Source: Gammaproteobacteria bacterium
GTDB taxonomy: Bacteria; Pseudomonadota; Gammaproteobacteria; Steroidobacterales; GCA-2729495
Assembly (NCBI GenBank): GCA_030426355.1
Contig: JAUHYQ010000004.1
Location: forward strand, 310,001-374,000
DNA length: 64,000 nt
Reading direction: 5' to 3'
Shown here: piece after piece, positions 1 through 64,000 of the stretch
Layout: each line of letters begins with the position of its first letter
Numbering within the stretch: position 1 is the first letter of the stretch
Notes under the pieces: model-generated
The model's database searches: none
The model's input: the letters and a program-made list of their open reading frames with translations, nothing else
What the model was told of the DNA's origin: nothing
Program-made: the position numbers and the translations under genes

Positions 1-1
1 G

Positions 2-133
2 ATTTGCGTGCGAGAATGTATTGGTGACCGTCACAACGATCCGCATGAAGCGAATTTGTTTGACATCAATGCCAAGTACGGCGACGTGATCAGTAAAGCC
101 GAATGTCTGGAATACCTGAAAGGATTGGGCTGA
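2..133 (+). CDS. C-terminal end of an unidentified protein (partial)
   Basis: An open frame enters from the left edge and ends at TGA 131-133, giving the last 43 residues of a protein that ends in EYLKGLG. The segment is acidic and soluble-looking, contains the string GDRHNDPHEANLFDI, and has no membrane stretch. I do not recognise the family. It lies 70 bp upstream of the next plus-strand gene, so it may be the preceding member of the same catabolic cluster. The reading frame is clear; the function is unknown. Confidence 0.6.
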   Translation: MCVRECIGDRHNDPHEANLFDINAKYGDVISKAECLEYLKGLG

Positions 134-203
134 CATTAATTGATTTTCAGTCAGTCTCTGTAATTAATCGAACCATCAAGTTAGCCCGAGGGGAGTAGAA
201 CCA

Positions 204-1235
204 ATGGCAGCTCGCAAGAAGAAAACAGCCAAGAAAAAATCAGCGGTAAAGAAAGCCGCTCCAAAAAAGCAAGTCAGCAAGAAAAAGGCCAAAAAGAAGG
301 CCGCGGCGAAAAAGTCCCCGCGCGTTGAGCTGACGCAGTCCAGACACTATGACTACGTGCCGATTATTGACCGTGCGCCCTTTAAACTGCCCAATGGCGC
401 GCGCGTGGCTGTGATGCCGTATATCAATATCGAGCACTTCCCGGCAGCTATTCCCGGCACCGCACTGATACCCGGTACGGCTGGCTTTTCGCCCGATCCT
501 CTCAACTACGGCTGGCGCGATTACGGCAACCGTGTCGGACTGTGGCGCATGATGGATCTCATGGATAACTGCGGTATGCGGGGCACGGTCTGCCTGAACG
601 GTGAAATTATTCGCGAATACCCGCGCATTATCGAAGAAGGCGAAAAACGCAACTGGGCGTGGATCGGTCATGGCGTTAACAACGCACCGGCCAACTTCAT
701 CGGCAACGTGCGTAATCCTGACGGCAGCCTGAACCAGCTTTCCGAGAAACGGGAACGCGAAATCCTGGAGGCCACCCTGGGTGGCATGAAGAAGGCCCTG
801 GGCCGGAAAACTAAAGGCTGGCTCAGTCCCTTCCTGACGCACACGGACAATACGCCCCGCCTGCTTGAAGAATACGGCGTGGAGTATCTGTGCGATTACA
901 CGGCCGACGATCATCCCTTCCGTTTCAATACGCCCAAGAACAATCTGATATCGGTACCCTACACGGTCGAAATCAATGACATTCCGGCGTTCCTGAACCT
1001 GGGCGTTTCATCAGAAGCCTTCGGCGACATGATCATTGATCAGTTCGATGTGCTCTACGATGAGGGCGCAACCAACGCGCGTTGTATGCCGATCTGCTTG
1101 CATACCTTCCACGTCGGCCAGCCGAACAAGTTCAAACATCTGGCACGGGCCTTTGAATACATCGCCAGTCACAAGGATGTTTGGCTGACCACCGGTGACG
1201 AGGTCAACGACTGGTACAGAAAGAAATACATGTAA
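204..1235 (+). CDS. PuuE/CE4-like polysaccharide deacetylase family protein with lysine-rich N-terminal tail
   Basis: A 343-residue protein starting at an ATG preceded by GGGGAG (190-195). Residues 1-38 are almost only Lys, Ala and Ser in KKK/AKK repeats, like a histone H1 tail. From about residue 65 it matches the NodB/CE4 fold as in PuuE-type cofactor-independent allantoinases: a beta strand ending in NIEHFP, a GWLSPFLTHTDNTP stretch, the CDYTADDHPF strand and the closing HTFHVGQPNKFKHLARAF helix. PuuE relatives open cyclic amides; other members deacetylate sugars. Its place upstream of an amidohydrolase and dehydrogenases favours a small-molecule hydrolase, but that is inference. There is no signal peptide. 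The basic tail is odd for this family and echoes the tail of the protein at 14557-14898. Confidence 0.85.
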   Translation: MAARKKKTAKKKSAVKKAAPKKQVSKKKAKKKAAAKKSPRVELTQSRHYDYVPIIDRAPFKLPNGARVAVMPYINIEHFPAAIPGTALIPGTAGFSPDPLNYGWRDYGNRVGLWRMMDLMDNCGMRGTVCLNGEIIREYPRIIEEGEKRNWAWIGHGVNNAPANFIGNVRNPDGSLNQLSEKREREILEATLGGMKKALGRKTKGWLSPFLTHTDNTPRLLEEYGVEYLCDYTADDHPFRFNTPKNNLISVPYTVEINDIPAFLNLGVSSEAFGDMIIDQFDVLYDEGATNARCMPICLHTFHVGQPNKFKHLARAFEYIASHKDVWLTTGDEVNDWYRKKYM

Positions 1236-1314
1236 GCACCGCGTTGGGCTCAGTGGCGCGGCTTCTCCGCGACCGGGGCGCGCTTCGTCATTGGCCACTT
1301 CGTGGACCAAACAG

Positions 1315-1343
1315 AAAGGGGCTGGATTTACAGCCCCTTTTTT
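1315..1343 (+). terminator. Rho-independent terminator
   Basis: A perfect 10-bp stem, AAAGGGGCTG (1315-1324) with CAGCCCCTTT (1331-1340), encloses a 6-base loop and runs into TTT, giving six T residues in all. It lies 80 bp after the stop of the PuuE-like gene and before the amidohydrolase gene, so the two are probably separate transcription units. Confidence 0.85.
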
Positions 1344-1414
1344 ATGGCCGCTATACATGTAAATACATACATAGCTGCTATAGTCATACGCCCTGAAGGC
1401 AAGGAAATCAGTCC

Positions 1415-2839
1415 ATGTGGATTAAGAAAACGGCCAAAGACGCTGCGGGAGACGGCAGCAGCCCGGTACCCACGCAAATTGTTTCCAACGAGGAGTTTCC
1501 GCCACTGCCACAGACCGCGGATCAGAAGGCGGTTGAGTATCACGTCAAAGAACTGGCTGACAAGTTTGCCGCCAGGCTCGGCACCACGCGACGCGAATTT
1601 CTGAAGAGCACCGGTGGCATGGCCACCAGCTTTCTGGCCATGAATGCTGTCTTTGGCTGCAGTTATCGGGTAACCGAGGACGAAGCTCTCAATCAGACGG
1701 CATTTCTCGAGGGCAAGCCTAAGAACCAGTTTATTTTCGACGCCCAGACGCACCACGTTAAGGACAGCATCACCGGCCCGACCATGTTTCGTACTTTGAC
1801 GGGCAAGGCCGGTCTGAACCCGGCTCTGGCGGACATCGCCCCGGGCCCGGACACCCTGCACCGAGCCAACTTCGTCAAGGAAATCTTTTTTGACAGTGAC
1901 ACCGTGATGGCCATCATGACCGGTGCGGTTATCGGACCGCCCAAGCACCATGCATTGCCCACCCCGGATATGGTTGAAACCCGCAATCGGGTGAATCAGG
2001 CGGCCGGCACTCGGCGCATGCTCAGCCACGGGCTGGCAGACCCTATGGACCCCGCTTTCGTGCCCGAGGGCATGGATTGGCAAGTGAATGAACTCGGCAT
2101 TGACGGCTGGAAGTGCTACACCGGCAATCCAACCGGTGCCTGGCGGCTGGATGACCAGGAAAAAGCGTATCCTTTTTTCGAGAAATCACTTGAACTAGGC
2201 ATTAGAAATATAAGTATTCACAAGGGATTACCGCTTCCAGGCCGCTACGAGTCCTATTTTAGGCCCGATGACATCATGCGCGCGGCGAAGGATTTCCCGG
2301 ACCTTAATTTCATTATTTACCATGCCGGCATGAAGCACATGATGACCATGCTGCCGCCCGGGGAGTCCGGTATTGAGGCGGACGGCTACCTGCCGTGGAC
2401 CACCGATCTCGTCCGCATGCAGCAGGAAAACCCCGATGTCACGAATGTCTACCCGGAATTGGGTGCCGTGTTCGGGCATTCGGTTGTGACCCACCCGGAT
2501 ATATGCGCCCACCTTCTGGGCCAGCTGATTGACGGCTTTGGTGCCGAGAAAGTTATCTGGGGCACCGATTGCATCTGGTGGGGTTCACCGCAATGGCTGA
2601 TTGAGGCGTTCCGGCGCTTCCAGATGCCGGAAGCTTTGCAGGAACAGTTTGGCTACGCGGCTATTAGCGACGCGGATAAGGACATCATTTTTGGCAAAAA
2701 CCTGGCCCGTCTTTATGACGTCGACGTGGCTGCTGCACGCACCGCTATTCCGGCGGATGCGCTGTCAGGCATGAAGTCTGCGTATATTGAGCACGGCGCG
2801 GAGCCCAGCAACACCCAGTATGGCTGGGTGGCGGTATAA
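1415..2839 (+). CDS. Amidohydrolase-2 (ACMSD-like) family protein with internal Tat signal
   Basis: A 474-residue protein with AAGGAA (1401-1406) eight bases before the ATG. About 57 residues precede a Tat-like motif, RREFLKSTGGMATSFLAMNAVFGC, split here as RREFLKST plus a hydrophobic stretch ending in Cys, so export, possibly as a lipoprotein, is likely. The rest is a TIM-barrel amidohydrolase-2 domain: FDAQTHHV for the first metal motif, NFIIYHAG, a GHSVVTHPD loop, and WGTDCIWW carrying the conserved C-terminal Asp. The family hydrolyses or decarboxylates small, often aromatic or cyclic, acids with one metal ion. The cytochrome c gene follows by 15 bp, which fits a periplasmic setting. The substrate is unknown. 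The long leader before the Tat motif is unusual. Confidence 0.85.
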   Translation: MWIKKTAKDAAGDGSSPVPTQIVSNEEFPPLPQTADQKAVEYHVKELADKFAARLGTTRREFLKSTGGMATSFLAMNAVFGCSYRVTEDEALNQTAFLEGKPKNQFIFDAQTHHVKDSITGPTMFRTLTGKAGLNPALADIAPGPDTLHRANFVKEIFFDSDTVMAIMTGAVIGPPKHHALPTPDMVETRNRVNQAAGTRRMLSHGLADPMDPAFVPEGMDWQVNELGIDGWKCYTGNPTGAWRLDDQEKAYPFFEKSLELGIRNISIHKGLPLPGRYESYFRPDDIMRAAKDFPDLNFIIYHAGMKHMMTMLPPGESGIEADGYLPWTTDLVRMQQENPDVTNVYPELGAVFGHSVVTHPDICAHLLGQLIDGFGAEKVIWGTDCIWWGSPQWLIEAFRRFQMPEALQEQFGYAAISDADKDIIFGKNLARLYDVDVAAARTAIPADALSGMKSAYIEHGAEPSNTQYGWVAV

Positions 2840-2854
2840 CGCCGCGGAGCGCAT

Positions 2855-3271
2855 GTGCACATGAAACCGTCTTTGCTAGCCCTCCTGCTGATGGTGTATC
2901 TGCTGACGCTGGCCACCGGCGCGTATGCCGAGTTGATCACGGCGGATGAAAGCAATAACTGCGCCCCACCGCCCGTGGACCTGCGCGGCGACCCCGATAA
3001 CGGGCGCGACCTGCACGAGGAGCATTGTGTGGCCTGTCATGGTCTGACGGGAGCGGCCGATGTGGTGGTCATGCACATGGACGAGACACCGCCCGATCAG
3101 AGCGACCCTGAATACATGAAAAACCTGCCTGACGGCTATCTTTATCTGGCCATTTGCAAAGGCGGCGAAGGCATTGGTAAATCGTACGTGATGTCCCCCT
3201 GGGGTGATTTTTTCACCGATCAGGAAATTCGCGATTTGATTGCGTGGATACGTACGTTCTCGAACACTTAG
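2855..3271 (+). CDS. Periplasmic class I c-type cytochrome
   Basis: A 138-residue protein with an N-terminal signal peptide ending near GAYA, a single haem-attachment motif HCVACH at about residues 56-61, and a likely Met ligand in the YVMSPWG segment, followed by the closing helix FFTDQEIRDLIAWIRTF. This is the layout of a small monohaem electron carrier. The start may be GTG 2855 (GGAG at 2846-2849, five bases before) or ATG 2861. It sits between the amidohydrolase and the aldehyde dehydrogenase, and could accept electrons from an exported dehydrogenase such as the molybdoenzyme at 7669-10440; that pairing is inference. Confidence 0.9.
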   Translation: MHMKPSLLALLLMVYLLTLATGAYAELITADESNNCAPPPVDLRGDPDNGRDLHEEHCVACHGLTGAADVVVMHMDETPPDQSDPEYMKNLPDGYLYLAICKGGEGIGKSYVMSPWGDFFTDQEIRDLIAWIRTFSNT

Positions 3272-3288
3272 GCGTTATTATTGCTGCC

Positions 3289-4719
3289 ATGAGCAACGAA
3301 GTTAGCGTACGCAACCCCTATACCGGCGAACTGGATTTCAGTTTTGTCGAACCTGATAACCAAGCCGTAACCCGTATTGCCGAGCGCCTGAAAAGCGGGC
3401 AGCCGGCATGGGCGGCGCTGAGCGTGACAGAGCGAGGTGCGGTGCTGCAGAAATTCGGGCAGTGCCTGCAACGCCACCAGGATGACATCGTGGCCGCGTT
3501 AATCGCCGATACCGGCCGCACACAGGTGGCCGCTATGGAAGCGGCCGCGTTGCAGGGCTTTATCGAGCGTTCGGTCAAAGAGGCACCTGCCGTGCTGGCA
3601 TCCGGTGCGCCCCGCCCTGCCCAGATACCGCTCATCCACGGTTCGGCAAATCGCTTGCCCGTGGGCCTGGTCGGCAACATATCGCCATGGAACTTCCCGG
3701 TGATATTGTCCTTTCTCGATACTTTTCCTGCTTTGATTGCCGGTAACGCCGTACTTATCAAACCCAGTGAAGTCACGCCCCGGTGGACAGTACCGGTCAA
3801 GGCCGCTATTGCCGAATGCCCTGAAATTGCAGCAGTGCTGGATATTGTGGTTGGCACCGGACAGGTGGGTGCGGCGATTCCCGAATTGGCGGACGCCATT
3901 GTATTTACTGGCAGTGTCGCTACCGGTCGCAAGGTGGCGGAAGCCGCGGCGCGAAACTTTATTCCGGCCTCGCTGGAACTGGGCGGCAAAGATCCTGCCA
4001 TAGTGCTGCCTAGCGCAGACGTTGAGTATGCCGCCAGAACCATCACCTTCAGTTCGGTGCAGAGCACCGGGCAGGCCTGTCAGTCGCTGGAGCGCGTATA
4101 CGTCGCCGAGCAGCACTACGAGCGATTCGTGAAACTGGCCGTGGAGGTTGCCGAAAGCCTTGCCATAAATTACCCCGACATCAACCAGGGGCTGATCGGC
4201 CCGTTCATATTTGAACAGCAGGCCTACAAGGTTAAAGAGCAGATCGACGACGCCCTGAGCAAAGGCGCCAAACTGCATTGTGGCGGCGAAATTCTCGACT
4301 ACGGCGGGTTGTGGATGCGCCCGACCGTGCTCACTGATATCACGCACGACATGCTGGTGATGCAGGAGGAAACCTTCGGGCCGGTGGTGCCGATCATGGC
4401 GTTCCGCGACGTTGATCATGCGGTAGCTCTTGCAAACGACAGTCTCTACGGGTTGTCGGCAGCGGTGTTTGCCGGCACCGTGGAAGAAGGTCGTCAGCTG
4501 GCAGCGCGCATCAACGCGGGCGCCGTCAGTGTCAACGATGCGGCCCTGACAGCCATGCTGCACGAATTTGAACACGATTCATTCGGGTACTCGGGCCTGG
4601 GTCGCGGTCGCGCCGGCGCATCCGCTTACACGCGATTTACCCGCGAACAGGCGGTTATGAGTAACGTCGAGTCCAAGGCACTGCTTGCCGGTGAACTGAG
4701 CCGCAGAGCCTCCAATTAG
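3289..4719 (+). CDS. NAD(P)-dependent aldehyde dehydrogenase
   Basis: A 476-residue protein of the aldehyde dehydrogenase superfamily, oxidising an aldehyde to the acid with NAD(P). Key sites are present: NISPWNFPV (from residue 130), the FTGSVATG cofactor loop (about 208), the general-base Glu in LELGGKDP (230), the catalytic Cys in GQAC (264), and EETFGPVVP near residue 365. An upstream in-frame GTG at 3244 lies inside the cytochrome gene; the ATG at 3289 gives the usual family N-terminus (VRNPYTGE) and is preferred. It probably oxidises an aldehyde intermediate of the cluster's pathway. The specific substrate cannot be read from sequence. Confidence 0.92.
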   Translation: MSNEVSVRNPYTGELDFSFVEPDNQAVTRIAERLKSGQPAWAALSVTERGAVLQKFGQCLQRHQDDIVAALIADTGRTQVAAMEAAALQGFIERSVKEAPAVLASGAPRPAQIPLIHGSANRLPVGLVGNISPWNFPVILSFLDTFPALIAGNAVLIKPSEVTPRWTVPVKAAIAECPEIAAVLDIVVGTGQVGAAIPELADAIVFTGSVATGRKVAEAAARNFIPASLELGGKDPAIVLPSADVEYAARTITFSSVQSTGQACQSLERVYVAEQHYERFVKLAVEVAESLAINYPDINQGLIGPFIFEQQAYKVKEQIDDALSKGAKLHCGGEILDYGGLWMRPTVLTDITHDMLVMQEETFGPVVPIMAFRDVDHAVALANDSLYGLSAAVFAGTVEEGRQLAARINAGAVSVNDAALTAMLHEFEHDSFGYSGLGRGRAGASAYTRFTREQAVMSNVESKALLAGELSRRASN

Positions 4720-4741
4720 CGTCTGATACCGGGAAATATTG

Positions 4742-5755
4742 ATGGATGTAGATATCGTTCTGGATTCCATGCTGAGTTCGCAGGAGCTCACCGATCTGGG
4801 CCTGCTGGCTGAACAAAACGGTATTCGCTGCGTATGGAACGCCAGTTACCTGCTGGGTAAAGATCCGTTTACCAATCTGGCGCAGCTCGCACGCGAAAGC
4901 AGTCGCATCAAAGTGGCCCCGATGGCGCTGAACGGCTACGAAATGCATCCGTTTCGTATCGCAATGGCGCTACTGACGCTCAACGAACTGGCGCCCGGGC
5001 GCGTGGAAACCATGATCGGCGGTGGCGGTGAAGTCGTCATGAGCCTCAAAATTCCATTTGAAAAGCGTGTGAGGTATGTCCGCGAAGTTCTTGAATTTGT
5101 TAAGGGTGCTATGACGAATCGGCCCTTTAACTATGACGGCGAACTGTTCAAAGTCGAGGGTTACGATCCCCAGTGGGTGACCGCCAAGACTCCGCCTTTC
5201 ATCTACGCCGGGGCGAATCGGCCGCAGATGCTGCGCATGGCTGCCAAAGCTGCGGACGGCATTTTCATGAGCGATCTGTCGCCAACGCTCACCAAGGGCA
5301 TTATGGATGACGTTTTCCGGCACCGCACTGAAGCCGGATTAAGCAACGACGGCTACCGCTTTAACAACTTCATGGTCTGGTGCGTCTACGACGACCCTGC
5401 CGAGGCCCGTTTTGAGGCTCGGCGCTGGATCGGCTTCCGGGCCCTGTTTCGCGACTACATGATGAAAGAGTTCGTCAGCGACGACGAGTTTCAGCTGCTT
5501 CTGGATCACATGCCCGAGATATACGAGATGGGCCCGAAAAACACCGATTCCGTCGAGGGTGTGCCCGATGAGTTACTGGATCGCTGTGTCGACAAGCTGA
5601 CGCTTACCGGCACGCCGGACAATATGGATCATATTCTGGAGCATTTGCTGGAATATAAGGCCCTGGGAGTCACCGAGGTTTGCCTGGAACTAAAGAGTCA
5701 TCAGGTACAGGGCATCAAGCTCCTGGGAGAACGGGTTATACCTTTGCTTAAGTAG
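4742..5755 (+). CDS. LLM-class (luciferase-like) flavin-dependent oxidoreductase
   Basis: A 337-residue bacterial-luciferase-fold TIM-barrel protein. The N-terminal IVLDSMLSSQELTDLGLLAE region, the strand with RIKVAPMALNGYEMHPFRIA, the following LNELAPGRVETMIGGGGE stretch, and the late FIYAGANRPQMLRMAAKAADG are typical of FMN- or F420-using monooxygenases and dehydrogenases. A TTG codon lies directly before the ATG; the ATG at 4742 is preferred. It follows the aldehyde dehydrogenase by 22 bp on the same strand and is likely co-transcribed. Members hydroxylate or oxidatively cleave small organics, including alkanesulfonates and ketones, or oxidise alcohols; which applies here is not determinable by eye. 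Confidence 0.88.
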   Translation: MDVDIVLDSMLSSQELTDLGLLAEQNGIRCVWNASYLLGKDPFTNLAQLARESSRIKVAPMALNGYEMHPFRIAMALLTLNELAPGRVETMIGGGGEVVMSLKIPFEKRVRYVREVLEFVKGAMTNRPFNYDGELFKVEGYDPQWVTAKTPPFIYAGANRPQMLRMAAKAADGIFMSDLSPTLTKGIMDDVFRHRTEAGLSNDGYRFNNFMVWCVYDDPAEARFEARRWIGFRALFRDYMMKEFVSDDEFQLLLDHMPEIYEMGPKNTDSVEGVPDELLDRCVDKLTLTGTPDNMDHILEHLLEYKALGVTEVCLELKSHQVQGIKLLGERVIPLLK

Positions 5756-5791
5756 CCTGCTCAGTCAGCGCGTAAACTCGGGGGAGGCAGT

Positions 5792-7660
5792 ATGCGCAAT
5801 CAATTTGCCGTTACGGTAACGGTCCTACTGGCCACACAGCTGTTACTCGCGTCCGCAGGTTCAGCACCCATACCGGTTGAAATCATCGGCAAGTTGCCGG
5901 TGTTCCAAGAACCCATGATTTCGCCCAACGGCAAATATGTCGCGTCGAGAATGATGGCTCGAGGCCGCCAGATTGTGGTCGTTCAGCGACTTAAAGAATC
6001 CGGGGTTCCTGAAGAAAAACCGGGGTTCATCAAAGTCGGCGACAAGTACTTTAGTTGGTTCGAGTGGGCCGACAACGAGCGGCTGCTCATCGGGGTTCGC
6101 GGTACCGCAGGTATAGGCGGCCGTTTGATCAATCTTGAACGCATGGCCAGCATCAGCCGCGATGGCAGCAATCCCGTAATTTTCGATATGAAAGCAAACG
6201 ATTACGGTTTCTATCGTCAAGCCACCTCAGTTTTGAACTGGCTGAAGGATGACCCTGACCATGTCCTGGCGCTCCTCGACGACGAGCCGGACAAGTGGGC
6301 AGCTCCGCGGGTGCACAAGGTTAACGTGCGGACCGGTGAGCGCGAACTGATTGCCAAAAATCGCAAAGGTTTTCTGGAATGGATTGCCGATTACGACGGA
6401 AGGGTAAGGGTGGGCATACGCTACGGCCTCACCTTCGGGAAAACGGATGTGGAGATTCACTATCGTCCCGATGAGGAGTCCAGCTGGGAGATCCTGCAGG
6501 ACATCGACTATTTTGAGGCAGATCGCCTGGTGCCCTATGGTTTTCATAAGGACGACCCGAATATTTTGCTCGTGACCACTAAAGAAGATCGCGATGAGGT
6601 TGAGTACGAAGAAGACTTGTATCGCTACGACCTGACGAAGCGCCGCATTATTGGCCCCCACCGCGACGACGAGATTGAGCGAATACGCGAGTTGGTCGAG
6701 CGAGCGTTGCCCGATCTTGAAACCAATATTGAGTCGCTCAGCACTGACCGAACCGTCGCGTTTATACGCGCTTACTCCGACACTCGCTCGCCGGAATACT
6801 TTTTGCTCAACCTGAACAAGGGGACGCTGGAGTATGTTGCAGCCGAATATCCGGAGCTGATCAACTTTACGCTGGCCCACATGCAAAAGCGGGTGTTCAC
6901 TGCGCGCGACGGCCGGAAAATCCCTATGTTGCTCACCTTGCCGATAGACTCACAGACTCAGCCGCCCCCGGCGGTGGTTATGCCGCATGGTGGGCCCTGG
7001 GCTCATGACGAATGGGGTTTTGATAACTACGTTCAATTTCTGGCCAGCCGCGGCTATGCGGTTCTGCAACCGCAGTTCCGGGGTTCAACCGGGTTCGGGC
7101 TGGAGCACCACGAGGCGGGTTTCGGTGAATGGGGCAAAGGGATCCAGGATGACATCACGGATGCGACCGTGTGGGCTATCGAAGAGGGGCTCGTCGACAA
7201 AGAGCGAATCTGTATCGTTGGCGCTAGTTTTGGCGGCTATGCTGCGGCCATGGGCGTTGTCAAAGAGCCGGACTTGTATGCCTGCGCAGTCAGCATTAAC
7301 GGTGTCCTCGATCTGAAGAAGTTTGTAGGCGATGCTGACTTTTACCTTTTCGAGAACGTGAATAAAAAGGTATGGAATGATTATAAAGAGACCGGCCCGT
7401 ACTCCCCCTATCATCGCGCTGAAGAAATAAAGGCACCGGTGCTGTTAATCGGCAGCGAGCGCGATACAGTGGTGCCCGTTAAGCATCATTCGCGAAAAAT
7501 GCACAAACGGCTGCGCAAACTCAAGAAACCCGTTGAGTATCTTGAACTACCGGATGACGAACACTGGCGTACCAATGAGCCCAATGAAATCGTCAAACTT
7601 CAGGCGATAGAAAAATTTCTCGACCGGCACATTGGCGCCGGCTCGCACTTGACCCGGTAG
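5792..7660 (+). CDS. Exported S9 family peptidase (acylaminoacyl-peptidase/DPP-like)
   Basis: A 622-residue protein with a signal peptide (about residues 1-24), a beta-propeller domain (about 30-380) and a C-terminal alpha/beta-hydrolase domain. The catalytic triad is visible: Ser479 in GASFGGYAAAMG, Asp558 in GSERDTVVP and His591 in DDEHWR. The oxyanion strand PPPAVVMPHGGPWAHD precedes it. Family members cleave short peptides or acylated amino acids in the periplasm. A GGGAGG ribosome site supports the ATG. The gene is convergent with the molybdoenzyme gene, with 8 bp between stops, and closes the plus-strand run; whether it serves the same pathway is unclear. Confidence 0.9.
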   Translation: MRNQFAVTVTVLLATQLLLASAGSAPIPVEIIGKLPVFQEPMISPNGKYVASRMMARGRQIVVVQRLKESGVPEEKPGFIKVGDKYFSWFEWADNERLLIGVRGTAGIGGRLINLERMASISRDGSNPVIFDMKANDYGFYRQATSVLNWLKDDPDHVLALLDDEPDKWAAPRVHKVNVRTGERELIAKNRKGFLEWIADYDGRVRVGIRYGLTFGKTDVEIHYRPDEESSWEILQDIDYFEADRLVPYGFHKDDPNILLVTTKEDRDEVEYEEDLYRYDLTKRRIIGPHRDDEIERIRELVERALPDLETNIESLSTDRTVAFIRAYSDTRSPEYFLLNLNKGTLEYVAAEYPELINFTLAHMQKRVFTARDGRKIPMLLTLPIDSQTQPPPAVVMPHGGPWAHDEWGFDNYVQFLASRGYAVLQPQFRGSTGFGLEHHEAGFGEWGKGIQDDITDATVWAIEEGLVDKERICIVGASFGGYAAAMGVVKEPDLYACAVSINGVLDLKKFVGDADFYLFENVNKKVWNDYKETGPYSPYHRAEEIKAPVLLIGSERDTVVPVKHHSRKMHKRLRKLKKPVEYLELPDDEHWRTNEPNEIVKLQAIEKFLDRHIGAGSHLTR

Positions 7661-7668
7661 CCGCTTAT

Positions 7669-10440
7669 TCAGGTGGCATCGGAAGTGACTTGTTTCGCGA
7701 AATCGCAGGTTACATCCTGAAAGGTTGCGTTGGGTTCGTAGAAAAAGCTGCGGAATGTGATATGCCCGTACCCGCCGACCAATGAAGTCGGCTTGATAAG
7801 CCCGCCGCTGGAAATGACCGCGCCGAAGTTCTGCCGACCCGGAAACATCATCGGGTCCCAGCCATGGTACATAAAGGTCATACCGGGCTGCACCATTGAG
7901 CTCACGTGCGCAATGACTTCGAATGATCCGAACGAGTTAAACACGCGAATCTTGTCGCCGTCCGCGACGCCTCGTTCTGCTGCATCGTCAGGATTGACGT
8001 AGATGTCCGGCTCGCCCCGTTGCAGACTGAGCATCAGCGAATCGTCGCGCCACATGCTGTGAATACCGTGTCGCACGTGCCCCATCACCATCCGTAACGG
8101 GTAACCTTTGATGGATACCGGCTCGCGATAAGCGGGCAAAGCCTCGCCCTCTTCCATGAACCAGTCGTGGTCAATATAAAACTGCTGGCGCGATGTCAGC
8201 GTCTGGTAAGCCTGTTTATCAATCAACGATCTATTGATCTTTGTGTCATACGGAGACCCGGGCCCATAGACGATACCGTCGGAATCGTTGACCCGGACGA
8301 TGCCTTTTTGCGCCAGCTCTGAAAACTTCATGTCAGGGACGCCGTGGTTGTTGTCCATCAGCCACTGGGCAATGTCTTCCGCCGACTGAAACCTGCCGCC
8401 CATGGTGTATTGGTCCAGATATTTCGTCATGTCGCGAACTATCGGCATGCCGAACATACTGTCCTGCACGGGCGCAATGTTTCGTTCCCTGGCGCGACGA
8501 CTGATCGCCTCAGCAAGGCGTCGATAGGACTCGAAATCATCCACGGCCTCGCCAAGTGGCGGTACGGCAGCATCAAGCACCTGCGCATAGGGCGTGCGCG
8601 ATTCGAGCATGAAATCTTTACGCTCGTAATGATGAGCAATCGGCAGCACATAGTCGGAGTACATGGCGGTCGCGCTCATGTCCGGCGTCATGGTGACAAC
8701 GGTCTCGAGTACGTCAAAGCCTTCTTCGCGCCAGCGCTTGCCCGATACCCGCCAGTTTGCCGCATTACTCCCCGTGTATATCCCCATCTTCCAAGGCGTT
8801 TGCGAGTAATCGGGAAACCAGCGCTGGTCTACGGCCTTCTGATAGTACTTGTCGAGATGCGCAGACAGTTCTTCCCCGTAGACCTCGCGGGTGAGCTCCT
8901 TGTGATTCGCCTTGGTGTAATCCCAGCGCGACGTGGTCGCGATGCGGGGTGGCGGCAGATCCGCGATCATGTAGGCGATCTGCGTTTCAAAATCGTAGTT
9001 GGCGATCTGAATGCCCGTGCCGGGTTTCCCCTGATTCCCGGTGATGGCCAACAGCAACATGAAAGCGCGCTGAATCAGGTCACCGTGCATCCATTTACAG
9101 ACGCGATAACCCGTGAAGATCATCGCGGGGCCGGCCGTTGCGAATTTTCTAGCGACCTGGCGTATGACATCCGGGTTAACACCGGTAATGTCCGCAGCGG
9201 TTTCCGGTGCATACTCGGCCATCTTTGCCCGCGTCATTTCGAATACGGTCGTTACTTCTACTTCGCCAGCAGCAGTGGCCACCGTAAAGCGACCCTCAAG
9301 CGCGGGAACCAGATCGCCCAGTGCGATACTGCCCTGGTTCATTACCGGAATAGGCACGCCCGGGGGCGGCGGCGGGTTGCCCGTCGCGGGCGCTTCGGCC
9401 AAAGCATTGGTGGACTCATCCCAGATGTAAAAGAGGTTGTCACGGGCGCCTTCACCGCCAACTACGTCGGTTTCCCGCAGGAATTTGCCGTTATCGGTTC
9501 TGACCAGGAACGGCAGATCGGTTTGCTCCCGAATGAAGTCAGCATCGTGCAAACCGGCCTCAAGAATCACGTGCACCATGGATAAGGCCAGCGCCGCGTC
9601 GGTGCCCGGCTTGGGGTTAATCCATTTGCTCGAGTGCATTGCAGTGGGCGTGAATTCAGGCGCAATTGCGATCACTTCGGTGCCGTTGTAACGCGCCTCC
9701 CAGAAAAAGTGCGCATCGGGAATGCGGGTTACGGCGGGGTTGCAGAACCAGACCAGGCAGCACTTCGATTTGAACACGGCTGCCATCGTGTCCCCCAGCA
9801 GCGGGACGCCGGTGGTCATATACAAGCCGGTCGGCAGGTCACCGACGCCCGCAAAGGCCTCCGGGTATTCGATACCCGTGGTCGCTACAAAACGTCCCAT
9901 GGCAGGAAATACGGTTTGCTTCATGGCCGCCTGGGTGCCGGCACCCTGCGTGATGGATGCCGGACCGTACTCAAGTGTGTAGTCGATGAACTTGTCGGCG
10001 ATTTCGTCCATCGCCTGGGCCCAGGTGACGCGCTCCCACTTGCCTTCACCCCGTTTACCGATGCGTTTCATCGGGTAAAGCACGCGCTGCTTGCCGTACA
10101 TGTACTTGGCATGACGCAGCCCTTTCTGACAGCCGCGCGGCCCGTAGTCGGGGGTGTCGGGAGAGGAATGTCCGTACTCGCCCTGCTGCTCCTCCCGCCA
10201 GACAATGCCGTTTTTGACATAGACGTTGAAAGCGCAGTTGCCGGTGCAGTTGGTACCGTGCGTGCCGCGTGCAACCCGATCCCAGGTCCACTTGTTGCGC
10301 ATGATGTCTTCCCAGCGCCCGTAGGCAGGGACGTCTTCCTGCGCTTTTACTGCACCGAACTTGAGTGCCAGCAAACCGCCGCCGCTGCCCTGGATAAACT
10401 GCCGGCGTGTTGCAGCCGTGTTTAGCGTGTTCCCTGTCAT
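7669..10440 (-). CDS. Tat-exported molybdopterin oxidoreductase, DMSO-reductase family class II-like catalytic subunit
   Basis: A 923-residue catalytic subunit, starting at the ATG after GGTGAG. The Tat motif TRRQFIQGSGGG lies at residues 11-22. An iron-sulfur motif H61-x3-C65-x3-C69 with C104 in PRGCQKG gives the His-Cys3 FS0 pattern of class II enzymes (nitrate reductase, ethylbenzene dehydrogenase, steroid C25 dehydrogenase). The GVGDLPTG region is where the class II Mo-ligand Asp would be expected. C-terminal cofactor-binding sequence (HVRHGIHSMWRDD) is present, so the enzyme looks full length. It ends the minus-strand operon that begins at 14898. No beta (4Fe-4S) subunit, haem-b subunit or dedicated chaperone is beside it, which is unusual. 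It may hydroxylate or dehydrogenate an organic substrate, passing electrons to a cytochrome. Confidence 0.9.
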   Translation of the reverse strand: MTGNTLNTAATRRQFIQGSGGGLLALKFGAVKAQEDVPAYGRWEDIMRNKWTWDRVARGTHGTNCTGNCAFNVYVKNGIVWREEQQGEYGHSSPDTPDYGPRGCQKGLRHAKYMYGKQRVLYPMKRIGKRGEGKWERVTWAQAMDEIADKFIDYTLEYGPASITQGAGTQAAMKQTVFPAMGRFVATTGIEYPEAFAGVGDLPTGLYMTTGVPLLGDTMAAVFKSKCCLVWFCNPAVTRIPDAHFFWEARYNGTEVIAIAPEFTPTAMHSSKWINPKPGTDAALALSMVHVILEAGLHDADFIREQTDLPFLVRTDNGKFLRETDVVGGEGARDNLFYIWDESTNALAEAPATGNPPPPPGVPIPVMNQGSIALGDLVPALEGRFTVATAAGEVEVTTVFEMTRAKMAEYAPETAADITGVNPDVIRQVARKFATAGPAMIFTGYRVCKWMHGDLIQRAFMLLLAITGNQGKPGTGIQIANYDFETQIAYMIADLPPPRIATTSRWDYTKANHKELTREVYGEELSAHLDKYYQKAVDQRWFPDYSQTPWKMGIYTGSNAANWRVSGKRWREEGFDVLETVVTMTPDMSATAMYSDYVLPIAHHYERKDFMLESRTPYAQVLDAAVPPLGEAVDDFESYRRLAEAISRRARERNIAPVQDSMFGMPIVRDMTKYLDQYTMGGRFQSAEDIAQWLMDNNHGVPDMKFSELAQKGIVRVNDSDGIVYGPGSPYDTKINRSLIDKQAYQTLTSRQQFYIDHDWFMEEGEALPAYREPVSIKGYPLRMVMGHVRHGIHSMWRDDSLMLSLQRGEPDIYVNPDDAAERGVADGDKIRVFNSFGSFEVIAHVSSMVQPGMTFMYHGWDPMMFPGRQNFGAVISSGGLIKPTSLVGGYGHITFRSFFYEPNATFQDVTCDFAKQVTSDAT

Positions 10441-10465
10441 CTGCTCACCCAAATTTCATTGAACG

Positions 10466-11122
10466 TTACTTCCACTGACTATGCTGACCCGGCAGCACAA
10501 AGTCGTCATCCGCCATCGGCCCGAGTGTCCATTCCACCAGCGGTACCCGGTCGTTGCCAAAAAACAGCGCGTCGCCCACGAACATGGTCGGAGTTCCGAA
10601 ACCACCGCGTTCGATCAGTTCCAGACTGTAGGTGCGCACCTGAGCGAGATTGCCGGCATCACCGGCGGCCAATGTGATTTTCGCAGCGTCCAGCCCCGCA
10701 TCAGTTGCAACGCTGCCAAGCAAGTCAGTATCGGTCAGATCGGCAGGCCCACGTTGGGCATTGCCAAAAACCGCCCGAAATACACCCAGACTAAATGCTA
10801 ACCCTGCTCCGGCCTCTACTGCGGCCAGGGTCGCGGCTGCCGCCTGCTCGGTGTTCTGCGGCCAATTTGCCGCGAACTCAATCTTCAGGCCCCACATAAC
10901 CGCCCAGTCCTGCAGGTCTTTGCGCTGCCACGATGCCTTGGCAGGGTTCTCGGCAAAACGCCGGTTGACTCGCGCGGGATTCTCAGTTTCCAGCACTGTG
11001 GCTACCGATACTGGCTTGAGTGTGAGGCTGGCGCGGTTGCGCTCGCACACATCCTGTAATCGCACCAATGCCAGGTAACTCCAAGGGCAGGAATAATCAA
11101 AATACAGATCAACGCCGCTCAT
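10466..11122 (-). CDS. 2-hydroxychromene-2-carboxylate isomerase / DsbA-fold (kappa-GST-like) protein
   Basis: A 218-residue thioredoxin-fold protein of the HCCA isomerase group. It opens with LYFDYSCPWSYLALVRLQ, where the Ser at the start of SCPWS takes the place of the catalytic site found in NahD-type isomerases, and ends with the cis-Pro loop GFGTPTMFVGDALFFGNDR followed by the terminal substrate-site helix. NahD-type enzymes isomerise a chromene carboxylate in naphthalene breakdown using glutathione. It lies between the acyl-CoA ligase and the molybdoenzyme on the minus strand, so it supports an aromatic or cyclic catabolic role. A related FrnE-like oxidoreductase is the alternative. Confidence 0.85.
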   Translation of the reverse strand: MSGVDLYFDYSCPWSYLALVRLQDVCERNRASLTLKPVSVATVLETENPARVNRRFAENPAKASWQRKDLQDWAVMWGLKIEFAANWPQNTEQAAAATLAAVEAGAGLAFSLGVFRAVFGNAQRGPADLTDTDLLGSVATDAGLDAAKITLAAGDAGNLAQVRTYSLELIERGGFGTPTMFVGDALFFGNDRVPLVEWTLGPMADDDFVLPGQHSQWK

Positions 11123-11179
11123 AGGGCTATGGTTTGTAGGGCGATGGGTTGCACAATGCCCGCTTGACCGAAGCTGTGC

Positions 11180-12706
11180 TCATCGGGTTCGCAGCTCCGT
11201 TTTAAGCACTTTGCCACTGGCATTTCGGGGTAATTGTTCGATAAAAACATATTCGCGAGGCGTCTTCAGGCCTGAAATGCGCCCGTCGCAAAACTTGATG
11301 ATGTCATCGTCGCTTAACGCGCTGCCGGTCGCCTTAACGATAAAGGCTTTGAGGCGCTCACCCCACTTTTCGTCCGGCACGCCGATCACGGCGGCGTCGT
11401 TGATTTCAGGATGCTGCATCAGGATTTCTTCGACTTCGCGCGGATAGACGTTAATGCCTCCCGAAATCACCATGTCCTTGATGCGATCCACTATGTACAA
11501 ATGCCCGTCTGCATCCTTCTTGGCGAGATCGCCGACGGTGACCCAGCCCTCCTGAAAAGCTTCGGCAGTCTGCTCGGGCTTTTGCCAATATCCGTTGAAA
11601 AGACAGCTACTTGTTGAGAATAGCTCACCTATTTCCTCGGGTTCGCACTGGCTGCCATCCGCGCGCCTGATCTCTATCTGCGTACCCGGAAACGCCTGCC
11701 CCACGCAGGCCGTTTTGCGCAGCTGATCGGCAGGCCTCAGGTTGGAAACAATGCTGGCCTCCGTGGAGCCGTATGTTTCGTGCAGAATCTGGCCGAAATG
11801 CCCGATGATTTTTTCTTTCATCACCTGCGGCAACGGTGCAGCATTGGAAATAATGGTGTGCAAGGTCTCGCTGCGATTGGCATCAAGCACTTGCTGATCC
11901 AGCCCGAAAATGGCGTGAAAGTGCGTCGGGACCCCGAAGAAACCGGTTATGTGCTCTTCCTTGAATTTTCGCACCACCGCTTCAGGGTCAAACTTGTCCA
12001 TGATCTCCGCGTAACCGCCGAAAAAAACCGGGGCCAGGGCGAATATCATCCCGGCCCCATGACACATCGGCGCAATGGCCAGAAAACGGTCGTCCGGGCC
12101 AAAACAACCGTATTCAACGGCCATGGCATACAGGCTGATCACGCGGGAACGGTGTGGCACCAGCACGCCCTTGGGCTGGCCGGTCGTGCCGGAGGTATAG
12201 GGAATGGTAAAGGTGTCCCACTCTTCCACGGTCGGCAGACGCTTTAATGGTGCATTGCTGTCCCGCCACGGTGCGTAATCTGTGCCAATGGTCAACACGT
12301 GATCCACCGTTGCAAAGTTGGCGTTGGCGAGCGCTGCCGCCGAGGGTTCGTCGACGAACAGCACTTTCGCGCGGGCATCATCAGCAATCGCCACGATCTC
12401 GCGCACTGACAGGCGCGGGTTGATAGTGGCGGTGCCTATACCGGCCTGGGATGCTCCGAGCACAACTTCCAGGTATTCAATGGAATTCGCCGACACGATG
12501 GCCGCATGCTGACCGTGCGTCATGCCCAGGTCATTGAGTAGCCCCGCACATACCCGGTCAATAGCGTCCATTAACTGCGCATAGCTGACCTCGCGCTCAC
12601 GATGCCGCAGGGCAATTTTCGCTGGGTTGCGCAACATGGCTGAGCGCACTCCGCCCGGCAGCGACATGTGCTGAAACGAGAACGGCAGGTCAATCGAAGA
12701 GGTCAT
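11180..12706 (-). CDS. AMP-dependent acyl-CoA synthetase/ligase
   Basis: A 508-residue ANL-superfamily ligase that adenylates a carboxylic acid and transfers it to CoA. It carries the P-loop YTSGTTGQPKG at residues 170-180, the LHETYGSTEAS core near residue 315, the YIVDRIKDMVISGGINVYPREVE hinge region (only part quoted: DRIKDMVISGG), and a C-terminal NASGKVLK with the catalytic Lys near residue 502. It probably activates an acid intermediate for beta-oxidation-type or hydratase steps. It sits 21 bp downstream of the amidohydrolase gene in the operon. No Shine-Dalgarno is obvious before the ATG. Chain length or aromatic preference cannot be assigned. Confidence 0.92.
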   Translation of the reverse strand: MTSSIDLPFSFQHMSLPGGVRSAMLRNPAKIALRHREREVSYAQLMDAIDRVCAGLLNDLGMTHGQHAAIVSANSIEYLEVVLGASQAGIGTATINPRLSVREIVAIADDARAKVLFVDEPSAAALANANFATVDHVLTIGTDYAPWRDSNAPLKRLPTVEEWDTFTIPYTSGTTGQPKGVLVPHRSRVISLYAMAVEYGCFGPDDRFLAIAPMCHGAGMIFALAPVFFGGYAEIMDKFDPEAVVRKFKEEHITGFFGVPTHFHAIFGLDQQVLDANRSETLHTIISNAAPLPQVMKEKIIGHFGQILHETYGSTEASIVSNLRPADQLRKTACVGQAFPGTQIEIRRADGSQCEPEEIGELFSTSSCLFNGYWQKPEQTAEAFQEGWVTVGDLAKKDADGHLYIVDRIKDMVISGGINVYPREVEEILMQHPEINDAAVIGVPDEKWGERLKAFIVKATGSALSDDDIIKFCDGRISGLKTPREYVFIEQLPRNASGKVLKTELRTR

Positions 12707-12727
12707 AGCGATACTGTCGATTCAAGG

Positions 12728-13585
12728 CTATCCGGGCAGCTTAAACACGCGCAAAGCATTATCGCGCATCAGCATTTGCCGGGCATCGGCTTTAAAACCG
12801 AGCTCATCGATTTCACGCACAGCGCGTTCCGGGTCGATAACCGGCCAGTCAGTGCCGAACATGACTTTGTGCTTACCGTAGGAATTGGCGTAATGCACGT
12901 ATTCTTTCGGCCAGTACTTCGGCGCGTATGCATCGCCGGCGGTGTAAACGTTTTCGTGCTTCCAGCACATGGAAATCATTTCCTCCGTCCACGGAATACC
13001 GATGTGTATACCGATCAGTTTGAGTTCGGGAAAATCAATTGCCACCTGATCCAGCGTTATGGGCCTTGCGACACTGGGCAGTCGCCGCTGCCTCGAATAC
13101 ACGAGGTTGTGCCCCACCTGCATCATGATGGGTATATCCAGCTCGCAGCACTTCGCGTAATACGGGTAATATTTGGCGTGATCCGGCGGTAACTCGCACC
13201 AGTGGGGATACAGGTGCGCCCCGACAAATCCGTATTCCTTGACGGCCTCTTCGAGGTCGTACACGCCCTGCATGCCGCGGTGGCAATCTACCCCGGCCAA
13301 GCCCGAAAATCGTTCGGGATGCTGCTGCACGACGTCGTAGACGTCTTTATACGGAATTTCAAAGCCACCGCGCTTGTTGATGTCACCCGCGCGCACCGCA
13401 ATCAACAATGACCGCTCAATGCCCGCCTTGTCCATCTTGGCGAGATAATCGTTTACTGAAACACCGTCGCGCATGTATGCGGGCATGCGCACCTGCTCTT
13501 TAAAGTCGTCGTCCAGCCCGGTCTGCCCCTTCGACACAGTCTCAGGGGTGTACAAATTGCAGACAATATCAATTGCGCCGGCCAT
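12728..13585 (-). CDS. Amidohydrolase-2 family protein with a degenerate metal-binding HxH motif
   Basis: A 285-residue protein. The ATG at 13585 is chosen because AAGGAAGG lies just upstream; a longer frame to 13615 exists. It has the amidohydrolase-2 barrel: the strand FSGLAGVDCHRG, the FVGAHLYPHWCELPP loop, LIGIHIGIPWTEEM, and KVMFGTDWPVID with the conserved Asp near residue 240. The usual N-terminal HxH is replaced by IDIVCNLY, so the first metal pair is missing and activity may be altered or metal-independent. Relatives include decarboxylases and hydrolases of aromatic acids. It is preceded in the operon by the bicupin. Confidence 0.85.
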   Translation of the reverse strand: MAGAIDIVCNLYTPETVSKGQTGLDDDFKEQVRMPAYMRDGVSVNDYLAKMDKAGIERSLLIAVRAGDINKRGGFEIPYKDVYDVVQQHPERFSGLAGVDCHRGMQGVYDLEEAVKEYGFVGAHLYPHWCELPPDHAKYYPYYAKCCELDIPIMMQVGHNLVYSRQRRLPSVARPITLDQVAIDFPELKLIGIHIGIPWTEEMISMCWKHENVYTAGDAYAPKYWPKEYVHYANSYGKHKVMFGTDWPVIDPERAVREIDELGFKADARQMLMRDNALRVFKLPG

Positions 13586-13654
13586 ACAATCCTTCCTTAG
13601 AACAGAGCGCCGCAAGTCGCGCGCATTAACTACCGTTGGGTAGCATCCGGCGTG

Positions 13655-14560
13655 CTATTGGCCGTCGAGATCCCATTCCCCTGCGGACCGCGATCGCACC
13701 GGAATGCCCGATATAACAGGTGCCTGTGTCTTCGGATCATAGTTAACCGCATTACCCAGAACGACCACCTGCTCTTCGGTGGTAATCCAGTTGATCAGGC
13801 TACCGTCGAGCCGGAAAAACCCGGTCCAGCCGCGCTCCGCGCCCGCGACGAAATGGCCATGCTTCACCATCGCCGGACGGAAGAAATACGTGCCCGGATC
13901 AAGTGAACCAAAGTTGTACTCCAGATCACCTTCGAGGCTATAGGCTTCCTCGAAAACCGGATGGTGCACCATGCGGTTATCCGACCACCCGGGAGGCGCC
14001 CACGCCACCATGGTGACAAATCCCGTGTTGTTATTGGTCGGCGATGCGGGGTCGAGATACAACAGCTTTAATTTAAGAAAGCGCTGCGTGTCGCCTTCGT
14101 AGGCATTCGGCATCCATTCCATGCGGCTGGAATCAACAATGGTGAGTTCGCCGTGGGCACGTGAAGCTGTATTGCCGCCGCGGGACACAAATTTGGCCCG
14201 GTCCTTGCGCGATACCGAGAACCCCCAGTCGCCGTACTCGCGAAACATCAGCACCACGCTGCCGGCTTCGACTTCAATTTTGGGCACCGCAAGGCCAGCC
14301 GGCGCACGCCAGTAACCGCCTTTGGACAGGTACCTGTCGCCAATGCGGATACGGCCCTGCTCTACATACCATTCGGTATCGGCATGGTGATAACCACCCG
14401 GTCGGCTCCAGGCTTTTTGGAAGACAACGCGCAGCGATGCCGAGCCGTCTTCTTCATCGTAAGAGAGGTTGCGCTGCTTGGCCCCGGCGCTACCGCGTGG
14501 TAGCTCTGCATCGTGCCAGCAGAGGTCGCTCTGCTGAATTAATTCAACGTGAGGTCTCAC
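13655..14560 (-). CDS. Bicupin (DUF4437-like) protein
   Basis: A 301-residue protein with two cupin domains. The first has a typical GGYHHADTEWYVEQGRIRIGD motif with paired His and a Glu metal ligand (about residues 54-75). The second, around residues 190-250, has HHPVFEEAYSLEGDLEYNFG and YFFRPAMVKHGHF. No signal peptide. Such proteins bind Fe, Mn or Zn and act as dioxygenases, isomerases or hydrolases of small acids. The start overlaps the stop of the upstream lysine-tailed gene by 4 bp (ATGA-type), indicating translational coupling. The assignment to DUF4437 is from pattern memory; the cupin fold itself is clear. Confidence 0.8.
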   Translation of the reverse strand: MRPHVELIQQSDLCWHDAELPRGSAGAKQRNLSYDEEDGSASLRVVFQKAWSRPGGYHHADTEWYVEQGRIRIGDRYLSKGGYWRAPAGLAVPKIEVEAGSVVLMFREYGDWGFSVSRKDRAKFVSRGGNTASRAHGELTIVDSSRMEWMPNAYEGDTQRFLKLKLLYLDPASPTNNNTGFVTMVAWAPPGWSDNRMVHHPVFEEAYSLEGDLEYNFGSLDPGTYFFRPAMVKHGHFVAGAERGWTGFFRLDGSLINWITTEEQVVVLGNAVNYDPKTQAPVISGIPVRSRSAGEWDLDGQ

Positions 14561-14898
14561 TTGCGGCCTCCTGCTTTTTTCTTGGACTTTTTCTTGGACT
14601 TTTTCTTGGCTTTCTTCTTAGCCTTCTTTTTCGCGGCTTTCTTTTTCGGGCCGCCCTGAGTCTCGGCCAGAATCAGATAGTCGTCGCACAATGCCCTGGT
14701 TTGCGCGCACGCCTCCATGAATTCGTCCATCAGCTCGCCATCAACCGGCACCTGACCTTTTTTGCGTGACTTTTTCTTGAGTTCGCGCCAATCGCTGTTC
14801 AGACGTTTAAGGGTCTGTTCCATTGCATTCGTAACGTAGCGGGAATGGAAATCCCAATCACCACGAATCTGGGATAAATCAACTTTTTCGCTAGACAC
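14557..14898 (-). CDS. Small protein with lysine-rich C-terminal tail
   Basis: A 113-residue protein of unknown family, first gene of the minus-strand operon. It starts at GTG 14898 with GAGGAG upstream. Residues 1-82 look helical and charged (DWDFHSRYVTNAMEQTLKRL, then MDEFMEACAQTRALCDDYL). From about residue 84 to the end it is KKK/AKK/SKK repeats. The tail is compositionally like the N-terminal tail of the PuuE-like protein at 204-1235. Possible roles are nucleic-acid or polyanion binding or holding enzymes together; none is shown. Coupled by a 4-bp overlap to the bicupin. Confidence 0.75.
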   Translation of the reverse strand: MSSEKVDLSQIRGDWDFHSRYVTNAMEQTLKRLNSDWRELKKKSRKKGQVPVDGELMDEFMEACAQTRALCDDYLILAETQGGPKKKAAKKKAKKKAKKKSKKKSKKKAGGRK

Positions 14899-15062
14899 CA
14901 GCGTTTCTCCTCACCCTGTGCTGTTTATCAATCCGGAAGCTGCTTTCCATGCAGCGTTGCGACTGAGTTTAGCAAAGAAATTTTCAACCAATGACCCACA
15001 ACCATGCTTTATATCCGTTCTATGGCTTGTCACCGGGCAGTGTGGCTCCGTAGAATCAGCCA

Positions 15063-15734
15063 ATGGACGCCTATCTAAGCTGGAAATACCTGCATATCCT
15101 GATGTTTGTGTTCTGGGTGGGCACTGACATGGGTGTCTTTTTGTCCTGCAAAAAGGCCACCGACCCGAAGGTACCCATAGATGCCCGCTTTATGCTGCTG
15201 CACATGGCCTTGCGGATCGAGCTCCTGCCCCGAACCATGTGGAAAATGGCCCTGCCGCTTGGTGTGGCGCTGGCGCGTGAACTGGAGCTGATTGAGCTCA
15301 GTACGATCAATTATTTGCTGATCTGGGCCTTCAGTATCGCCTGGTGGTGCCTGAGTGTTTCCAGTGCCTGGCACTACGACAAACCTATCGGTCATACCCT
15401 GGGCAAATACAACAACATTGTCACGGGCATTGTGGGCACCGTGCTGATCATCATTGCCGGTACCTCACTTATGGGTAACGGGCCGTTCGCGGCGGATGCC
15501 AGCTGGCTAGCCTGGAAGGTTGGTATTTACGGGCTTATCAACCTGGCCATCGTCGCAATGCTGTACGTGTTTGACCCTATGGGCATTGAATTCGGGCGAC
15601 TGGCGGTCGAAGGCTCAACCCCGGAGATAGAATCCAACATCACGACCATCATGAACCGCGCGACGGTGACAATCTGGGGAACCTACGTGCTGATCTTCGT
15701 GGTCGGCTTTATCGCCACCACTAAAATCATTTAA
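15063..15734 (+). CDS. Multi-pass membrane protein, paralogue of the protein at 15749-16549
   Basis: A 223-residue integral membrane protein with about five hydrophobic helices. Helix 1 holds YLHILMFVFWVGTDMGVFL, followed by a short basic loop, a helix with a conserved-looking LLHMALRIELLPR segment, and later helices around ITGIVGTVLIII and the C-terminal YVLIFVVGFIATT. Histidines inside or near helices could bind haem, as in CopD or cytochrome-b-like proteins, but no family is certain. It is divergent from the lysine-tail operon (164 bp apart) and convergent with its paralogue, 14 bp between stops. A role in electron transfer for the nearby redox enzymes is inference. Confidence 0.8.
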   Translation: MDAYLSWKYLHILMFVFWVGTDMGVFLSCKKATDPKVPIDARFMLLHMALRIELLPRTMWKMALPLGVALARELELIELSTINYLLIWAFSIAWWCLSVSSAWHYDKPIGHTLGKYNNIVTGIVGTVLIIIAGTSLMGNGPFAADASWLAWKVGIYGLINLAIVAMLYVFDPMGIEFGRLAVEGSTPEIESNITTIMNRATVTIWGTYVLIFVVGFIATTKII

Positions 15735-15748
15735 ATGCTCTTGCTTCG

Positions 15749-16549
15749 CTAGTCGCTTGCCGTCCCGCTAAGGATGGACTGACGATTTTCCAGCGACATC
15801 GGGTTTTCATCCGAGCCGGGCTGAAATGTACCCAGGGCACCGGCCATGCCCAGCGCCACCCAGCTAGCAATCATGAAGATACGGGCACGGCTCGCGGCGA
15901 CATCCATTGCACGATCCAGTTCGGCAGACGGACCCGATGCTTCCATTTGATCAACGGCCTTGGCGAGGATGCTCAACCGCGAACGGACAATAATCCCGAA
16001 CGACACAAGAATGGCAAACAAAACCAGCTTGGCGGCTACCCAAGGTACGTCGTCCAGACGTCCGTCACCCATCGCAATAGCGACCGAGACCAGCACAGCA
16101 ATCATGATCAGCCAGCGAAATCCGATGTCCAGTCGCGCCAAGCTGGAACCCGGATCGTCGCCGCTTCGAAAATAGGTCAGCAAGGTCAGGGTTAGCCAGA
16201 CGGGGCCCAGCAACACAATGCCCGCCATCTGCCACCATGGGTGCTCTATGCCGCGCAATTCGGTGAGCACGCCCCCGACTGTCAGCATGAGGCTCATGCA
16301 GGCCAGCGATATCAGCCCTATGACCGGCATGATCCGGCCCGCCGCCACTCGCTGCGCTGGCGTGATTTCGGTATTGGTGAGTTTGCGGCTCCACATGTAA
16401 ACGCCGATATCCGGTCCAAGCCAGAATACAAACAAGGCCTGATGCAAAAACAACACAAGGCGATAGTTGAAGTCACTGGTAGAAGTCGCCGCCATCGCGA
16501 TACTGCTCAGCAGGCAGCCGACCAACAGGAGGTAAAGCTTTTTATTCAT
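15749..16549 (-). CDS. Multi-pass membrane protein, paralogue of the protein at 15063-15734
   Basis: A 266-residue protein with an N-terminal signal or first helix (residues 1-20) and about five further membrane helices. The second begins HQALFVFWLGPDIGVYMWSRK, closely like HILMFVFWVGTDMGVFLSCKK in the facing gene. Later helices include GLISLACMSLMLTVGGVL, LLGPVWLTLTLLTYF and MIAVLVSVAIAMGDG; the C-terminal helix is MIASWVALGMAGALGTF. Function unknown. The tail-to-tail paralogue arrangement suggests an old inverted duplication or a heteromeric complex. Confidence 0.8.
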   Translation of the reverse strand: MNKKLYLLLVGCLLSSIAMAATSTSDFNYRLVLFLHQALFVFWLGPDIGVYMWSRKLTNTEITPAQRVAAGRIMPVIGLISLACMSLMLTVGGVLTELRGIEHPWWQMAGIVLLGPVWLTLTLLTYFRSGDDPGSSLARLDIGFRWLIMIAVLVSVAIAMGDGRLDDVPWVAAKLVLFAILVSFGIIVRSRLSILAKAVDQMEASGPSAELDRAMDVAASRARIFMIASWVALGMAGALGTFQPGSDENPMSLENRQSILSGTASD

Positions 16550-16730
16550 AGCGTTATGTTCCTAATTGCCCTGTTCCCATTTTTTGTCCGGGCATAGCAT
16601 TTAAACCATCACGACCGCGAAGTCAGAGTATAGAGCCCCCGCAGGCTTAACATAAGCGCTGATGCAATACCTCTGGAAAAGTTGAGACGGTGTTATAGTT
16701 ACAAGTTAATGGTTCGGGTACAAATGTGAC

Positions 16731-17894
16731 GTGAAAAAAATAACCCTAAATCTTCTGACCCCACTGATACTGCTGTTTTTTAACACAACGGTATTGTCTG
16801 CTCCAGGCGGACAGTTGCCGCTGAAAATTATCACGCAAGAGGTCGAGCAGCCGATTCAATGGGGTGTCGATACTCCCGCGTTCAGGCGAGTTGTTAATAA
16901 TCCGGAGCGTTTGCAAGCTGCCGTCAAGGCTCAGGAACGCCACACCGAATCGTTACTGCGTGACTCCGGTGCACGCGGCACGGCGGTTGGCTGGGATGCT
17001 AACGACAACCCGGTCGTAAAAGTCTATATTGATTCAACCGATTCAGAAGCCGGTATACCGGAAACTCTGGATGGCATTCCGGTGGTGGTCGAATACACCG
17101 GTAAATTGTACGCACTCAATATTCCTTGCTCTGATCGTGAAGGCGGGCGATGCGATGCCGGTTCATCTGAGGACATCACGCCAGTGCTGCAAGCCACGGC
17201 CGGCGAACCGGGGCCGAAAGAAAGGCATCCACGGCCGGTACCGATTGGTGTATCCGCGGGGCACACGAACGTCACCGCCGGAACACTAGGCTGTCGTGTT
17301 GCGGCCGGGTGTCACACCTACGCACTGAGCAATGCACACGTTTTCGCTGACGTTAATGAAGGTAAGATCGGCGATAACATACTGCAACCCGGCGTATTCG
17401 ATGGCGGACTGAACCCGAACGATATGATCGGGACACTGGCCGCCCGTGTACCGATCGTGTTGACAGAAACAGCATACAACAGGGTTGATGCGGCAATCAT
17501 AACCACCGGCGCAGGTCTGATCGGGCGCAGCACGCCCTCGAATGGCTACGGCACCCCTCGCTATAACCCCATGCCCGCTAGTGTGAACCTTAACGTCATG
17601 AAATACGGACGCACTACCAGCATGACCTACGGCTACGTTGATGCCGTGAACGCCACTGTTATCGTTGAATACGGCAGCGCCAGTGCGCGATTTGTCGGAC
17701 AGCTCATTATCAAGCCGAACAGCGGTGCAAATTTCAGCCTGCCGGGTGATTCCGGCTCGCTAGTGGTCGCATCCGGCGGGGCGCATGAACGACGCCCGGT
17801 GGGGTTGCTGTTCGCTGCCGGCAGCGGCATCACTGCGGCTAATCCGATCGGCAACGTCTTGAGCGAGCTGGGCATCACCATCGATGGTGAATAG
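16731..17894 (+). CDS. Exported trypsin-like serine protease with N-terminal alpha/beta domain
   Basis: A 387-residue protein starting at GTG (an ATG seven bases upstream is followed at once by a stop). Signal peptide about residues 1-23. Residues about 75-130 form a small domain with AVGWDANDNPVVKVYID and PETLDGIPVVVEYTG. The C-terminal half is a chymotrypsin-like fold with a complete triad: His203 in LSNAHVF, Asp253 in NRVDAAI and Ser341 in PGDSGSLVV. It resembles stand-alone trypsin-like proteins of bacteria that are usually annotated hypothetical. The small gene downstream repeats the N-terminal domain motif. The protease call rests on the triad; the substrate is unknown. Confidence 0.8.
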   Translation: MKKITLNLLTPLILLFFNTTVLSAPGGQLPLKIITQEVEQPIQWGVDTPAFRRVVNNPERLQAAVKAQERHTESLLRDSGARGTAVGWDANDNPVVKVYIDSTDSEAGIPETLDGIPVVVEYTGKLYALNIPCSDREGGRCDAGSSEDITPVLQATAGEPGPKERHPRPVPIGVSAGHTNVTAGTLGCRVAAGCHTYALSNAHVFADVNEGKIGDNILQPGVFDGGLNPNDMIGTLAARVPIVLTETAYNRVDAAIITTGAGLIGRSTPSNGYGTPRYNPMPASVNLNVMKYGRTTSMTYGYVDAVNATVIVEYGSASARFVGQLIIKPNSGANFSLPGDSGSLVVASGGAHERRPVGLLFAAGSGITAANPIGNVLSELGITIDGE

Positions 17895-17914
17895 CGCCCT
17901 CAATAACTTTTTCC

Positions 17915-17944
17915 ATGTCCACTTTCTCTATGTCCACTTTTTCT
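17915..17944 (+). repeat. 15-bp tandem duplication
   Basis: ATGTCCACTTTCTCT (17915-17929) is followed directly by ATGTCCACTTTTTCT (17930-17944), differing by one base. It duplicates the start codon region of the small gene, so either ATG could serve as start. Confidence 0.85.
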
Positions 17945-18169
17945 AGGTCAGGCACAGACCAACCCGGCGCAGTCATCGAGCAACACCTCGATTGGCTATT
18001 TGAGTTTGAGGACGTGGCCGGTGTGGCCGAAGGAGAACTCGATGGCCAGCCTTGCATAAAAGTCTATCTGGTTCAGGAGAACAGCCGCACCCGTTTGGAG
18101 TTACCCGATACGCTGGAAGGACTGCCAGTGGTTATCGAAGTGACGGGCAGTTTTAACACCGCGCAATGA
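17915..18169 (+). CDS. Small stand-alone homologue of the protease's N-terminal domain
   Basis: An 84-residue protein, 20 bp after the protease stop and on the same strand. The segment GVAEGELDGQPCIKVYLV then LPDTLEGLPVVIEVTGSF aligns with GTAVGWDANDNPVVKVYI and IPETLDGIPVVVEYTGKL of the protease, so this is a detached copy of that domain without signal peptide or catalytic part. It begins with a 15-bp tandem repeat coding MSTFS twice; the start may be 17915 or 17930. It may act as an inhibitor, chaperone or regulator of the protease, by analogy with propeptide-like inhibitors; that is inference. Confidence 0.65.
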   Translation: MSTFSMSTFSRSGTDQPGAVIEQHLDWLFEFEDVAGVAEGELDGQPCIKVYLVQENSRTRLELPDTLEGLPVVIEVTGSFNTAQ

Positions 18170-18189
18170 GTGCACACTGAATAACAGCC

Positions 18190-18474
18190 ATGCTAAAAAG
18201 TTCTTTACTGTCCCGTTCCGGCCAACTGTGGAAATTCATTGTGGCCTTGCTGGCCTTGCTGATTGGCAGTTTTGCCCCGCTTTACCCAGCGCTGGGCATC
18301 TCCTGGACGGCCGGAACCGTTATTGCCGTTATGGGTTACGCCTTTGGCATTGTCGCTATACGCTGCGCGAACTGCAGCAAGCGATGGCTATGGGAAGCCA
18401 CCAAAGGAGCCGCTTCGTACACACCTTTATTCAAGGCGTCATCGTGCCCCGATTGCGGGCACGAATTCAGCTAA
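18190..18474 (+). CDS. Small membrane protein with C-terminal zinc ribbon
   Basis: A 94-residue protein with two membrane helices (about residues 13-30 and 36-56: FIVALLALLIGSFAPLYPAL and TAGTVIAVMGYAFGIVAI) followed by CANCSKRWLWE and CPDCGHEF, two CxxC pairs that would bind one zinc ion. It ends six bases before the tRNA-Lys gene on the other strand. I do not recognise a named family. The paired cysteines and clear hydrophobic helices argue that it is a real gene, though the start has only a weak ribosome site. Confidence 0.65.
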   Translation: MLKSSLLSRSGQLWKFIVALLALLIGSFAPLYPALGISWTAGTVIAVMGYAFGIVAIRCANCSKRWLWEATKGAASYTPLFKASSCPDCGHEFS

Positions 18475-18479
18475 AAGAA

Positions 18480-18555
18480 TGGTGGGCCGTGCAGGATTTG
18501 AACCTGCGACCAAGTGGTTAAAAGCCACCTGCTCTACCAACTGAGCTAACGGCCC
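18480..18555 (-). tRNA. tRNA-Lys(TTT)
   Basis: A 76-nt tRNA on the minus strand. Acceptor GGGCCGT pairs with ACGGCCC, the D arm has AGCTCAGTTGGTAGAGC, the anticodon loop is CTTTTAA (anticodon TTT), the T loop is TTCAAAT, and the 3' CCA is encoded. It lies downstream of queC, with a likely own promoter between. Confidence 0.97.
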
Positions 18556-18562
18556 ATCCTGT

Positions 18563-18578
18563 CGCCAGTAAACTGGCG
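18563..18578. repeat. Inverted repeat between tRNA-Lys and its promoter
   Basis: CGCCAGTAAACTGGCG has perfect 7-bp arms around two bases. On the minus strand it would lie in the leader just upstream of the mature tRNA-Lys 5' end. It could affect processing or be a protein site; there is no following T-run, so it is not a standard terminator. Confidence 0.5.
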
Positions 18579-18632
18579 CCTGCAACGCAGTGACGGCTGG
18601 GTATATTGTCACAGACGCGACAACCGGCGCGC

Positions 18633-18660
18633 ATATTACCGCATGCACGTAAAATGACAA
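18633..18660 (-). promoter_or_regulatory. Probable sigma70 promoter for tRNA-Lys
   Basis: On the minus strand, TTGTCA (18660-18655) and TAATAT (18638-18633) are separated by 16 bp. The predicted start would be about 70 bp upstream of the tRNA-Lys 5' end and just after the queC stop. Confidence 0.5.
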
Positions 18661-18684
18661 CCTGAGCGGCTGCTATCGGAGTGC

Positions 18685-19356
18685 TCAGCCAACGTAGCGG
18701 GTCGGATCCGGCACCCCCGCCTCAATAAAACCGGCCCGCCTCAGCTGGCAGGCATCACAATGGCCGCAGGCAGCACCAACGTCCGTCGCACTGTAGCAAG
18801 AGACAGTAAGGCCGTAATCGACCCCCAGACTCATGCCCAGACGGATTATTTCGCCTTTGCTGAGATGAATCAGTGGCGCCGCAATAAGCAGTTTTTCACC
18901 CTCTACAGTTCGCTTGGTCGCCAGATTCGCCATTGCCTGGAATGCATCAATGTATTCGGGTCGGCAATCGGGGTAACCGGAATAATCCACAGCGTTTACA
19001 CCGGCATAGATCTTGTCGGCTTTAAGCACTTCAGCCCACGCCAGACCCAACGACAAAAATACGGTGTTGCGCGCAGGCACGTAGGTTACCGGTATGCCCT
19101 GCCCCCCTGCTTCCGGCACGTCAATCGAAGAGTCGGTGAGCGCTGACCCGCCAAGTTGGCCCAAGTCTATGCACACGGTACGGTGCTCTGCGACTCCCGC
19201 CCGGGCCGCAATGGCTGACGCGGCATTGAGTTCCGCCGTGTGCCGCTGGCCGTAATCAAAACTAAGGGCAAAACAAGTCTCACCGCGACTGCCGGCGATA
19301 GCCAATACCGTAGCCGAATCCATTCCGCCTGATAAAAGAATTACGCTCCGCGACAT
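18685..19356 (-). CDS. queC: 7-cyano-7-deazaguanine (preQ0) synthase QueC
   Basis: A 223-residue enzyme that converts 7-carboxy-7-deazaguanine to preQ0 with ATP and ammonia, for queuosine in tRNA. It has the PP-loop [17 protein letters not shown] at the N-terminus, the [14 protein letters not shown] region, and the C-terminal zinc site [20 protein letters not shown]. The start at 19356 gives the standard N-terminus; an upstream in-frame start at 19398 would overlap queE by 25 bp. It is the last protein gene of the tol-que run and follows queE by 17 bp. Confidence 0.95.
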
Positions 19357-19373
19357 GCCTGCATCCGTCGGCG

Positions 19374-20036
19374 TCAATGACCGGGCTGCTCGCCCCACAA
19401 GAATTTATGCAGTTGTACCTGAAAACGAATCTGCAAACGATCCGCCAGTATCCACTCGGCCAGATCAGTCGGCGATAACTGTCCGTTACTCGGCGAAAAC
19501 ATCACCTCACAACGATCACGCATACTGTGTTGGCTGCAGAACTGCTTGCTCCACTCATAATCTTGACGATCACAAATCACGAATTTCACCTGGTCATCTG
19601 ATTTCAATAGCGGTAGGTTTTCCAGACGATTGCGAGATTGCTCGCCCGACCCCGGCGTTTTTATATCCATGACAATACTGACGCGCTTGTCCACGTCATC
19701 GATGGCCAATGCGCCGCTGGTTTCCAGACTAACTTCGTAACCGGCATCCGCGAGTTCAGTGAGCAGCCCCAGGCAATTGGGTTGTGCCAAAGGCTCGCCG
19801 CCCGTAACGCAAATGAGCGGTGTCTCGTATTGCGCGACTTCTGTGAGTATGGCGTCAAAGTCAAGCCAGTTGCCGCCTTCGAATGCATAAGCGGTATCGC
19901 AAAAAACACAGCGCAGTGGACAACCGGTTAGCCGCACAAAGACTGTGGGCAGCCCCGTCGGCCGGGATTCTCCCTGTAAGGAATGAAAAATCTCTGTGAC
20001 CCTTAAACGACGGGTAGCGTCAAGATCGTCTCGCAC
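19374..20036 (-). CDS. queE: 7-carboxy-7-deazaguanine synthase QueE
   Basis: A 220-residue radical SAM enzyme making 7-carboxy-7-deazaguanine in the queuosine pathway. The N-terminal substrate loop FHSLQGES and the cluster motif C39-x3-C43-x2-C46 in [11 protein letters not shown] are present, as is the [13 protein letters not shown]-binding strand. It starts at GTG 20036, 11 bp after cpoB, with weak ribosome binding. It works directly upstream of QueC in the pathway and on the chromosome. Confidence 0.95.
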
Positions 20037-20047
20037 GGCCTGAGCGG

Positions 20048-20788
20048 TCAGCGTCCCTGCTGACGCATCTCCGCCAGGCGCTGGCTGGCCAGTTTAGCTG
20101 CGGTGCTATCGCCAAAACGCGCGACCACGGTATTCAATGCTACGCGCGCTTCATCCCAGCGTTGCAGTTCGTACTGGCAAAAGCCCACTTTCAACCAGGC
20201 ATCAGGGACCTTACGGGTGGTCGGGTAGTCGTTGATGACTGTCTGAAAATGCCCCAATGCCTCACTAAAAGCCTTGGTAACGTAATAGGTTTCCGCCAGC
20301 CAGTATTGCGCGTTCCCGCGCATCTCGCTGTCCGGATAGGTGCTGAGAAACTGACGAAAGGCTACTTGCGCTTCCGGGTAGCGCTGCGTTTTGAGCAGAT
20401 CAAAAGCCGCCTGATAACTTTCGGCATCATCGGCAGCAACAGCGCCGCCGCGCATACCGTTGTCTGCCGCATCAACGTCTGACATCGGCGTTCCACGAGA
20501 TTCTATCGCCTGCAAGCGCTGATCCAGATCGAGATAAAGCTGTCGCTGCCGATCGGCACCCTGATCGCCCTGAAACTTCAACCGGTCAACCTGATCACGT
20601 AACACCTGGTTCTCGGCCTGCAATTCGCGCAGGCGCCGGATTAAATCGGTCTGCATGGTCTGGTTGTTTTGCAGCAGTCTTTCCAGACTTGCAACATTGG
20701 CTTCCAGCGTATCCAGGCGATCGCGCGTGGACTGGGCGAAAACGGGTAGCGCCAGGGTCATTACCCCCAGCGCTACCGCTGTACGCAT
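20048..20788 (-). CDS. cpoB: Cell division coordinator CpoB (YbgF), Tol-Pal associated
   Basis: A periplasmic protein of about 246 residues with a signal peptide (MRTAVALGVMTLALPVFAQ), an N-terminal coiled coil (LDTLEANVASLERLLQNNQ and onward) and C-terminal TPR repeats including AYQAAFDLLKTQRYPEAQVA and MRGNAQYWLAETYYVTKAF. CpoB links Tol-Pal function with PBP1B during constriction. The start at ATG 20788 is chosen for the signal peptide; the frame stays open to 20845, overlapping pal. No clear Shine-Dalgarno is seen, so coupling to pal is likely. Confidence 0.9.
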   Translation of the reverse strand: MRTAVALGVMTLALPVFAQSTRDRLDTLEANVASLERLLQNNQTMQTDLIRRLRELQAENQVLRDQVDRLKFQGDQGADRQRQLYLDLDQRLQAIESRGTPMSDVDAADNGMRGGAVAADDAESYQAAFDLLKTQRYPEAQVAFRQFLSTYPDSEMRGNAQYWLAETYYVTKAFSEALGHFQTVINDYPTTRKVPDAWLKVGFCQYELQRWDEARVALNTVVARFGDSTAAKLASQRLAEMRQQGR

Positions 20789-20822
20789 GACGGTGTGAAG
20801 CGACGTAACCACCACGGCGATA

Positions 20823-21353
20823 CTAGCGCTCGTAAACCAGTTCAACGCGCCGGTTCAATTGCCACGCTGCTTCGTCACCGCCCAAATCGGCAGGCCGCTC
20901 TTCGCCGAAGCTCACCGGCACCAACTGAGATTCCGCAGCCCCGTGTACCATCAAAATCGATTTAACGCTGACAGCACGCCGCTCGCCCAGCCCGATGTTG
21001 TACTCGCGTGAACCGCGCTCATCGGCATGACCTTCCAGGCGTACGCTCTCACCCGGATTTTCCGCCAGATAACGCCCGTGTTGTTTGAGTATCTCGACCG
21101 ATGCATCGTCCACCTCAGATGAATCGAACGCAAAATAGATTACACGCTCGTTCATCACTACGGCCTCGGCGTCATTGCCGATCGGGATCGCGGAGCCGGA
21201 TGCACCGCCATCGTCCGGCCAGGTCTGCACACCGCTGCCATCGACGCCGCTGCCGCTCATCGAGTCCGCTCCGTCACCCGTCGCTGTCCCTGACTGACCG
21301 CTACAGCCGGCCACAACCATCGCGCCGAGCATTACAAGTAATTTCCAGTTCAT
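20823..21353 (-). CDS. pal: Peptidoglycan-associated lipoprotein Pal
   Basis: A 176-residue outer-membrane lipoprotein. The lipobox VAGC places the lipidated Cys at residue 17. A Gly/Ser/Asp-rich linker follows, then an OmpA-like domain (about 68-176) with VIYFAFDSSEVDD, LEGHADERGSREYNIGLGERRA and the closing NRRVELVYER. It binds peptidoglycan and TolB. It lies 68 bp after tolB and before cpoB, the standard order. Confidence 0.96.
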   Translation of the reverse strand: MNWKLLVMLGAMVVAGCSGQSGTATGDGADSMSGSGVDGSGVQTWPDDGGASGSAIPIGNDAEAVVMNERVIYFAFDSSEVDDASVEILKQHGRYLAENPGESVRLEGHADERGSREYNIGLGERRAVSVKSILMVHGAAESQLVPVSFGEERPADLGGDEAAWQLNRRVELVYER

Positions 21354-21421
21354 CGTCCCTAACCTCTTCCTAAGGTAATATCGAAAACAATTTAAATAAC
21401 ACTAATAACCTATTGAATTAA

Positions 21422-22741
21422 TTAGTTATTGAAAAATGGCGACCAGGCTGGCTCACGAACATCGCCCTCCGATGCGGTAAGCCTTTGCTGCACGCGCCCG
21501 TCTGTTGAAACCAGCGACAGAATACCTCGCCGGCCGACTCTTGACGCATAAATTATCACTTCGCCGTTCGGCGCAAAACTGGGCGACTCGTCCTGACTGC
21601 CGCGAGTCAGGACGCGAGTATAGGCCTTCTCCACGTCCACCAGTGCAATTCTATAGTTACCCCTGTCGTTGTGCACCACCGCCAGATTACGCCCATCCGG
21701 CGAAATGCGTGGCCGGGCGTTATAAGCGCCTTCATACGTTAGACGAGTGGCCCGGCCACCGTCAGCCCCTATCCGATAAATCTGCGGCACTCCCGTGCGA
21801 TCCGAAGTAAAGAAAATCTCTTTGCCGTCCACGCTCCAGCTGGGTTCGGTCTCAATGGAAGGCCAGCTGGTCAGCCGGGTTAGCACTTGATTTGCCAGCA
21901 CCAGGGTATAGATATCCAGGTTGCCGTCGCCCTTCGATAAAGTCAGCGCAAGCCGCTTGCCATCCGGTGACCACACCGGCGCGCTGTTTACGCCTTTGCG
22001 GGCCGATACGCGTTGTCGTGCCCCGCTGCGCAGCTCTTGAACAAACACCTGGGAATTACCGTTCTCGAACGACACATAGGCCACCTTACGGCCGTCGGGC
22101 GACCAGGCCGGCGACATGATGGGCTCGGAAGATTCGAGCAGTGTGCGTGCGTTTTCGCCATCTGCATCGGCGATGATTAATCGATAGGTGGGACTTTTGG
22201 GATCACCGACTGCGTTAATGTAAGCGATGCGCGTCGATGCAATCCCTCTGACTCCGGTCAGTTTTTCGTATATTAGATCGCTGATACGGTGCGCAGCATC
22301 CCTCATTTGTGCGGCTTCCGCGGGCATCCGGTAGCCCATTAACAACTCACCCCGTAAAACATCGAACACGCGAAATTCCACTGTGTAGTTGTTACTTGCG
22401 GCAGGCAGAATACGACCGACGATCACGACTTGAGTGTCAATCATGCGCCAGTCACGAAAATTAATCTCGGCACCGCTGGTCGGTTTTTGCAGCATGTCGC
22501 GCTCGGGCACGGGCGCAAACCGGCCGGTGCGGGCCAGATCGGCAGCAATCACGGCGGCCATGGGAAAGGGTTTGGGTCCCGCGCCATCCCAGCCGAAGGG
22601 AACCACTGCGATAGGCAAAGCCTCCGCCTGACCTTCGGTGATTTCAATACGCAGCTCGGCCTGCGCAGTGCCTAGTGTCAGCCCCAGTATCGCAAGCAAA
22701 GATGCGAAGATGCTTCCTGCAAAACCGTGAGTGTGCCTCAC
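21422..22741 (-). CDS. tolB: Tol-Pal system periplasmic protein TolB
   Basis: A 439-residue periplasmic beta-propeller protein. The GTG at 22741 is preferred because AAAGGAG (22756-22750) lies eight bases before it; the frame is open to 22777. A signal peptide ends near GTAQA. An N-terminal alpha/beta domain (to about residue 170) precedes six propeller blades with repeats such as SPAWSPDGRKVAYVSFENG and SAPVWSPDGKRLALTLSKG. TolB links Pal with the TolQRA machine in the inner membrane. Confidence 0.96.
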   Translation of the reverse strand: MRHTHGFAGSIFASLLAILGLTLGTAQAELRIEITEGQAEALPIAVVPFGWDGAGPKPFPMAAVIAADLARTGRFAPVPERDMLQKPTSGAEINFRDWRMIDTQVVIVGRILPAASNNYTVEFRVFDVLRGELLMGYRMPAEAAQMRDAAHRISDLIYEKLTGVRGIASTRIAYINAVGDPKSPTYRLIIADADGENARTLLESSEPIMSPAWSPDGRKVAYVSFENGNSQVFVQELRSGARQRVSARKGVNSAPVWSPDGKRLALTLSKGDGNLDIYTLVLANQVLTRLTSWPSIETEPSWSVDGKEIFFTSDRTGVPQIYRIGADGGRATRLTYEGAYNARPRISPDGRNLAVVHNDRGNYRIALVDVEKAYTRVLTRGSQDESPSFAPNGEVIIYASRVGRRGILSLVSTDGRVQQRLTASEGDVREPAWSPFFNN

Positions 22742-22780
22742 TGATACAACTCCTTTATTAATTCGGGCGCTGAGCATAAA

Positions 22781-23656
22781 TCAGTTATTAATCTGCGGCC
22801 GAAAACTGAACGTCAGATTTCGCTCAAACAAGCGTGGGTCATCCGGCAGTGGTAGCGGTGAAGCAGCCCGGACAGCCCTTTCCACCGACATTCGAACGGC
22901 TTCATCGCCATTGCATTTCGTCACCCGCGCCTCGATGACATCGCCGTTCGGCAATTGTCGCACGAATACCTCACATTCCACCCCGGCGACCGCGCTGGCC
23001 GGTTGCTGCCAATTGCGCTGCACTTGCTGTTGAATAAGCGACTTATATACATTCATGGCGCCCGACTGACGCGCCGCAAACAACGCTTCCTCTTCTTCAA
23101 GCGCCGCAGCTAATTCAGCCTGACGACGCTGCTGTTCACGCTGTTCGGCGGCTGCTTTGGCCCGCGCCTCGGCTGCCTTTTTCTCGGCGGCCTGCTGTTT
23201 TGCCCGTTCTGCCGCCCGCTCCGCTTCCTGCCGTTTTCGCTCGGCAGCTTCGGCGGCCTTCACTTCAGCCGCCTTGGCCTCGGCGGCCCGACGTTGTTGC
23301 TCGGCCTGCTCTCGCTTTTGCTGTTCTGCGCGCTTCTCGCGCGCTGCGGCATCGGCCTTGCGCTGCGCCGCAAGCTCCTGCTGGCGTTCCTGTTCTTGCC
23401 GCTGCCGGAGCTCTAATTGCTCTGCCTCGCGGCGTTGAGCCGCCTCCTGCTCTGCGCGTCGCTCCTGTTCAGCAGCACGCTTGAGGGCGGCCTCATCGAC
23501 AACGACAGCTTCGATAGCGAGTTGCTCAAACGGTGCGTCCGGCATAAAAACCAGGCTGGTGCTGAGCAATACGGCAAGTATCACATGGCCCACGGCCGAC
23601 ATCACCAGCGGTGAACGGTAACCGGGAGCTGCGCGTTGCATGGTCGCGGCTGTCAT
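22781..23656 (-). CDS. tolA: Tol-Pal system inner-membrane protein TolA
   Basis: A 291-residue protein with one N-terminal membrane helix (about residues 16-38), a long Ala/Glu/Arg/Lys-rich helical domain (about 50-200) made of EQERR/AAE repeats, and a TonB-like C-terminal domain (about 205-291) with VECEVFVRQLPNGDVIEARV and the final RNLTFSFRPQ. It spans the periplasm and passes energy from TolQR to TolB-Pal. It follows tolR by 19 bp. Confidence 0.93.
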   Translation of the reverse strand: MTAATMQRAAPGYRSPLVMSAVGHVILAVLLSTSLVFMPDAPFEQLAIEAVVVDEAALKRAAEQERRAEQEAAQRREAEQLELRQRQEQERQQELAAQRKADAAAREKRAEQQKREQAEQQRRAAEAKAAEVKAAEAAERKRQEAERAAERAKQQAAEKKAAEARAKAAAEQREQQRRQAELAAALEEEEALFAARQSGAMNVYKSLIQQQVQRNWQQPASAVAGVECEVFVRQLPNGDVIEARVTKCNGDEAVRMSVERAVRAASPLPLPDDPRLFERNLTFSFRPQINN

Positions 23657-23675
23657 GAACGATTCGTCCTCGCCT

Positions 23676-24122
23676 TCAGCCTTCTTCCAGAGGATCCAAA
23701 GCAGCCGGATCTGTCAGGAACCCCACCTTGGTTGCGCCCGCTCGCTGCAATAACACCATGCCGGAGATTACGCTGCCATAAGCCGCATTTTCGTCCGCCT
23801 TTACCAACACCGGCGTCTGCGGTTTACGTTCGATAACGGTGCGCGCCAAGGCCACGATTTGGGCTGCCGCGCGCGGTGAATCTTCGTCATCACCCAAATT
23901 CAGATACAAATTGCCGTCCGCATCCACCGATAACACAAGTGGCTCCAGTTGCTGCATGTCACTGGTCAGCGGCTCCGCACCGGCGTCGGGCAATTCCACC
24001 TTGACACCCTGACTCAGTAGCGGTGCTGTCACCATGAAGATGATCAACAGCACCAGCATCACGTCTATGTAAGGCACGACGTTTATCTCGCCCATTAAGC
24101 GACGCCTGCGTATATTATTCAT
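23676..24122 (-). CDS. tolR: Tol-Pal system protein TolR (ExbD family)
   Basis: A 148-residue ExbD/TolR protein with one helix (about residues 15-38: VPYIDVMLVLLIIFMVTAP), including the Asp used for proton flow (YIDVML), and a periplasmic domain ending in GATKVGFLTDP. The acidic C-terminal extension is short. Its start overlaps the tolQ stop by 4 bp, so translation is coupled. Confidence 0.94.
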   Translation of the reverse strand: MNNIRRRRLMGEINVVPYIDVMLVLLIIFMVTAPLLSQGVKVELPDAGAEPLTSDMQQLEPLVLSVDADGNLYLNLGDDEDSPRAAAQIVALARTVIERKPQTPVLVKADENAAYGSVISGMVLLQRAGATKVGFLTDPAALDPLEEG

Positions 24123-24835
24123 GCGTCGCCTCGACTGCTTTCATCAGCACTCTTCGACTTACGCGCATGCGCATAATGCTGAAGGATGGTCGAAAATTCC
24201 TCCGCGAAAGTGTCGTAACGCAGCTCCAGACGGCTAACCTGATCGGCATAACGGTTGTATGCAATCACAGCGGGAATGGCGGCAAACAAACCCATCGCCG
24301 TCGCGATAAGGGCTTCTGCTATACCGGGTGCTACCGTCGCCAAAGTAGCGGACTGCACATTACCCAGACCGCGAAAGGAATGCATGATGCCCCAGACCGT
24401 GCCAAATAAACCAACATACGGGCTGGTCGAGCCGATGGTAGCGAGCGTGGCCAGGCTTTCCTCTAGCCGATCCGTTTCGCGGAGCTGTGCGGCACGCATT
24501 GCCCTGCGCGCGCCGTCCAGCACACGCTCCGGGAGCATGTCGCTCTGCTGTCGCAACCGCCGGAATTCGCGGAAGCCGGCTTCGAAGATACCGGCCATGT
24601 TGGCAGGCGCTTCGCCGCGGCCAGTGATATCGCGATAGATACTGGTCAGGTCACCTCCCGACCAGAAACTGTTCTCGAACTCGTTGGAGTTGGCCATTGC
24701 ATCGCGCAATAAACTGCGCTTGCGCAAAATAATGGCCCAGGACGCTACCGAGGCCGCCAGCAACAGCAGCATTACAAGCTGCACGATACCGCTTGCTTCG
24801 AGTATCAGGCCTAATAAAGAAGTTTCCGTAGCCAT
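24119..24835 (-). CDS. tolQ: Tol-Pal system proton channel TolQ
   Basis: A 238-residue ExbB/MotA-family protein with three membrane helices: about residues 16-36, 139-160 and 170-195. The GLFGTVWGIMHSFRGLG and TVAPGIAEALIATAMGLFAAIPAV segments are characteristic. With TolR it forms the proton-driven motor for TolA. The ybgC thioesterase gene that often precedes tolQ is absent; ruvB is directly upstream. Confidence 0.95.
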   Translation of the reverse strand: MATETSLLGLILEASGIVQLVMLLLLAASVASWAIILRKRSLLRDAMANSNEFENSFWSGGDLTSIYRDITGRGEAPANMAGIFEAGFREFRRLRQQSDMLPERVLDGARRAMRAAQLRETDRLEESLATLATIGSTSPYVGLFGTVWGIMHSFRGLGNVQSATLATVAPGIAEALIATAMGLFAAIPAVIAYNRYADQVSRLELRYDTFAEEFSTILQHYAHARKSKSADESSRGDA

Positions 24836-24871
24836 TTGTCATCCCTGTCAAATTAGTGGCAAATTCTGCGA

Positions 24872-25927
24872 TTAAGTCGGATCGGGCTGATCGAATAGCT
24901 CGAGTTCCGGACTGTTGTTATCCGGAGGTGGCAGCCCAAAGTGCTGGTAAGCCGCCGATGTCGCTACCCGACCGCGAGGCGTGCGCATCAAGTAGCCCTG
25001 CTGTATCAGGTAAGGCTCCAATACGTCTTCAATCGTGCCGCGCTCCTCGCCGATGGCAGCAGCCACAGCGTCTATACCCACCGGCCCGCCAGCAAATTTA
25101 TCAATGATGGCGAGCAATAGTTTGCGGTCCATCATGTCAAACCCGTTAGGGTCAACCGCCAGCATGTCCATGGCCGACCGCGCGGTTGCCTGATCGATAA
25201 AACCACCTGCCTCAACTTCGGCGTAGTCACGCACGCGCCGCAACAGGCGATTGGCAATTCGCGGTGTACCGCGCGCGCGACCCGCTATCTCGGACGCACC
25301 CTGCTCATCCATTCCGGTGTTCAGGATGGATGCCGAACGCTGCACTATCTGGTGCAACTCACTTTCGGTATAAAACTCCAGCCGCTGCACTATGCCAAAA
25401 CGGTCACGCAGCGGTGATGTCAGCAGGCCGGCGCGCGTGGTAGCGCCCACCAGCGTGAACGGCTTCAGGTTAAGCTTGATAGAGCGTGCCGCGGGACCCT
25501 CACCGATCATGATGTCGAGCTGAAAGTCTTCCATTGCCGGGTACAGCACTTCTTCGACGACCGGGCTAAGGCGGTGGATTTCGTCCACGAATAGTACGTC
25601 CCCCTCATCCAGACTCGTGAGCATGGCAGCGAGATCACCGGCACGCTCGAGCACCGGGCCCGATGTGTGCTTAAGATTTACGTTTAGCTCGCGCGCGATG
25701 ATATTGGCCAGCGTTGTCTTGCCCAGCCCCGGCGGCCCGAATATCAGCGTGTGATCAAGCGCTTCTTTACGCTGGCGCGCCGCAGCAATAAATATCCGCA
25801 TCTGCTGCTTAACCGCCTCCTGCCCGACGTAGTCGGCCAGACTGCCAGGACGAATCGCGCGCTCGAGAGCCGCCTCTTCGGGCTCTCCTGTCATGGATAT
25901 CAGTCGTTCTTTGGCGGGTTCGGTCAT
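24872..25927 (-). CDS. ruvB: Holliday junction branch migration ATPase RuvB
   Basis: A 351-residue AAA+ helicase. It shows [11 protein letters not shown], Walker [12 protein letters not shown] (about residues 65-75), Walker [10 protein letters not shown], the sensor GATTRAG, the arginine-finger region [14 protein letters not shown], and a C-terminal winged helix with [13 protein letters not shown]. It drives Holliday-junction migration with RuvA. It starts 3 bp after the ruvA stop. Confidence 0.97.
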
Positions 25928-25930
25928 GCG

Positions 25931-26536
25931 TTAACCTCCAGCCGGTGCTGCAGAGCGCAACACGCTGCGAAGTATGTCCTCGGTGCCCGTCAGATCCGCA
26001 TCGACCTTGTCCAGCATTTTACGCGCCTCGACCGGTTTGTATCCCAGCGAGGTCAGTGCACTGAAGGCTTCCTGCCGCGACCCGTTGGCGGCATCGGATG
26101 AACCGATTTTGCTGACACTCAATACCTGCGCCTGACTGTCGACCTTATCGCGCATATCCATGATCAATCGTTCTGCCGTTTTGCGACCCACACCCGGCAA
26201 TTTGGACAACAGCGTGGCGTCTTCCGTTCGCACACAGGTAATAAAAGAGTTCACGTTCATCCCTGACAAAATCCCCAATGCCAGTTTGGCGCCCACACGA
26301 TTCACCTTGATCAGGTCGCGGAACAGCTGCCGCTCGGATTCAGTCGCGAAACCATACAAAGTATGCTGATCCTCTCGCACCATGAGGTGTGTGATCAGAT
26401 GGACCTCGGACCCGACTTTAGGCAACTCCAGGCAGGTCGACAGGGGTGCCTCGACCTCGTAGCCCACACCGTTAACCTCTATCAGCAATTGCGGGGGCTG
26501 ACTCGCTACCAGAGTGCCGCGCAAAAAACCGATCAT
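25931..26536 (-). CDS. ruvA: Holliday junction DNA-binding protein RuvA
   Basis: A 201-residue protein in the usual three domains: N-terminal OB fold (MIGFLRGTLVASQPPQLLIE), central helix-hairpin-helix pair (about 72-135; LLSKLPGVGRKTAERLIMDM), and a C-terminal domain (about 155-201; SALTSLGYKPVEARKML) that contacts RuvB. It binds and holds the four-way junction. The start overlaps the ruvC stop by 4 bp. Confidence 0.97.
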   Translation of the reverse strand: MIGFLRGTLVASQPPQLLIEVNGVGYEVEAPLSTCLELPKVGSEVHLITHLMVREDQHTLYGFATESERQLFRDLIKVNRVGAKLALGILSGMNVNSFITCVRTEDATLLSKLPGVGRKTAERLIMDMRDKVDSQAQVLSVSKIGSSDAANGSRQEAFSALTSLGYKPVEARKMLDKVDADLTGTEDILRSVLRSAAPAGG

Positions 26537-27042
26537 GACATTGCTTCCGCGAGACGCTGCCCGGCCGAACGACGATGCGCATGACAGAGGGCAATACCCA
26601 GCGCGTCAGCCGCGTCAGCTTGCAATTCTGTGTTGATTCCGAGCAATACGCGCACCATGTGTTGCATCTGTTCCTTGCCAGCGGCACCGCGGCCGACGAT
26701 GGCCTGCTTAACTTCGCGCGCCGCATATTCGTAAACCGCAATATCGTGCCCAAAGGTGGCACAAATAGCGGCCGCCCTGGCCTGCCCCAGTTTGAGCGCG
26801 CTATCGGCGTTTTTGGCCACGAACACGCTTTCGACCGCCATTTCAGAGGGTCGGTATTGACTGATCAAACCCACCAGTGCCGCATGGATAGTTTCGAGTC
26901 GCGCCGCTGTGCCATCAACCTTTCGCGCATCAATAAAACCGCTCGCTACCCAGCAACTGTCCTGGCCGTTGGTATCAACAATCCCGTATCCCGTCAGCCT
27001 GAAGCCGGGATCAATGCCCAACACCCGTACCGGGTTTCTCAT
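26533..27042 (-). CDS. ruvC: Crossover junction endodeoxyribonuclease RuvC
   Basis: A 169-residue RNase H-fold resolvase. The acidic catalytic residues are visible in VLGIDPGFRLTGYG (Asp7 region), PSEMAVESVFVAKNADSALK (Glu) and the C-terminal DAADALGIALCHAH. It cuts Holliday junctions symmetrically after RuvAB migration. It is the first of ruvCAB and follows yebC by 23 bp, the usual gammaproteobacterial order. Confidence 0.96.
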   Translation of the reverse strand: MRNPVRVLGIDPGFRLTGYGIVDTNGQDSCWVASGFIDARKVDGTAARLETIHAALVGLISQYRPSEMAVESVFVAKNADSALKLGQARAAAICATFGHDIAVYEYAAREVKQAIVGRGAAGKEQMQHMVRVLLGINTELQADAADALGIALCHAHRRSAGQRLAEAMS

Positions 27043-27065
27043 GTCAAAGCGCGACTCATGTTGCT

Positions 27066-27806
27066 TTACAGCTTCGCCAGAATGTCATCGGGAATCTCTG
27101 CGTTCGAAAACACGTTTTGCACATCGTCCAGATCTTCCAGACCTTCCAGCAATTTGATCATGCTGGCCGCACCATCGGCATCCAGCGTAGTGGACAACGA
27201 CGAGCGCATGGTGATTTCGCTGACATCAGGTTCGAGTCCGGCCGCGCACAGTGCTGCGTGCACAGCCTCAAACTCTGACGGTGATGTCAGCACTTCAATT
27301 AAGCCGTCTTCATCGGTGACGACATCTTCGGCCCCCGCCTCGAGGGCCACTTCAATAACTTTGTCTTCATCGGTTTCCGGGCCAAACTGACATAACCCGA
27401 CTTTATTAAACATGTATGCAACTGAGCCGTCCGCACCCAGGTTGCCCCCGTGTTTGCTAAAGGCATGCCGCACATCCGCGACCGTGCGGTTCCGGTTATC
27501 CGTCATGCACTCCACCATGACAGCTACCCCGCCTGGGCCATAACCCTCGTAGGTGATTTCGTCGTAGTTGTCGCCTTCCAGATTGCCGCTACCTCGCTTG
27601 ATGGCGGCTTCAATCCGGTCTTTGGGTAAACTTGCCGCTTTGGCCTTGTCGACCGCCAGCCGCAGTGGTGGATTGCTATCGATGTCGTCGCCGCCGCGCG
27701 CCGCGACGGTGATGTTGCGAATCAGCCTGGTAAACAGCTTGCCGCGTTTTTTATCCTGAGCACCTTTACGGTGCTGGATATTTGCCCACTTAGAATGACC
27801 TGCCAT
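27066..27806 (-). CDS. yebC: YebC/PmpR family protein
   Basis: A 246-residue protein starting at [18 protein letters not shown] (ATG 27806); the longer frame to 27848 is not used. It has the three-domain YebC fold, with [17 protein letters not shown] and [19 protein letters not shown] near the middle. Members bind DNA as regulators (PmpR) or act in translation at hard-to-read stretches (YebC2/TACO1-like). It lies upstream of ruvCAB, as in E. coli, and 19 bp after the YfaZ gene. Confidence 0.95.
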
Positions 27807-27825
27807 ATATATTAAAATCAGATGT

Positions 27826-28392
27826 TTAAAAACGAATATTAAAGCCAACGTTTAGACCATTGTCGATCAGTGCTCGACTGCCATTGCTGAACTCGGTGTT
27901 CAGGTAGCGCGCACCCACAAAAATATCGGCTTCCCGCAACAGCGCGTATTGCAGGCGCAACGATACGTCTTCGTATTTTTCCAGATCCCCGAGACTCAGT
28001 ATGTCCGGCGCGACCCATGCAGACCCACGCACCGACACGCGATCCATGCCGGGCAAGGCATAACGAAAAAACGCGCCCACCGCCACTGGTATGCCGGACT
28101 GGCCCGATCCATCGCCATCGACATAGCCACTGCGCAGACCCAGCCCTGCTTCCAGCGGATTGTCACCGTCGGATGCATAACCCCGTATAAACAGGCTACC
28201 GTTGACTACCGTGCCTTTGTCACTGTTATTGACAAAGCCCAGATCCCCGGACAGATCGCTGTTATCAAAATCGTGTAGATAGAAGATGCGTACCGCATCA
28301 CTGTTAAAACTGAGGTCTATTTCGCCCGCAATGGCCGGGGCGGACAGCACTGACATGGCACAGAGGCCCGCCAGAATCCGTATGGCTCGCAT
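27826..28392 (-). CDS. YfaZ-family outer membrane beta-barrel protein
   Basis: A 188-residue protein with signal peptide [23 protein letters not shown]. The start at 28392 has GGGAG upstream. The mature part has alternating strands typical of a small barrel, including [32 protein letters not shown] and the C-terminal LNVGFNIRF ending in Phe as barrel proteins do. YfaZ proteins have unknown function. It precedes yebC with a 19-bp gap. Confidence 0.85.
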
Positions 28393-28469
28393 GATCAAAC
28401 TCCCGCACAACAACGGGCTAATCATACCGCCAATCCTGCGCCCCAACTAGCCCGGCGCTGTCCGGAGCC

Positions 28470-28928
28470 TCAGGCGAACGGGGTCATGGCCACCGTGGCC
28501 AGCAGAAACAGCTCCCAGATAATCAGGCAGGCATAGATGCCGCACAAAACCTCAAGGATTCGGCGCACCCGAAGCCGGCCGGCCAGCCGATAACGGGCCA
28601 TCGCGGTGAGGAACAGAACGCCGGAGCAGGTAAACAGCAGTTTGGTTGTCAGGAAAGCGCTGATATCAGACTCAATCAGTGTTTTCATGAAATAGTTCAC
28701 TTCATTGGCACCCATTGATAAGAGCTGCAGCGTGAAAAACGCATCCAGACAGCTCATCAGCACAATGGCCAGACTGACCATGACCAAACCAGGGTCGTAA
28801 ATGTCCACCAGGCACCATTGATCGTCGTCCGCCCGGCGATTATCACGCCGCCGCGGATGCAGACAGCCATAAAGCACAGAATTGAAGCTCTGCCGACGCC
28901 TGTCTCGCCGGTCATTGCGCTGATCCAA
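28470..28928 (-). CDS. DUF5658-like small membrane protein
   Basis: A 152-residue protein with a basic, Arg/Asp-rich cytosolic N-terminus (about residues 1-42) and three or four helices: LVMVSLAIVLMSCLDAFFTL, ISAFLTTKLLFTCSGVLFL and a C-terminal YACLIIWELFLLATVAM. The LQLLSMGANEVNYFM motif is typical of DUF5658. Its start is TTG 28928, supported by AGGGGAG (28940-28934) five bases away. Function unknown. Confidence 0.8.
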   Translation of the reverse strand: MDQRNDRRDRRRQSFNSVLYGCLHPRRRDNRRADDDQWCLVDIYDPGLVMVSLAIVLMSCLDAFFTLQLLSMGANEVNYFMKTLIESDISAFLTTKLLFTCSGVLFLTAMARYRLAGRLRVRRILEVLCGIYACLIIWELFLLATVAMTPFA

Positions 28929-29044
28929 AGCTACTCCCCTTGCACCGCTATGACGGTGTTCTTTTTAATTCCGCAGTCTAATCATAATGACAAAACGCAG
29001 GGGAAGGCAAAGACCGGGATTATGTCTTATAGCGGGATAAAGAA

Positions 29045-29073
29045 AAGCCCCACTGGTACCAGCAGTGGGGCTT
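29045..29073 (-). terminator. Rho-independent-type terminator after the PEP-CTERM-like gene
   Basis: An 11-bp perfect stem, AAGCCCCACTG (29045-29055) with CAGTGGGGCTT (29063-29073), encloses a 7-base loop. Read on the minus strand it runs into TTTCTTTAT, so it serves the gene ending at 29133. Confidence 0.75.
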
Positions 29074-29081
29074 GGGGTTCC

Positions 29082-29120
29082 TTACGCTGTAAATAAAGGG
29101 GGATGAGGAAGACAGCGTAA
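29082..29120. repeat. Inverted repeat downstream of the PEP-CTERM-like gene
   Basis: TTACGCTGT (29082-29090) and ACAGCGTAA (29112-29120) form a perfect 9-bp inverted repeat around 21 bases. It lies between the stop at 29133 and the terminator, in the transcript's 3' end. It may stabilise the mRNA. Confidence 0.5.
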
Positions 29121-29132
29121 AGTTTGAGGAAA

Positions 29133-29726
29133 CTAGTTGCGGATTAACCTCCGCGTAACCGGCAGCAAGGATGCAATTGCACTCAGCATGAACACCAAGG
29201 CTGGCGGCAATGGCACGACGGTTACGGTCGCGCCGTTAAAAACAGGGGTAAAGGTCTGATTGCTGGGCGACTCGTTGGCAAAACTGTCGAAAAAGTCATC
29301 GGCGTCATAAACCTCGAACATCAATACTGTTCCCAGTGAAGGCACCGGATCAGGGATATTATTGACGACAAAGTTGTAGGTGCCGATAACGCCTGTATCC
29401 AGCGCATTTTCAAAACCCAATGTGACGATGTCATCACTACTGTCAGTCAGTACGCTTACGCCAGACAACTCAGTGGCAGGCGAGCTAAACACGAAGCTCG
29501 TGAAATCCACGAACTCCGAGTTAAAGCGAACCGCGACCTGACCGGAAAACTCTCCATCGAAACCAGGCACGAGCTGATCTGACGCGTCTAGCTGCAAGTC
29601 AAGCGAAAACGTGTCGCCGGCCGCTACCGTGCTAACGCTCGGCACCAGACTCACGGTGGCGGCGTTAGCAGTTACGCTAATAACGGCCAGTAGTGCTGCA
29701 GCTGTGATTGTCGGAATACTCTTCAT
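29133..29726 (-). CDS. Exported cohesin-like protein with PEP-CTERM-type sorting tail
   Basis: A 197-residue protein with a signal peptide ending near ANAA, a beta-rich middle (VSLVPSVSTVAAGDTFSLDL, then FDGEFSGQVAVRFNSEFVDF) resembling a cohesin-type surface domain, and the tail VVPLPPALVFMLSAIASLL followed by RRLIRN. A VPLPPA-type motif, hydrophobic helix and basic end are the hallmark of PEP-CTERM proteins, which exosortase cleaves and exports. Its role may be in extracellular matrix or surface. It lies 36 bp downstream of another tail-bearing gene on the same strand. No exosortase is in this window. Confidence 0.75.
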   Translation of the reverse strand: MKSIPTITAAALLAVISVTANAATVSLVPSVSTVAAGDTFSLDLQLDASDQLVPGFDGEFSGQVAVRFNSEFVDFTSFVFSSPATELSGVSVLTDSSDDIVTLGFENALDTGVIGTYNFVVNNIPDPVPSLGTVLMFEVYDADDFFDSFANESPSNQTFTPVFNGATVTVVPLPPALVFMLSAIASLLPVTRRLIRN

Positions 29727-29762
29727 TTTTCTATACGGTCAGATATGAATGCCCGCAATGAT

Positions 29763-30716
29763 CTAAGCAGCCTGGCCTGCATTTCTTTTGCGGCGAGCTG
29801 CCATACCACCCAGCATCGCAAGGCCCGAAACCATCAGCATTGCGGCAGGCGGCAATGGAACGACAGTAGCCGGACCGCCGAACGAGGCCATATTGATACA
29901 GCCAGCTGGTTCTTCTTCGTTACGACGGTTGCATACGCTCAGGCTATCAACGTGCGCGGCGAACACGGTATTGCCACGCAGGGCGTTACCGGTCGACAGG
30001 CTGGATGCATAGTCATGGATCGAGTCGCCATCCACACCGATGATCGAGAACAGCAACGGGTCATATTCCTCACCGGACCCAATCACCAGGTTTGCGTCAA
30101 ATACTCCAAACTGGTCGATCTCGGTTCCCGGCACCAGGGAAGCTGTCAAGCGTGTCTGGATGAGATTCATGCGCGCCTGCAGTGAAGCGATGTCAAACGG
30201 CAGTGTTTCGGGATTATTCTGCAGCAGCTCACTGATGCTGCCGCCGCGGTTACCGCCCATGCGCGAACGACTGCGAACGTAGCCACCAAAGTTCTGATAT
30301 TCAGCGGCCTGCTGCAACTGGCTCATCCGCCCCGCCATGCGGTCGAATATGCTGCCGCCCCTGGCATTAGCGCTGATGAGATTGAGTGGCTGACCAATAA
30401 TCTCCCAGCCCTCGGGCGCAACGATGTTGTTAATTGTTGCGCCAGAATTGCCAAAATTAAAACTGAATGCCGCAATTTCTGGTGCGCCTTCATTGCCAGC
30501 GTTGTTCTGCAGATCTTCAAGTGTCTCCACGCGAAAATCGATGGCGCCGTCCTGTCCGTCACTTATTGTGACTTGCATATACTGGCCACCGTCCGGGAAC
30601 GCTGCCTGCTGCGTCGAACGGTCCAGCATAAAACTGATGCTGGCGGCCGAAGCCTGACCCGATAACCCAACAAGAGTCATTGCAGCGATGGCAATGCTTC
30701 TAATCAACTTGTCCAA
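29763..30716 (-). CDS. Exported protein with PEP-CTERM-type sorting tail
   Basis: A 317-residue secreted protein. TTG 30716 is preferred as start: AAGGGG (30729-30724) lies seven bases before it and it begins the signal peptide LDKLIRSIAIAAMTLVGLSG; the ATG at 30764 has no ribosome site. The mature part is mostly uncharacterised, with a Gly/Arg-rich stretch near the middle (RSRSRMGGNRGG) and two Cys near the end (SVCNRRNEEEPAGCI). The tail is VVPLPPAAMLMVSGLAMLGG then RRKRN, a good PEP-CTERM signal. Function unknown. Confidence 0.75.
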   Translation of the reverse strand: MDKLIRSIAIAAMTLVGLSGQASAASISFMLDRSTQQAAFPDGGQYMQVTISDGQDGAIDFRVETLEDLQNNAGNEGAPEIAAFSFNFGNSGATINNIVAPEGWEIIGQPLNLISANARGGSIFDRMAGRMSQLQQAAEYQNFGGYVRSRSRMGGNRGGSISELLQNNPETLPFDIASLQARMNLIQTRLTASLVPGTEIDQFGVFDANLVIGSGEEYDPLLFSIIGVDGDSIHDYASSLSTGNALRGNTVFAAHVDSLSVCNRRNEEEPAGCINMASFGGPATVVPLPPAAMLMVSGLAMLGGMAARRKRNAGQAA

Positions 30717-30808
30717 AATATTTCCCCTTGATTTTCCGGTGTTGCGGATAATTTTTTTGTACATTTCTGCAAAAAAGCGTTTTTAATTCGGCCTGCCTAT
30801 AAGTTGCT

Positions 30809-31678
30809 TCAGGCTTTGTCGAGAATGGATTCCAGTTTTTCTAAGCGTTGAGCTATCTCGGCCAGTCGATCCTTAATCTCGGTTCTGCTGGCCTCGACTT
30901 CTCTAACTGCAGGTCTAATAGCCGGCAGTTCGGGATGCGTCTCGTCAGCAAGAGCCTGCAATTCATCAAGATCGGTGGTGGTATCGGAGAACAAATCGCG
31001 CGCGGCAGCATCAACCGCCTGCGGTGAAACGACATCCGATGGCTGAAGAGCATTCGAACCGTGACCTTCTTCGTGACCATTCAGCCAACTGACACTCCAG
31101 GAAGCATCACCGTGCTCATAAGCACCTCTGTCGGGCAATGCTCTGCGGCGATGACCGTTCGGCTCATGAGCGCCATTACTGGCAGGTTGCCGCCCACCGA
31201 TGTGGTGCGCACGGCTCTCTTCTTGCAGCAATGCCTCTATATCCATAACAGCGCCGATTTGATAACGACCCGAGTCGATGCCGCGGATCTGACCGGGCGT
31301 AAATCGTGCAAGTAAGGTTTCGATCCGCTCTGGCGGTACGTAAGGGAGCAGGTTCATTAGCGAATTGCGAACCCTTAAACGGCGTATTTCGCTCACGAAA
31401 GCTTCTTCGGAAACGCGCGTGGCCAGGCGGTTGATATCCCTGACCGACAAATCGTCCAGGAAGGCCGAGACTTCCTTAAGGGTCGGGTATTCCTTTTTCA
31501 TCAGGGTGCGTATACGCGGCAAAACGGTAAGGACATCCAGATCTTTCTGCGGATAGCGAGCGCCGCGGCCACGATGAGACGGACCGGCGAGCACACCCTT
31601 GGAGATGTAATCGCTGATCGTTCTTCGTGTGCAACCGGAAATTTCTTCCAGCTCATTCACCGTGTAGCTACGAATCAT
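30809..31678 (-). CDS. MerR-family transcriptional regulator
   Basis: A 289-residue regulator. Residues 1-70 are a MerR winged helix-turn-helix (SYTVNELEEISGCTRRTISD, then GPSHRGRGARYPQKDL). The middle (about 75-150) is helical. A His/Gly/Asn-rich linker (about 155-215) leads to a C-terminal coiled coil (EASRTEIKDRLAEIAQRLEK). No Cys cluster for metal sensing is evident, so the signal is unknown. It is divergent from the HicB-like gene and sits next to two PEP-CTERM-like genes it might regulate; the intergenic region holds candidate operator sites. Confidence 0.88.
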   Translation of the reverse strand: MIRSYTVNELEEISGCTRRTISDYISKGVLAGPSHRGRGARYPQKDLDVLTVLPRIRTLMKKEYPTLKEVSAFLDDLSVRDINRLATRVSEEAFVSEIRRLRVRNSLMNLLPYVPPERIETLLARFTPGQIRGIDSGRYQIGAVMDIEALLQEESRAHHIGGRQPASNGAHEPNGHRRRALPDRGAYEHGDASWSVSWLNGHEEGHGSNALQPSDVVSPQAVDAAARDLFSDTTTDLDELQALADETHPELPAIRPAVREVEASRTEIKDRLAEIAQRLEKLESILDKA

Positions 31679-31700
31679 CCTTGGTCAACCTTTGTTCTTT

Positions 31701-31713
31701 ACGTTTATTTACG
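31701..31713. promoter_or_regulatory. Candidate regulator site, left copy (inverted pair with 31848-31860)
   Basis: ACGTTTATTTACG lies 23 bp upstream of the MerR gene start. Its exact reverse complement occurs at 31848-31860, 134 bp away, in front of the HicB-like gene. A perfect 13-bp inverted pair in a divergent control region is a good candidate for a shared regulator's binding sites. Confidence 0.5.
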
Positions 31714-31732
31714 GAAATTTAAGAACTTCCGT
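31711..31732. promoter_or_regulatory. Dyad, candidate MerR autoregulatory operator
   Basis: ACGGAA (31711-31716) and TTCCGT (31727-31732) form 6-bp arms around ten A/T-rich bases, directly upstream of the regulator gene. A dyad of about this length suits a MerR dimer. It overlaps the left 13-bp site. Confidence 0.4.
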
Positions 31733-31847
31733 GGCCCTGATGCGATTCTGTAACCACTTGGTCACAACACTTTCAGAACGGCCTCTTATATATCTCAGTT
31801 AATTCGTCAATCAATGACGATTTGTTGCGCTATTAACTGTTGTTGAG

Positions 31848-31860
31848 CGTAAATAAACGT
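31848..31860. promoter_or_regulatory. Candidate regulator site, right copy
   Basis: CGTAAATAAACGT, exact reverse complement of 31701-31713, lies 129 bp before the preferred start of the HicB-like gene. The rest of 31679-31989 is A/T-rich and holds no convincing gene. Confidence 0.5.
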
Positions 31861-31989
31861 CGATTTAATTGCAAGCCTTATTTCATGCGGGTTTCGGAGG
31901 GTTGGGGACGCGGAGCGAATGCGCTACGAAGATTGTTATTTTTCCGATACTTGCGGTTACAACAGAATCTTTTATGCAGCATTTTCAGG

Positions 31990-32403
31990 ATGAAAAGCGC
32001 AACGAATTCGGATAGTTATGTCAAACGTGGTGGTGACAAAAACGGCCTTTTGTTCAGCCAGAATCGGTGGCAGCATGCTGCCGATGAAACAACCATCCCG
32101 GAGTCCCGCTTGCTATACCCAGTCTGCTTAACTGTTGATGCCGAAAAAGGCCATCAAATTGTCGCACCGGACTTTAGTTGCCTGATGGTATGCGATGACA
32201 ATCGACATCGTGCATTGACGCGAATACAGCTCTGCATTGAAGGAACTGCATCAGACTTGCTGTTGCAAGGGTCGCCCCTCCCGGCACCGAGTTGCGTGGC
32301 TAAACTCAGGAAGCGCCCGGAATATATGGGCTATGAAATGCTGCAAATTGATATACACCCGCTGCAGTTGCAGGCAGTCGCCGCCCATCAGGCGCGGCGT
32401 TGA
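31990..32403 (+). CDS. HicB-like antitoxin-fold protein without a HicA partner
   Basis: A 137-residue protein from ATG 31990; the frame is open to 31840 but that part is Arg/Leu-rich and unlike the family. The region LLYPVCLTVDAEKGHQIVAP, then DFSCLMVCDDNRHRALTRIQ, then LLLQGSPLPAPS, follows the HicB pattern (YPxxxxxxxGxxVxxPDxxGCxxxGDxxxxAxxxxxxxxxxxLxxxGxPxPxPS) almost position by position, and YEMLQIDIHPLQL matches the closing strand. HicB normally neutralises the HicA mRNA interferase and represses the operon. No HicA-like small gene is adjacent, and no DNA-binding C-terminal domain is seen. It may be a domesticated orphan or a regulator paired with the divergent MerR gene. Confidence 0.65.
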   Translation: MKSATNSDSYVKRGGDKNGLLFSQNRWQHAADETTIPESRLLYPVCLTVDAEKGHQIVAPDFSCLMVCDDNRHRALTRIQLCIEGTASDLLLQGSPLPAPSCVAKLRKRPEYMGYEMLQIDIHPLQLQAVAAHQARR

Positions 32404-32442
32404 TTCACATCGGCAAGACCAATAAATCGGGCAATCGATCCT

Positions 32443-32835
32443 CTAGTATTCAATTCGCTCGGCCAGCATTGTGCCGGTGGATTGCACATTCGGATTGGAG
32501 AACATCAAAAACAACTTATTGGCAGATACAATAATGCCGTGGACGGTGCCGCCGCTGGTGCCACCCTGCTCCGCGTAATTCCAGGTCAACATGCAATTCG
32601 CCTGGACGGAATAATTACCCGTGAACGTGGCAATGTAGCTGGTGCCCAGCTGGCCTTCTCGCAGGCGCAGTTTAATTTTGTCGGCCGTTACCGTGGCTCT
32701 GCCGATGCCCGCAAGCTGATAGCCGTACCAAACCTCGTCGAAGGTCATTGCCCATTCGCCCTCGATGCTGGGGCAGGCCGCATGGGCGTTTAATGCGAAA
32801 AAGAAAACCACCATTCCAGAAAGCCAGCTTTTCAC
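32443..32835 (-). CDS. Small exported protein, beta-rich, unknown function
   Basis: A 130-residue protein with a clear signal peptide (MKSWLSGMVVFFFALNAHA) and a mature beta-strand pattern (SIEGEWAMTFDEVWYGYQ, IATFTGNYSVQANCMLTWNY, GTVHGIIVSANKLFLMFS) with two Cys that could form a disulfide. The ordering suggests a small lipocalin- or avidin-like barrel, but I cannot assign a family. It is convergent with the HicB-like gene and divergent from the aminotransferase gene. Confidence 0.7.
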   Translation of the reverse strand: MKSWLSGMVVFFFALNAHAACPSIEGEWAMTFDEVWYGYQLAGIGRATVTADKIKLRLREGQLGTSYIATFTGNYSVQANCMLTWNYAEQGGTSGGTVHGIIVSANKLFLMFSNPNVQSTGTMLAERIEY

Positions 32836-32935
32836 GATACTGCTCCGTTAGGTTGCCGGTTAAAACGCACGCATTAGACAGCGTGTTTGAGAGGGGTATA
32901 GTCTACCCTAATGGTGAAATCTTAAGGAGCCTGCA

Positions 32936-34258
32936 GTGGGTCGGAAGCTGATGTTGAACAGACGACATTTTCTTGCTAGCAGTGGCTTGCTGGGTGCCGC
33001 GACGCTCACAACTACCGGGCGGCAATCCGCGCAAGCGTCAGAAACGCTGCGCCCAGTGCCCACCATCACGGGTTCTGCTGAAGAAATTGCCGCGAACGAG
33101 GAGCACTGGCAGAAAATTGCCGACTTCTATGCCGTAGACCCGACCATAACCAATCTCGAGAACGGATACTGGGGCGTAATGCCGAGACAGCTGCTGACTG
33201 AGTATCAGCAGCATACCGAACAAGTTAACAGGGCTAACGCAACATATGCCCGAAAGCAGTTTTATGTGGATTATCGTCGTTATCGGCAACGCGCGGCGGA
33301 CGAGCTCGGTGTCTCCAGCGATGAAATCATGTTGACTCGGGGGGCTACCGAGGCACTCCAGAACCTGATTGCAAATTACAACCTGTTGAAACCGGGCGAC
33401 GCAATCATGTACGCCGACCTGGACTATGGCGGCATGCAGGAGACAATGGACTGGCTGGTCGAAAGGCGCGGCGTGGCGGTGGTCAGGTTCAACATTCCCG
33501 AGCCGGCAACGCGGGACGCGGTGCTGTCAACCTATGAGCACATGCTGAGAACGAACCCCAAGGTGCGATTGTTGTTGCTTACCCATGTCAGCAATCGCAC
33601 GGGACTGGTAATGCCGGTGGCAGAAATTGCCGCGATGGCGAGGGCTCGTAACGTTGATGTCATTCTGGATGCGGCTCACTCATTCGGACATCTTGATTTC
33701 AAGGCTGGCGATCTCGGTGTGGATTTCATGGGCGTCAATTTTCACAAGTGGATGGGCGCGCCGCTTGGATCAGGGCTCATGTATATCCGCAAAAATCGCC
33801 TGCAGGATATTGACCCGTGCTATGGCAACCGCAGTTTTCCCGCTGATAACATCCTTTCACGAGCTTCCAGCGGCACTTCGAATTTTGCTGCCTTTATGGT
33901 CATTCCGTCGGCGTTGGACTTTCACCAGGCACTGGGCCCGGCCAACAAAGAAGCGCGATTAAGGTACCTGCGAAATCGCTGGGTGGCCGCAGCCCGTGAA
34001 CTTAAGAATGTGGAAGTACTGACTCCCGACGACCCCCGCATGACCGGTGCGCTGACGTCGTTTCGTATTAAAGGCAGGATCGGCCGGGATGAAAACCGCG
34101 CAATCGTCGATACCCTTCTGAACGAACACCGGATCTTTACCGTGTGGCGCGACGGGGTTGCCGCCGGGGATTGCGTGCGCGTCACACCGGGCATCTATAC
34201 ATCGACGGCCGATATTGACCGCTTTATTTCTGCGTTGCGGGTAATCGCAAAAACCTGA
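32936..34258 (+). CDS. Tat-exported class V aminotransferase-fold PLP enzyme
   Basis: A 440-residue protein starting at GTG 32936, with AAGGAG (32924-32929) six bases before. A Tat signal LNRRHFLASSGLLGAATL opens the protein. The rest is a class V aminotransferase (isopenicillin N epimerase / cysteine desulfurase-like) fold: TRGATEALQNLI, DVILDAAHSFGHLDF with the PLP-binding Asp, and GVNFHKWMGAPLGSG with the Schiff-base Lys. Final Arg in TPGIYTSTADIDRFI context. It would epimerise, lyse or transaminate an amino acid or derivative in the periplasm. Export of a folded PLP enzyme fits the Tat route. The substrate is unknown. Confidence 0.88.
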   Translation: MGRKLMLNRRHFLASSGLLGAATLTTTGRQSAQASETLRPVPTITGSAEEIAANEEHWQKIADFYAVDPTITNLENGYWGVMPRQLLTEYQQHTEQVNRANATYARKQFYVDYRRYRQRAADELGVSSDEIMLTRGATEALQNLIANYNLLKPGDAIMYADLDYGGMQETMDWLVERRGVAVVRFNIPEPATRDAVLSTYEHMLRTNPKVRLLLLTHVSNRTGLVMPVAEIAAMARARNVDVILDAAHSFGHLDFKAGDLGVDFMGVNFHKWMGAPLGSGLMYIRKNRLQDIDPCYGNRSFPADNILSRASSGTSNFAAFMVIPSALDFHQALGPANKEARLRYLRNRWVAAARELKNVEVLTPDDPRMTGALTSFRIKGRIGRDENRAIVDTLLNEHRIFTVWRDGVAAGDCVRVTPGIYTSTADIDRFISALRVIAKT

Positions 34259-34321
34259 GCCACGTCTCGGCTGGAAAAGCCCGTCGCGTGCTAGAATCGC
34301 GCGGACACGAGGACTACATAC

Positions 34322-35140
34322 ATGATCAATTTCGGAGCTCTCGAAGCCAGGATACCCGAGCTACGAGAAGCATTTCAAAATGCCGTTCCTTTTGAGCATT
34401 TGATTATTGATGACTTTGCCGACGCCGACCGGTTGCGCCGGGCACTCAAGATAGTTGAACGCGCGGCGCTGAAAGACCTCGGCGCACGAAATGATAATTT
34501 GTTTCAGAAAAACAAGTACGAAAACCCTCGCTTCTTTGAGCTGTGCGACGAATTTCAAGAACTTCACGAAGACTACCTTTCGCCGCGGTTCCAGAATATT
34601 TTGCGTGCGATCACAGGGGATGAAGTTTTTATAGACCCTGACCATCACGGGGGCGGCCTGCATCTGGGGGTGAAAGCCAGCAAGCTGGACATGCATTCCG
34701 ACTTTAGCCATCACCCGAAACATCCGACCTGGTTTCGGAATCTGAACGTCTTGCTCTACCTTAACGACGATTGGCAACCCGAATACGGCGGCGCACTGCA
34801 GATTCGGGATGACCGCAGCAACGCGGAAATGAGCATTGAACCGCTGTTTAATCGCCTTTTGTTAATGCAGACCAGGAGCTACACCATTCATGGCCACGGG
34901 ATGACCAATTTTCCCGCGGGGAAATACCGCACCTCGATCGCCGCTTACGCGTATGATTTGCGCGACTCAGATCGGATATCCAGCACAACCTGGTACCCGG
35001 AAGGTAACCCGATAAAACGCGCAATCGGGCGCAACTGGACGGCGCTGGTGCGTATAAAAACTAAACTTTTCGGCAGCCGCACGGATAAGCTCAAGTCTCT
35101 GCAAGTTGCAAAAGTCGAGCCGCCAAAAGACGTTGATTAG
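34322..35140 (+). CDS. 2-oxoglutarate-Fe(II) oxygenase (prolyl-4-hydroxylase-like)
   Basis: A 272-residue non-haem iron enzyme. It has the iron motif HSD in KLDMHSDFSHHPK (about residues 120-130), LNVLLYLNDDWQPEYGGALQ after it, the distal His in SYTIHGHGMTNFP, and the 2-oxoglutarate-binding Arg in KYRTSIAAYAY. Such enzymes hydroxylate peptides, nucleotides or small molecules, often as glycan or cell-surface modifiers. It is 63 bp downstream of the Tat aminotransferase and 44 bp upstream of a small helical protein, so a three-gene unit is plausible. Confidence 0.9.
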   Translation: MINFGALEARIPELREAFQNAVPFEHLIIDDFADADRLRRALKIVERAALKDLGARNDNLFQKNKYENPRFFELCDEFQELHEDYLSPRFQNILRAITGDEVFIDPDHHGGGLHLGVKASKLDMHSDFSHHPKHPTWFRNLNVLLYLNDDWQPEYGGALQIRDDRSNAEMSIEPLFNRLLLMQTRSYTIHGHGMTNFPAGKYRTSIAAYAYDLRDSDRISSTTWYPEGNPIKRAIGRNWTALVRIKTKLFGSRTDKLKSLQVAKVEPPKDVD

Positions 35141-35184
35141 CACGCTAGTTCATTCTCGAAATTATTCAGGAGAAGACTCTGTCA

Positions 35185-35508
35185 ATGGAACACAATCGAC
35201 TGCTGTTGCAATTAGAGCAGACTCGTAAAGAAATCAACCGGAAAACAATTAACCCGGAGATTAAGACACTCGCACTTTCGGACATCAAACCTATTGTTGA
35301 GTTGGTTGCGGTGGCCCGGGCTGAGTACGTTGCCGAGCTCTTTTCGCTGGCGACAGCCAGCAAAGGCGCAAAGATGACGGGAAATATCTCCAGGTTACGC
35401 GAACTGCGTGAGACATTTGAGGAGCTTGTTGCCGCAGCGAATGCGCTGGAAACTATGATTAAGCGCGGTTATGTGGATGTCGCAGGCTCGCTCGCCGGCG
35501 ACGTTTGA
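35185..35508 (+). CDS. Small helical protein of unknown function
   Basis: A 107-residue, apparently all-helical protein (LLLQLEQTRKEINRKTINPE, IVELVAVARAEYVAELFSLA, LRELRETFEELVAAANALET). An AGGAGA site precedes the ATG. No family is recognised. It is the last gene before the left copy of the tRNA-Arg repeat and probably belongs with the oxygenase gene upstream. Confidence 0.65.
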   Translation: MEHNRLLLQLEQTRKEINRKTINPEIKTLALSDIKPIVELVAVARAEYVAELFSLATASKGAKMTGNISRLRELRETFEELVAAANALETMIKRGYVDVAGSLAGDV

Positions 35509-35555
35509 ACGGAGTCTGGTATACAGCAAGGTGTAAACAGGACAGCAATGGCCGG

Positions 35556-35605
35556 GTGGTGCCCCGACCACGATTCGAACGTGGGACCTTCCGCTTAGGA
35601 GGCGG
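35556..35605 (-). repeat. Left 50-bp direct repeat: 3' part of tRNA-Arg (att-like)
   Basis: These 50 bases are identical to 39053-39102, covering the encoded CCA end, T arm, variable loop, anticodon loop and 3' half of the anticodon stem of tRNA-Arg(CCT). The D arm and 5' half are absent here, so this is not a functional tRNA. It lies downstream of the intact tRNA 3' end, exactly where an integrase would leave a displaced tRNA tail. Confidence 0.9.
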
Positions 35606-38600
35606 GGATTTTGCGCACGAAGCATTTGCCCCGCTTAGGTTTTGGATATGGGAACTCGATTTGCAACGAATATGCAATTGTATTGAGCGGCAGCCACTTT
35701 GCCATCTGCGTGAAGACCAGCTAATTTGAAATAATAGCTCGCTCACCGCTATCCAGATCAATAACCCAAAGCAGTTCTTCATGGCTATCCGTTATGAACG
35801 CCCGGTTATTATCCGCATCAAGAGCAAAACCGGTTGGCCAAAAACCGTCAGCTGCTCGCTGACTTCCGCGTACTAACTCTTCGATACTATCTGTTGATGG
35901 AATATATCTGTCTATGTCACCAGAATTGATAAGAGCAATCTCGCTTTCAGGATCTATAGTGATGTCACTGATACGCTGAAAGTTTCGAACTATACTGCGT
36001 TCCAACGAATCCATATCCACCGCAACCAGCGCACGCAGCCCAACATCCGCTACCAGAATACGATTGCGGGCCGCATCAACGGCAACCTCTCTAGGTTCCA
36101 AAAATGCAGGGCTCTCGCCGGTCGTGGTGATAACTCCAGAAGGCCCACTGAAATTCAACTCCACTATCGCCGGGCTATCCGGGGAAGTATATAAAGCCCG
36201 GTCGTTGGGTGAATCTACAACAATACCGCGCCTGTCATTGGAGGGATTAGGACTTACTGGTCCGAGACTGGCGACGACTGTTCTGCCTCCCGAGTCTAAA
36301 TTAACCGCCAGAATCCGCTTCAATCCTTCATCAACGACGAGCAATCTATTGTTGGGCTTATCAAGTGCCAAACCCACAGGTGTGTCAAAACTATTTACCT
36401 CATCAGGTTTCGCAGGCCCTGACAGCTCAAATCTGTCACGTGTCTCGAAATCGAAGCCCAATATAGCCTTAAGGCGAAGGTCGATCATATATGCCCGGTT
36501 CGCCATTTTGTCGAATACGATGTCTGTGGGCGAAACAAAGAGATTCTTTGCGCTATGTGCCAGGCCTTCCGAAAAGTGACTGCGCTTACCTCTATCAAGA
36601 TCGACCGCGAATAACGGATCTTTTTTATTACCTACCAGCAAACGATTCCCTGTAATGTCCAGAACTGCTCCACGACCCACTGCAAGTGGCGTACCTGAAA
36701 ATCGGTAATCGGCATGAGGGTTTCGGGCCGGCGGCCTTGACAAAATAGTTCGTCCACCAGTGTCCAAATCGACGGCAATTATCTGATCATGAAATTCTTC
36801 TGCCACCAAAACCCGATTGGAGTCGGTATCCAGCACCAGCGATCTCGGGGCACCAAAAGGGTTAAAACTCGGCTCTTTGGCATTGGAAAAAATGGTGCGA
36901 ATTCCCGTATCAAGATCCATTGCAATAATTGCTTGCTTGCCACTATCCAGAACCAGTGCGCGATTGTTGGCGCCATCAATCACGATGTCTTGAACGGTAA
37001 AAAACAGATTGGCGCCATCTGGGAACGTATTACTCGCAATCAAGGTTTCGAGCCCACTGGTCAGATCAATGCCAAGCAGCTCCCTGCTTTCGCGGTTCCA
37101 TGCCAGCAGCCGATTGTTGGTCGCATCCACGGCAATTGCTGCTTGATCAGAAGGCGTTCCGGCGATACGTGGCAAAGCAGTAGAAAAAATCGTGCGCGCG
37201 CCGGTCGAAAGATCGACAGCAACAATCGCACCAATACCGTTATCTGTTACAAGCGCTCGATTGTTAGCAACATCTATTGCAATCATTTCTGGATATTCGA
37301 ACGAGTTCTCCGCACTGGGGATTGTTTCACTGGACAAAACCGTCCTGACACCCGTCGCAAGGTCGACAGCTACGATTCGACGTCCAGCCGCATCGACAAC
37401 AAGTAGTCGACTATTAATGTCGTCCAGAGCGAGGTCTCTTGTGTAGTCGATCGCCACTCCCCGTTCGACTTCCAGAGACGCCGCATTAACATAGGTATTG
37501 TTGTGCTCATCGACTGTTTCTACTGCGAGTTCGTTCCTGCCAGGCTGCAATGGCACGACTGCACGCCAATGCCTGAAACCATCAGTCGTCGAAGCATCAA
37601 TCCCTGACACACGTAGGTTATTTATTTCTTGTGGATCAGTAGTGGTTCCTGCAACAAGCACCGAATCCTTGTAAACAAGGCTAACAGCACCTGGGAATTG
37701 AATATGTACCGCCGGCGCTGCCGACGTGTTTGAGCGTCGAATAGTTAACGTATCAATAGAGTCTATAGACTGATAATCACGTATCTTAATGACTGTCCCT
37801 GTGGCGCCCTGTGCCAAAGCAGCATACTCAAAAATGTTATTACCGCTGTAATCGGGCACCACCGCGAGAGATTCGGCATTCCATACCGCGCCAATAACCA
37901 GCTTGTCTGATACCTTGGCGCCATTGTCTACGCGACGTATCCGGATAATACTGTTGCCGCCAGCCCTTTTGCCCAACACAAGCAGACCCGGGTCATCGGC
38001 ATTGCCATCAGCATTGGCGTCTTTTACCACAGCCAAATCTGCGGTGGCGACAGAAGGGCCGAAGAAAAAAATCCCGGATCTGGTGCCGTCCGAAATTCGC
38101 CTCAGCTCGACTTTGCTTTTGCCGGAGCTTGACTCGGTACCCAGCACTGCCAGATAGGCAACACCAGACGATACAACTCCGCTGACCGCCTTTACCGTCC
38201 AGCTAGGGGTGAAGAACGCCCATTTGCCGATTAAACTGCCATCGCCAATGGCGCGCAATTCGACCATATTACGCCCGCTACTTTTATTTGCGGCCAGCAC
38301 AGCGATCGCGGCATCCTCGGTATTCCCATCACCATTGGGGTCGTCATGGACTGATACGGCGACTGCCGTCCAGTTCTTACTGAAAAAAGCGATACTGGAA
38401 TCAACCATTTCACCAGTCGTTGCATACCTTAGCTGCACCTTAATCTGACCCGTGACAATAGATGTAGCCAGCGCAACCAGCGCCGGATCACCGATAGTAT
38501 TGTCACGATTTCCGTCGGCGTACGCAGCATGATCATTTACCGTCCAGCTGGCATTAAAGAAAGCTAGAGAGCGAAGCGGAGCGCCGTCCTGGCCGGAGAG

Positions 38601-39052
38601 AACAACGATAGTGTTGGTTTCCGTCGCATGTGCGGCGGAGAAATCCGGAATCGAGTCGCCGGAAACATCAGAAAACCCGCTAAGCGTGGCAAATGCGGGT
38701 GAGTCTACAATTAGACTGGATGCGGCCAATAGCGCCACTAGACCATAAAATCTCATCGAATCCCCAACTCTGATTATTCGCATATAAAGCGGTTTAGGTT
38801 ACTTTTAAAACTGAGTATATCTTTCTCCTACTAGCGATTGAAAAAATATGAAGGCTGTATTGGAACATTATGGAAAACATTATATTCCGCCCGCTTTCTG
38901 TTTTGCCATTTAGGACACTCCGCCTTTTCGATGCGATGAAAATTTGCACCGCATTTGAAACCCAAATGTGAGAAATTGATGCAAATACGTCAAGAAGGCG
39001 GAAATTAGCGGAAACAGGAGTTACAGCTTTTTACTTGTAATTATTATTAAAA
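35606..39052. mobile_element. Putative tRNA-Arg-integrated island (3.45 kb) without integrase
   Basis: The segment between the two 50-bp tRNA-Arg repeats carries one large gene (35721-38756) and A/T-richer flanks. The geometry fits integration at the tRNA 3' end: intact tRNA at one side, tRNA tail at the other. No integrase, excisionase or phage gene is seen, so it is a remnant, a satellite moved in trans, or a product of recombination between repeated tRNA sequences. Confidence 0.6.
35721..38756 (-). CDS. Large exported beta-propeller (NHL-like repeat) protein
   Basis: A 1011-residue protein. ATG 38756 is chosen: GGGGAT precedes it and it begins a signal peptide (MRFYGLVALLAASSLIVDSP). Residues about 30-360 hold FG-GAP/VCBS-like repeats of about 55-60 residues, many with FF-SWTVxxVA and DxNxDGNxDD. 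A bacterial-Ig-like domain follows (about 365-440). From about 445 to the end there are 12 repeats of about 45-50 residues, each with a core like ALDxxNNRLLVVDxxxxxI and AVDLxTGxRTxxS, forming one or two propellers. It likely sits on the surface or in the periplasm and binds ligands. The gene looks lower in GC than its neighbours and lies inside the tRNA-bounded segment. Confidence 0.8.
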   Translation of the reverse strand: MRFYGLVALLAASSLIVDSPAFATLSGFSDVSGDSIPDFSAAHATETNTIVVLSGQDGAPLRSLAFFNASWTVNDHAAYADGNRDNTIGDPALVALATSIVTGQIKVQLRYATTGEMVDSSIAFFSKNWTAVAVSVHDDPNGDGNTEDAAIAVLAANKSSGRNMVELRAIGDGSLIGKWAFFTPSWTVKAVSGVVSSGVAYLAVLGTESSSGKSKVELRRISDGTRSGIFFFGPSVATADLAVVKDANADGNADDPGLLVLGKRAGGNSIIRIRRVDNGAKVSDKLVIGAVWNAESLAVVPDYSGNNIFEYAALAQGATGTVIKIRDYQSIDSIDTLTIRRSNTSAAPAVHIQFPGAVSLVYKDSVLVAGTTTDPQEINNLRVSGIDASTTDGFRHWRAVVPLQPGRNELAVETVDEHNNTYVNAASLEVERGVAIDYTRDLALDDINSRLLVVDAAGRRIVAVDLATGVRTVLSSETIPSAENSFEYPEMIAIDVANNRALVTDNGIGAIVAVDLSTGARTIFSTALPRIAGTPSDQAAIAVDATNNRLLAWNRESRELLGIDLTSGLETLIASNTFPDGANLFFTVQDIVIDGANNRALVLDSGKQAIIAMDLDTGIRTIFSNAKEPSFNPFGAPRSLVLDTDSNRVLVAEEFHDQIIAVDLDTGGRTILSRPPARNPHADYRFSGTPLAVGRGAVLDITGNRLLVGNKKDPLFAVDLDRGKRSHFSEGLAHSAKNLFVSPTDIVFDKMANRAYMIDLRLKAILGFDFETRDRFELSGPAKPDEVNSFDTPVGLALDKPNNRLLVVDEGLKRILAVNLDSGGRTVVASLGPVSPNPSNDRRGIVVDSPNDRALYTSPDSPAIVELNFSGPSGVITTTGESPAFLEPREVAVDAARNRILVADVGLRALVAVDMDSLERSIVRNFQRISDITIDPESEIALINSGDIDRYIPSTDSIEELVRGSQRAADGFWPTGFALDADNNRAFITDSHEELLWVIDLDSGERAIISN

Positions 39053-39053
39053 G
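38757..39053. other. A/T-rich intergenic stretch of the island
   Basis: No gene is supported here. The stretch is visibly A/T-richer than the surrounding genome, and contains a direct repeat AACATTAT (twice within 38871-38895) and a small hairpin CATTTG (38952-38957)/CAAATG (38963-38968). It should hold the promoter of the beta-propeller gene and forms the tRNA-side end of the island. Confidence 0.5.
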
Positions 39054-39102
39054 TGGTGCCCCGACCACGATTCGAACGTGGGACCTTCCGCTTAGGAGGC
39101 GG
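39053..39102 (-). repeat. Right 50-bp direct repeat within intact tRNA-Arg
   Basis: Exact copy of 35556-35605, starting one base outside the tRNA CCA end and stopping in the 5' strand of the anticodon stem. Identity breaks at 39103 (A) versus 35606 (G). Confidence 0.9.
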
Positions 39103-39130
39103 ATGCTCTATCCATCTGAGCTACCGGGGC
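39054..39130 (-). tRNA. tRNA-Arg(CCT)
   Basis: A complete 77-nt tRNA on the minus strand: acceptor GCCCCGG, D arm AGCTCAGATGGATAGAGC, anticodon loop CTCCTAA (anticodon CCT), T loop TTCGAAT, encoded CCA. Its 3' part is duplicated at 35556-35605. Confidence 0.97.
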
Positions 39131-39195
39131 GCACTGACTTCGATGCGAAGCCTAGCACGACCGGTGGACAATTTTGAGCGTAAGGTCGCAGCGAC

Positions 39196-39963
39196 TCAGG
39201 TTAACTGATTACGCGCACGCGCTGCGAGTATGAGCATTGCCGAACCCAGCAGCCATATGGCCGACGGGATTGGTACCACCGTTGCGTTCATGCGTTGCAC
39301 CGTGAACGCGGTTTGGGATCCCTGAGCACCGATGAGTAAAGCATTGCCGGAGGAAGAATCCATCAGATCCACCAGCTGGCTACCCGAATTACGTCCGTAG
39401 TCGAAGGTAACCGGATTGGTGAAGGTTGCATTGTTAATGCCCGCAAGCGGGTTCCCTAAATCAACCGTACCGGAGTAGATGACCAGCGATCCCTTTTTGG
39501 GGCTGGTAGGCTCAAACAGTAGCGACTCGAATTGCATTACATCCTTGGACGTGAAGAGCAACCACTCTGTGCTGCCCTTGTTCTGGCTGTTTAGCCCAAA
39601 TTGCGCGGCGCTCGCCAAACACTTTTCCAAAACATTGCCGCCACAAACACCCAGACCGGCAATACCCTTAGCAACGCTATAGCCGTATGGCTCATAATCG
39701 GCGTCCGCAAGCACCGTGGTGCCAGCGCTGATACTGCGCCAGTCTGCGCCAACCCAGCTATTGGCCGTTACAGTAAAGCCCAGCTCAGAGTTATCACGAA
39801 ATACAAAGCTGTTTCCTGGCTTAACGAGGCTGTTAGCAACGCCGTCGGAAAAATTAAACCCCACCGATGCATTAACCGTCGCTGCGCTAGCCGGTAGCAA
39901 TGACAAACTCATGACCAGCAGCGCGCCTATCGAAAGCAATCTGTGAAAACCGTCAGTGAACAT
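39196..39963 (-). CDS. Exported protein with PEP-CTERM/VPxP-type tail
   Basis: A 255-residue protein with a signal peptide ending near ASAA, a beta-rich middle with one Cys pair (GVCGGNVLEKC), and the tail VVPIPSAIWLLGSAMLILAA followed by RARNQLT. The VPIPSAIWLLGSAM form is a classic PEP-CTERM sorting signal. It is the third such protein in the window. Function unknown; the mature region shows no family I can name. It lies upstream of the tRNA-Arg on the same strand. Confidence 0.75.
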   Translation of the reverse strand: MFTDGFHRLLSIGALLVMSLSLLPASAATVNASVGFNFSDGVANSLVKPGNSFVFRDNSELGFTVTANSWVGADWRSISAGTTVLADADYEPYGYSVAKGIAGLGVCGGNVLEKCLASAAQFGLNSQNKGSTEWLLFTSKDVMQFESLLFEPTSPKKGSLVIYSGTVDLGNPLAGINNATFTNPVTFDYGRNSGSQLVDLMDSSSGNALLIGAQGSQTAFTVQRMNATVVPIPSAIWLLGSAMLILAARARNQLT

Positions 39964-40082
39964 CGTGGTAACCCGTCAATGGCAGGTCGAACGATTCGAC
40001 CTATCAGCTTTACATTCAAGCAGTTACAGACGATTTATGCCGTGAAGCAAGTCACAGCCTGATGTTTCACATAAGCCGGCGC

Positions 40083-40697
40083 TTAGTTCGTGCTTGCGGG
40101 TACGTAGCGATCACCGTACTTGAACCGCAGTGTTTTTACCTTGCCGAACCAGGGAATACTCACAATATAGAGATTGTCGTACTCATCAGGCTCAATGGAT
40201 GGGAGCTTCTTACTGCCATGCATCTCTTCGATGGCCGGCTGAATGTACTCGGGTTCACTTATATACAGAACGATTTTGCCTTTGTAATCGGCAAGTATCC
40301 GATCCACGAGATCAGAAACGGCCGACGGGTCTTCTAGCGTGATAACCGGTGTTTCATTAATTTTAGCGACCGGGGCACCGGTGTCGCGCGTACGCTGGTT
40401 TGGCCCGACAAAAATTGCATCGACGCCTGTTACGACATCGATGTCCGCCAATACACGCGCAAGTTCTGCCGCTCGTCGCTGACCCCGTGGGCTTAATGCC
40501 GGATCATTTCCGCCCGATACGAGCACATCTGCGTATCGCGCGATTATCACCGTGGTGGTCGCTTGTAATTCGAAAAACCAGGCCAGCCCGGTCGTCAGCA
40601 GCACGAATCCGGCAATCGCCACCAGACGACGCTGACGCCGAAGTTTGCGCTTTCTTTGCCGCTGTTCATCTGTGATATCCGCCACCCTGCTCTCCAT
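40083..40697 (-). CDS. Membrane-anchored histidine-phosphatase homologue lacking both catalytic histidines
   Basis: A 204-residue protein with a basic N-terminus, one membrane helix (about residues 26-44) and a phosphoglycerate-mutase/SixA-like domain. The backbone of the family is intact: ALSPRGQRRAAELARVLADI, DAIFVGPNQRTRDTGAPVA and EYDNLYIVSI. The catalytic RHG/RHAE motif is instead VIIARYADV (His to Tyr), and the second site, normally GHS/GHxN, reads LYISEPEYIQPA with no His. It is therefore probably a pseudoenzyme that binds rather than cleaves phosphate esters. It lies 16 bp downstream of a small membrane protein gene. Confidence 0.75.
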   Translation of the reverse strand: MESRVADITDEQRQRKRKLRRQRRLVAIAGFVLLTTGLAWFFELQATTTVIIARYADVLVSGGNDPALSPRGQRRAAELARVLADIDVVTGVDAIFVGPNQRTRDTGAPVAKINETPVITLEDPSAVSDLVDRILADYKGKIVLYISEPEYIQPAIEEMHGSKKLPSIEPDEYDNLYIVSIPWFGKVKTLRFKYGDRYVPASTN

Positions 40698-40713
40698 ACC
40701 CTGCGCGCGGTAT

Positions 40714-41010
40714 TTAGCTTTGGCTGTCGCGGTGATCGTCTGCCGAAGACTGAATGCGTCGCTCTACCGTGACCTCGGTGTATTCGGCTTCCAAATCACC
40801 GTGTTCCCGCTCGTAATTCGCCATCTTGCGCCGCAGCCACCAAACACGAATAGCGATACTGATGCCAATGAGGAGCATAAACCCAACTACAAAAGCAAGA
40901 AAGACAGCCCCCACCAGCAACGACACCAGAAAGGCTCCAACTCCCACTACCAGCGCGACAGCGCGACCAAGCAGGCCGGTGTTGTTGTATTGCCGTGAAA
41001 AAGTACCCAT
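40714..41010 (-). CDS. Small two-helix membrane protein
   Basis: A 98-residue protein with two membrane helices (about residues 15-55; AVALVVGVGAFLVSLLVGAV and FVVGFMLLIGISIAI) and a charged cytosolic C-terminus. No family is recognised. It is 16 bp upstream of the phosphatase-like gene on the same strand, so the two may act together at the inner membrane. Confidence 0.65.
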   Translation of the reverse strand: MGTFSRQYNNTGLLGRAVALVVGVGAFLVSLLVGAVFLAFVVGFMLLIGISIAIRVWWLRRKMANYEREHGDLEAEYTEVTVERRIQSSADDHRDSQS

Positions 41011-41069
41011 GTGGCTATTCTAGCGAATCTTCCCTGGCGAATCTCTTCACCTGAGTTGACCGGGGGTTG

Positions 41070-42227
41070 TCAACCAGCAACGCGCTCCCATACCCAGTAC
41101 ATGCCGGTTACAGAAATAAGCAGAGACAAAGGCACTACCACGGCTTTGCGATACCAGGAGTGGTTACGAAACCAACCCACCAGCGCCATGGCTCCCGCAA
41201 TCACGGCAAGCTGTCCCAGCTCAACGCCTACGTTAAAACTAATAAGCGCTGTTAAGAATTCCCCCTCCGGTAAACCGATCTCGCCAAGCACACCGGCAAA
41301 GCCCATACCGTGAAGCAACCCAAAACAAAACACCAGCAGTACGCGCCATGAATGCAGTCGGGCCGTGACACAATTTTCGATGCCTACGTAAACTATAGAC
41401 AACGCAATCAGCGGCTCGACAATACCCGCGGGCAACGCCACGACCCCGTACATGGTGAGCCCGAGCGTGAGGGTATGGGCCACAGTAAAAGCGGAAACCT
41501 GCCACAACAAACTGGACAATTGCCGGCTCAGCAGAAACAGCCCAAGCACAAAAAGTATATGGTCGATGCCCAGCGGCACAATATGACGAAAACCAATGTC
41601 AATGTAGTCGACAATGACTGCCAATCGACCCCGCTGATTTAGCGGTGCATCGCCGTTCTGACCGGCAAGCTGGTAATCAGGGGCCACCTCGCCCGGCTGT
41701 AACCACAGCGACACAATATCCGCCGGGTCTTCACCCACGTAGCGCAGCACGTGACTCCCGTATTCGGGCGGCCATGTCCACCGCAGCGCGCGAGCACCGT
41801 TCGGCAAAGCCCCGCGTAAAAACACTTCTGAGTCACGCGCTAATGCAAGATCCCCGACAGGCGGGATGTCTATAGCCTGATATTGCAGCTCAATTTCTGT
41901 GCCATCAGCCTGCATCCCTACCGCACTAAGAAACTCGGGTGCGAAGGCATCAAATTGCTGCCCAAGGTCGACCGGCCCAAGCGCGCGCAGCGAGTCATAA
42001 TACTCGGCGTTAGGTGCATCGTTGGTATCGCTGTACTCGGGGCCGATGCCTGCCAATATCTGTTCGGCACTGAGCCGAATTCGCACCGCGACTTCGTTCG
42101 AGGCTGAGAGATTGACCGTCACCACCGCCGGGCGCACAGTATGGGCTTGCAGTACCGTCGAAAAGAACGGCAGTATGGTGCCCAGCAATAGGCTGAGTAA
42201 GACTCTTGATTTAATGGAACGCTGCAT
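41070..42227 (-). CDS. HupE/UreJ-family-like membrane protein
   Basis: A 385-residue protein with a signal peptide (ending near LQA), a periplasmic beta-rich domain (about 30-200) and six or so C-terminal helices starting with GFRHIVPLGIDHILFVLGLF. The GIDHILF motif, FTVAHTLTLGLT and FCFGLLHGMGFAGVL, all with helix-embedded His, mark the HupE/UreJ-2 group, linked to nickel or cobalt uptake. A GTG at 42230 directly precedes ATG 42227. It is divergent from a DUF4198-type gene with only 17 bp between starts. Metal transport is inferred from the family, not shown. Confidence 0.85.
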   Translation of the reverse strand: MQRSIKSRVLLSLLLGTILPFFSTVLQAHTVRPAVVTVNLSASNEVAVRIRLSAEQILAGIGPEYSDTNDAPNAEYYDSLRALGPVDLGQQFDAFAPEFLSAVGMQADGTEIELQYQAIDIPPVGDLALARDSEVFLRGALPNGARALRWTWPPEYGSHVLRYVGEDPADIVSLWLQPGEVAPDYQLAGQNGDAPLNQRGRLAVIVDYIDIGFRHIVPLGIDHILFVLGLFLLSRQLSSLLWQVSAFTVAHTLTLGLTMYGVVALPAGIVEPLIALSIVYVGIENCVTARLHSWRVLLVFCFGLLHGMGFAGVLGEIGLPEGEFLTALISFNVGVELGQLAVIAGAMALVGWFRNHSWYRKAVVVPLSLLISVTGMYWVWERVAG

Positions 42228-42244
42228 CACGGATTAATCATCGC

Positions 42245-43054
42245 ATGCCTAGACTCAAATACAATACTTTAGCGGCTATCATCGCTGCTTTTTCCTGTCT
42301 GAGTGCGCCCGTTTCAGCGCACGACTTCTGGGTTGAGCCGGATCAGTTTCAACCGGCCGAAGACGAAGCGGTATTCCTCAGCCTTCGCGAAGGCGTCGAT
42401 TTTAAGGGCAACACCCTGCCGTACATCAACGCGTGGTTTCAGGATTTCAGCCGTGTGGATGCGAACGGCCGCATGGATATTGTTTCTGTTCAGGGCGACG
42501 ACCCTGCAGCGCGCGTGTGGATGCCGGATGGCGCATTGTTGATTGGGTATGAAAGCAACCGCAGCTTCACTGAACTTCCACCTGAGAAGTTCAACAAATA
42601 TCTGGTTGATGAAGGCATAGAGCACATTCGCGCGCAGCGCATCGCTGCCGGCACTGATCAGCAACCTGCACCTGAATATTTTGTGCGGTGCGCGAAGACC
42701 CTGCTGCAGTCTGGAAACAGCTCCAGCAAAGTTTACGCGACCCGGCTAGGCTACCGGCTGGAATTAATTCCCGCAGCAAACCCCTATGAACTGAACCCTG
42801 GCGACAGCCTTACGTTCACACTTTATCTGCGCGATCAGCCTGCTCCCAATATGTTGGTGCAGGCATTCACCAAAGATGCGCCGGATCAAATACAGAAAAT
42901 TCGCACCGACGAGAACGGCCAAGCCACCGTGCAATTGAACACGGCGGGCATATGGATGGTAAAAGCAGTCAGCATTCAGCCTTTAATCGGCTCACCCAAA
43001 GCCAAGTGGCTCAGCCACTGGGCAAGTTATCTTTTTGAGCTGCCGAGCAGCTAA
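42245..43054 (+). CDS. DUF4198-like periplasmic protein
   Basis: A 269-residue protein with signal peptide (ending near APVSA), then HDFWVEPDQFQPAEDEAVFL typical of DUF4198, and a C-terminal Ig-like domain with LIPAANPYELNPGDSLTFTL and IRTDENGQATVQLNTAGIWM. DUF4198 proteins often lie near nickel or cobalt transporters and are thought to bind metal in the periplasm. The HDFW after signal cleavage could be a metal site. No Shine-Dalgarno precedes the ATG. Its divergent HupE-like neighbour supports the metal-uptake context. Confidence 0.85.
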   Translation: MPRLKYNTLAAIIAAFSCLSAPVSAHDFWVEPDQFQPAEDEAVFLSLREGVDFKGNTLPYINAWFQDFSRVDANGRMDIVSVQGDDPAARVWMPDGALLIGYESNRSFTELPPEKFNKYLVDEGIEHIRAQRIAAGTDQQPAPEYFVRCAKTLLQSGNSSSKVYATRLGYRLELIPAANPYELNPGDSLTFTLYLRDQPAPNMLVQAFTKDAPDQIQKIRTDENGQATVQLNTAGIWMVKAVSIQPLIGSPKAKWLSHWASYLFELPSS

Positions 43055-43059
43055 CCGCG

Positions 43060-44433
43060 CTAGTCGTCGAGATAATCTTCGAGTTTGATCGCTTCGCTGC
43101 CGGGAATCACCAAACGCTGCAAACGTTCGCGATCCTCGGCGGCAACCGTGGTATCGATGGCCATGCGCATACCGACACCCGGCAATGGCAAATCTTCAAA
43201 AAACAGATGGTGATTCGCAGTCAACGCGCGATTGTTAATTGCCCAGGTGATATCGTTGTTGCTGTTGATGTCTATATCGGCGTCCAGCACCACAATTTTG
43301 CGAATAACCCGGCATATGTCCCAGCGCCCCACCCGCATCTCAAATACGCGCCGAGCAAGCTCGCTTACGCTGATCGTGCTTCCCTGCTTAATCTGCAAAT
43401 ACAGTTCACCGGGCATACCCATCGTTGGGGGTGCAAAACAGGCACGCAAGTCGCTGACTTGCGGAAATGCCTTGCTTAATGCCTGCTTCAGCCCCGGCTC
43501 GATATCGTACAGAATAATAAAACCGAGCGAGTTATGCTCTCGACCTGCTCCCGCCATAATGGTGTGAAACATCGGGTCACGACGATGGGTAATTACCCGT
43601 ACCGTGCCGATATGTCCGTTTTGCGTGCCATACAGATCACCAAATTCACCCATGGTATTCGGGACATACTGCTGGTGGTCGATCTCGACCTCAAGGACGA
43701 ACTCTGCATCGGCCGGTACCACCATATCCAGCGTTTCGGCCTGCGTCACCTTTAACGACTCGCCGCTCAGCCCCCCCGCGACATCCAGTTCAGACAATTC
43801 CGGCGGCACCTTTGCTGATGCTGCCATCAGCAGTTCAGGATTCACGCCGATGGCCAGCGCGATTTGCGTGGTGCGACCCGCTGCTTTATCGGCAGCCAGA
43901 AATTGCAGCAGATCACTGCTGGGCCCGACGCTGACCGCGACCTGATTCTTACCGGTAATAAGAACGCGATAAATACCGACATTCAGGATGTTGTTATCGG
44001 GATTGCGGCTGATGCCCACAGCGGCTGTGAGGAAGGGGCCCGAATCCTCCGCAAAAAACGTCGGTACCGGCAGCAAACCCAGATCAACCGCCTCGCCCTG
44101 CATCACGACGTCTTTGCAAGGCGCCTGCGTCACCAATGCCGCCTGCACTGGGTTCGCAATTGCCGCGAAAACTGCATCGCGATGGTCATGCGCGCTGTAA
44201 CCAGTGGAATCGGTCAGCCCTAAACCCATCGCGAACCGCGGGGGTGAGGTCAATAATGCTCCTACTGCGGCAAACGCGGCCCCCTTGACGTCTTCGAACA
44301 AGACGCCTTTGCGTCGGGCTTCCGCTTGCTTCAATAAGGCCGGCAACTCGAAACGCGGGTCCACGGGGCGCTTGATGCGAAGCAACTCACCGGCATCGTC
44401 GATGGCCTTAACGAGGTAACGTAGGTCCGGCAT
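43060..44433 (-). CDS. UbiD-family decarboxylase
   Basis: A 457-residue prenyl-FMN-dependent (de)carboxylase family protein. It opens with DLRYLVKAIDDAGELLRI and shows the UbiD core: HTIMAGAGREHNSLGF, GISRNPDNNILNVGIYR, AEFVLEVEIDHQQYVPNTMG and GEFGDLYG with the acidic residues used in catalysis, and HHLFFEDLPLPG near the C-terminus. Members decarboxylate 4-hydroxybenzoate-type, cinnamic or aromatic acids. No UbiX-type gene is in the window. Because canonical UbiD is about 490 residues and needs the same motifs, a non-ubiquinone aromatic-acid role is possible. Confidence 0.88.
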   Translation of the reverse strand: MPDLRYLVKAIDDAGELLRIKRPVDPRFELPALLKQAEARRKGVLFEDVKGAAFAAVGALLTSPPRFAMGLGLTDSTGYSAHDHRDAVFAAIANPVQAALVTQAPCKDVVMQGEAVDLGLLPVPTFFAEDSGPFLTAAVGISRNPDNNILNVGIYRVLITGKNQVAVSVGPSSDLLQFLAADKAAGRTTQIALAIGVNPELLMAASAKVPPELSELDVAGGLSGESLKVTQAETLDMVVPADAEFVLEVEIDHQQYVPNTMGEFGDLYGTQNGHIGTVRVITHRRDPMFHTIMAGAGREHNSLGFIILYDIEPGLKQALSKAFPQVSDLRACFAPPTMGMPGELYLQIKQGSTISVSELARRVFEMRVGRWDICRVIRKIVVLDADIDINSNNDITWAINNRALTANHHLFFEDLPLPGVGMRMAIDTTVAAEDRERLQRLVIPGSEAIKLEDYLDD

Positions 44434-44462
44434 TAGTGGATTCCTGCAGCGGTGTTGATAAT

Positions 44463-44553
44463 TGGCGGAGGGGGCGGGATTCGAACCCGCGAAAGGCTAC
44501 TAACCTTTGCTTGTTTTCAAGACAAGTGCATTCAACCGCTCTGCCACCCCTCC
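44463..44553 (-). tRNA. tRNA-Ser(TGA)
   Basis: A 91-nt class II tRNA on the minus strand: acceptor GGAGGGG, D arm with GCAGAGCGGTTGAATGC, anticodon loop CTTGAAA (anticodon TGA), a long variable arm (AAGGTTAGTAGCCTTT region), T loop TTCGAAT and encoded CCA. The UbiD-type gene starts 29 bp downstream on the same strand. Confidence 0.96.
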
Positions 44554-44671
44554 ACGGTTCGGATGCGCTCCGAATTGAGGATTCTGGCCGTTATACCCAC
44601 GGGACGCAACCACGGCGTGCGCATGCTAGACTCGTGTCTGGCTGTTAGCACGATATTTTCAGGAGAGCAAA

Positions 44672-46644
<1,973 letters not shown>

Positions 46645-46733
46645 TCAGTCTCGGCAAAACATTAAAAAGCAGGTTGCGAAGTTTACACGGAAGATACCGC
46701 GCAATTCTCCCAAGAATTATTTCCTGATTTGTT

Positions 46734-48062
46734 TCAGGATTTGGATCCGGCTTCCCCCTTGCGCTTTGCCTTGCGGTTTGCGTCTCTGAGGTGCCTCAGT
46801 TTCTCAGCTATCTGAATTTCCAGCCCGGCCTCGACCGGATGATAGTAAATACGGTCAGACAGATCGTCGGGGAAATACCGCTCACCTGCGGCAAACCCGC
46901 CGGCTTCGTCGTGCGCGTAGCGATAGCCCTTGCCATGCTCCAGGGATTTGGCCAGCCGGGTCGGTGCGTTACGAAAGCGCAGCGGAACCTCACGCGTCCC
47001 CGCCTCCTGCGAATCGCGACTTGCCTGCCCCAGGGCTTTGTAAACCGCATTGCTCTTCGCCGCACAGGCCATAAACACCAGCGCCTGCGCCAGGACCAGT
47101 TCACCTTCGGGCGAACCGAGCCGATCGTAGGCTTCCCAAGCATCCAGCGTAATGCGCAGCGCGCGCGGATCGGCATTGCCGATATCCTCGCTGGCCATGC
47201 GAACCATTCGGCGTGCGAGATACAGAGGATCACAACCACCGTCGAGCATGCGCGCAAACCAATATAACGCGGCGTCCGGATCAGACCCACGCACGGCTTT
47301 ATGGAGCACGGATATCTGGTCATAAAACAGGTCGCCGCCGTGATCGAAACGGCGCACCGAGCCGGTGACCACCTCCTCCACCTGGATGGCGGTGATCTCG
47401 CTGGAATCGGCGCTGTCAGCCAGTCCGGCTGCCAGTTCCAGCAAGTTCAACGCGCGCCGCGCATCACCGTCGGCCGCAATGGCCAATTGCTGCAGCAATT
47501 CCGGCTCACAGCTATAGCGCCCGGCAAGACCGTGCTCTTTGTCCGCCAGAGCACGCCGCAGCAATTCCACGAGGTCGCTTTCATCCAGCGCTTTAAGTAC
47601 GTAAACCCGGGCGCGGGACAACAATGCATTGTTCAGTTCAAATGACGGGTTCTCGGTGGTGGCACCGATAAAAATCAGGGTTCCGTTCTCGACCCAAGGC
47701 AAAAACGCGTCCTGCTGAGCTTTGTTAAAGCGATGCACTTCGTCCAGAAACAGCACGGTGCTCAGATCTTTTTCAGCTCTTATTTGTTTCGCTTTATCAA
47801 CGGCTTGTCGTATATCCTTCACACCGGACATTACGGCTGAGAGCGCTATAAACTCGGCCCCGGCCGAACCCGCGACCAGGCGCGCCAGCGTGGTCTTGCC
47901 AGTACCTGGCGGGCCCCAGAGAATCGCGGAATGCAGCGGGCGGGCGTTCAGCAAACCGGTCAGCGCCTTGCCCTGCCCCAGCAAGTGTGTCTGCCCGACT
48001 ATACGGTCAGCGGAACGCGGGCGCATCCGATCTGCCAGGGGTTTACCGACGTCACTGCTCAT
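46734..48062 (-). CDS. rarA: Replication-associated recombination protein RarA (MgsA)
   Basis: A 442-residue AAA+ clamp-loader-like ATPase: RMRPRSADRIVGQTHLLGQG, Walker A GPPGTGKTTLA, Walker B LFLDEVHRFNKAQQ, sensor GATTENPSFELN, and the C-terminal region FARMLDGGCDPLYLARRMVR. It acts at stalled replication forks. It lies 4 bp downstream of the VanZ-like gene and 92 bp upstream of serS. Confidence 0.95.
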   Translation of the reverse strand: MSSDVGKPLADRMRPRSADRIVGQTHLLGQGKALTGLLNARPLHSAILWGPPGTGKTTLARLVAGSAGAEFIALSAVMSGVKDIRQAVDKAKQIRAEKDLSTVLFLDEVHRFNKAQQDAFLPWVENGTLIFIGATTENPSFELNNALLSRARVYVLKALDESDLVELLRRALADKEHGLAGRYSCEPELLQQLAIAADGDARRALNLLELAAGLADSADSSEITAIQVEEVVTGSVRRFDHGGDLFYDQISVLHKAVRGSDPDAALYWFARMLDGGCDPLYLARRMVRMASEDIGNADPRALRITLDAWEAYDRLGSPEGELVLAQALVFMACAAKSNAVYKALGQASRDSQEAGTREVPLRFRNAPTRLAKSLEHGKGYRYAHDEAGGFAAGERYFPDDLSDRIYYHPVEAGLEIQIAEKLRHLRDANRKAKRKGEAGSKS

Positions 48063-48066
48063 GAAG

Positions 48067-48462
48067 TTACCGGTTGCCGATTTGCCTTTCCACCCAAAGT
48101 GGCCAGCGCCGCAGCGGCGTTAACGAAAGCGCCCACCCCAGACTCAGCCCGATGATATCGGCGGCCAGATCAGCGAGCTCTGCGTAACGGTTCGGCACTT
48201 GCGACTGCAACAGTTCCATCAGCATACCGTAGGTCAGCAGCCCCACAAACAGCAACCACAAGCGTCGTTTAGGGTAAAGCGGTGCAAACCAGATCATGAG
48301 ACCCGCAAACACCACAAAGTGGATAAATTTGTCAGATAAAACCTCGGTGGCCGCCATCTTGGGAAGTGGAACCAGCGCGAGCACAAGGATGGCGGCGAGC
48401 AGCAGGTAACCTGACAACAGCCATAACGTACGCCACCGCAATTGGTCGGTTGGCAGAGTCAC
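48067..48462 (-). CDS. VanZ-family membrane protein
   Basis: A 131-residue protein with four helices and the VanZ motif SDKFIHFVVFAGLMIWFAPLYP, then a conserved glutamate-rich PNRYAELADLAADIIG segment. VanZ proteins are small membrane proteins of mostly unknown function, one of which gives low-level teicoplanin resistance. It is inserted between lolA (15 bp upstream) and rarA (4 bp downstream), so it is likely co-transcribed. Confidence 0.88.
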   Translation of the reverse strand: MTLPTDQLRWRTLWLLSGYLLLAAILVLALVPLPKMAATEVLSDKFIHFVVFAGLMIWFAPLYPKRRLWLLFVGLLTYGMLMELLQSQVPNRYAELADLAADIIGLSLGWALSLTPLRRWPLWVERQIGNR

Positions 48463-48477
48463 TGTTCAGGCCGCCAA

Positions 48478-49125
48478 TCAGTCGAGCTGACCGGATTCAT
48501 CGATGAGATCGACGCCGTCCGGCAAGTTGAATTCAAATAGCGCCCTGTCGGGCGGCGTGGTATCGCCGTCTGCAAACTGAATGCGGGTTTGCTGCCCAAA
48601 ACTGTCCCACAAACGCATTTCAAGCAATACCGATCGGTCAAACTCCAGCTCAATTTGCCGGAAATCGGTACGCGGTTGTTTAGGCACCAACCCCACGACC
48701 AGAATGCGCCCCTCGATATCGCCGCTGACCGTGTAGTCGTCCAGCAATTCCACACGACCGGCCAGCAAACCTGCCGGCGTCTGCTCCAAAACGCCGTCAA
48801 AGTTTTTGACTGTGGCTTGCTCAAGGTCTTCATCATAGAGCCAGATCCGCTTGCCGTCTGAGAGAATCAGCCGTGGCCAGGGCGCCTGATACTCCCAGCG
48901 AAAGCGATCGGGACGATCCAGCCAGAATTGACCTTCCGACTTTTCGATGACAGCTCCGGCACCATCGAAAACTGTCTGCCTGAAATTGGCTTGAAAAGAC
49001 TCCAGCGAGGCGAGGCGCTCATGCAGAACGGTGCGGGCCTCGTCTGGTTCCAGAGGCTCAGCAACAAGATTCCACGCTGACAGAACCGCGCACAGGCCGA
49101 TTACGGCAACCACCCGCTTACGCAT
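48478..49125 (-). CDS. lolA: Outer membrane lipoprotein carrier protein LolA
   Basis: A 215-residue periplasmic chaperone with a signal peptide (MRKRVVAVIGLCAVLSAWNL region), RLASLESFQANFRQTVFDGA, SEGQFWLDRPDRFRWEYQAP, and ILSDGKRIWLYDEDLEQATV, the standard LolA strands. It ferries lipoproteins from LolCDE to LolB. It starts 6 bp after ftsK, as in Pseudomonas. Confidence 0.95.
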   Translation of the reverse strand: MRKRVVAVIGLCAVLSAWNLVAEPLEPDEARTVLHERLASLESFQANFRQTVFDGAGAVIEKSEGQFWLDRPDRFRWEYQAPWPRLILSDGKRIWLYDEDLEQATVKNFDGVLEQTPAGLLAGRVELLDDYTVSGDIEGRILVVGLVPKQPRTDFRQIELEFDRSVLLEMRLWDSFGQQTRIQFADGDTTPPDRALFEFNLPDGVDLIDESGQLD

Positions 49126-49131
49126 AAATCA

Positions 49132-51450
49132 CTATGAGCCAGGCGGCGCGGGTGCGAGCACTTCGCGCGAACCGTTGGATTGCAACTCGCCTACGATGCC
49201 AGCGGCCTCCATAGTTTCTACCAGCCTGGCCGCGCGGTTATAGCCAATCTTCAAGCGGCGCTGCACACCGGAAATGGACGCTCGTCGGGTTTCAGTCACA
49301 ATCTGCACGGCCTGATCATAAAGCGGGTCGTCTTCCCCGTCGTCATCAGCAACCTTGGGTTCACCGGAAATGCCGGGTATGGGCGCAGCCGGACCGACAG
49401 TTACGTCTTCAATATACCGAGGCTGACCACTGGCCTTAAGGCGTTCGACCACCTTGACCACTTCTTCGTCAGAAACAAAAGCCCCGTGCACGCGCACCGG
49501 CGTGGGCTCCCCGCTCGGTAGAAACAGCATATCGCCATGCCCGAGCAGATTTTCCGCACCACCCTGATCCAGAATGGTACGCGAGTCGACTTTAGCCGAC
49601 ACCTGAAAGGCGATGCGGCAGGGAATATTGGCCTTGATCAGGCCGGTAATCACATCCACCGACGGCCGCTGCGTCGCGACGATTAAATGTATGCCAGAGG
49701 CCCGGGCTTTTTGTGCCAACCGTGCAATCAGTTCTTCGACCTTTTTGCCGACAATCATCATCATGTCAGCCAGCTCATCGATAATGACGACAATATTCGG
49801 CAACGGCTTCAAATCCGGCACTTCAACGGCGTCATTTTCACTATTTAGTGCTGCATACAGAGGGTCCGGTATAGGCTTGCCCTGCTCGATCGCATTCTTG
49901 ACCCGGCGGTTATAGCCAGCCAGATTCCTGACTTTCAGTTCCGCCATCAAGCGGTAACGCCGCTCCATTTCAGCCACGCACCAACGCAATGCATTGGCCG
50001 CTTCTTTCATGTCGGTGACGACCGGGGCCAGCAAATGAGGGATGCCCTCGTAAACCGACAGCTCCAGCATCTTGGGATCGATCATTATCATGCGGACGTC
50101 TTCGGGCCTCGACTTGTACAGCAGGCTGAGGACCATGGCATTAATGCCCACCGACTTACCCGAGCCTGTGGTACCCGCAATCAGCAGATGCGGCATCTTG
50201 CCTAAATCCGCCACCACAGATTTGCCGCTGATGTCTTTGCCCAACGCCAATGTTAGCGGCGAGGCCTGCTCATCGTATGCGCGCGACCCGATGATCTCGC
50301 CCAGCGTGACCATCTCCCGAACCTCATTGGGAATTTCGAGGCCGACGTAACTCTTGCCGGGGATGACCTCTACCACCCGCACACTGGTTGTCGACAGGGA
50401 GCGGGCTATATCCGTCGCCAGGTTGCTGATTTTGCTGGCTTTCAATCCCGGCGCGAGATCCAGCTCGAAGCGGGTCACCACCGGCCCGGGGTGCACTTCC
50501 ACGACGCTGACTTCCGCCCCGAAGTCCGCAAGTTTCAGTTCAAGCATGCGGGACATCCCTTCCAATGCCTCGGCTGAATAACCCGGGGTGGATTCGCGCG
50601 GCTCATCGAGCAAAGACAACGGCGGAAGACTGCCGGCAGCAACCGAATCAAACATGGGTACTTGACGTTCTTTCTCGGCGCGAATACTTTTCTCCGGCTT
50701 TTTCATTGCCGGCTCAATGCGCGGTTTTGATTTGCCGGCACGCTGGGTTACCACTCGACGTTTTGCCTCAACTAATTGATGCCGCTTTAGCTGCTCGCGC
50801 CGCGCGCGAACTTTGGCCACCAGTAACAACGATCGTGCACGGCACCAGGCTGCGCCGGCCAGCACCTGCCGCCCGATCCAGTCCATGGCATCCAGCCACG
50901 ACATACCGGTAAAGAGGGAAATCGCGGCCAGCCATAACGCCAGCATCAGCAGCGTGGCACCCAATAAACCCAGCGTGGCCTCCAGCCCTTCTCCGACCAG
51001 CTGCCCGAGTATTCCGCCGGCCGATTCGCGCAAATCCGGGTGATAAAAATGCAGGGTCGCCAGACCACAACTGGTCACCAGCGCCAGCAAGAACCCGCCG
51101 ATACGGGTAATCAGCACGGTTTTGTCCAGTGGCTCGGTGCTGTAGCGCGCGGAAAACAATAACCAGCCGACCAGCATCACCATCAGGGGAAAAAGGAACG
51201 CTGGCATTCCGGTCAGGTAAAAAGAGAGATCCGCAAACCAGGCGCCCGCAGCGCCGATCTGGTTGTGCAAACGGCTGCCGCCGGATCCGGTGTGACTGAA
51301 GCCCGGGTCGTCAGGGTGATAACTAAGCAGAGCCAGCAACAATATAATTGCCACGGCGCCAAATACCCATAACGCCGATTCCCTTATTGTGCGTGTAACC
51401 GTTGAAGTTACTGAGGCGTTTCGCCCCGAAAGTTGCGCTGCCTTGCCCAC
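49132..51450 (-). CDS. ftsK: DNA translocase FtsK
   Basis: A 772-residue protein, short by E. coli standards but usual for many bacteria. Four membrane helices lie in the first 200 residues, followed by a modest linker, the alpha/beta motor with Walker A in [15 protein letters not shown] and Walker B in [14 protein letters not shown], and a C-terminal winged-helix gamma domain (about 700-762; [20 protein letters not shown]) that reads KOPS sites. It pumps DNA at the septum and activates XerCD. Confidence 0.96.
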
Positions 51451-51551
51451 TTCGAATTCACCCAGTTAGTCCATTTAACTGTGCCGAGCTTTGCTCGCCC
51501 GGGACATTCCCGTACACTGCGGCGCCTGCCGCTGGCTACAAATCTACATAA

Positions 51552-52538
<987 letters not shown>

Positions 52539-52583
52539 GGAAGCTCCGGACGAATAGATGCTATTTTGACGCAGAGGCGGTGC

Positions 52584-53711
52584 ATGCGAACCCGGGTCGT
52601 TCAATCCATCAGTGAGATCAACCCCGACGATTGGAACGGCTTGCTGAACGACGGGAATCCTTTCGTGCGCCATGAGTTTTTGCGCGCTCTGGAAGAATCC
52701 GGATGCGCTTCGGCTGTAACCGGCTGGCACCCTTGCCACGTTGTTTGCGAAGCTGACGACGGCCAATTGCTCGGCGCAATGCCGCTCTACCTCAAGACCA
52801 ACCCATATGGCGAATTCGTATTTGATTTTGCCTGGGCGGGAGCCTATGAGCGCTCCGGGCTCCACTATTACCCCAAGCTGGTTGCCGCGGTACCGTTCAC
52901 CCCGGCTACTGGACCGCGCCTGCTATGCCCGACAAAAAACAACCCGATTATTCCCGGTCTGCTATTGCAGGAAGCCCGTGAGCTGGCGGCGCGCTGCGAC
53001 GCTTCCTCGCTGCACATACTGTTTCCAGACCGGCAAGACCGGGACAGAGCTCAACAAGCCGAGATGCTGTTGCGCAAAGATTGCCAGTTTCACTGGCACA
53101 ATCAGGGCTATGCTTCTTTTGATGATTTTCTGAATACCTTTACCGCCAGCAAGCGTAAAAAGGCCCGGCGCGAGCGGCGTCGGGTGAGCGAAGCGGGAAT
53201 TGTTTTTCATAGCCTGATGGGCAAAGAGATAGATGACCAAGTGTGGGAATCGATCATGCCGCTCTACACCGGTACTTTTCTGCGCCGCGGGAGGGAGCCT
53301 TATCTGAATCTCGATTTTTTTCAGCGAATTACACGGGCCATGCCTGATAGTCTGGTGGTATTCGCGGGATATCATCAGCACGACATGGTCGGAGTAGCGA
53401 TTTGTTTTCGCAGCGACACACATCTCTACGGCCGATACTGGGGCGCAAACGGGTTTATTGATTCACTGCATTTTGAAACTTGTTACTACCAGGGCATCGA
53501 CTACTGCATTCAAAATGAGTTAAAAGTTTTTGAGCCCGGTACGCAGGGCGAACACAAGATCAGTCGCGGCTTTGTGCCAACGGAAACGTGGTCGGCACAT
53601 TGGCTATCGCACCCCCAGTTTTTCGCCGCGATCGACGAATACCTCAACAACGAACGGCAACACGTGGATCGCTACATGAATTTTCTGGGCGAGCACATCC
53701 CTTATAAATAG
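52584..53711 (+). CDS. GNAT/FemAB-like (DUF482) N-acyltransferase
   Basis: A 375-residue protein; ATG 52584 is chosen because GAGG lies just upstream, though TTG 52566 is in frame. Motifs typical of the DUF482/peptidogalycan-like group are present: NPFVRHEFLRALEESGCAS, YGEFVFDFAWAGAYERSGLH, PATGPRLL, and the C-terminal FEPGTQGEHKISRGF. It may transfer an acyl or aminoacyl group, perhaps to an envelope precursor. It lies between trxB (45 bp) and aat (16 bp), a position taken in other genomes by different genes. Confidence 0.85.
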   Translation: MRTRVVQSISEINPDDWNGLLNDGNPFVRHEFLRALEESGCASAVTGWHPCHVVCEADDGQLLGAMPLYLKTNPYGEFVFDFAWAGAYERSGLHYYPKLVAAVPFTPATGPRLLCPTKNNPIIPGLLLQEARELAARCDASSLHILFPDRQDRDRAQQAEMLLRKDCQFHWHNQGYASFDDFLNTFTASKRKKARRERRRVSEAGIVFHSLMGKEIDDQVWESIMPLYTGTFLRRGREPYLNLDFFQRITRAMPDSLVVFAGYHQHDMVGVAICFRSDTHLYGRYWGANGFIDSLHFETCYYQGIDYCIQNELKVFEPGTQGEHKISRGFVPTETWSAHWLSHPQFFAAIDEYLNNERQHVDRYMNFLGEHIPYK

Positions 53712-53727
53712 TCGGGCAGCCTGCTTG

Positions 53728-54483
53728 ATGGCATTTCGCATACGCACACTGTCACCCGATGATTCCCCGGACAGCTTTCCGGATCCGGCGGCCGCCGGTA
53801 TCGCGCTGGGTTATCCGGAGGGCCTGGTCGCTGTTGGCGGAGATCTGTCTGCGGATCGCCTGCTAGCTGCATACAGCAGAGGCATCTTTCCGTGGTACAA
53901 CGATGATCAGCCGATACTATGGTGGTCGCCGGATCCCAGGGCTGTCATTAAGCCGGAGAACTTTCATATGTCGCGCAGTTTGCAGCGCGAATTGCGGCGG
54001 CATGCCTGGTATTACTCACTCAATCACGATTTTGCAGCGGTAGTCCGCGGCTGCGCGAAAGGACGGGGCGAACACGGCACCTGGATCACCACGGAAATGG
54101 AAGCTGCCTACAATAATTTGCACCGGCTAGGTTTCGCGCATTCGATTGAAAGCTGGCGCGACGGAAAGCTGGCGGGGGGTGTTTACGGGGTGAGGCTGGG
54201 CAAAATATTCTTTGCCGAATCCATGTATACGATTGCAAGCGGGGGTTCCAAGGTCGCTTTGAGCGCCCTCGTGCAATTGGCCCTCAGCAATGGCATTGAA
54301 CTGATTGATTGTCAGCTGGAATCGCCCCACCTTGTTACCCTCGGCATGCAAACCCTGCTCCGCAGGGACTTTCTGGACGCACTTCCGGCTCTGGTGGATA
54401 GCGCTGCCTCACTCCCGAACTGGCGATTAGAGCAGCAGTCGGCCAGCTCGCTGACCAACCTGCGCAAGCCACGAACTTGCTAA
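53728..54483 (+). CDS. aat: Leucyl/phenylalanyl-tRNA-protein transferase
   Basis: A 251-residue transferase that adds Leu or Phe to N-terminal Lys or Arg, tagging proteins for ClpS-ClpAP. Family landmarks are FPDPAAAGIALGYPEGLVAV, GGDLSADRLLAAYSRGIFPW, ILWWSPDPRAVI and FAESMYTIASGGSKVALSAL. ATG 53728 is preferred over the TTG directly before it. ClpS and ClpA, the downstream partners, are encoded 0.6-3 kb away. Confidence 0.96.
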   Translation: MAFRIRTLSPDDSPDSFPDPAAAGIALGYPEGLVAVGGDLSADRLLAAYSRGIFPWYNDDQPILWWSPDPRAVIKPENFHMSRSLQRELRRHAWYYSLNHDFAAVVRGCAKGRGEHGTWITTEMEAAYNNLHRLGFAHSIESWRDGKLAGGVYGVRLGKIFFAESMYTIASGGSKVALSALVQLALSNGIELIDCQLESPHLVTLGMQTLLRRDFLDALPALVDSAASLPNWRLEQQSASSLTNLRKPRTC

Positions 54484-54542
54484 GGTCGGCATGTTCTTGC
54501 ACAATGCGCCGCCCAAACCTGAGGAATAGCAATTACTGAGCC

Positions 54543-54761
54543 ATGGCAAAGGAAGAAGCCATACAAATGGAAGGCACCGTCGTCGAGACGTTGCCGAACA
54601 CAACGTTCCGAGTCGAACTCGAAAACGGCCACGTGGTGACTGCTCATATCTCGGGAAAGATGCGTAAGCATTACATACGCATCCTGACGGGCGATGCCGT
54701 CACAGTCGAACTGACCCCTTACGACCTTAGCAAAGGTCGTATTATCTACCGCGCTCGCTGA
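54543..54761 (+). CDS. infA: Translation initiation factor IF-1
   Basis: A 72-residue S1/OB-fold protein with the canonical [20 protein letters not shown] start and the [20 protein letters not shown] and [10 protein letters not shown] segments. Length and sequence match IF-1. It ends 20 bp inside the clpA gene on the other strand, so the two transcripts overlap tail to tail. Confidence 0.98.
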
Positions 54762-57051
54762 TCGTATCTTTATCGCTGTCAGCGATATGTTCGATCTGCC
54801 TGGTTTCGGGCGTCGCAATCAACTGCAATTCACCCGCGTCGTTGACGACCACAACCACGTGGCCGCCGCCGACCAGATCACCAAACAACAGTTGCTCTGC
54901 AAGCGGCCGCTTGATCTGCTCCTGAATTACCCTTGCCATGGGCCGAGCGCCCATCTTCGGGTCGTAACCCTGATCGGCAATCTTCTGCCGAGCCGCATCA
55001 TCAAGTTCCAGTGTGACGTTGTTGGACTCAAGTTGTGATTCGAGTTCCACCACCAATTTGTCAACTACCCGCAGAATGGAATCGCGCTTCAGCTCTTCGA
55101 ACTGTATGACAGCATCCAGCCGGTTGCGGAACTCAGGCGAGAATAATCGCTCGATCGCGCCGGAACCCTCAGTAGAATGATCCTGCTCGGTAAACCCAAT
55201 GGATGCCCGACTCATTTCACGCGCACCCGCATTAGTGGTCATAACGATAATGACATTGCGAAAATCGGCTTTACGGCCGTTGTTATCGGTCAGGGTGCCA
55301 TGATCCATGACCTGCAACAGCAGGTTAAATACCTCGGGATGCGCTTTTTCAATTTCATCAAGCAACAGAACAGCGTGCGGATTGCGGCTTACAGCTTCGG
55401 TCAGCAGTCCGCCCTGATCAAATCCGACGTAACCCGGAGGCGCGCCGATAAGGCGAGAAACCGTGTGCCGCTCCATGTACTCAGACATATCGAAGCGGAT
55501 GAGCTCAATGCCAAGACAATAGGCCAATTGACGAGTTACTTCTGTTTTACCCACACCAGTCGGCCCGGCAAACAGGAAGGCGCCCACCGGCTTTTCTTCG
55601 TCTCGCAAGCCTGAACGCGCCATTTTGATGGCCGATGACAGCGCATCAATGGCCGGATCCTGCCCGAATATCACCAGTTTGAGATCACGCTCCAGATTCT
55701 TGAGCTGATCCCGGTCAGAGGCAGACACGCTCTTGGCGGGAATTCGAGCTATCCGCGCGACTACCTGCTCAATCTCGGCCACACCGATCACGTTGGGACG
55801 CTCGTTCTCGGGCAACAGACGCACGCTAGCGCCCGCTTCGTCGATCACATCGATGGCCTTATCAGGCAGATGACGCTCATTGATATGCCGGGCAGCCAAC
55901 TCGGCTGCCGCCTGCAATGCTTCATCGCTGTATGAGACAGAGTGATGCTCCTCAAAGCGATCGCGCAGACCCTTAAGGATTTCCACTGTCTCGTCAACCG
56001 ATGGCTCCAGAATGTCTATCTTCTGGAAGCGTCGCGCCAGGGCATGATCCTTCTCGAACACATGGCGGTACTCGCGGTAGGTTGTGGAACCTATGCACCG
56101 CAATTCGCCGTTGGCCAGCACCGGCTTGATCAGATTGGATGCATCCAGCACCCCACCCGATGCGGCACCGGCTCCGATTACGGTGTGAATCTCGTCTATA
56201 AACAACACGCTGCGCGGGTCTTTGGCCAGCTCTGCAAGCACGCCTTTCAAACGCTTCTCAAAATCTCCGCGATACTTGGTGCCGGCCAGCAGGCTGCCCA
56301 TGTCGAGCGCGTAAATTGTCGCGCCACGCAGCACGTCCGGTACTTCACCGTCAACGATGCGTTTAGCCAGGCCTTCGGCCAGCGCGGTTTTGCCTACACC
56401 CGACTCACCGGCAAACAACGGGTTATTTTTGCGGCGACGGCATAGCACCTGAATAGTGCGCTGAATCTCGGCGTCGCGACCGATCAGCGGGTCTATCTTG
56501 CCCGCTGCGGCTTTTTCGTTCAGGTTGGTCGCAAATTGCTCAAGCGGACTTGCCACAGCCTCGGCTTCGAGGTCCGGCGCCGCGTTTTGTTGGCCACCAC
56601 TGCCCGGTGCAGCATCTTCCTGCTTACCGATGCCGTGCGCAACGAAGTTAATAACGTCCAGCCGCGTCACATCTTGTATGCCAAGCAAGTAGACCGCGTG
56701 AGTCTGCTTTTCACCGAACACGGCTACCAATACATTGACGCCCGTAACTTCTTTCTTGCCACCGGACTGAACGTGATAGACCGCGCGTTGTAACACGCGC
56801 TGAAATCCGAGCGTCGGTGCCACTTCCTGCTCACTGTCGTCACTCAGCAGTGGCGTGGTTTCATCAATGTGATCCTGGAGATCCTTGCGCAGGCGCGGAA
56901 GATCAGCACCACAGGATTTCAACACCTCTACCACCGTAGGGATATCCGACAAGGCCAACAGTAAATGCTCTACCGTCATGAATTCATGACGATTATTGCG
57001 GGCTTGCTGGAAAGCCTCGTTCAGACAATATTCGAGTTCTGCGCTCAACAT
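54742..57051 (-). CDS. clpA: ATP-dependent Clp protease ATP-binding subunit ClpA
   Basis: A 769-residue class 1 Clp/HSP100 unfoldase: N-domain (about 1-145; [20 protein letters not shown]), first AAA+ domain with Walker [13 protein letters not shown], and second AAA+ domain with Walker [20 protein letters not shown]. The IGL-type loop for ClpP docking should lie in the second domain near [11 protein letters not shown]. It unfolds N-degron substrates delivered by ClpS. Starts 6 bp after clpS. Confidence 0.97.
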
Positions 57052-57057
57052 AACTGG

Positions 57058-57396
57058 CTACACTTCCTCCATGACTGACAGCAGCGGATGCTGGTGCTGC
57101 TGCGCGTAACTACTGACCTGCGCCACCTTGGTCTCGGCTATTTCATAGGTGTATACACCACAACGCGCCTTACCTTTAGTGTGCACCTCCAGCATAATTC
57201 TTGTCGCCCGCTGCCGATCCATACCGAATATCATCTCCAGGACTTCCACGACGAAGTCCATGGGCGTGTAGTCGTCGTTAAGCAGCAATACCTGATACAA
57301 CGGGGGTTTCTTAACTTCCGGCTTCGATTCCTCGACAACCAGATCGCGCCCCAAATCCGGCAGCTCTGGCGAATTTTCCTCGTCTTCAGCTGACAT
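57058..57396 (-). CDS. clpS: ATP-dependent Clp protease adaptor ClpS
   Basis: A 112-residue adaptor with an acidic unstructured N-terminus and the ClpS fold: [40 protein letters not shown] and [15 protein letters not shown]. The hydrophobic pocket residues ([10 protein letters not shown]) bind destabilising N-terminal residues. It starts the clpS-clpA operon, upstream of which is a 346-bp divergent region. Confidence 0.97.
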
Positions 57397-57742
57397 GGCC
57401 TAAAATCCCTGTGCGGGCCCGAATTCCTCAAATAAGACCCATTTTAACCGCTTTGGCGGCCACTACAGTTACTCTGACCGTAAAAAACGTCTTTTTGTTG
57501 CCCCCCAAGCTGACTTTTTCAGCCCGCCGGAGCTTTATTCTCGCTACGTTGTCGAAGTAATACTGTAATGCTTGTTTAATAGTCTATTTCATCTATTTGC
57601 CAATAAAAGGAAAATACCGCCGCTGCTTGGTCATATTGGGCCGGAGGTTTTATGATGCGTTATGACAAATATGCGCCAAACTATTGAAAACCGGTATTGG
57701 ACACACGCACACATGCTTGAAAAGCTTTAAAGTCTCGTCCCC
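57397..57742. other. Divergent region between clpS and gspC
   Basis: This 346-bp region has no large gene. It must hold promoters for clpS (minus) and the gsp operon (plus). A plus-strand candidate is TTGGTC-17-TTATGA around 57627-57655. It also contains a short ORF with a strong ribosome site (57652-57687). gspC itself starts at a GTG with no ribosome site and an in-frame stop 15 bases upstream. Confidence 0.5.
57652..57687 (+). CDS. Possible leader peptide upstream of gspC (MMRYDKYAPNY)
   Basis: GGAGG (57643-57647) lies four bases before ATG ATG, opening an 11-codon frame that ends at TGA 57685-57687, 55 bp before gspC. The strength of the ribosome site contrasts with gspC, which lacks one. 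It could be a translated leader affecting gspC, or chance. It carries three Tyr codons in eleven. Confidence 0.35.
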   Translation: MMRYDKYAPNY

Positions 57743-58666
57743 GTGGAACTGACTCATAAAATTCAACACCTGCGCGAGCGCTCACCAGAGCAATGGTTAG
57801 CGCTGGCCAATAACGAGCTGCCCGCCGTCACGGCTTGGGTACTGGTGGTATTGATCGCATGGAGTGGCGCGCAATTATTGTGGTCGCTCTTCCCCGGACA
57901 ACCGGAGTTTGACTGGAGCCGCCGCGCAGCATCGGGTGGAACACCGGTAAACAATGCCGATGTCAGCGTAGACTTCCGCGCGATTGCTAACGCTCACCTT
58001 TTTGGCGAAGCTGATGCACAGCCTCCGCCTTCGGCCGCGGTTAAAGCCCCGGAAACGCGCCTCAATCTAAAGCTGCGCGGTACCATTGCCGCCGATGATG
58101 AAACCATTGCGCATGCGATCATCGCGGACGACAGTAACAAGGCAAAAGTCTATTTTGTCGAAGATTCGGTGCCCGGCGGCGCCACTCTCCACGAAGTGCA
58201 CCCCGATCGAGTCATTCTGAATCGCGGCGGCGCGCTTGAAACATTGCGTTTGCCAAAGGAAAGTCAAAACCTCGGTATACAGCGTGCCATTGTCGGCAAC
58301 GACGTAGAGGTAGATGAGCATGGCGGCTCAAGGCGTGACACGCTGCGTGCCGCTGTTGGCTCAAACCCCTCAGCATTTACCGAAATCATTCGCCCGCAAC
58401 CCTTTATGCCTAACGGCGAAATGCGGGGCTACCGTGTTTATCCGGGGCGGGACCGAAAGGCCTTCGCCGCGCTTGGGCTGCGGCCGGGAGACCTGGTAAC
58501 AGAGATCAACGGGCAGTCTTTGAACAATCTGAGCGAGGGCATGGAAATATTTCGGCAGCTTGGTGATGCAACACAAATGACGGTTACTATAGAGCGTAAC
58601 GGATCTCCCCTGGCGCTGACGCTGGACAGCAGCCAGTTTAATAATGCTTCAGGTGCCCGAAGATGA
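57743..58666 (+). CDS. gspC: Type II secretion system inner-membrane protein GspC
   Basis: A 307-residue protein with a cytosolic N-terminus, one membrane helix (about residues 28-48; LPAVTAWVLVVLIAWSGAQL), a homology-region domain around residues 75-165 (AIANAHLFGEA, LNLKLRGTIAAD, ADRVILNRGGALETL-like) and a C-terminal PDZ domain (about 215-300; LRPGDLVTEINGQSLNNLSE). GspC links the inner-membrane platform to the secretin GspD. GTG 57743 is the only available start in frame after the upstream stop. The stop overlaps the gspD start (ATGA). Confidence 0.9.
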   Translation: MELTHKIQHLRERSPEQWLALANNELPAVTAWVLVVLIAWSGAQLLWSLFPGQPEFDWSRRAASGGTPVNNADVSVDFRAIANAHLFGEADAQPPPSAAVKAPETRLNLKLRGTIAADDETIAHAIIADDSNKAKVYFVEDSVPGGATLHEVHPDRVILNRGGALETLRLPKESQNLGIQRAIVGNDVEVDEHGGSRRDTLRAAVGSNPSAFTEIIRPQPFMPNGEMRGYRVYPGRDRKAFAALGLRPGDLVTEINGQSLNNLSEGMEIFRQLGDATQMTVTIERNGSPLALTLDSSQFNNASGARR

Positions 58667-60693
58667 TTTCGACCTTTTGCTCACGGAAAGGAGCACGCAC
58701 TCGACTGCGCACAACACTTGCGGCGCTCGGTGCCTTGTGTCTGCTAGGAACCGCACAAGTGTGGGCGCAAGCCACCATCACACCGAACTATAAAGACGCT
58801 GACCTGCAGCAGGTTATTGAAGCCGTCGGGGCCATTACCGGCAAGAATTTTATTATTGACCCGCGCGTCAAAGCGCAGGTCACCATGGTCTCGTCGACGC
58901 CAATGTCGTCAGAAGCATTCTACGAAGCCTTTTTATCCATACTGCAGGTCTACGGCTATGTCGCCGTGCCTGCCGGCGACGTCATTAAGATTCTGCCGGA
59001 CGCCAATGCACGACAAATGCCCGGCTGGGAAGGCGCAGCAGAAAACAGTCGGCGAGCCGATGACATCATCACGCAAGTCGTGTTAGTCAGGAATGTCGCA
59101 GCAACCCAACTGGTGCCGATACTGCGACCGTTGATTCCGCAATACGGCCATCTTGCGGCACACCCCGGCTCCAACATGCTGATTATTTCCGACCGGGCTG
59201 CCAACGTTGATCGAATTCTGGAAATTGTGCGCCGCATTGATCAATCCGGTGATGATGAATACGAAGTGATTCGCCTGTCGCATGCCTCCGCCGCAGAAAC
59301 GGTGCGCGTGGTCAGCGCCTTGCAGCAAGGCGCCAATGCCGAGGGTGCCAAGGCCATTACGGTGGTTGCAGATGAGCGCACCAACAGCATTTTGATCAGC
59401 GGTGACAAAAATGATCGCCTGCGCCTGCGCGCGCTGGTTGCACATTTAGATACGCCCCTTGAGGATGGAGGCGATACGCAGGTTCGGTATTTGCGCTACG
59501 CAGACTCAGCCGATCTTGCCACCAAACTGGAGAGCCAGTATCGCAGCGGCGGCGAAGGTGCCGCCGCCGGCCCTGCCGCCGGACGGGATATCACCATCTG
59601 GGCCGACGAGCAGACCAATGCGCTGGTAGTAACGGCCCCGCCCAAGGTTATGCGCTCCATGATGGCCGTTATTGACAAGCTCGACATTCGGCGCGCGCAA
59701 GTGCTGGTTGAAGCGATTATTGTGGAAGTGTCAGGCGATGCCACAGATCAGTTGGGCGTTACCTGGGCTGCATTAGGCAACAGTGACATTGTTGGACTGA
59801 CTCGCACAGACATCGGTACCGAAATAGCGGATTTCGCTTCACTGATAGGCTCAGATGGCAGCGCATTGGGATTACCGGACTCCAGTGAATCGCTATTTGG
59901 CATCGGTCGGCTACGGAGCGACGGCAGTGGCTGGGCCGCATTGATTCAGGCGCTGGAATCAGATTCTGACACCAATATTATGGCGACGCCGAATCTAGTC
60001 ACGCTCGACAACGAAGAAGCCGAAATCAATGTCGGTCAGGAAATACCCTTTGTCACGGGCAGCTTTTCCAATACCGGCAGCACTGGCGGGGCTGTTAACC
60101 CCTTTCAGACTGTGCAACGCGAGCAGGTAGGCCTGACGTTGAAGATCACACCGCAAATAAATGAGGGTGATGCGGTATTGCTGAAACTGGAACAGGAAAT
60201 TTCCGGTCTTGCTGCCCAAGGTGATGCCGTCGATCTAGTCACGACCAATCGTACGCTGACCACCTCGGTCATTGTGGAAGACGGTGGCACGCTGGTAATC
60301 GGCGGACTACTGCAAGACAACATGACCGAGCAGGTCCAAAAAGTTCCAATACTGGGCAGTATCCCGTTGCTCGGCCGTCTGTTTAGGTCCGAAAGAGTTC
60401 AGTTAAAGAAAACTAATCTTATGCTGTTTATCAGGCCAACCATTCTGCGCGACAATGTAGCGACTGCTTACGAGACCAACGAAAAATATAGCGCCATTCG
60501 CGAAATGCAGCTGGCTAAAAAGCGGGATCGCGGTCTGTTTTTCCGCGATATCAATGCGCCGCTGCTGCCCGAGCTTGAGCAGCCCGACGCGTCGGTGCCC
60601 GTCGTTGATTTGAGGCGTTTGGGCCCGGCGGAAGCAGCGGATCAGGATGATATCGACGCTGATGCTGTGACAGAGGCGGCCGATAAGGATTGA
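58663..60693 (+). CDS. gspD: Type II secretion system secretin GspD
   Basis: A 676-residue outer-membrane secretin with signal peptide (ending near QVWAQ). The N0 domain starts [21 protein letters not shown]1-N3 ring domains follow with repeats [19 protein letters not shown] and [20 protein letters not shown]. The secretin core has [34 protein letters not shown] and [20 protein letters not shown]. The C-terminal tail is charged and may hold the pilotin-binding region. It overlaps gspC by 4 bp and gspE by one base. Confidence 0.96.
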
Positions 60694-62255
60694 TGGAGAC
60701 TCCGCTGGACAATGTGGGCGATCCCCTGCAGGACGTTGGGCACGATGACATGCCGGTCGTCATGGATCTGCCGGTCATTGAACCTGACGACGACTATTCG
60801 CCGCCGCTTAGTTTCGGTTTTGCCCGCCGACACGGCGTGGTGGTGCATAACACCGATGACGGTGCCCGCACCTGCGTGAGGCGCGGGGCCAACCCGGCAA
60901 TTTTGTCCGAAGTCCGACGTACGCTCGGAAAACCTCTCAAGGTTGAGATCATCGAGCCGGCCGCATTCGAAGCGTTGCTGAGGGCGACCTACGAAGATGA
61001 CGGCAAAAACACCCGGCGTGTAGTGGAAGGTATCGAAGAAGACACCGACCTCATGCAGGTCGCCGAGGACATTCCGGAACCTTCCGATCTGCTGGAGGCA
61101 GACGATGATGCGCCGATTATTCGCCTGATCAATGCCATCCTGACGTCGGCCATTAAGGAACATGCATCGGACATCCATATCGAGCCCTACGAGAACCGGC
61201 TGGTGGTGCGCTTAAGGATTGATGGCATCATGCAGGAAATCCTGAAATCGCGTCGTGCGGTAGCACCGCTGGTGGTATCGCGTATCAAGGTTATGTCCCG
61301 GCTGGACATTGCCGAAAAACGGCTGCCGCAGGATGGTCGTATTTCGTTGCGCATTGCCGGTCGATCGGTGGACGTGCGCGTTTCCACCATTCCGTCCAGC
61401 CACGGTGAACGCGTGGTGATGCGGCTGCTGGACAAGCAAGCCGGGCGCATCAGTCTTGAAGCCCTCGGCATGGATCAGAGCACCCGCGATCAAACGGATG
61501 CCCTCATTCACCGCCCCCACGGAATTATTCTGGTCACGGGTCCGACGGGTTCGGGCAAAACCACGACCCTGTATGCTGCGCTTGAGCGCATCAATGACAA
61601 AACCCGCAACATCATGACGGTGGAAGATCCGATCGAATATTACTTCGATGGCATCGGTCAAACGCAGGTTAACACCAAAGTCGACATGACCTTTGCGCGC
61701 GGACTGCGGGCTATTCTCCGCCAGGATCCCGATGTCGTCATGGTCGGCGAGATTCGCGATCTCGAGACTGCGGAAATCGCCGTGCAAGCCAGCCTTACCG
61801 GTCACCTCGTACTGTCCACTTTGCACACCAATACTGCAGTGGGTGCGGTTACCCGACTGCGCGACATGGGCGTGGAGCCGTTCTTGCTGTCGTCCAGCCT
61901 GATTGGCGTGATTGCGCAGCGGCTGGTGCGCGTGCTGGACGAAAAAACCCGCGTCCCCTGCTCTGCCTCCGAATACGAGTGCGGGCTGCTCGGGGTCGAC
62001 CCGGCCACGCCGCCTAAGATATATCAGGCCAACAGCAAGCTGCCGGGCCAGGGTTATGCCGGGCGCTGCGGCATCTATGAAATGGTAACGGTGGATGAAA
62101 ACATGCGCCGCATGATCCACGACGGCGCTGGCGAACACGAGATGGAAGCCTATGCACGGACGCGCACCCCCAGCATTCGGCAGGTCGGCCTGGATAAAGT
62201 AAAACAAGGCGTGACCACGCTCGAAGAAGTGCTGCGCGTCACTCGCGCTGATTAA
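60693..62255 (+). CDS. gspE: Type II secretion system ATPase GspE
   Basis: A 520-residue assembly ATPase; ATG 60693 overlaps the gspD stop in the sequence TGATG. The N1E/N2E regions are followed by [20 protein letters not shown], Walker [16 protein letters not shown], Asp box [20 protein letters not shown], Walker [20 protein letters not shown] and the His box [18 protein letters not shown]. The tetracysteine zinc domain near residues 415-450 is degenerate: PCSASEYEC is followed by [15 protein letters not shown] rather than paired CxxC motifs. It powers pseudopilus growth. Confidence 0.95.
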
Positions 62256-62276
62256 TAGCCGCGGACGGACAATGTC

Positions 62277-63491
62277 GTGGGAGCATTCGAATACACTGCA
62301 GTTGATAACGCCGGTAAACAGCATAAAGGCGTTCTGGAAGGCGACACAGCCAAGCAAGTACGTCAATTACTGCGTGAAAAGCGTCTCCTGCCGCTCAGCG
62401 TTAACGAGAGCGCGAAACAGGAATCGTCCCGGCAATCATCATTCAGCCTCGGCAGCGGACTGTCTTCAACGGATCTTTCCATACTGACACGTCAGCTGGC
62501 GACTCTGGTGCAATCAGGCATGCCGCTTGAAGAATCGCTGGCTGCGATCGGTGAGCAAAGCGAAAATTCCCGCATGAAAAGCATTGTGCTGGGCGTGCGT
62601 GCACGTGTACGCGAAGGCTTCAGTCTGGCAGACGGTCTGAATGACTTTCCACGGGCCTTTCCGGACATTTACCGCAGCACCGTGGATGCGGGCGAACAGT
62701 CCGGACATCTGGATGCCGTACTGGAACGGCTGGCTGACTACACCGAAAGCCGACAAGAGCTGTCGCAGACGGTGCGTAACGCTATGATCTATCCCGCTGT
62801 GCTGATGGGCTTTTGTCTGCTGATTATTACCCTGATGATGGCCTACGTCGTGCCCAAGGTCGTGGGGGTATTCACTAATACGGGTCAGGAATTGCCGGTA
62901 CCAACTGCGATACTGATCGCAACCAGTGATTTCGTGCAGAACTGGGGCTGGTTACTAGCGATTATGCTGGTTGCGGCAGGATTCGGATTTATGCGACTGC
63001 TTAAAGTACCGGAGCTGCGCAAGCGTTTCGATCAGTTTGTACTGCGTTTGCCCGTGGTGGGCCGGATCGTCAGGGGCATCAACACGGCGCGATTCACGCG
63101 GACGTTCAGCATCATGACCGGCAGTGGCGTGCCCATACTCGAAGGCCTGCGGATTTCCGGCGCTGTGATTACCAGCGCACCGATGCGCGAAGCAGTGGAA
63201 GAAGCCGCATTGCGTATCCGGGAAGGCGCGCCGATCGGCGCTTCACTTGCCAAGAGCCGGCAGTTCCCACCCCTGTGTATTCATCTCATTTCCAGCGGTG
63301 AAGCCAGCGGTGAGCTGGAAAATATGCTCGGTAAAGCCGCAGGGCAGCAAGAACGGGAGATGAACGGGCTGATAAGCACTCTGCTTAATATTCTGGAGCC
63401 CGCAATGATTATCTTTATGGGCATTATTGTGCTCGGCATTGTGGTTGCCCTGCTGCTGCCTATTTTTGAAATGAACAAGCTCGTCCTGTAG
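62277..63491 (+). CDS. gspF: Type II secretion system inner-membrane protein GspF
   Basis: A 404-residue platform protein starting at GTG 62277 with MGAFEYTAVDNAGKQHKGVL, the canonical GspF N-terminus. Two T2SF domains (about 70-195 and 275-395) each hold TLVQSGMPLEESLAAIGEQS-like and IMTGSGVPILEGLRISGAVI motifs, with three membrane helices at about 170-195, 220-245 and 375-400. A 21-bp gap separates it from gspE. gspG does not follow. Confidence 0.95.
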   Translation: MGAFEYTAVDNAGKQHKGVLEGDTAKQVRQLLREKRLLPLSVNESAKQESSRQSSFSLGSGLSSTDLSILTRQLATLVQSGMPLEESLAAIGEQSENSRMKSIVLGVRARVREGFSLADGLNDFPRAFPDIYRSTVDAGEQSGHLDAVLERLADYTESRQELSQTVRNAMIYPAVLMGFCLLIITLMMAYVVPKVVGVFTNTGQELPVPTAILIATSDFVQNWGWLLAIMLVAAGFGFMRLLKVPELRKRFDQFVLRLPVVGRIVRGINTARFTRTFSIMTGSGVPILEGLRISGAVITSAPMREAVEEAALRIREGAPIGASLAKSRQFPPLCIHLISSGEASGELENMLGKAAGQQEREMNGLISTLLNILEPAMIIFMGIIVLGIVVALLLPIFEMNKLVL

Positions 63492-63704
63492 CTTGCTCCG
63501 CCCTATTCACCCCTTCTTTACGCTCTAATTTCTCGCCGGATGGCCGCTGAATAGTGCCCTGCTTCGCAGAATTTGCGATTAGCGTGTGACCCCTGTCACG
63601 TTTCCGGAATTTATGGCGGTTTGCCATCTTGTCACCCTGAAATGCGCGTTCTATAAACGTTTTAACGTGACATAACGACATGGCTTTCAAACAGGAGAGC
63701 TGCC

Positions 63705-64000
63705 ATGAACAGGCATTACCACGAAGACGAAGCAGTGCTTGAAATCCCGACGGACGAACGGGTTGATGATTTCGACGATAGTGATGATTTTTCAGAAACT
63801 GCTGTGCTCAACGACGACGATGATGCAAGCGATGATCCGTTCAGCGCAAAAGGCGCAGTTGATGACTTTGTCGGTGAAAACTCGGTAGTTTTCGACGTAG
63901 ATAATCTGGTTGCCGAATTCGAAGCGGAAGCCGGCGCGGGAGGCAACCCGTCATCCCGCCTGCGCAGACGCCTGGAAGCACTGGCCGAAAGGAAACGCCG
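63705..64000 (+). CDS. Acidic protein, partial, running off the right edge
   Basis: An open frame from ATG 63705, with AGGAGAG a few bases upstream, continues past the window end for at least 98 codons. Residues 1-65 are Asp/Glu-rich (DDFDDSDDFSE, DDDDASDDPFS), and the visible end is basic: SSRLRRRLEALAERKRR. The pattern of an acidic disordered part and a short basic Arg helix recalls PA3496-type envelope proteins, but this is weak. It takes the place where gspG would be expected. Function unknown. Confidence 0.6.
   Translation, partial: MNRHYHEDEAVLEIPTDERVDDFDDSDDFSETAVLNDDDDASDDPFSAKGAVDDFVGENSVVFDVDNLVAEFEAEAGAGGNPSSRLRRRLEALAERKR

Follow-up and report, generated by a model that had tools for sequence, protein, structure and literature searches.

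Islands integrated at tRNA genes were collected by the Islander search (PMC4383910) on the signature of a tRNA gene fragment; the anticodon-centred class makes up 2083 of 3919 islands, and the search discards any candidate that lacks an integrase ORF. The CIMEs described in PMC5704250 are elements whose integration and transfer genes have been lost and whose attL and attR have been kept. Many tandem repeats at ssrA are described in PMC3146451, where sixteen of the islands at that site hold the integration module, a serine recombinase and therefore a different enzyme.

The window analysed here is a stretch of 64,000 bp from contig JAUHYQ010000004.1 of a Gammaproteobacteria genome (G000; 2.82 Mb, 11 contigs). 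At its tRNA-Arg(CCT) gene lies an island which is very probably an integrated tyrosine-integrase element that lost its integrase, with one predicted secreted propeller gene left. The features of the locus are as follows:

39054 to 39130, minus strand: complete tRNA-Arg(CCT), the integration target, with a 3' half that would be element-derived (ARAGORN; Rfam RF00005)
39053 to 39102, minus strand: att core copy within the complete tRNA, attL side (50/50 identity with 35556-35605)
38938 to 39017, minus strand: element-end block, 84% over 80 bp to the DNA ahead of an integrase remnant at the same tRNA of G002; putative attP arm / integrase upstream region (blastn, alignment)
38880 to 38909, minus strand: integrase start remnant, consisting of an ATG, nine codons and a stop; the homology with G002 ends about 14 nt past the A of the ATG (alignment with G002)
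35721 to 38783, minus strand: sole long island gene; its 1020-aa product is predicted to be secreted and has two beta-propeller regions plus a linker resembling Glucodextranase domain B, below Pfam's cut-off (Pfam, AlphaFold2, Foldseek)
35606 to 39052, no strand: island between the repeats, 3447 bp, GC 49.3% (composition)
35556 to 35605, minus strand: displaced tRNA 3' tail, attR side, 50 bp, 0 mismatches (repeat comparison)
35185 to 35508, plus strand: 107-aa gene of the flank on the far side of the tail (5 of the 39 other family genomes have homologs, that of G004 also near tRNA-Arg)

The island resembles those of Islander (PMC4383910) in its full tRNA, a 3' fragment in the right order and orientation, an att site of the anticodon type, foreign DNA and a length of >2 kb; it differs from them in having no integrase ORF and would be rejected by that search. 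Because integrase-free cases are dropped there, such surveys leave them uncounted. An earlier reading of this DNA, made from the sequence only, had held that islands of this kind are rarely noted because the partial tRNA is unannotated. This is partly so, but Islander does find tRNA fragments and rejects the integrase-free candidates afterwards. As in the CIMEs of PMC5704250, the integration gene would have been lost, judging by the start remnant, and both att repeats are kept at the sequence level; a conjugative or mobilizable ancestry being conjectural, the island is called CIME-like and is not filed as a CIME. The best reading is a CIME-like, integrase-deleted genomic island with one predicted secreted propeller gene. 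The island contains no tyrosine integrase gene, only the start-codon remnant, and was therefore filed as a decayed remnant, not as an intact island. Genomic leftovers of this kind are known, and the present one is small and clearly marked. It illustrates the extent to which an integrated element may be reduced without its ends becoming unreadable, since past integration can be argued from no more than the repeat, a single upstream block and a start codon.

The exact 50-bp repeat announced by the sequence-only reading was recovered in full: 35556-35605 and 39053-39102 form a direct repeat identical at 50/50 positions in the window, and extension on either side gives a mismatch at once. A single complete tRNA-Arg(CCT) was called by ARAGORN (39054-39130, minus strand) and was matched by RF00005 (Rfam). 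The repeat covers positions 29-77 of this tRNA, from the anticodon stem to the CCA end, plus one base, again in agreement with the earlier assignment. The partial copy at 35556-35605 was not called as a tRNA by ARAGORN and had no Rfam match at E <= 0.1. At <=3 mismatches, exactly two copies of the 50-bp core were present in G000 and its reversed control gave 0 matches; the 50-bp exact match to a tRNA is not due to chance. Along the direction of tRNA-Arg(CCT), the order is full tRNA, 3447 bp, tRNA 3' half and chromosome, and the tail thus lies on the side that had been expected for integration. An order of full tRNA, insert, tRNA 3' half and chromosome is the product of integration at a tRNA gene, and in a classical insertion the DNA directly after the restored tRNA is element DNA.

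The same tRNA was then considered in relatives. The tRNA core was found at <=3 mismatches in 24 of 40 family genomes, including G000 (the others may differ more or be incomplete). PF00589 was searched in the 23 other genomes and in G040, and the positions of the hits were compared to the tRNA. An integrase lies directly 3' of tRNA-Arg(CCT) in three genomes, each time as an open gene: 384 aa in G028, 356 aa in G006 (63% identical to that of G028) and 360 aa in G013 (65% identical to that of G028, at the same tRNA). The stops counted in the G006 and G013 integrases do not interrupt the genes, as they fall either ahead of the start codon or where the reading frame normally terminates. Tails were searched in longer stretches of 16 family relatives and of G040, several of them ending at contig ends, with seven short-locus relatives left out. 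A 50-bp tail lies 9.1 kb away in G028 and a 45-bp tail 11.6 kb away in G006; the tail of G014 is worn (35 bp at 89%, 16 kb away, with no PF00589 hit between), and that of G040 is on a different contig from its tRNA. tRNA-Arg(CCT) is a recurrent integration site in this family, at which states of the integrase can be seen side by side: open (G006, G013, G028), a 72-codon stump (G002), the start codon only (window) and none with a worn tail (G014). The G028 element (locus L068, 9.1 kb) shares with the window's island the tRNA, the anticodon-loop crossover region and a 50-bp tail; it differs in its open integrase gene, which has no match to the island, and in its content, which consists of several small genes, the majority of them not matched by Pfam, and includes no propeller gene.

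Taken alone, the bare repeat would also allow a segmental or slippage duplication that copied the tRNA 3' half with no integrase involved. Such an event is extremely improbable here. The copy ends in the anticodon stem, and anticodon-centred attP sites account for 2083 of 3919 Islander islands (PMC4383910). Tails of the same tRNA are found in four other genomes, with similar ends in G006, G028 and G040 and a shorter, worn one in G014, and three of these four share contig and order with their tRNA. A duplication would, moreover, leave the integrase start remnant unexplained.

In the four genus relatives (G001-G004), no tail was found within the 4.5-10 kb searched 3' of the tRNA (7.6 kb in G002), and the propeller gene was present at the site in 0/4, G002 having partial matches only, on other contigs. 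Two patterns had been named as contrary to an integrated island, namely the propeller gene at the same place without a tail and a tail shared by all relatives irrespective of the gene; neither was seen in these four genomes. The upstream side of the tRNA (His-phosphatase, HupE, UbiD) is largely common in the genus, and the DNA 3' of it is different in all five members: HicB-like then YebC in G003, PEP-like and HicB-like in G001, and PEP-CTERM-type genes with a glycosyltransferase in G002 (names mostly by our own reading), and an M48 peptidase (searched) followed by the 107-aa gene in G004. Because the 3' DNA differs in every genus member, the site is a turnover hot spot. Comparison with an empty junction, as proposed from the sequence, gave a mixed outcome: the four genus relatives have neither tail nor propeller gene, yet carry other genes there, and in none of the relatives examined does the tRNA run straight into the DNA found here past the tail. 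The M48 peptidase of G004 is at most a candidate for the ancestral gene of the site, its best match in G000 being at 35%. A weak alignment of the tail-side flank with the tRNA flank of G004 (score 31; 1 in 2000 shuffles; best of 7 tail-side comparisons) falls inside the 107-aa gene and was not counted as evidence.

The DNA between the repeats is compositionally foreign. Its GC content is 49.3% vs 55.8 +/- 1.6% in the background, and its 4-mer distance 0.273 vs 0.172 +/- 0.022, the background being 278 overlapping segments of equal length from the window and from three further stretches of the same genome. No background segment (0/278) was as extreme, in GC or in 4-mer use, and the GC and k-mer profile that had been recommended therefore sets the island apart from all of them. 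The GC3 of the propeller gene is 0.473 vs 0.54-0.66 in 11 neighbour genes. These values bear on another possible history, in which the tail would be a scar left by some other element, with the propeller gene either native or a separate arrival in the space that separates tRNA and scar. Such a history would agree with the turnover of the DNA 3' of the tRNA within the genus and with the relatives that the N-terminal propeller module has elsewhere in G000. It is nevertheless very unlikely, as the whole interval is foreign in composition and carries an element-end block on its tRNA side.

This block was identified by comparing tRNA 3' flanks at 24 tRNA-Arg(CCT) loci of relatives (L049 left out). 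When the window's 153-bp tRNA flank was searched by blastn against all loci collected, the only match outside G000 was in G002 (80 bp, 84%, E 1.6e-18). The alignment of the two flanks scored 100, compared to a maximum of 31 in 1000 shuffles and to 14-19 for six other tRNA flanks. In G002 the block runs into an ATG and a 72-codon frame, giving a 72-aa ORF that is probably a truncated integrase N-terminus. This ORF has matches (E <= 0.001) in six more genomes of 296 in the order, all of which are N-termini of proteins with Arm-DNA-bind_3 and Phage_integrase domains; three of the six were aligned with it. Queried on their own, the 72 residues had no direct Pfam hit. The alignment of the window with G002 reaches the same integrase ATG (38909) and ends about 14 nt further on, the frame then running for nine codons. 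It is concluded, on these alignments, that an integrase gene of this type probably once started at 38909 and was then deleted. The sequence-only reading had stated that the element lost, or never had, its integrase; the upstream block and start codon common with G002 (38880-39017) favour loss, and original absence is unlikely.

The G002 locus (L058) is similar to that of the window in its end block (84%), in the distance between tRNA and integrase start (133 vs 144 bp in the window) and, as we read it, in a cargo of predicted secreted proteins. It differs in the 72 integrase codons kept, in PEP-CTERM-type genes in place of the propeller gene, and in the absence of a tail in 7.6 kb.

The distribution of the block is narrow. 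Its 37-bp core has a single copy each in G000 and G002 and is absent from the rest of the 40 family genomes. When 396 genomes of the order were searched, the end block was matched, besides G000 and G002, only by 19 AT-rich bp in G125, in a locus that has no tRNA, and this match was taken as chance; it corresponds to the stretch just after the tRNA. One record of genome_contigs carries the block, JAUIEY010000005.1 (Gammaproteobacteria MAG), of the same length as contig C75 of G002. Since the block is limited to G002 outside G000, no intact version of its own integrase was seen in the genomes searched for the block (40 of the family, 396 of the order). Viral contigs gave no match to the G002 remnant or to the end block, and plasmids and phages gave none to the remnant. 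Repeated short arm motifs in the two island ends showed no excess over shuffles.

Integrases encoded elsewhere had also been suggested as a search target. Four PF00589 hits were obtained in G000, none inside the window: by our reading two look XerC/XerD-like and one of integron type, and one is on an unrelated element. None of the four is a demonstrated user of the tRNA-Arg site, and the core itself has only two copies. The integrase on contig C5 of G000 was rejected as the actor: the element that carries it is of DUF3987/Toprim type, and 19.5 kb of that DNA showed neither a tRNA nor a copy of the core. With the G028 integrase as query, four distant loci at 30% were found in viral contigs, and tblastn against the island gave no meaningful integrase piece, the start remnant being too short for a protein search.

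An integrase lost almost entirely beside a tail free of mismatches would also suit an element that had no integrase on arrival, made up of the att sites, the upstream block with its start codon and a single cargo gene, and mobilized in trans. The tail, which is no longer in a gene, has 0/50 mismatches to the tRNA, though of the integrase only the start is left; the G028 integrase, the one query used in tblastn on the island, revealed no other piece. The open integrase genes at the same tRNA in three family genomes could have served, and the donor need not be of the same species, as the tail is also identical to the tRNA 3' half of G003 (those of G001, G004 and G002 differ by 2, 2 and 3 of 49). 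If this were true, the island would be a minimal tRNA element with a single surface-protein gene, moved by the tRNA-Arg(CCT)-targeting integrases of other elements in the family. Internal deletion after insertion accounts for the same facts, however; no second copy of the island was found, the 59 other genomes searched having no full-length match to its gene, and none of the four PF00589 integrases of G000 is shown to use the tRNA-Arg(CCT) site. Arrival without an integrase is accordingly judged improbable. The perfect tail is compatible with an insertion of recent date and also with gene conversion afterwards.

The integrated element without an integrase that had been proposed at tRNA-Arg(CCT) agrees with the repeat, the foreign composition and the start remnant, and its preferred history is deletion of the integrase after insertion. 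A tyrosine-integrase element would have inserted within tRNA-Arg(CCT), at its anticodon region; the tRNA would have been rebuilt with the element's 3' half, and the host's original 3' half left as the tail at 35556-35605. The integrase gene would have begun about 144 bp downstream of the tRNA, similar to the 133 bp of G002. A deletion may then have removed it from just past its start codon, so that the attP arm / integrase upstream block came to abut the DNA upstream of the propeller gene. The island would now stay in place as long as no integrase of matching specificity is supplied in trans; both cores are still perfect. Against this history count the missing empty site, the presence of the end block in just one other family genome, the lack of a direct Pfam hit for the G002 remnant, the absence of a tail in the 7.6 kb of G002, the negative motif test of the island ends and the relatives of the N-terminal propeller module within G000. 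We infer this order of events, the element's immobility and the arrival of the propeller gene with the element, to which it may also have been added later.

The cargo itself is a single long ORF in the 3447-bp island (35721-38783, minus strand, 1020 codons), as the sequence-only reading had it: the protein has NHL and SGL repeat matches in Pfam, with Glucodextranase domain B only below cut-off, and its model is of propeller type. The AlphaFold2 model (mean pLDDT 75, pTM 0.43, 11 sequences) begins with an N-terminal set of beta sheets (about residues 30-335); a linker domain follows, and after it come about eleven four-stranded blades (448-1019; counted by eye). In Foldseek searches against the PDB, the best matches among the 50 listed were LRP-type propeller chains, with query TM-scores of 0.12-0.21 over the whole chain; because these scores are low, the fold type alone was taken from Foldseek. 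No full-length match to the gene was found in 59 other genomes, and no named propeller-protein relatives in genome_contigs, where the window's own genome is possibly left out. The N-terminal module has relatives at three other G000 sites (36-40% identical across about 310 residues; one of the three contains a stop), two of which are ORFs with PEP-CTERM-type genes nearby by our reading; part of the propeller gene's family is therefore native. The product is a putative extracellular binding or scaffold protein, with a signal peptide that was read by eye. A later in-frame ATG ahead of this signal peptide, also noted by eye, may be the real start of the ORF.

Two complete tRNA-Arg(CCT) genes were found in the assembly of G013, a family genome, one on contig C86 (locus L074) and one on contig C96 (L075), and integrase sequence lies close to both. 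C96 carries a 360-aa open integrase gene and, after it, another integrase ORF that is shorter.

Displaced tRNA-Arg tails were found in G014 and G040, among other genomes. In G014, the feature is as follows:

Contig C1, 1786219-1802465 (loci L069/L115): worn 35-bp tail; the tRNA-Arg gene lies 16 kb away.

The 16 kb between the G014 tRNA-Arg and its tail contained no match to the Phage_integrase profile (PF00589), and the stretch is possibly a second, larger integrase-free island at tRNA-Arg. In G040, the tRNA-Arg and the tail lie on separate contigs, C12 and C17 (L070/L106), neither of which had a PF00589 match; a contig gap separates the two.

At the tRNA-Arg locus of the genus relative G002 (L058), the integrase remnant is adjoined by the following genes:

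L058, 10600-13512: four genes in a row, read from their sequence as putatively PEP-CTERM-type.

Two of the four were searched against Pfam: one gave a PEP-CTERM match slightly under the cut-off and the other was without match.

Elsewhere in G000, the genome that carries the island, integrases are encoded at loci that include the following two:

L101 (contig C5, 462000-481500), 8582-15466: tyrosine integrase, YfbU-domain protein, DUF3987 protein and Toprim protein.
L025 (contig C3, close to the contig end), 1462-2457: integrase, apparently integron-type as judged by reading its sequence.

The L101 gene group appears to be a small integrated element or a satellite, and no tRNA was found in the L101 stretch. 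Profile searches gave two PF00589 matches in each of the four genus relatives, and no clear counterpart was found there.

In the window, a terminator-like stem with a T-run (39053-39068, minus strand), built with element DNA, comes after the complete tRNA-Arg, whereas a GC-rich stretch follows the displaced tail. The Rfam model RF04354 (plastid ycf2) matched the tRNA in antisense (39056-39130, plus strand) with a score under the gathering threshold, which probably reflects a tRNA artefact within that model.
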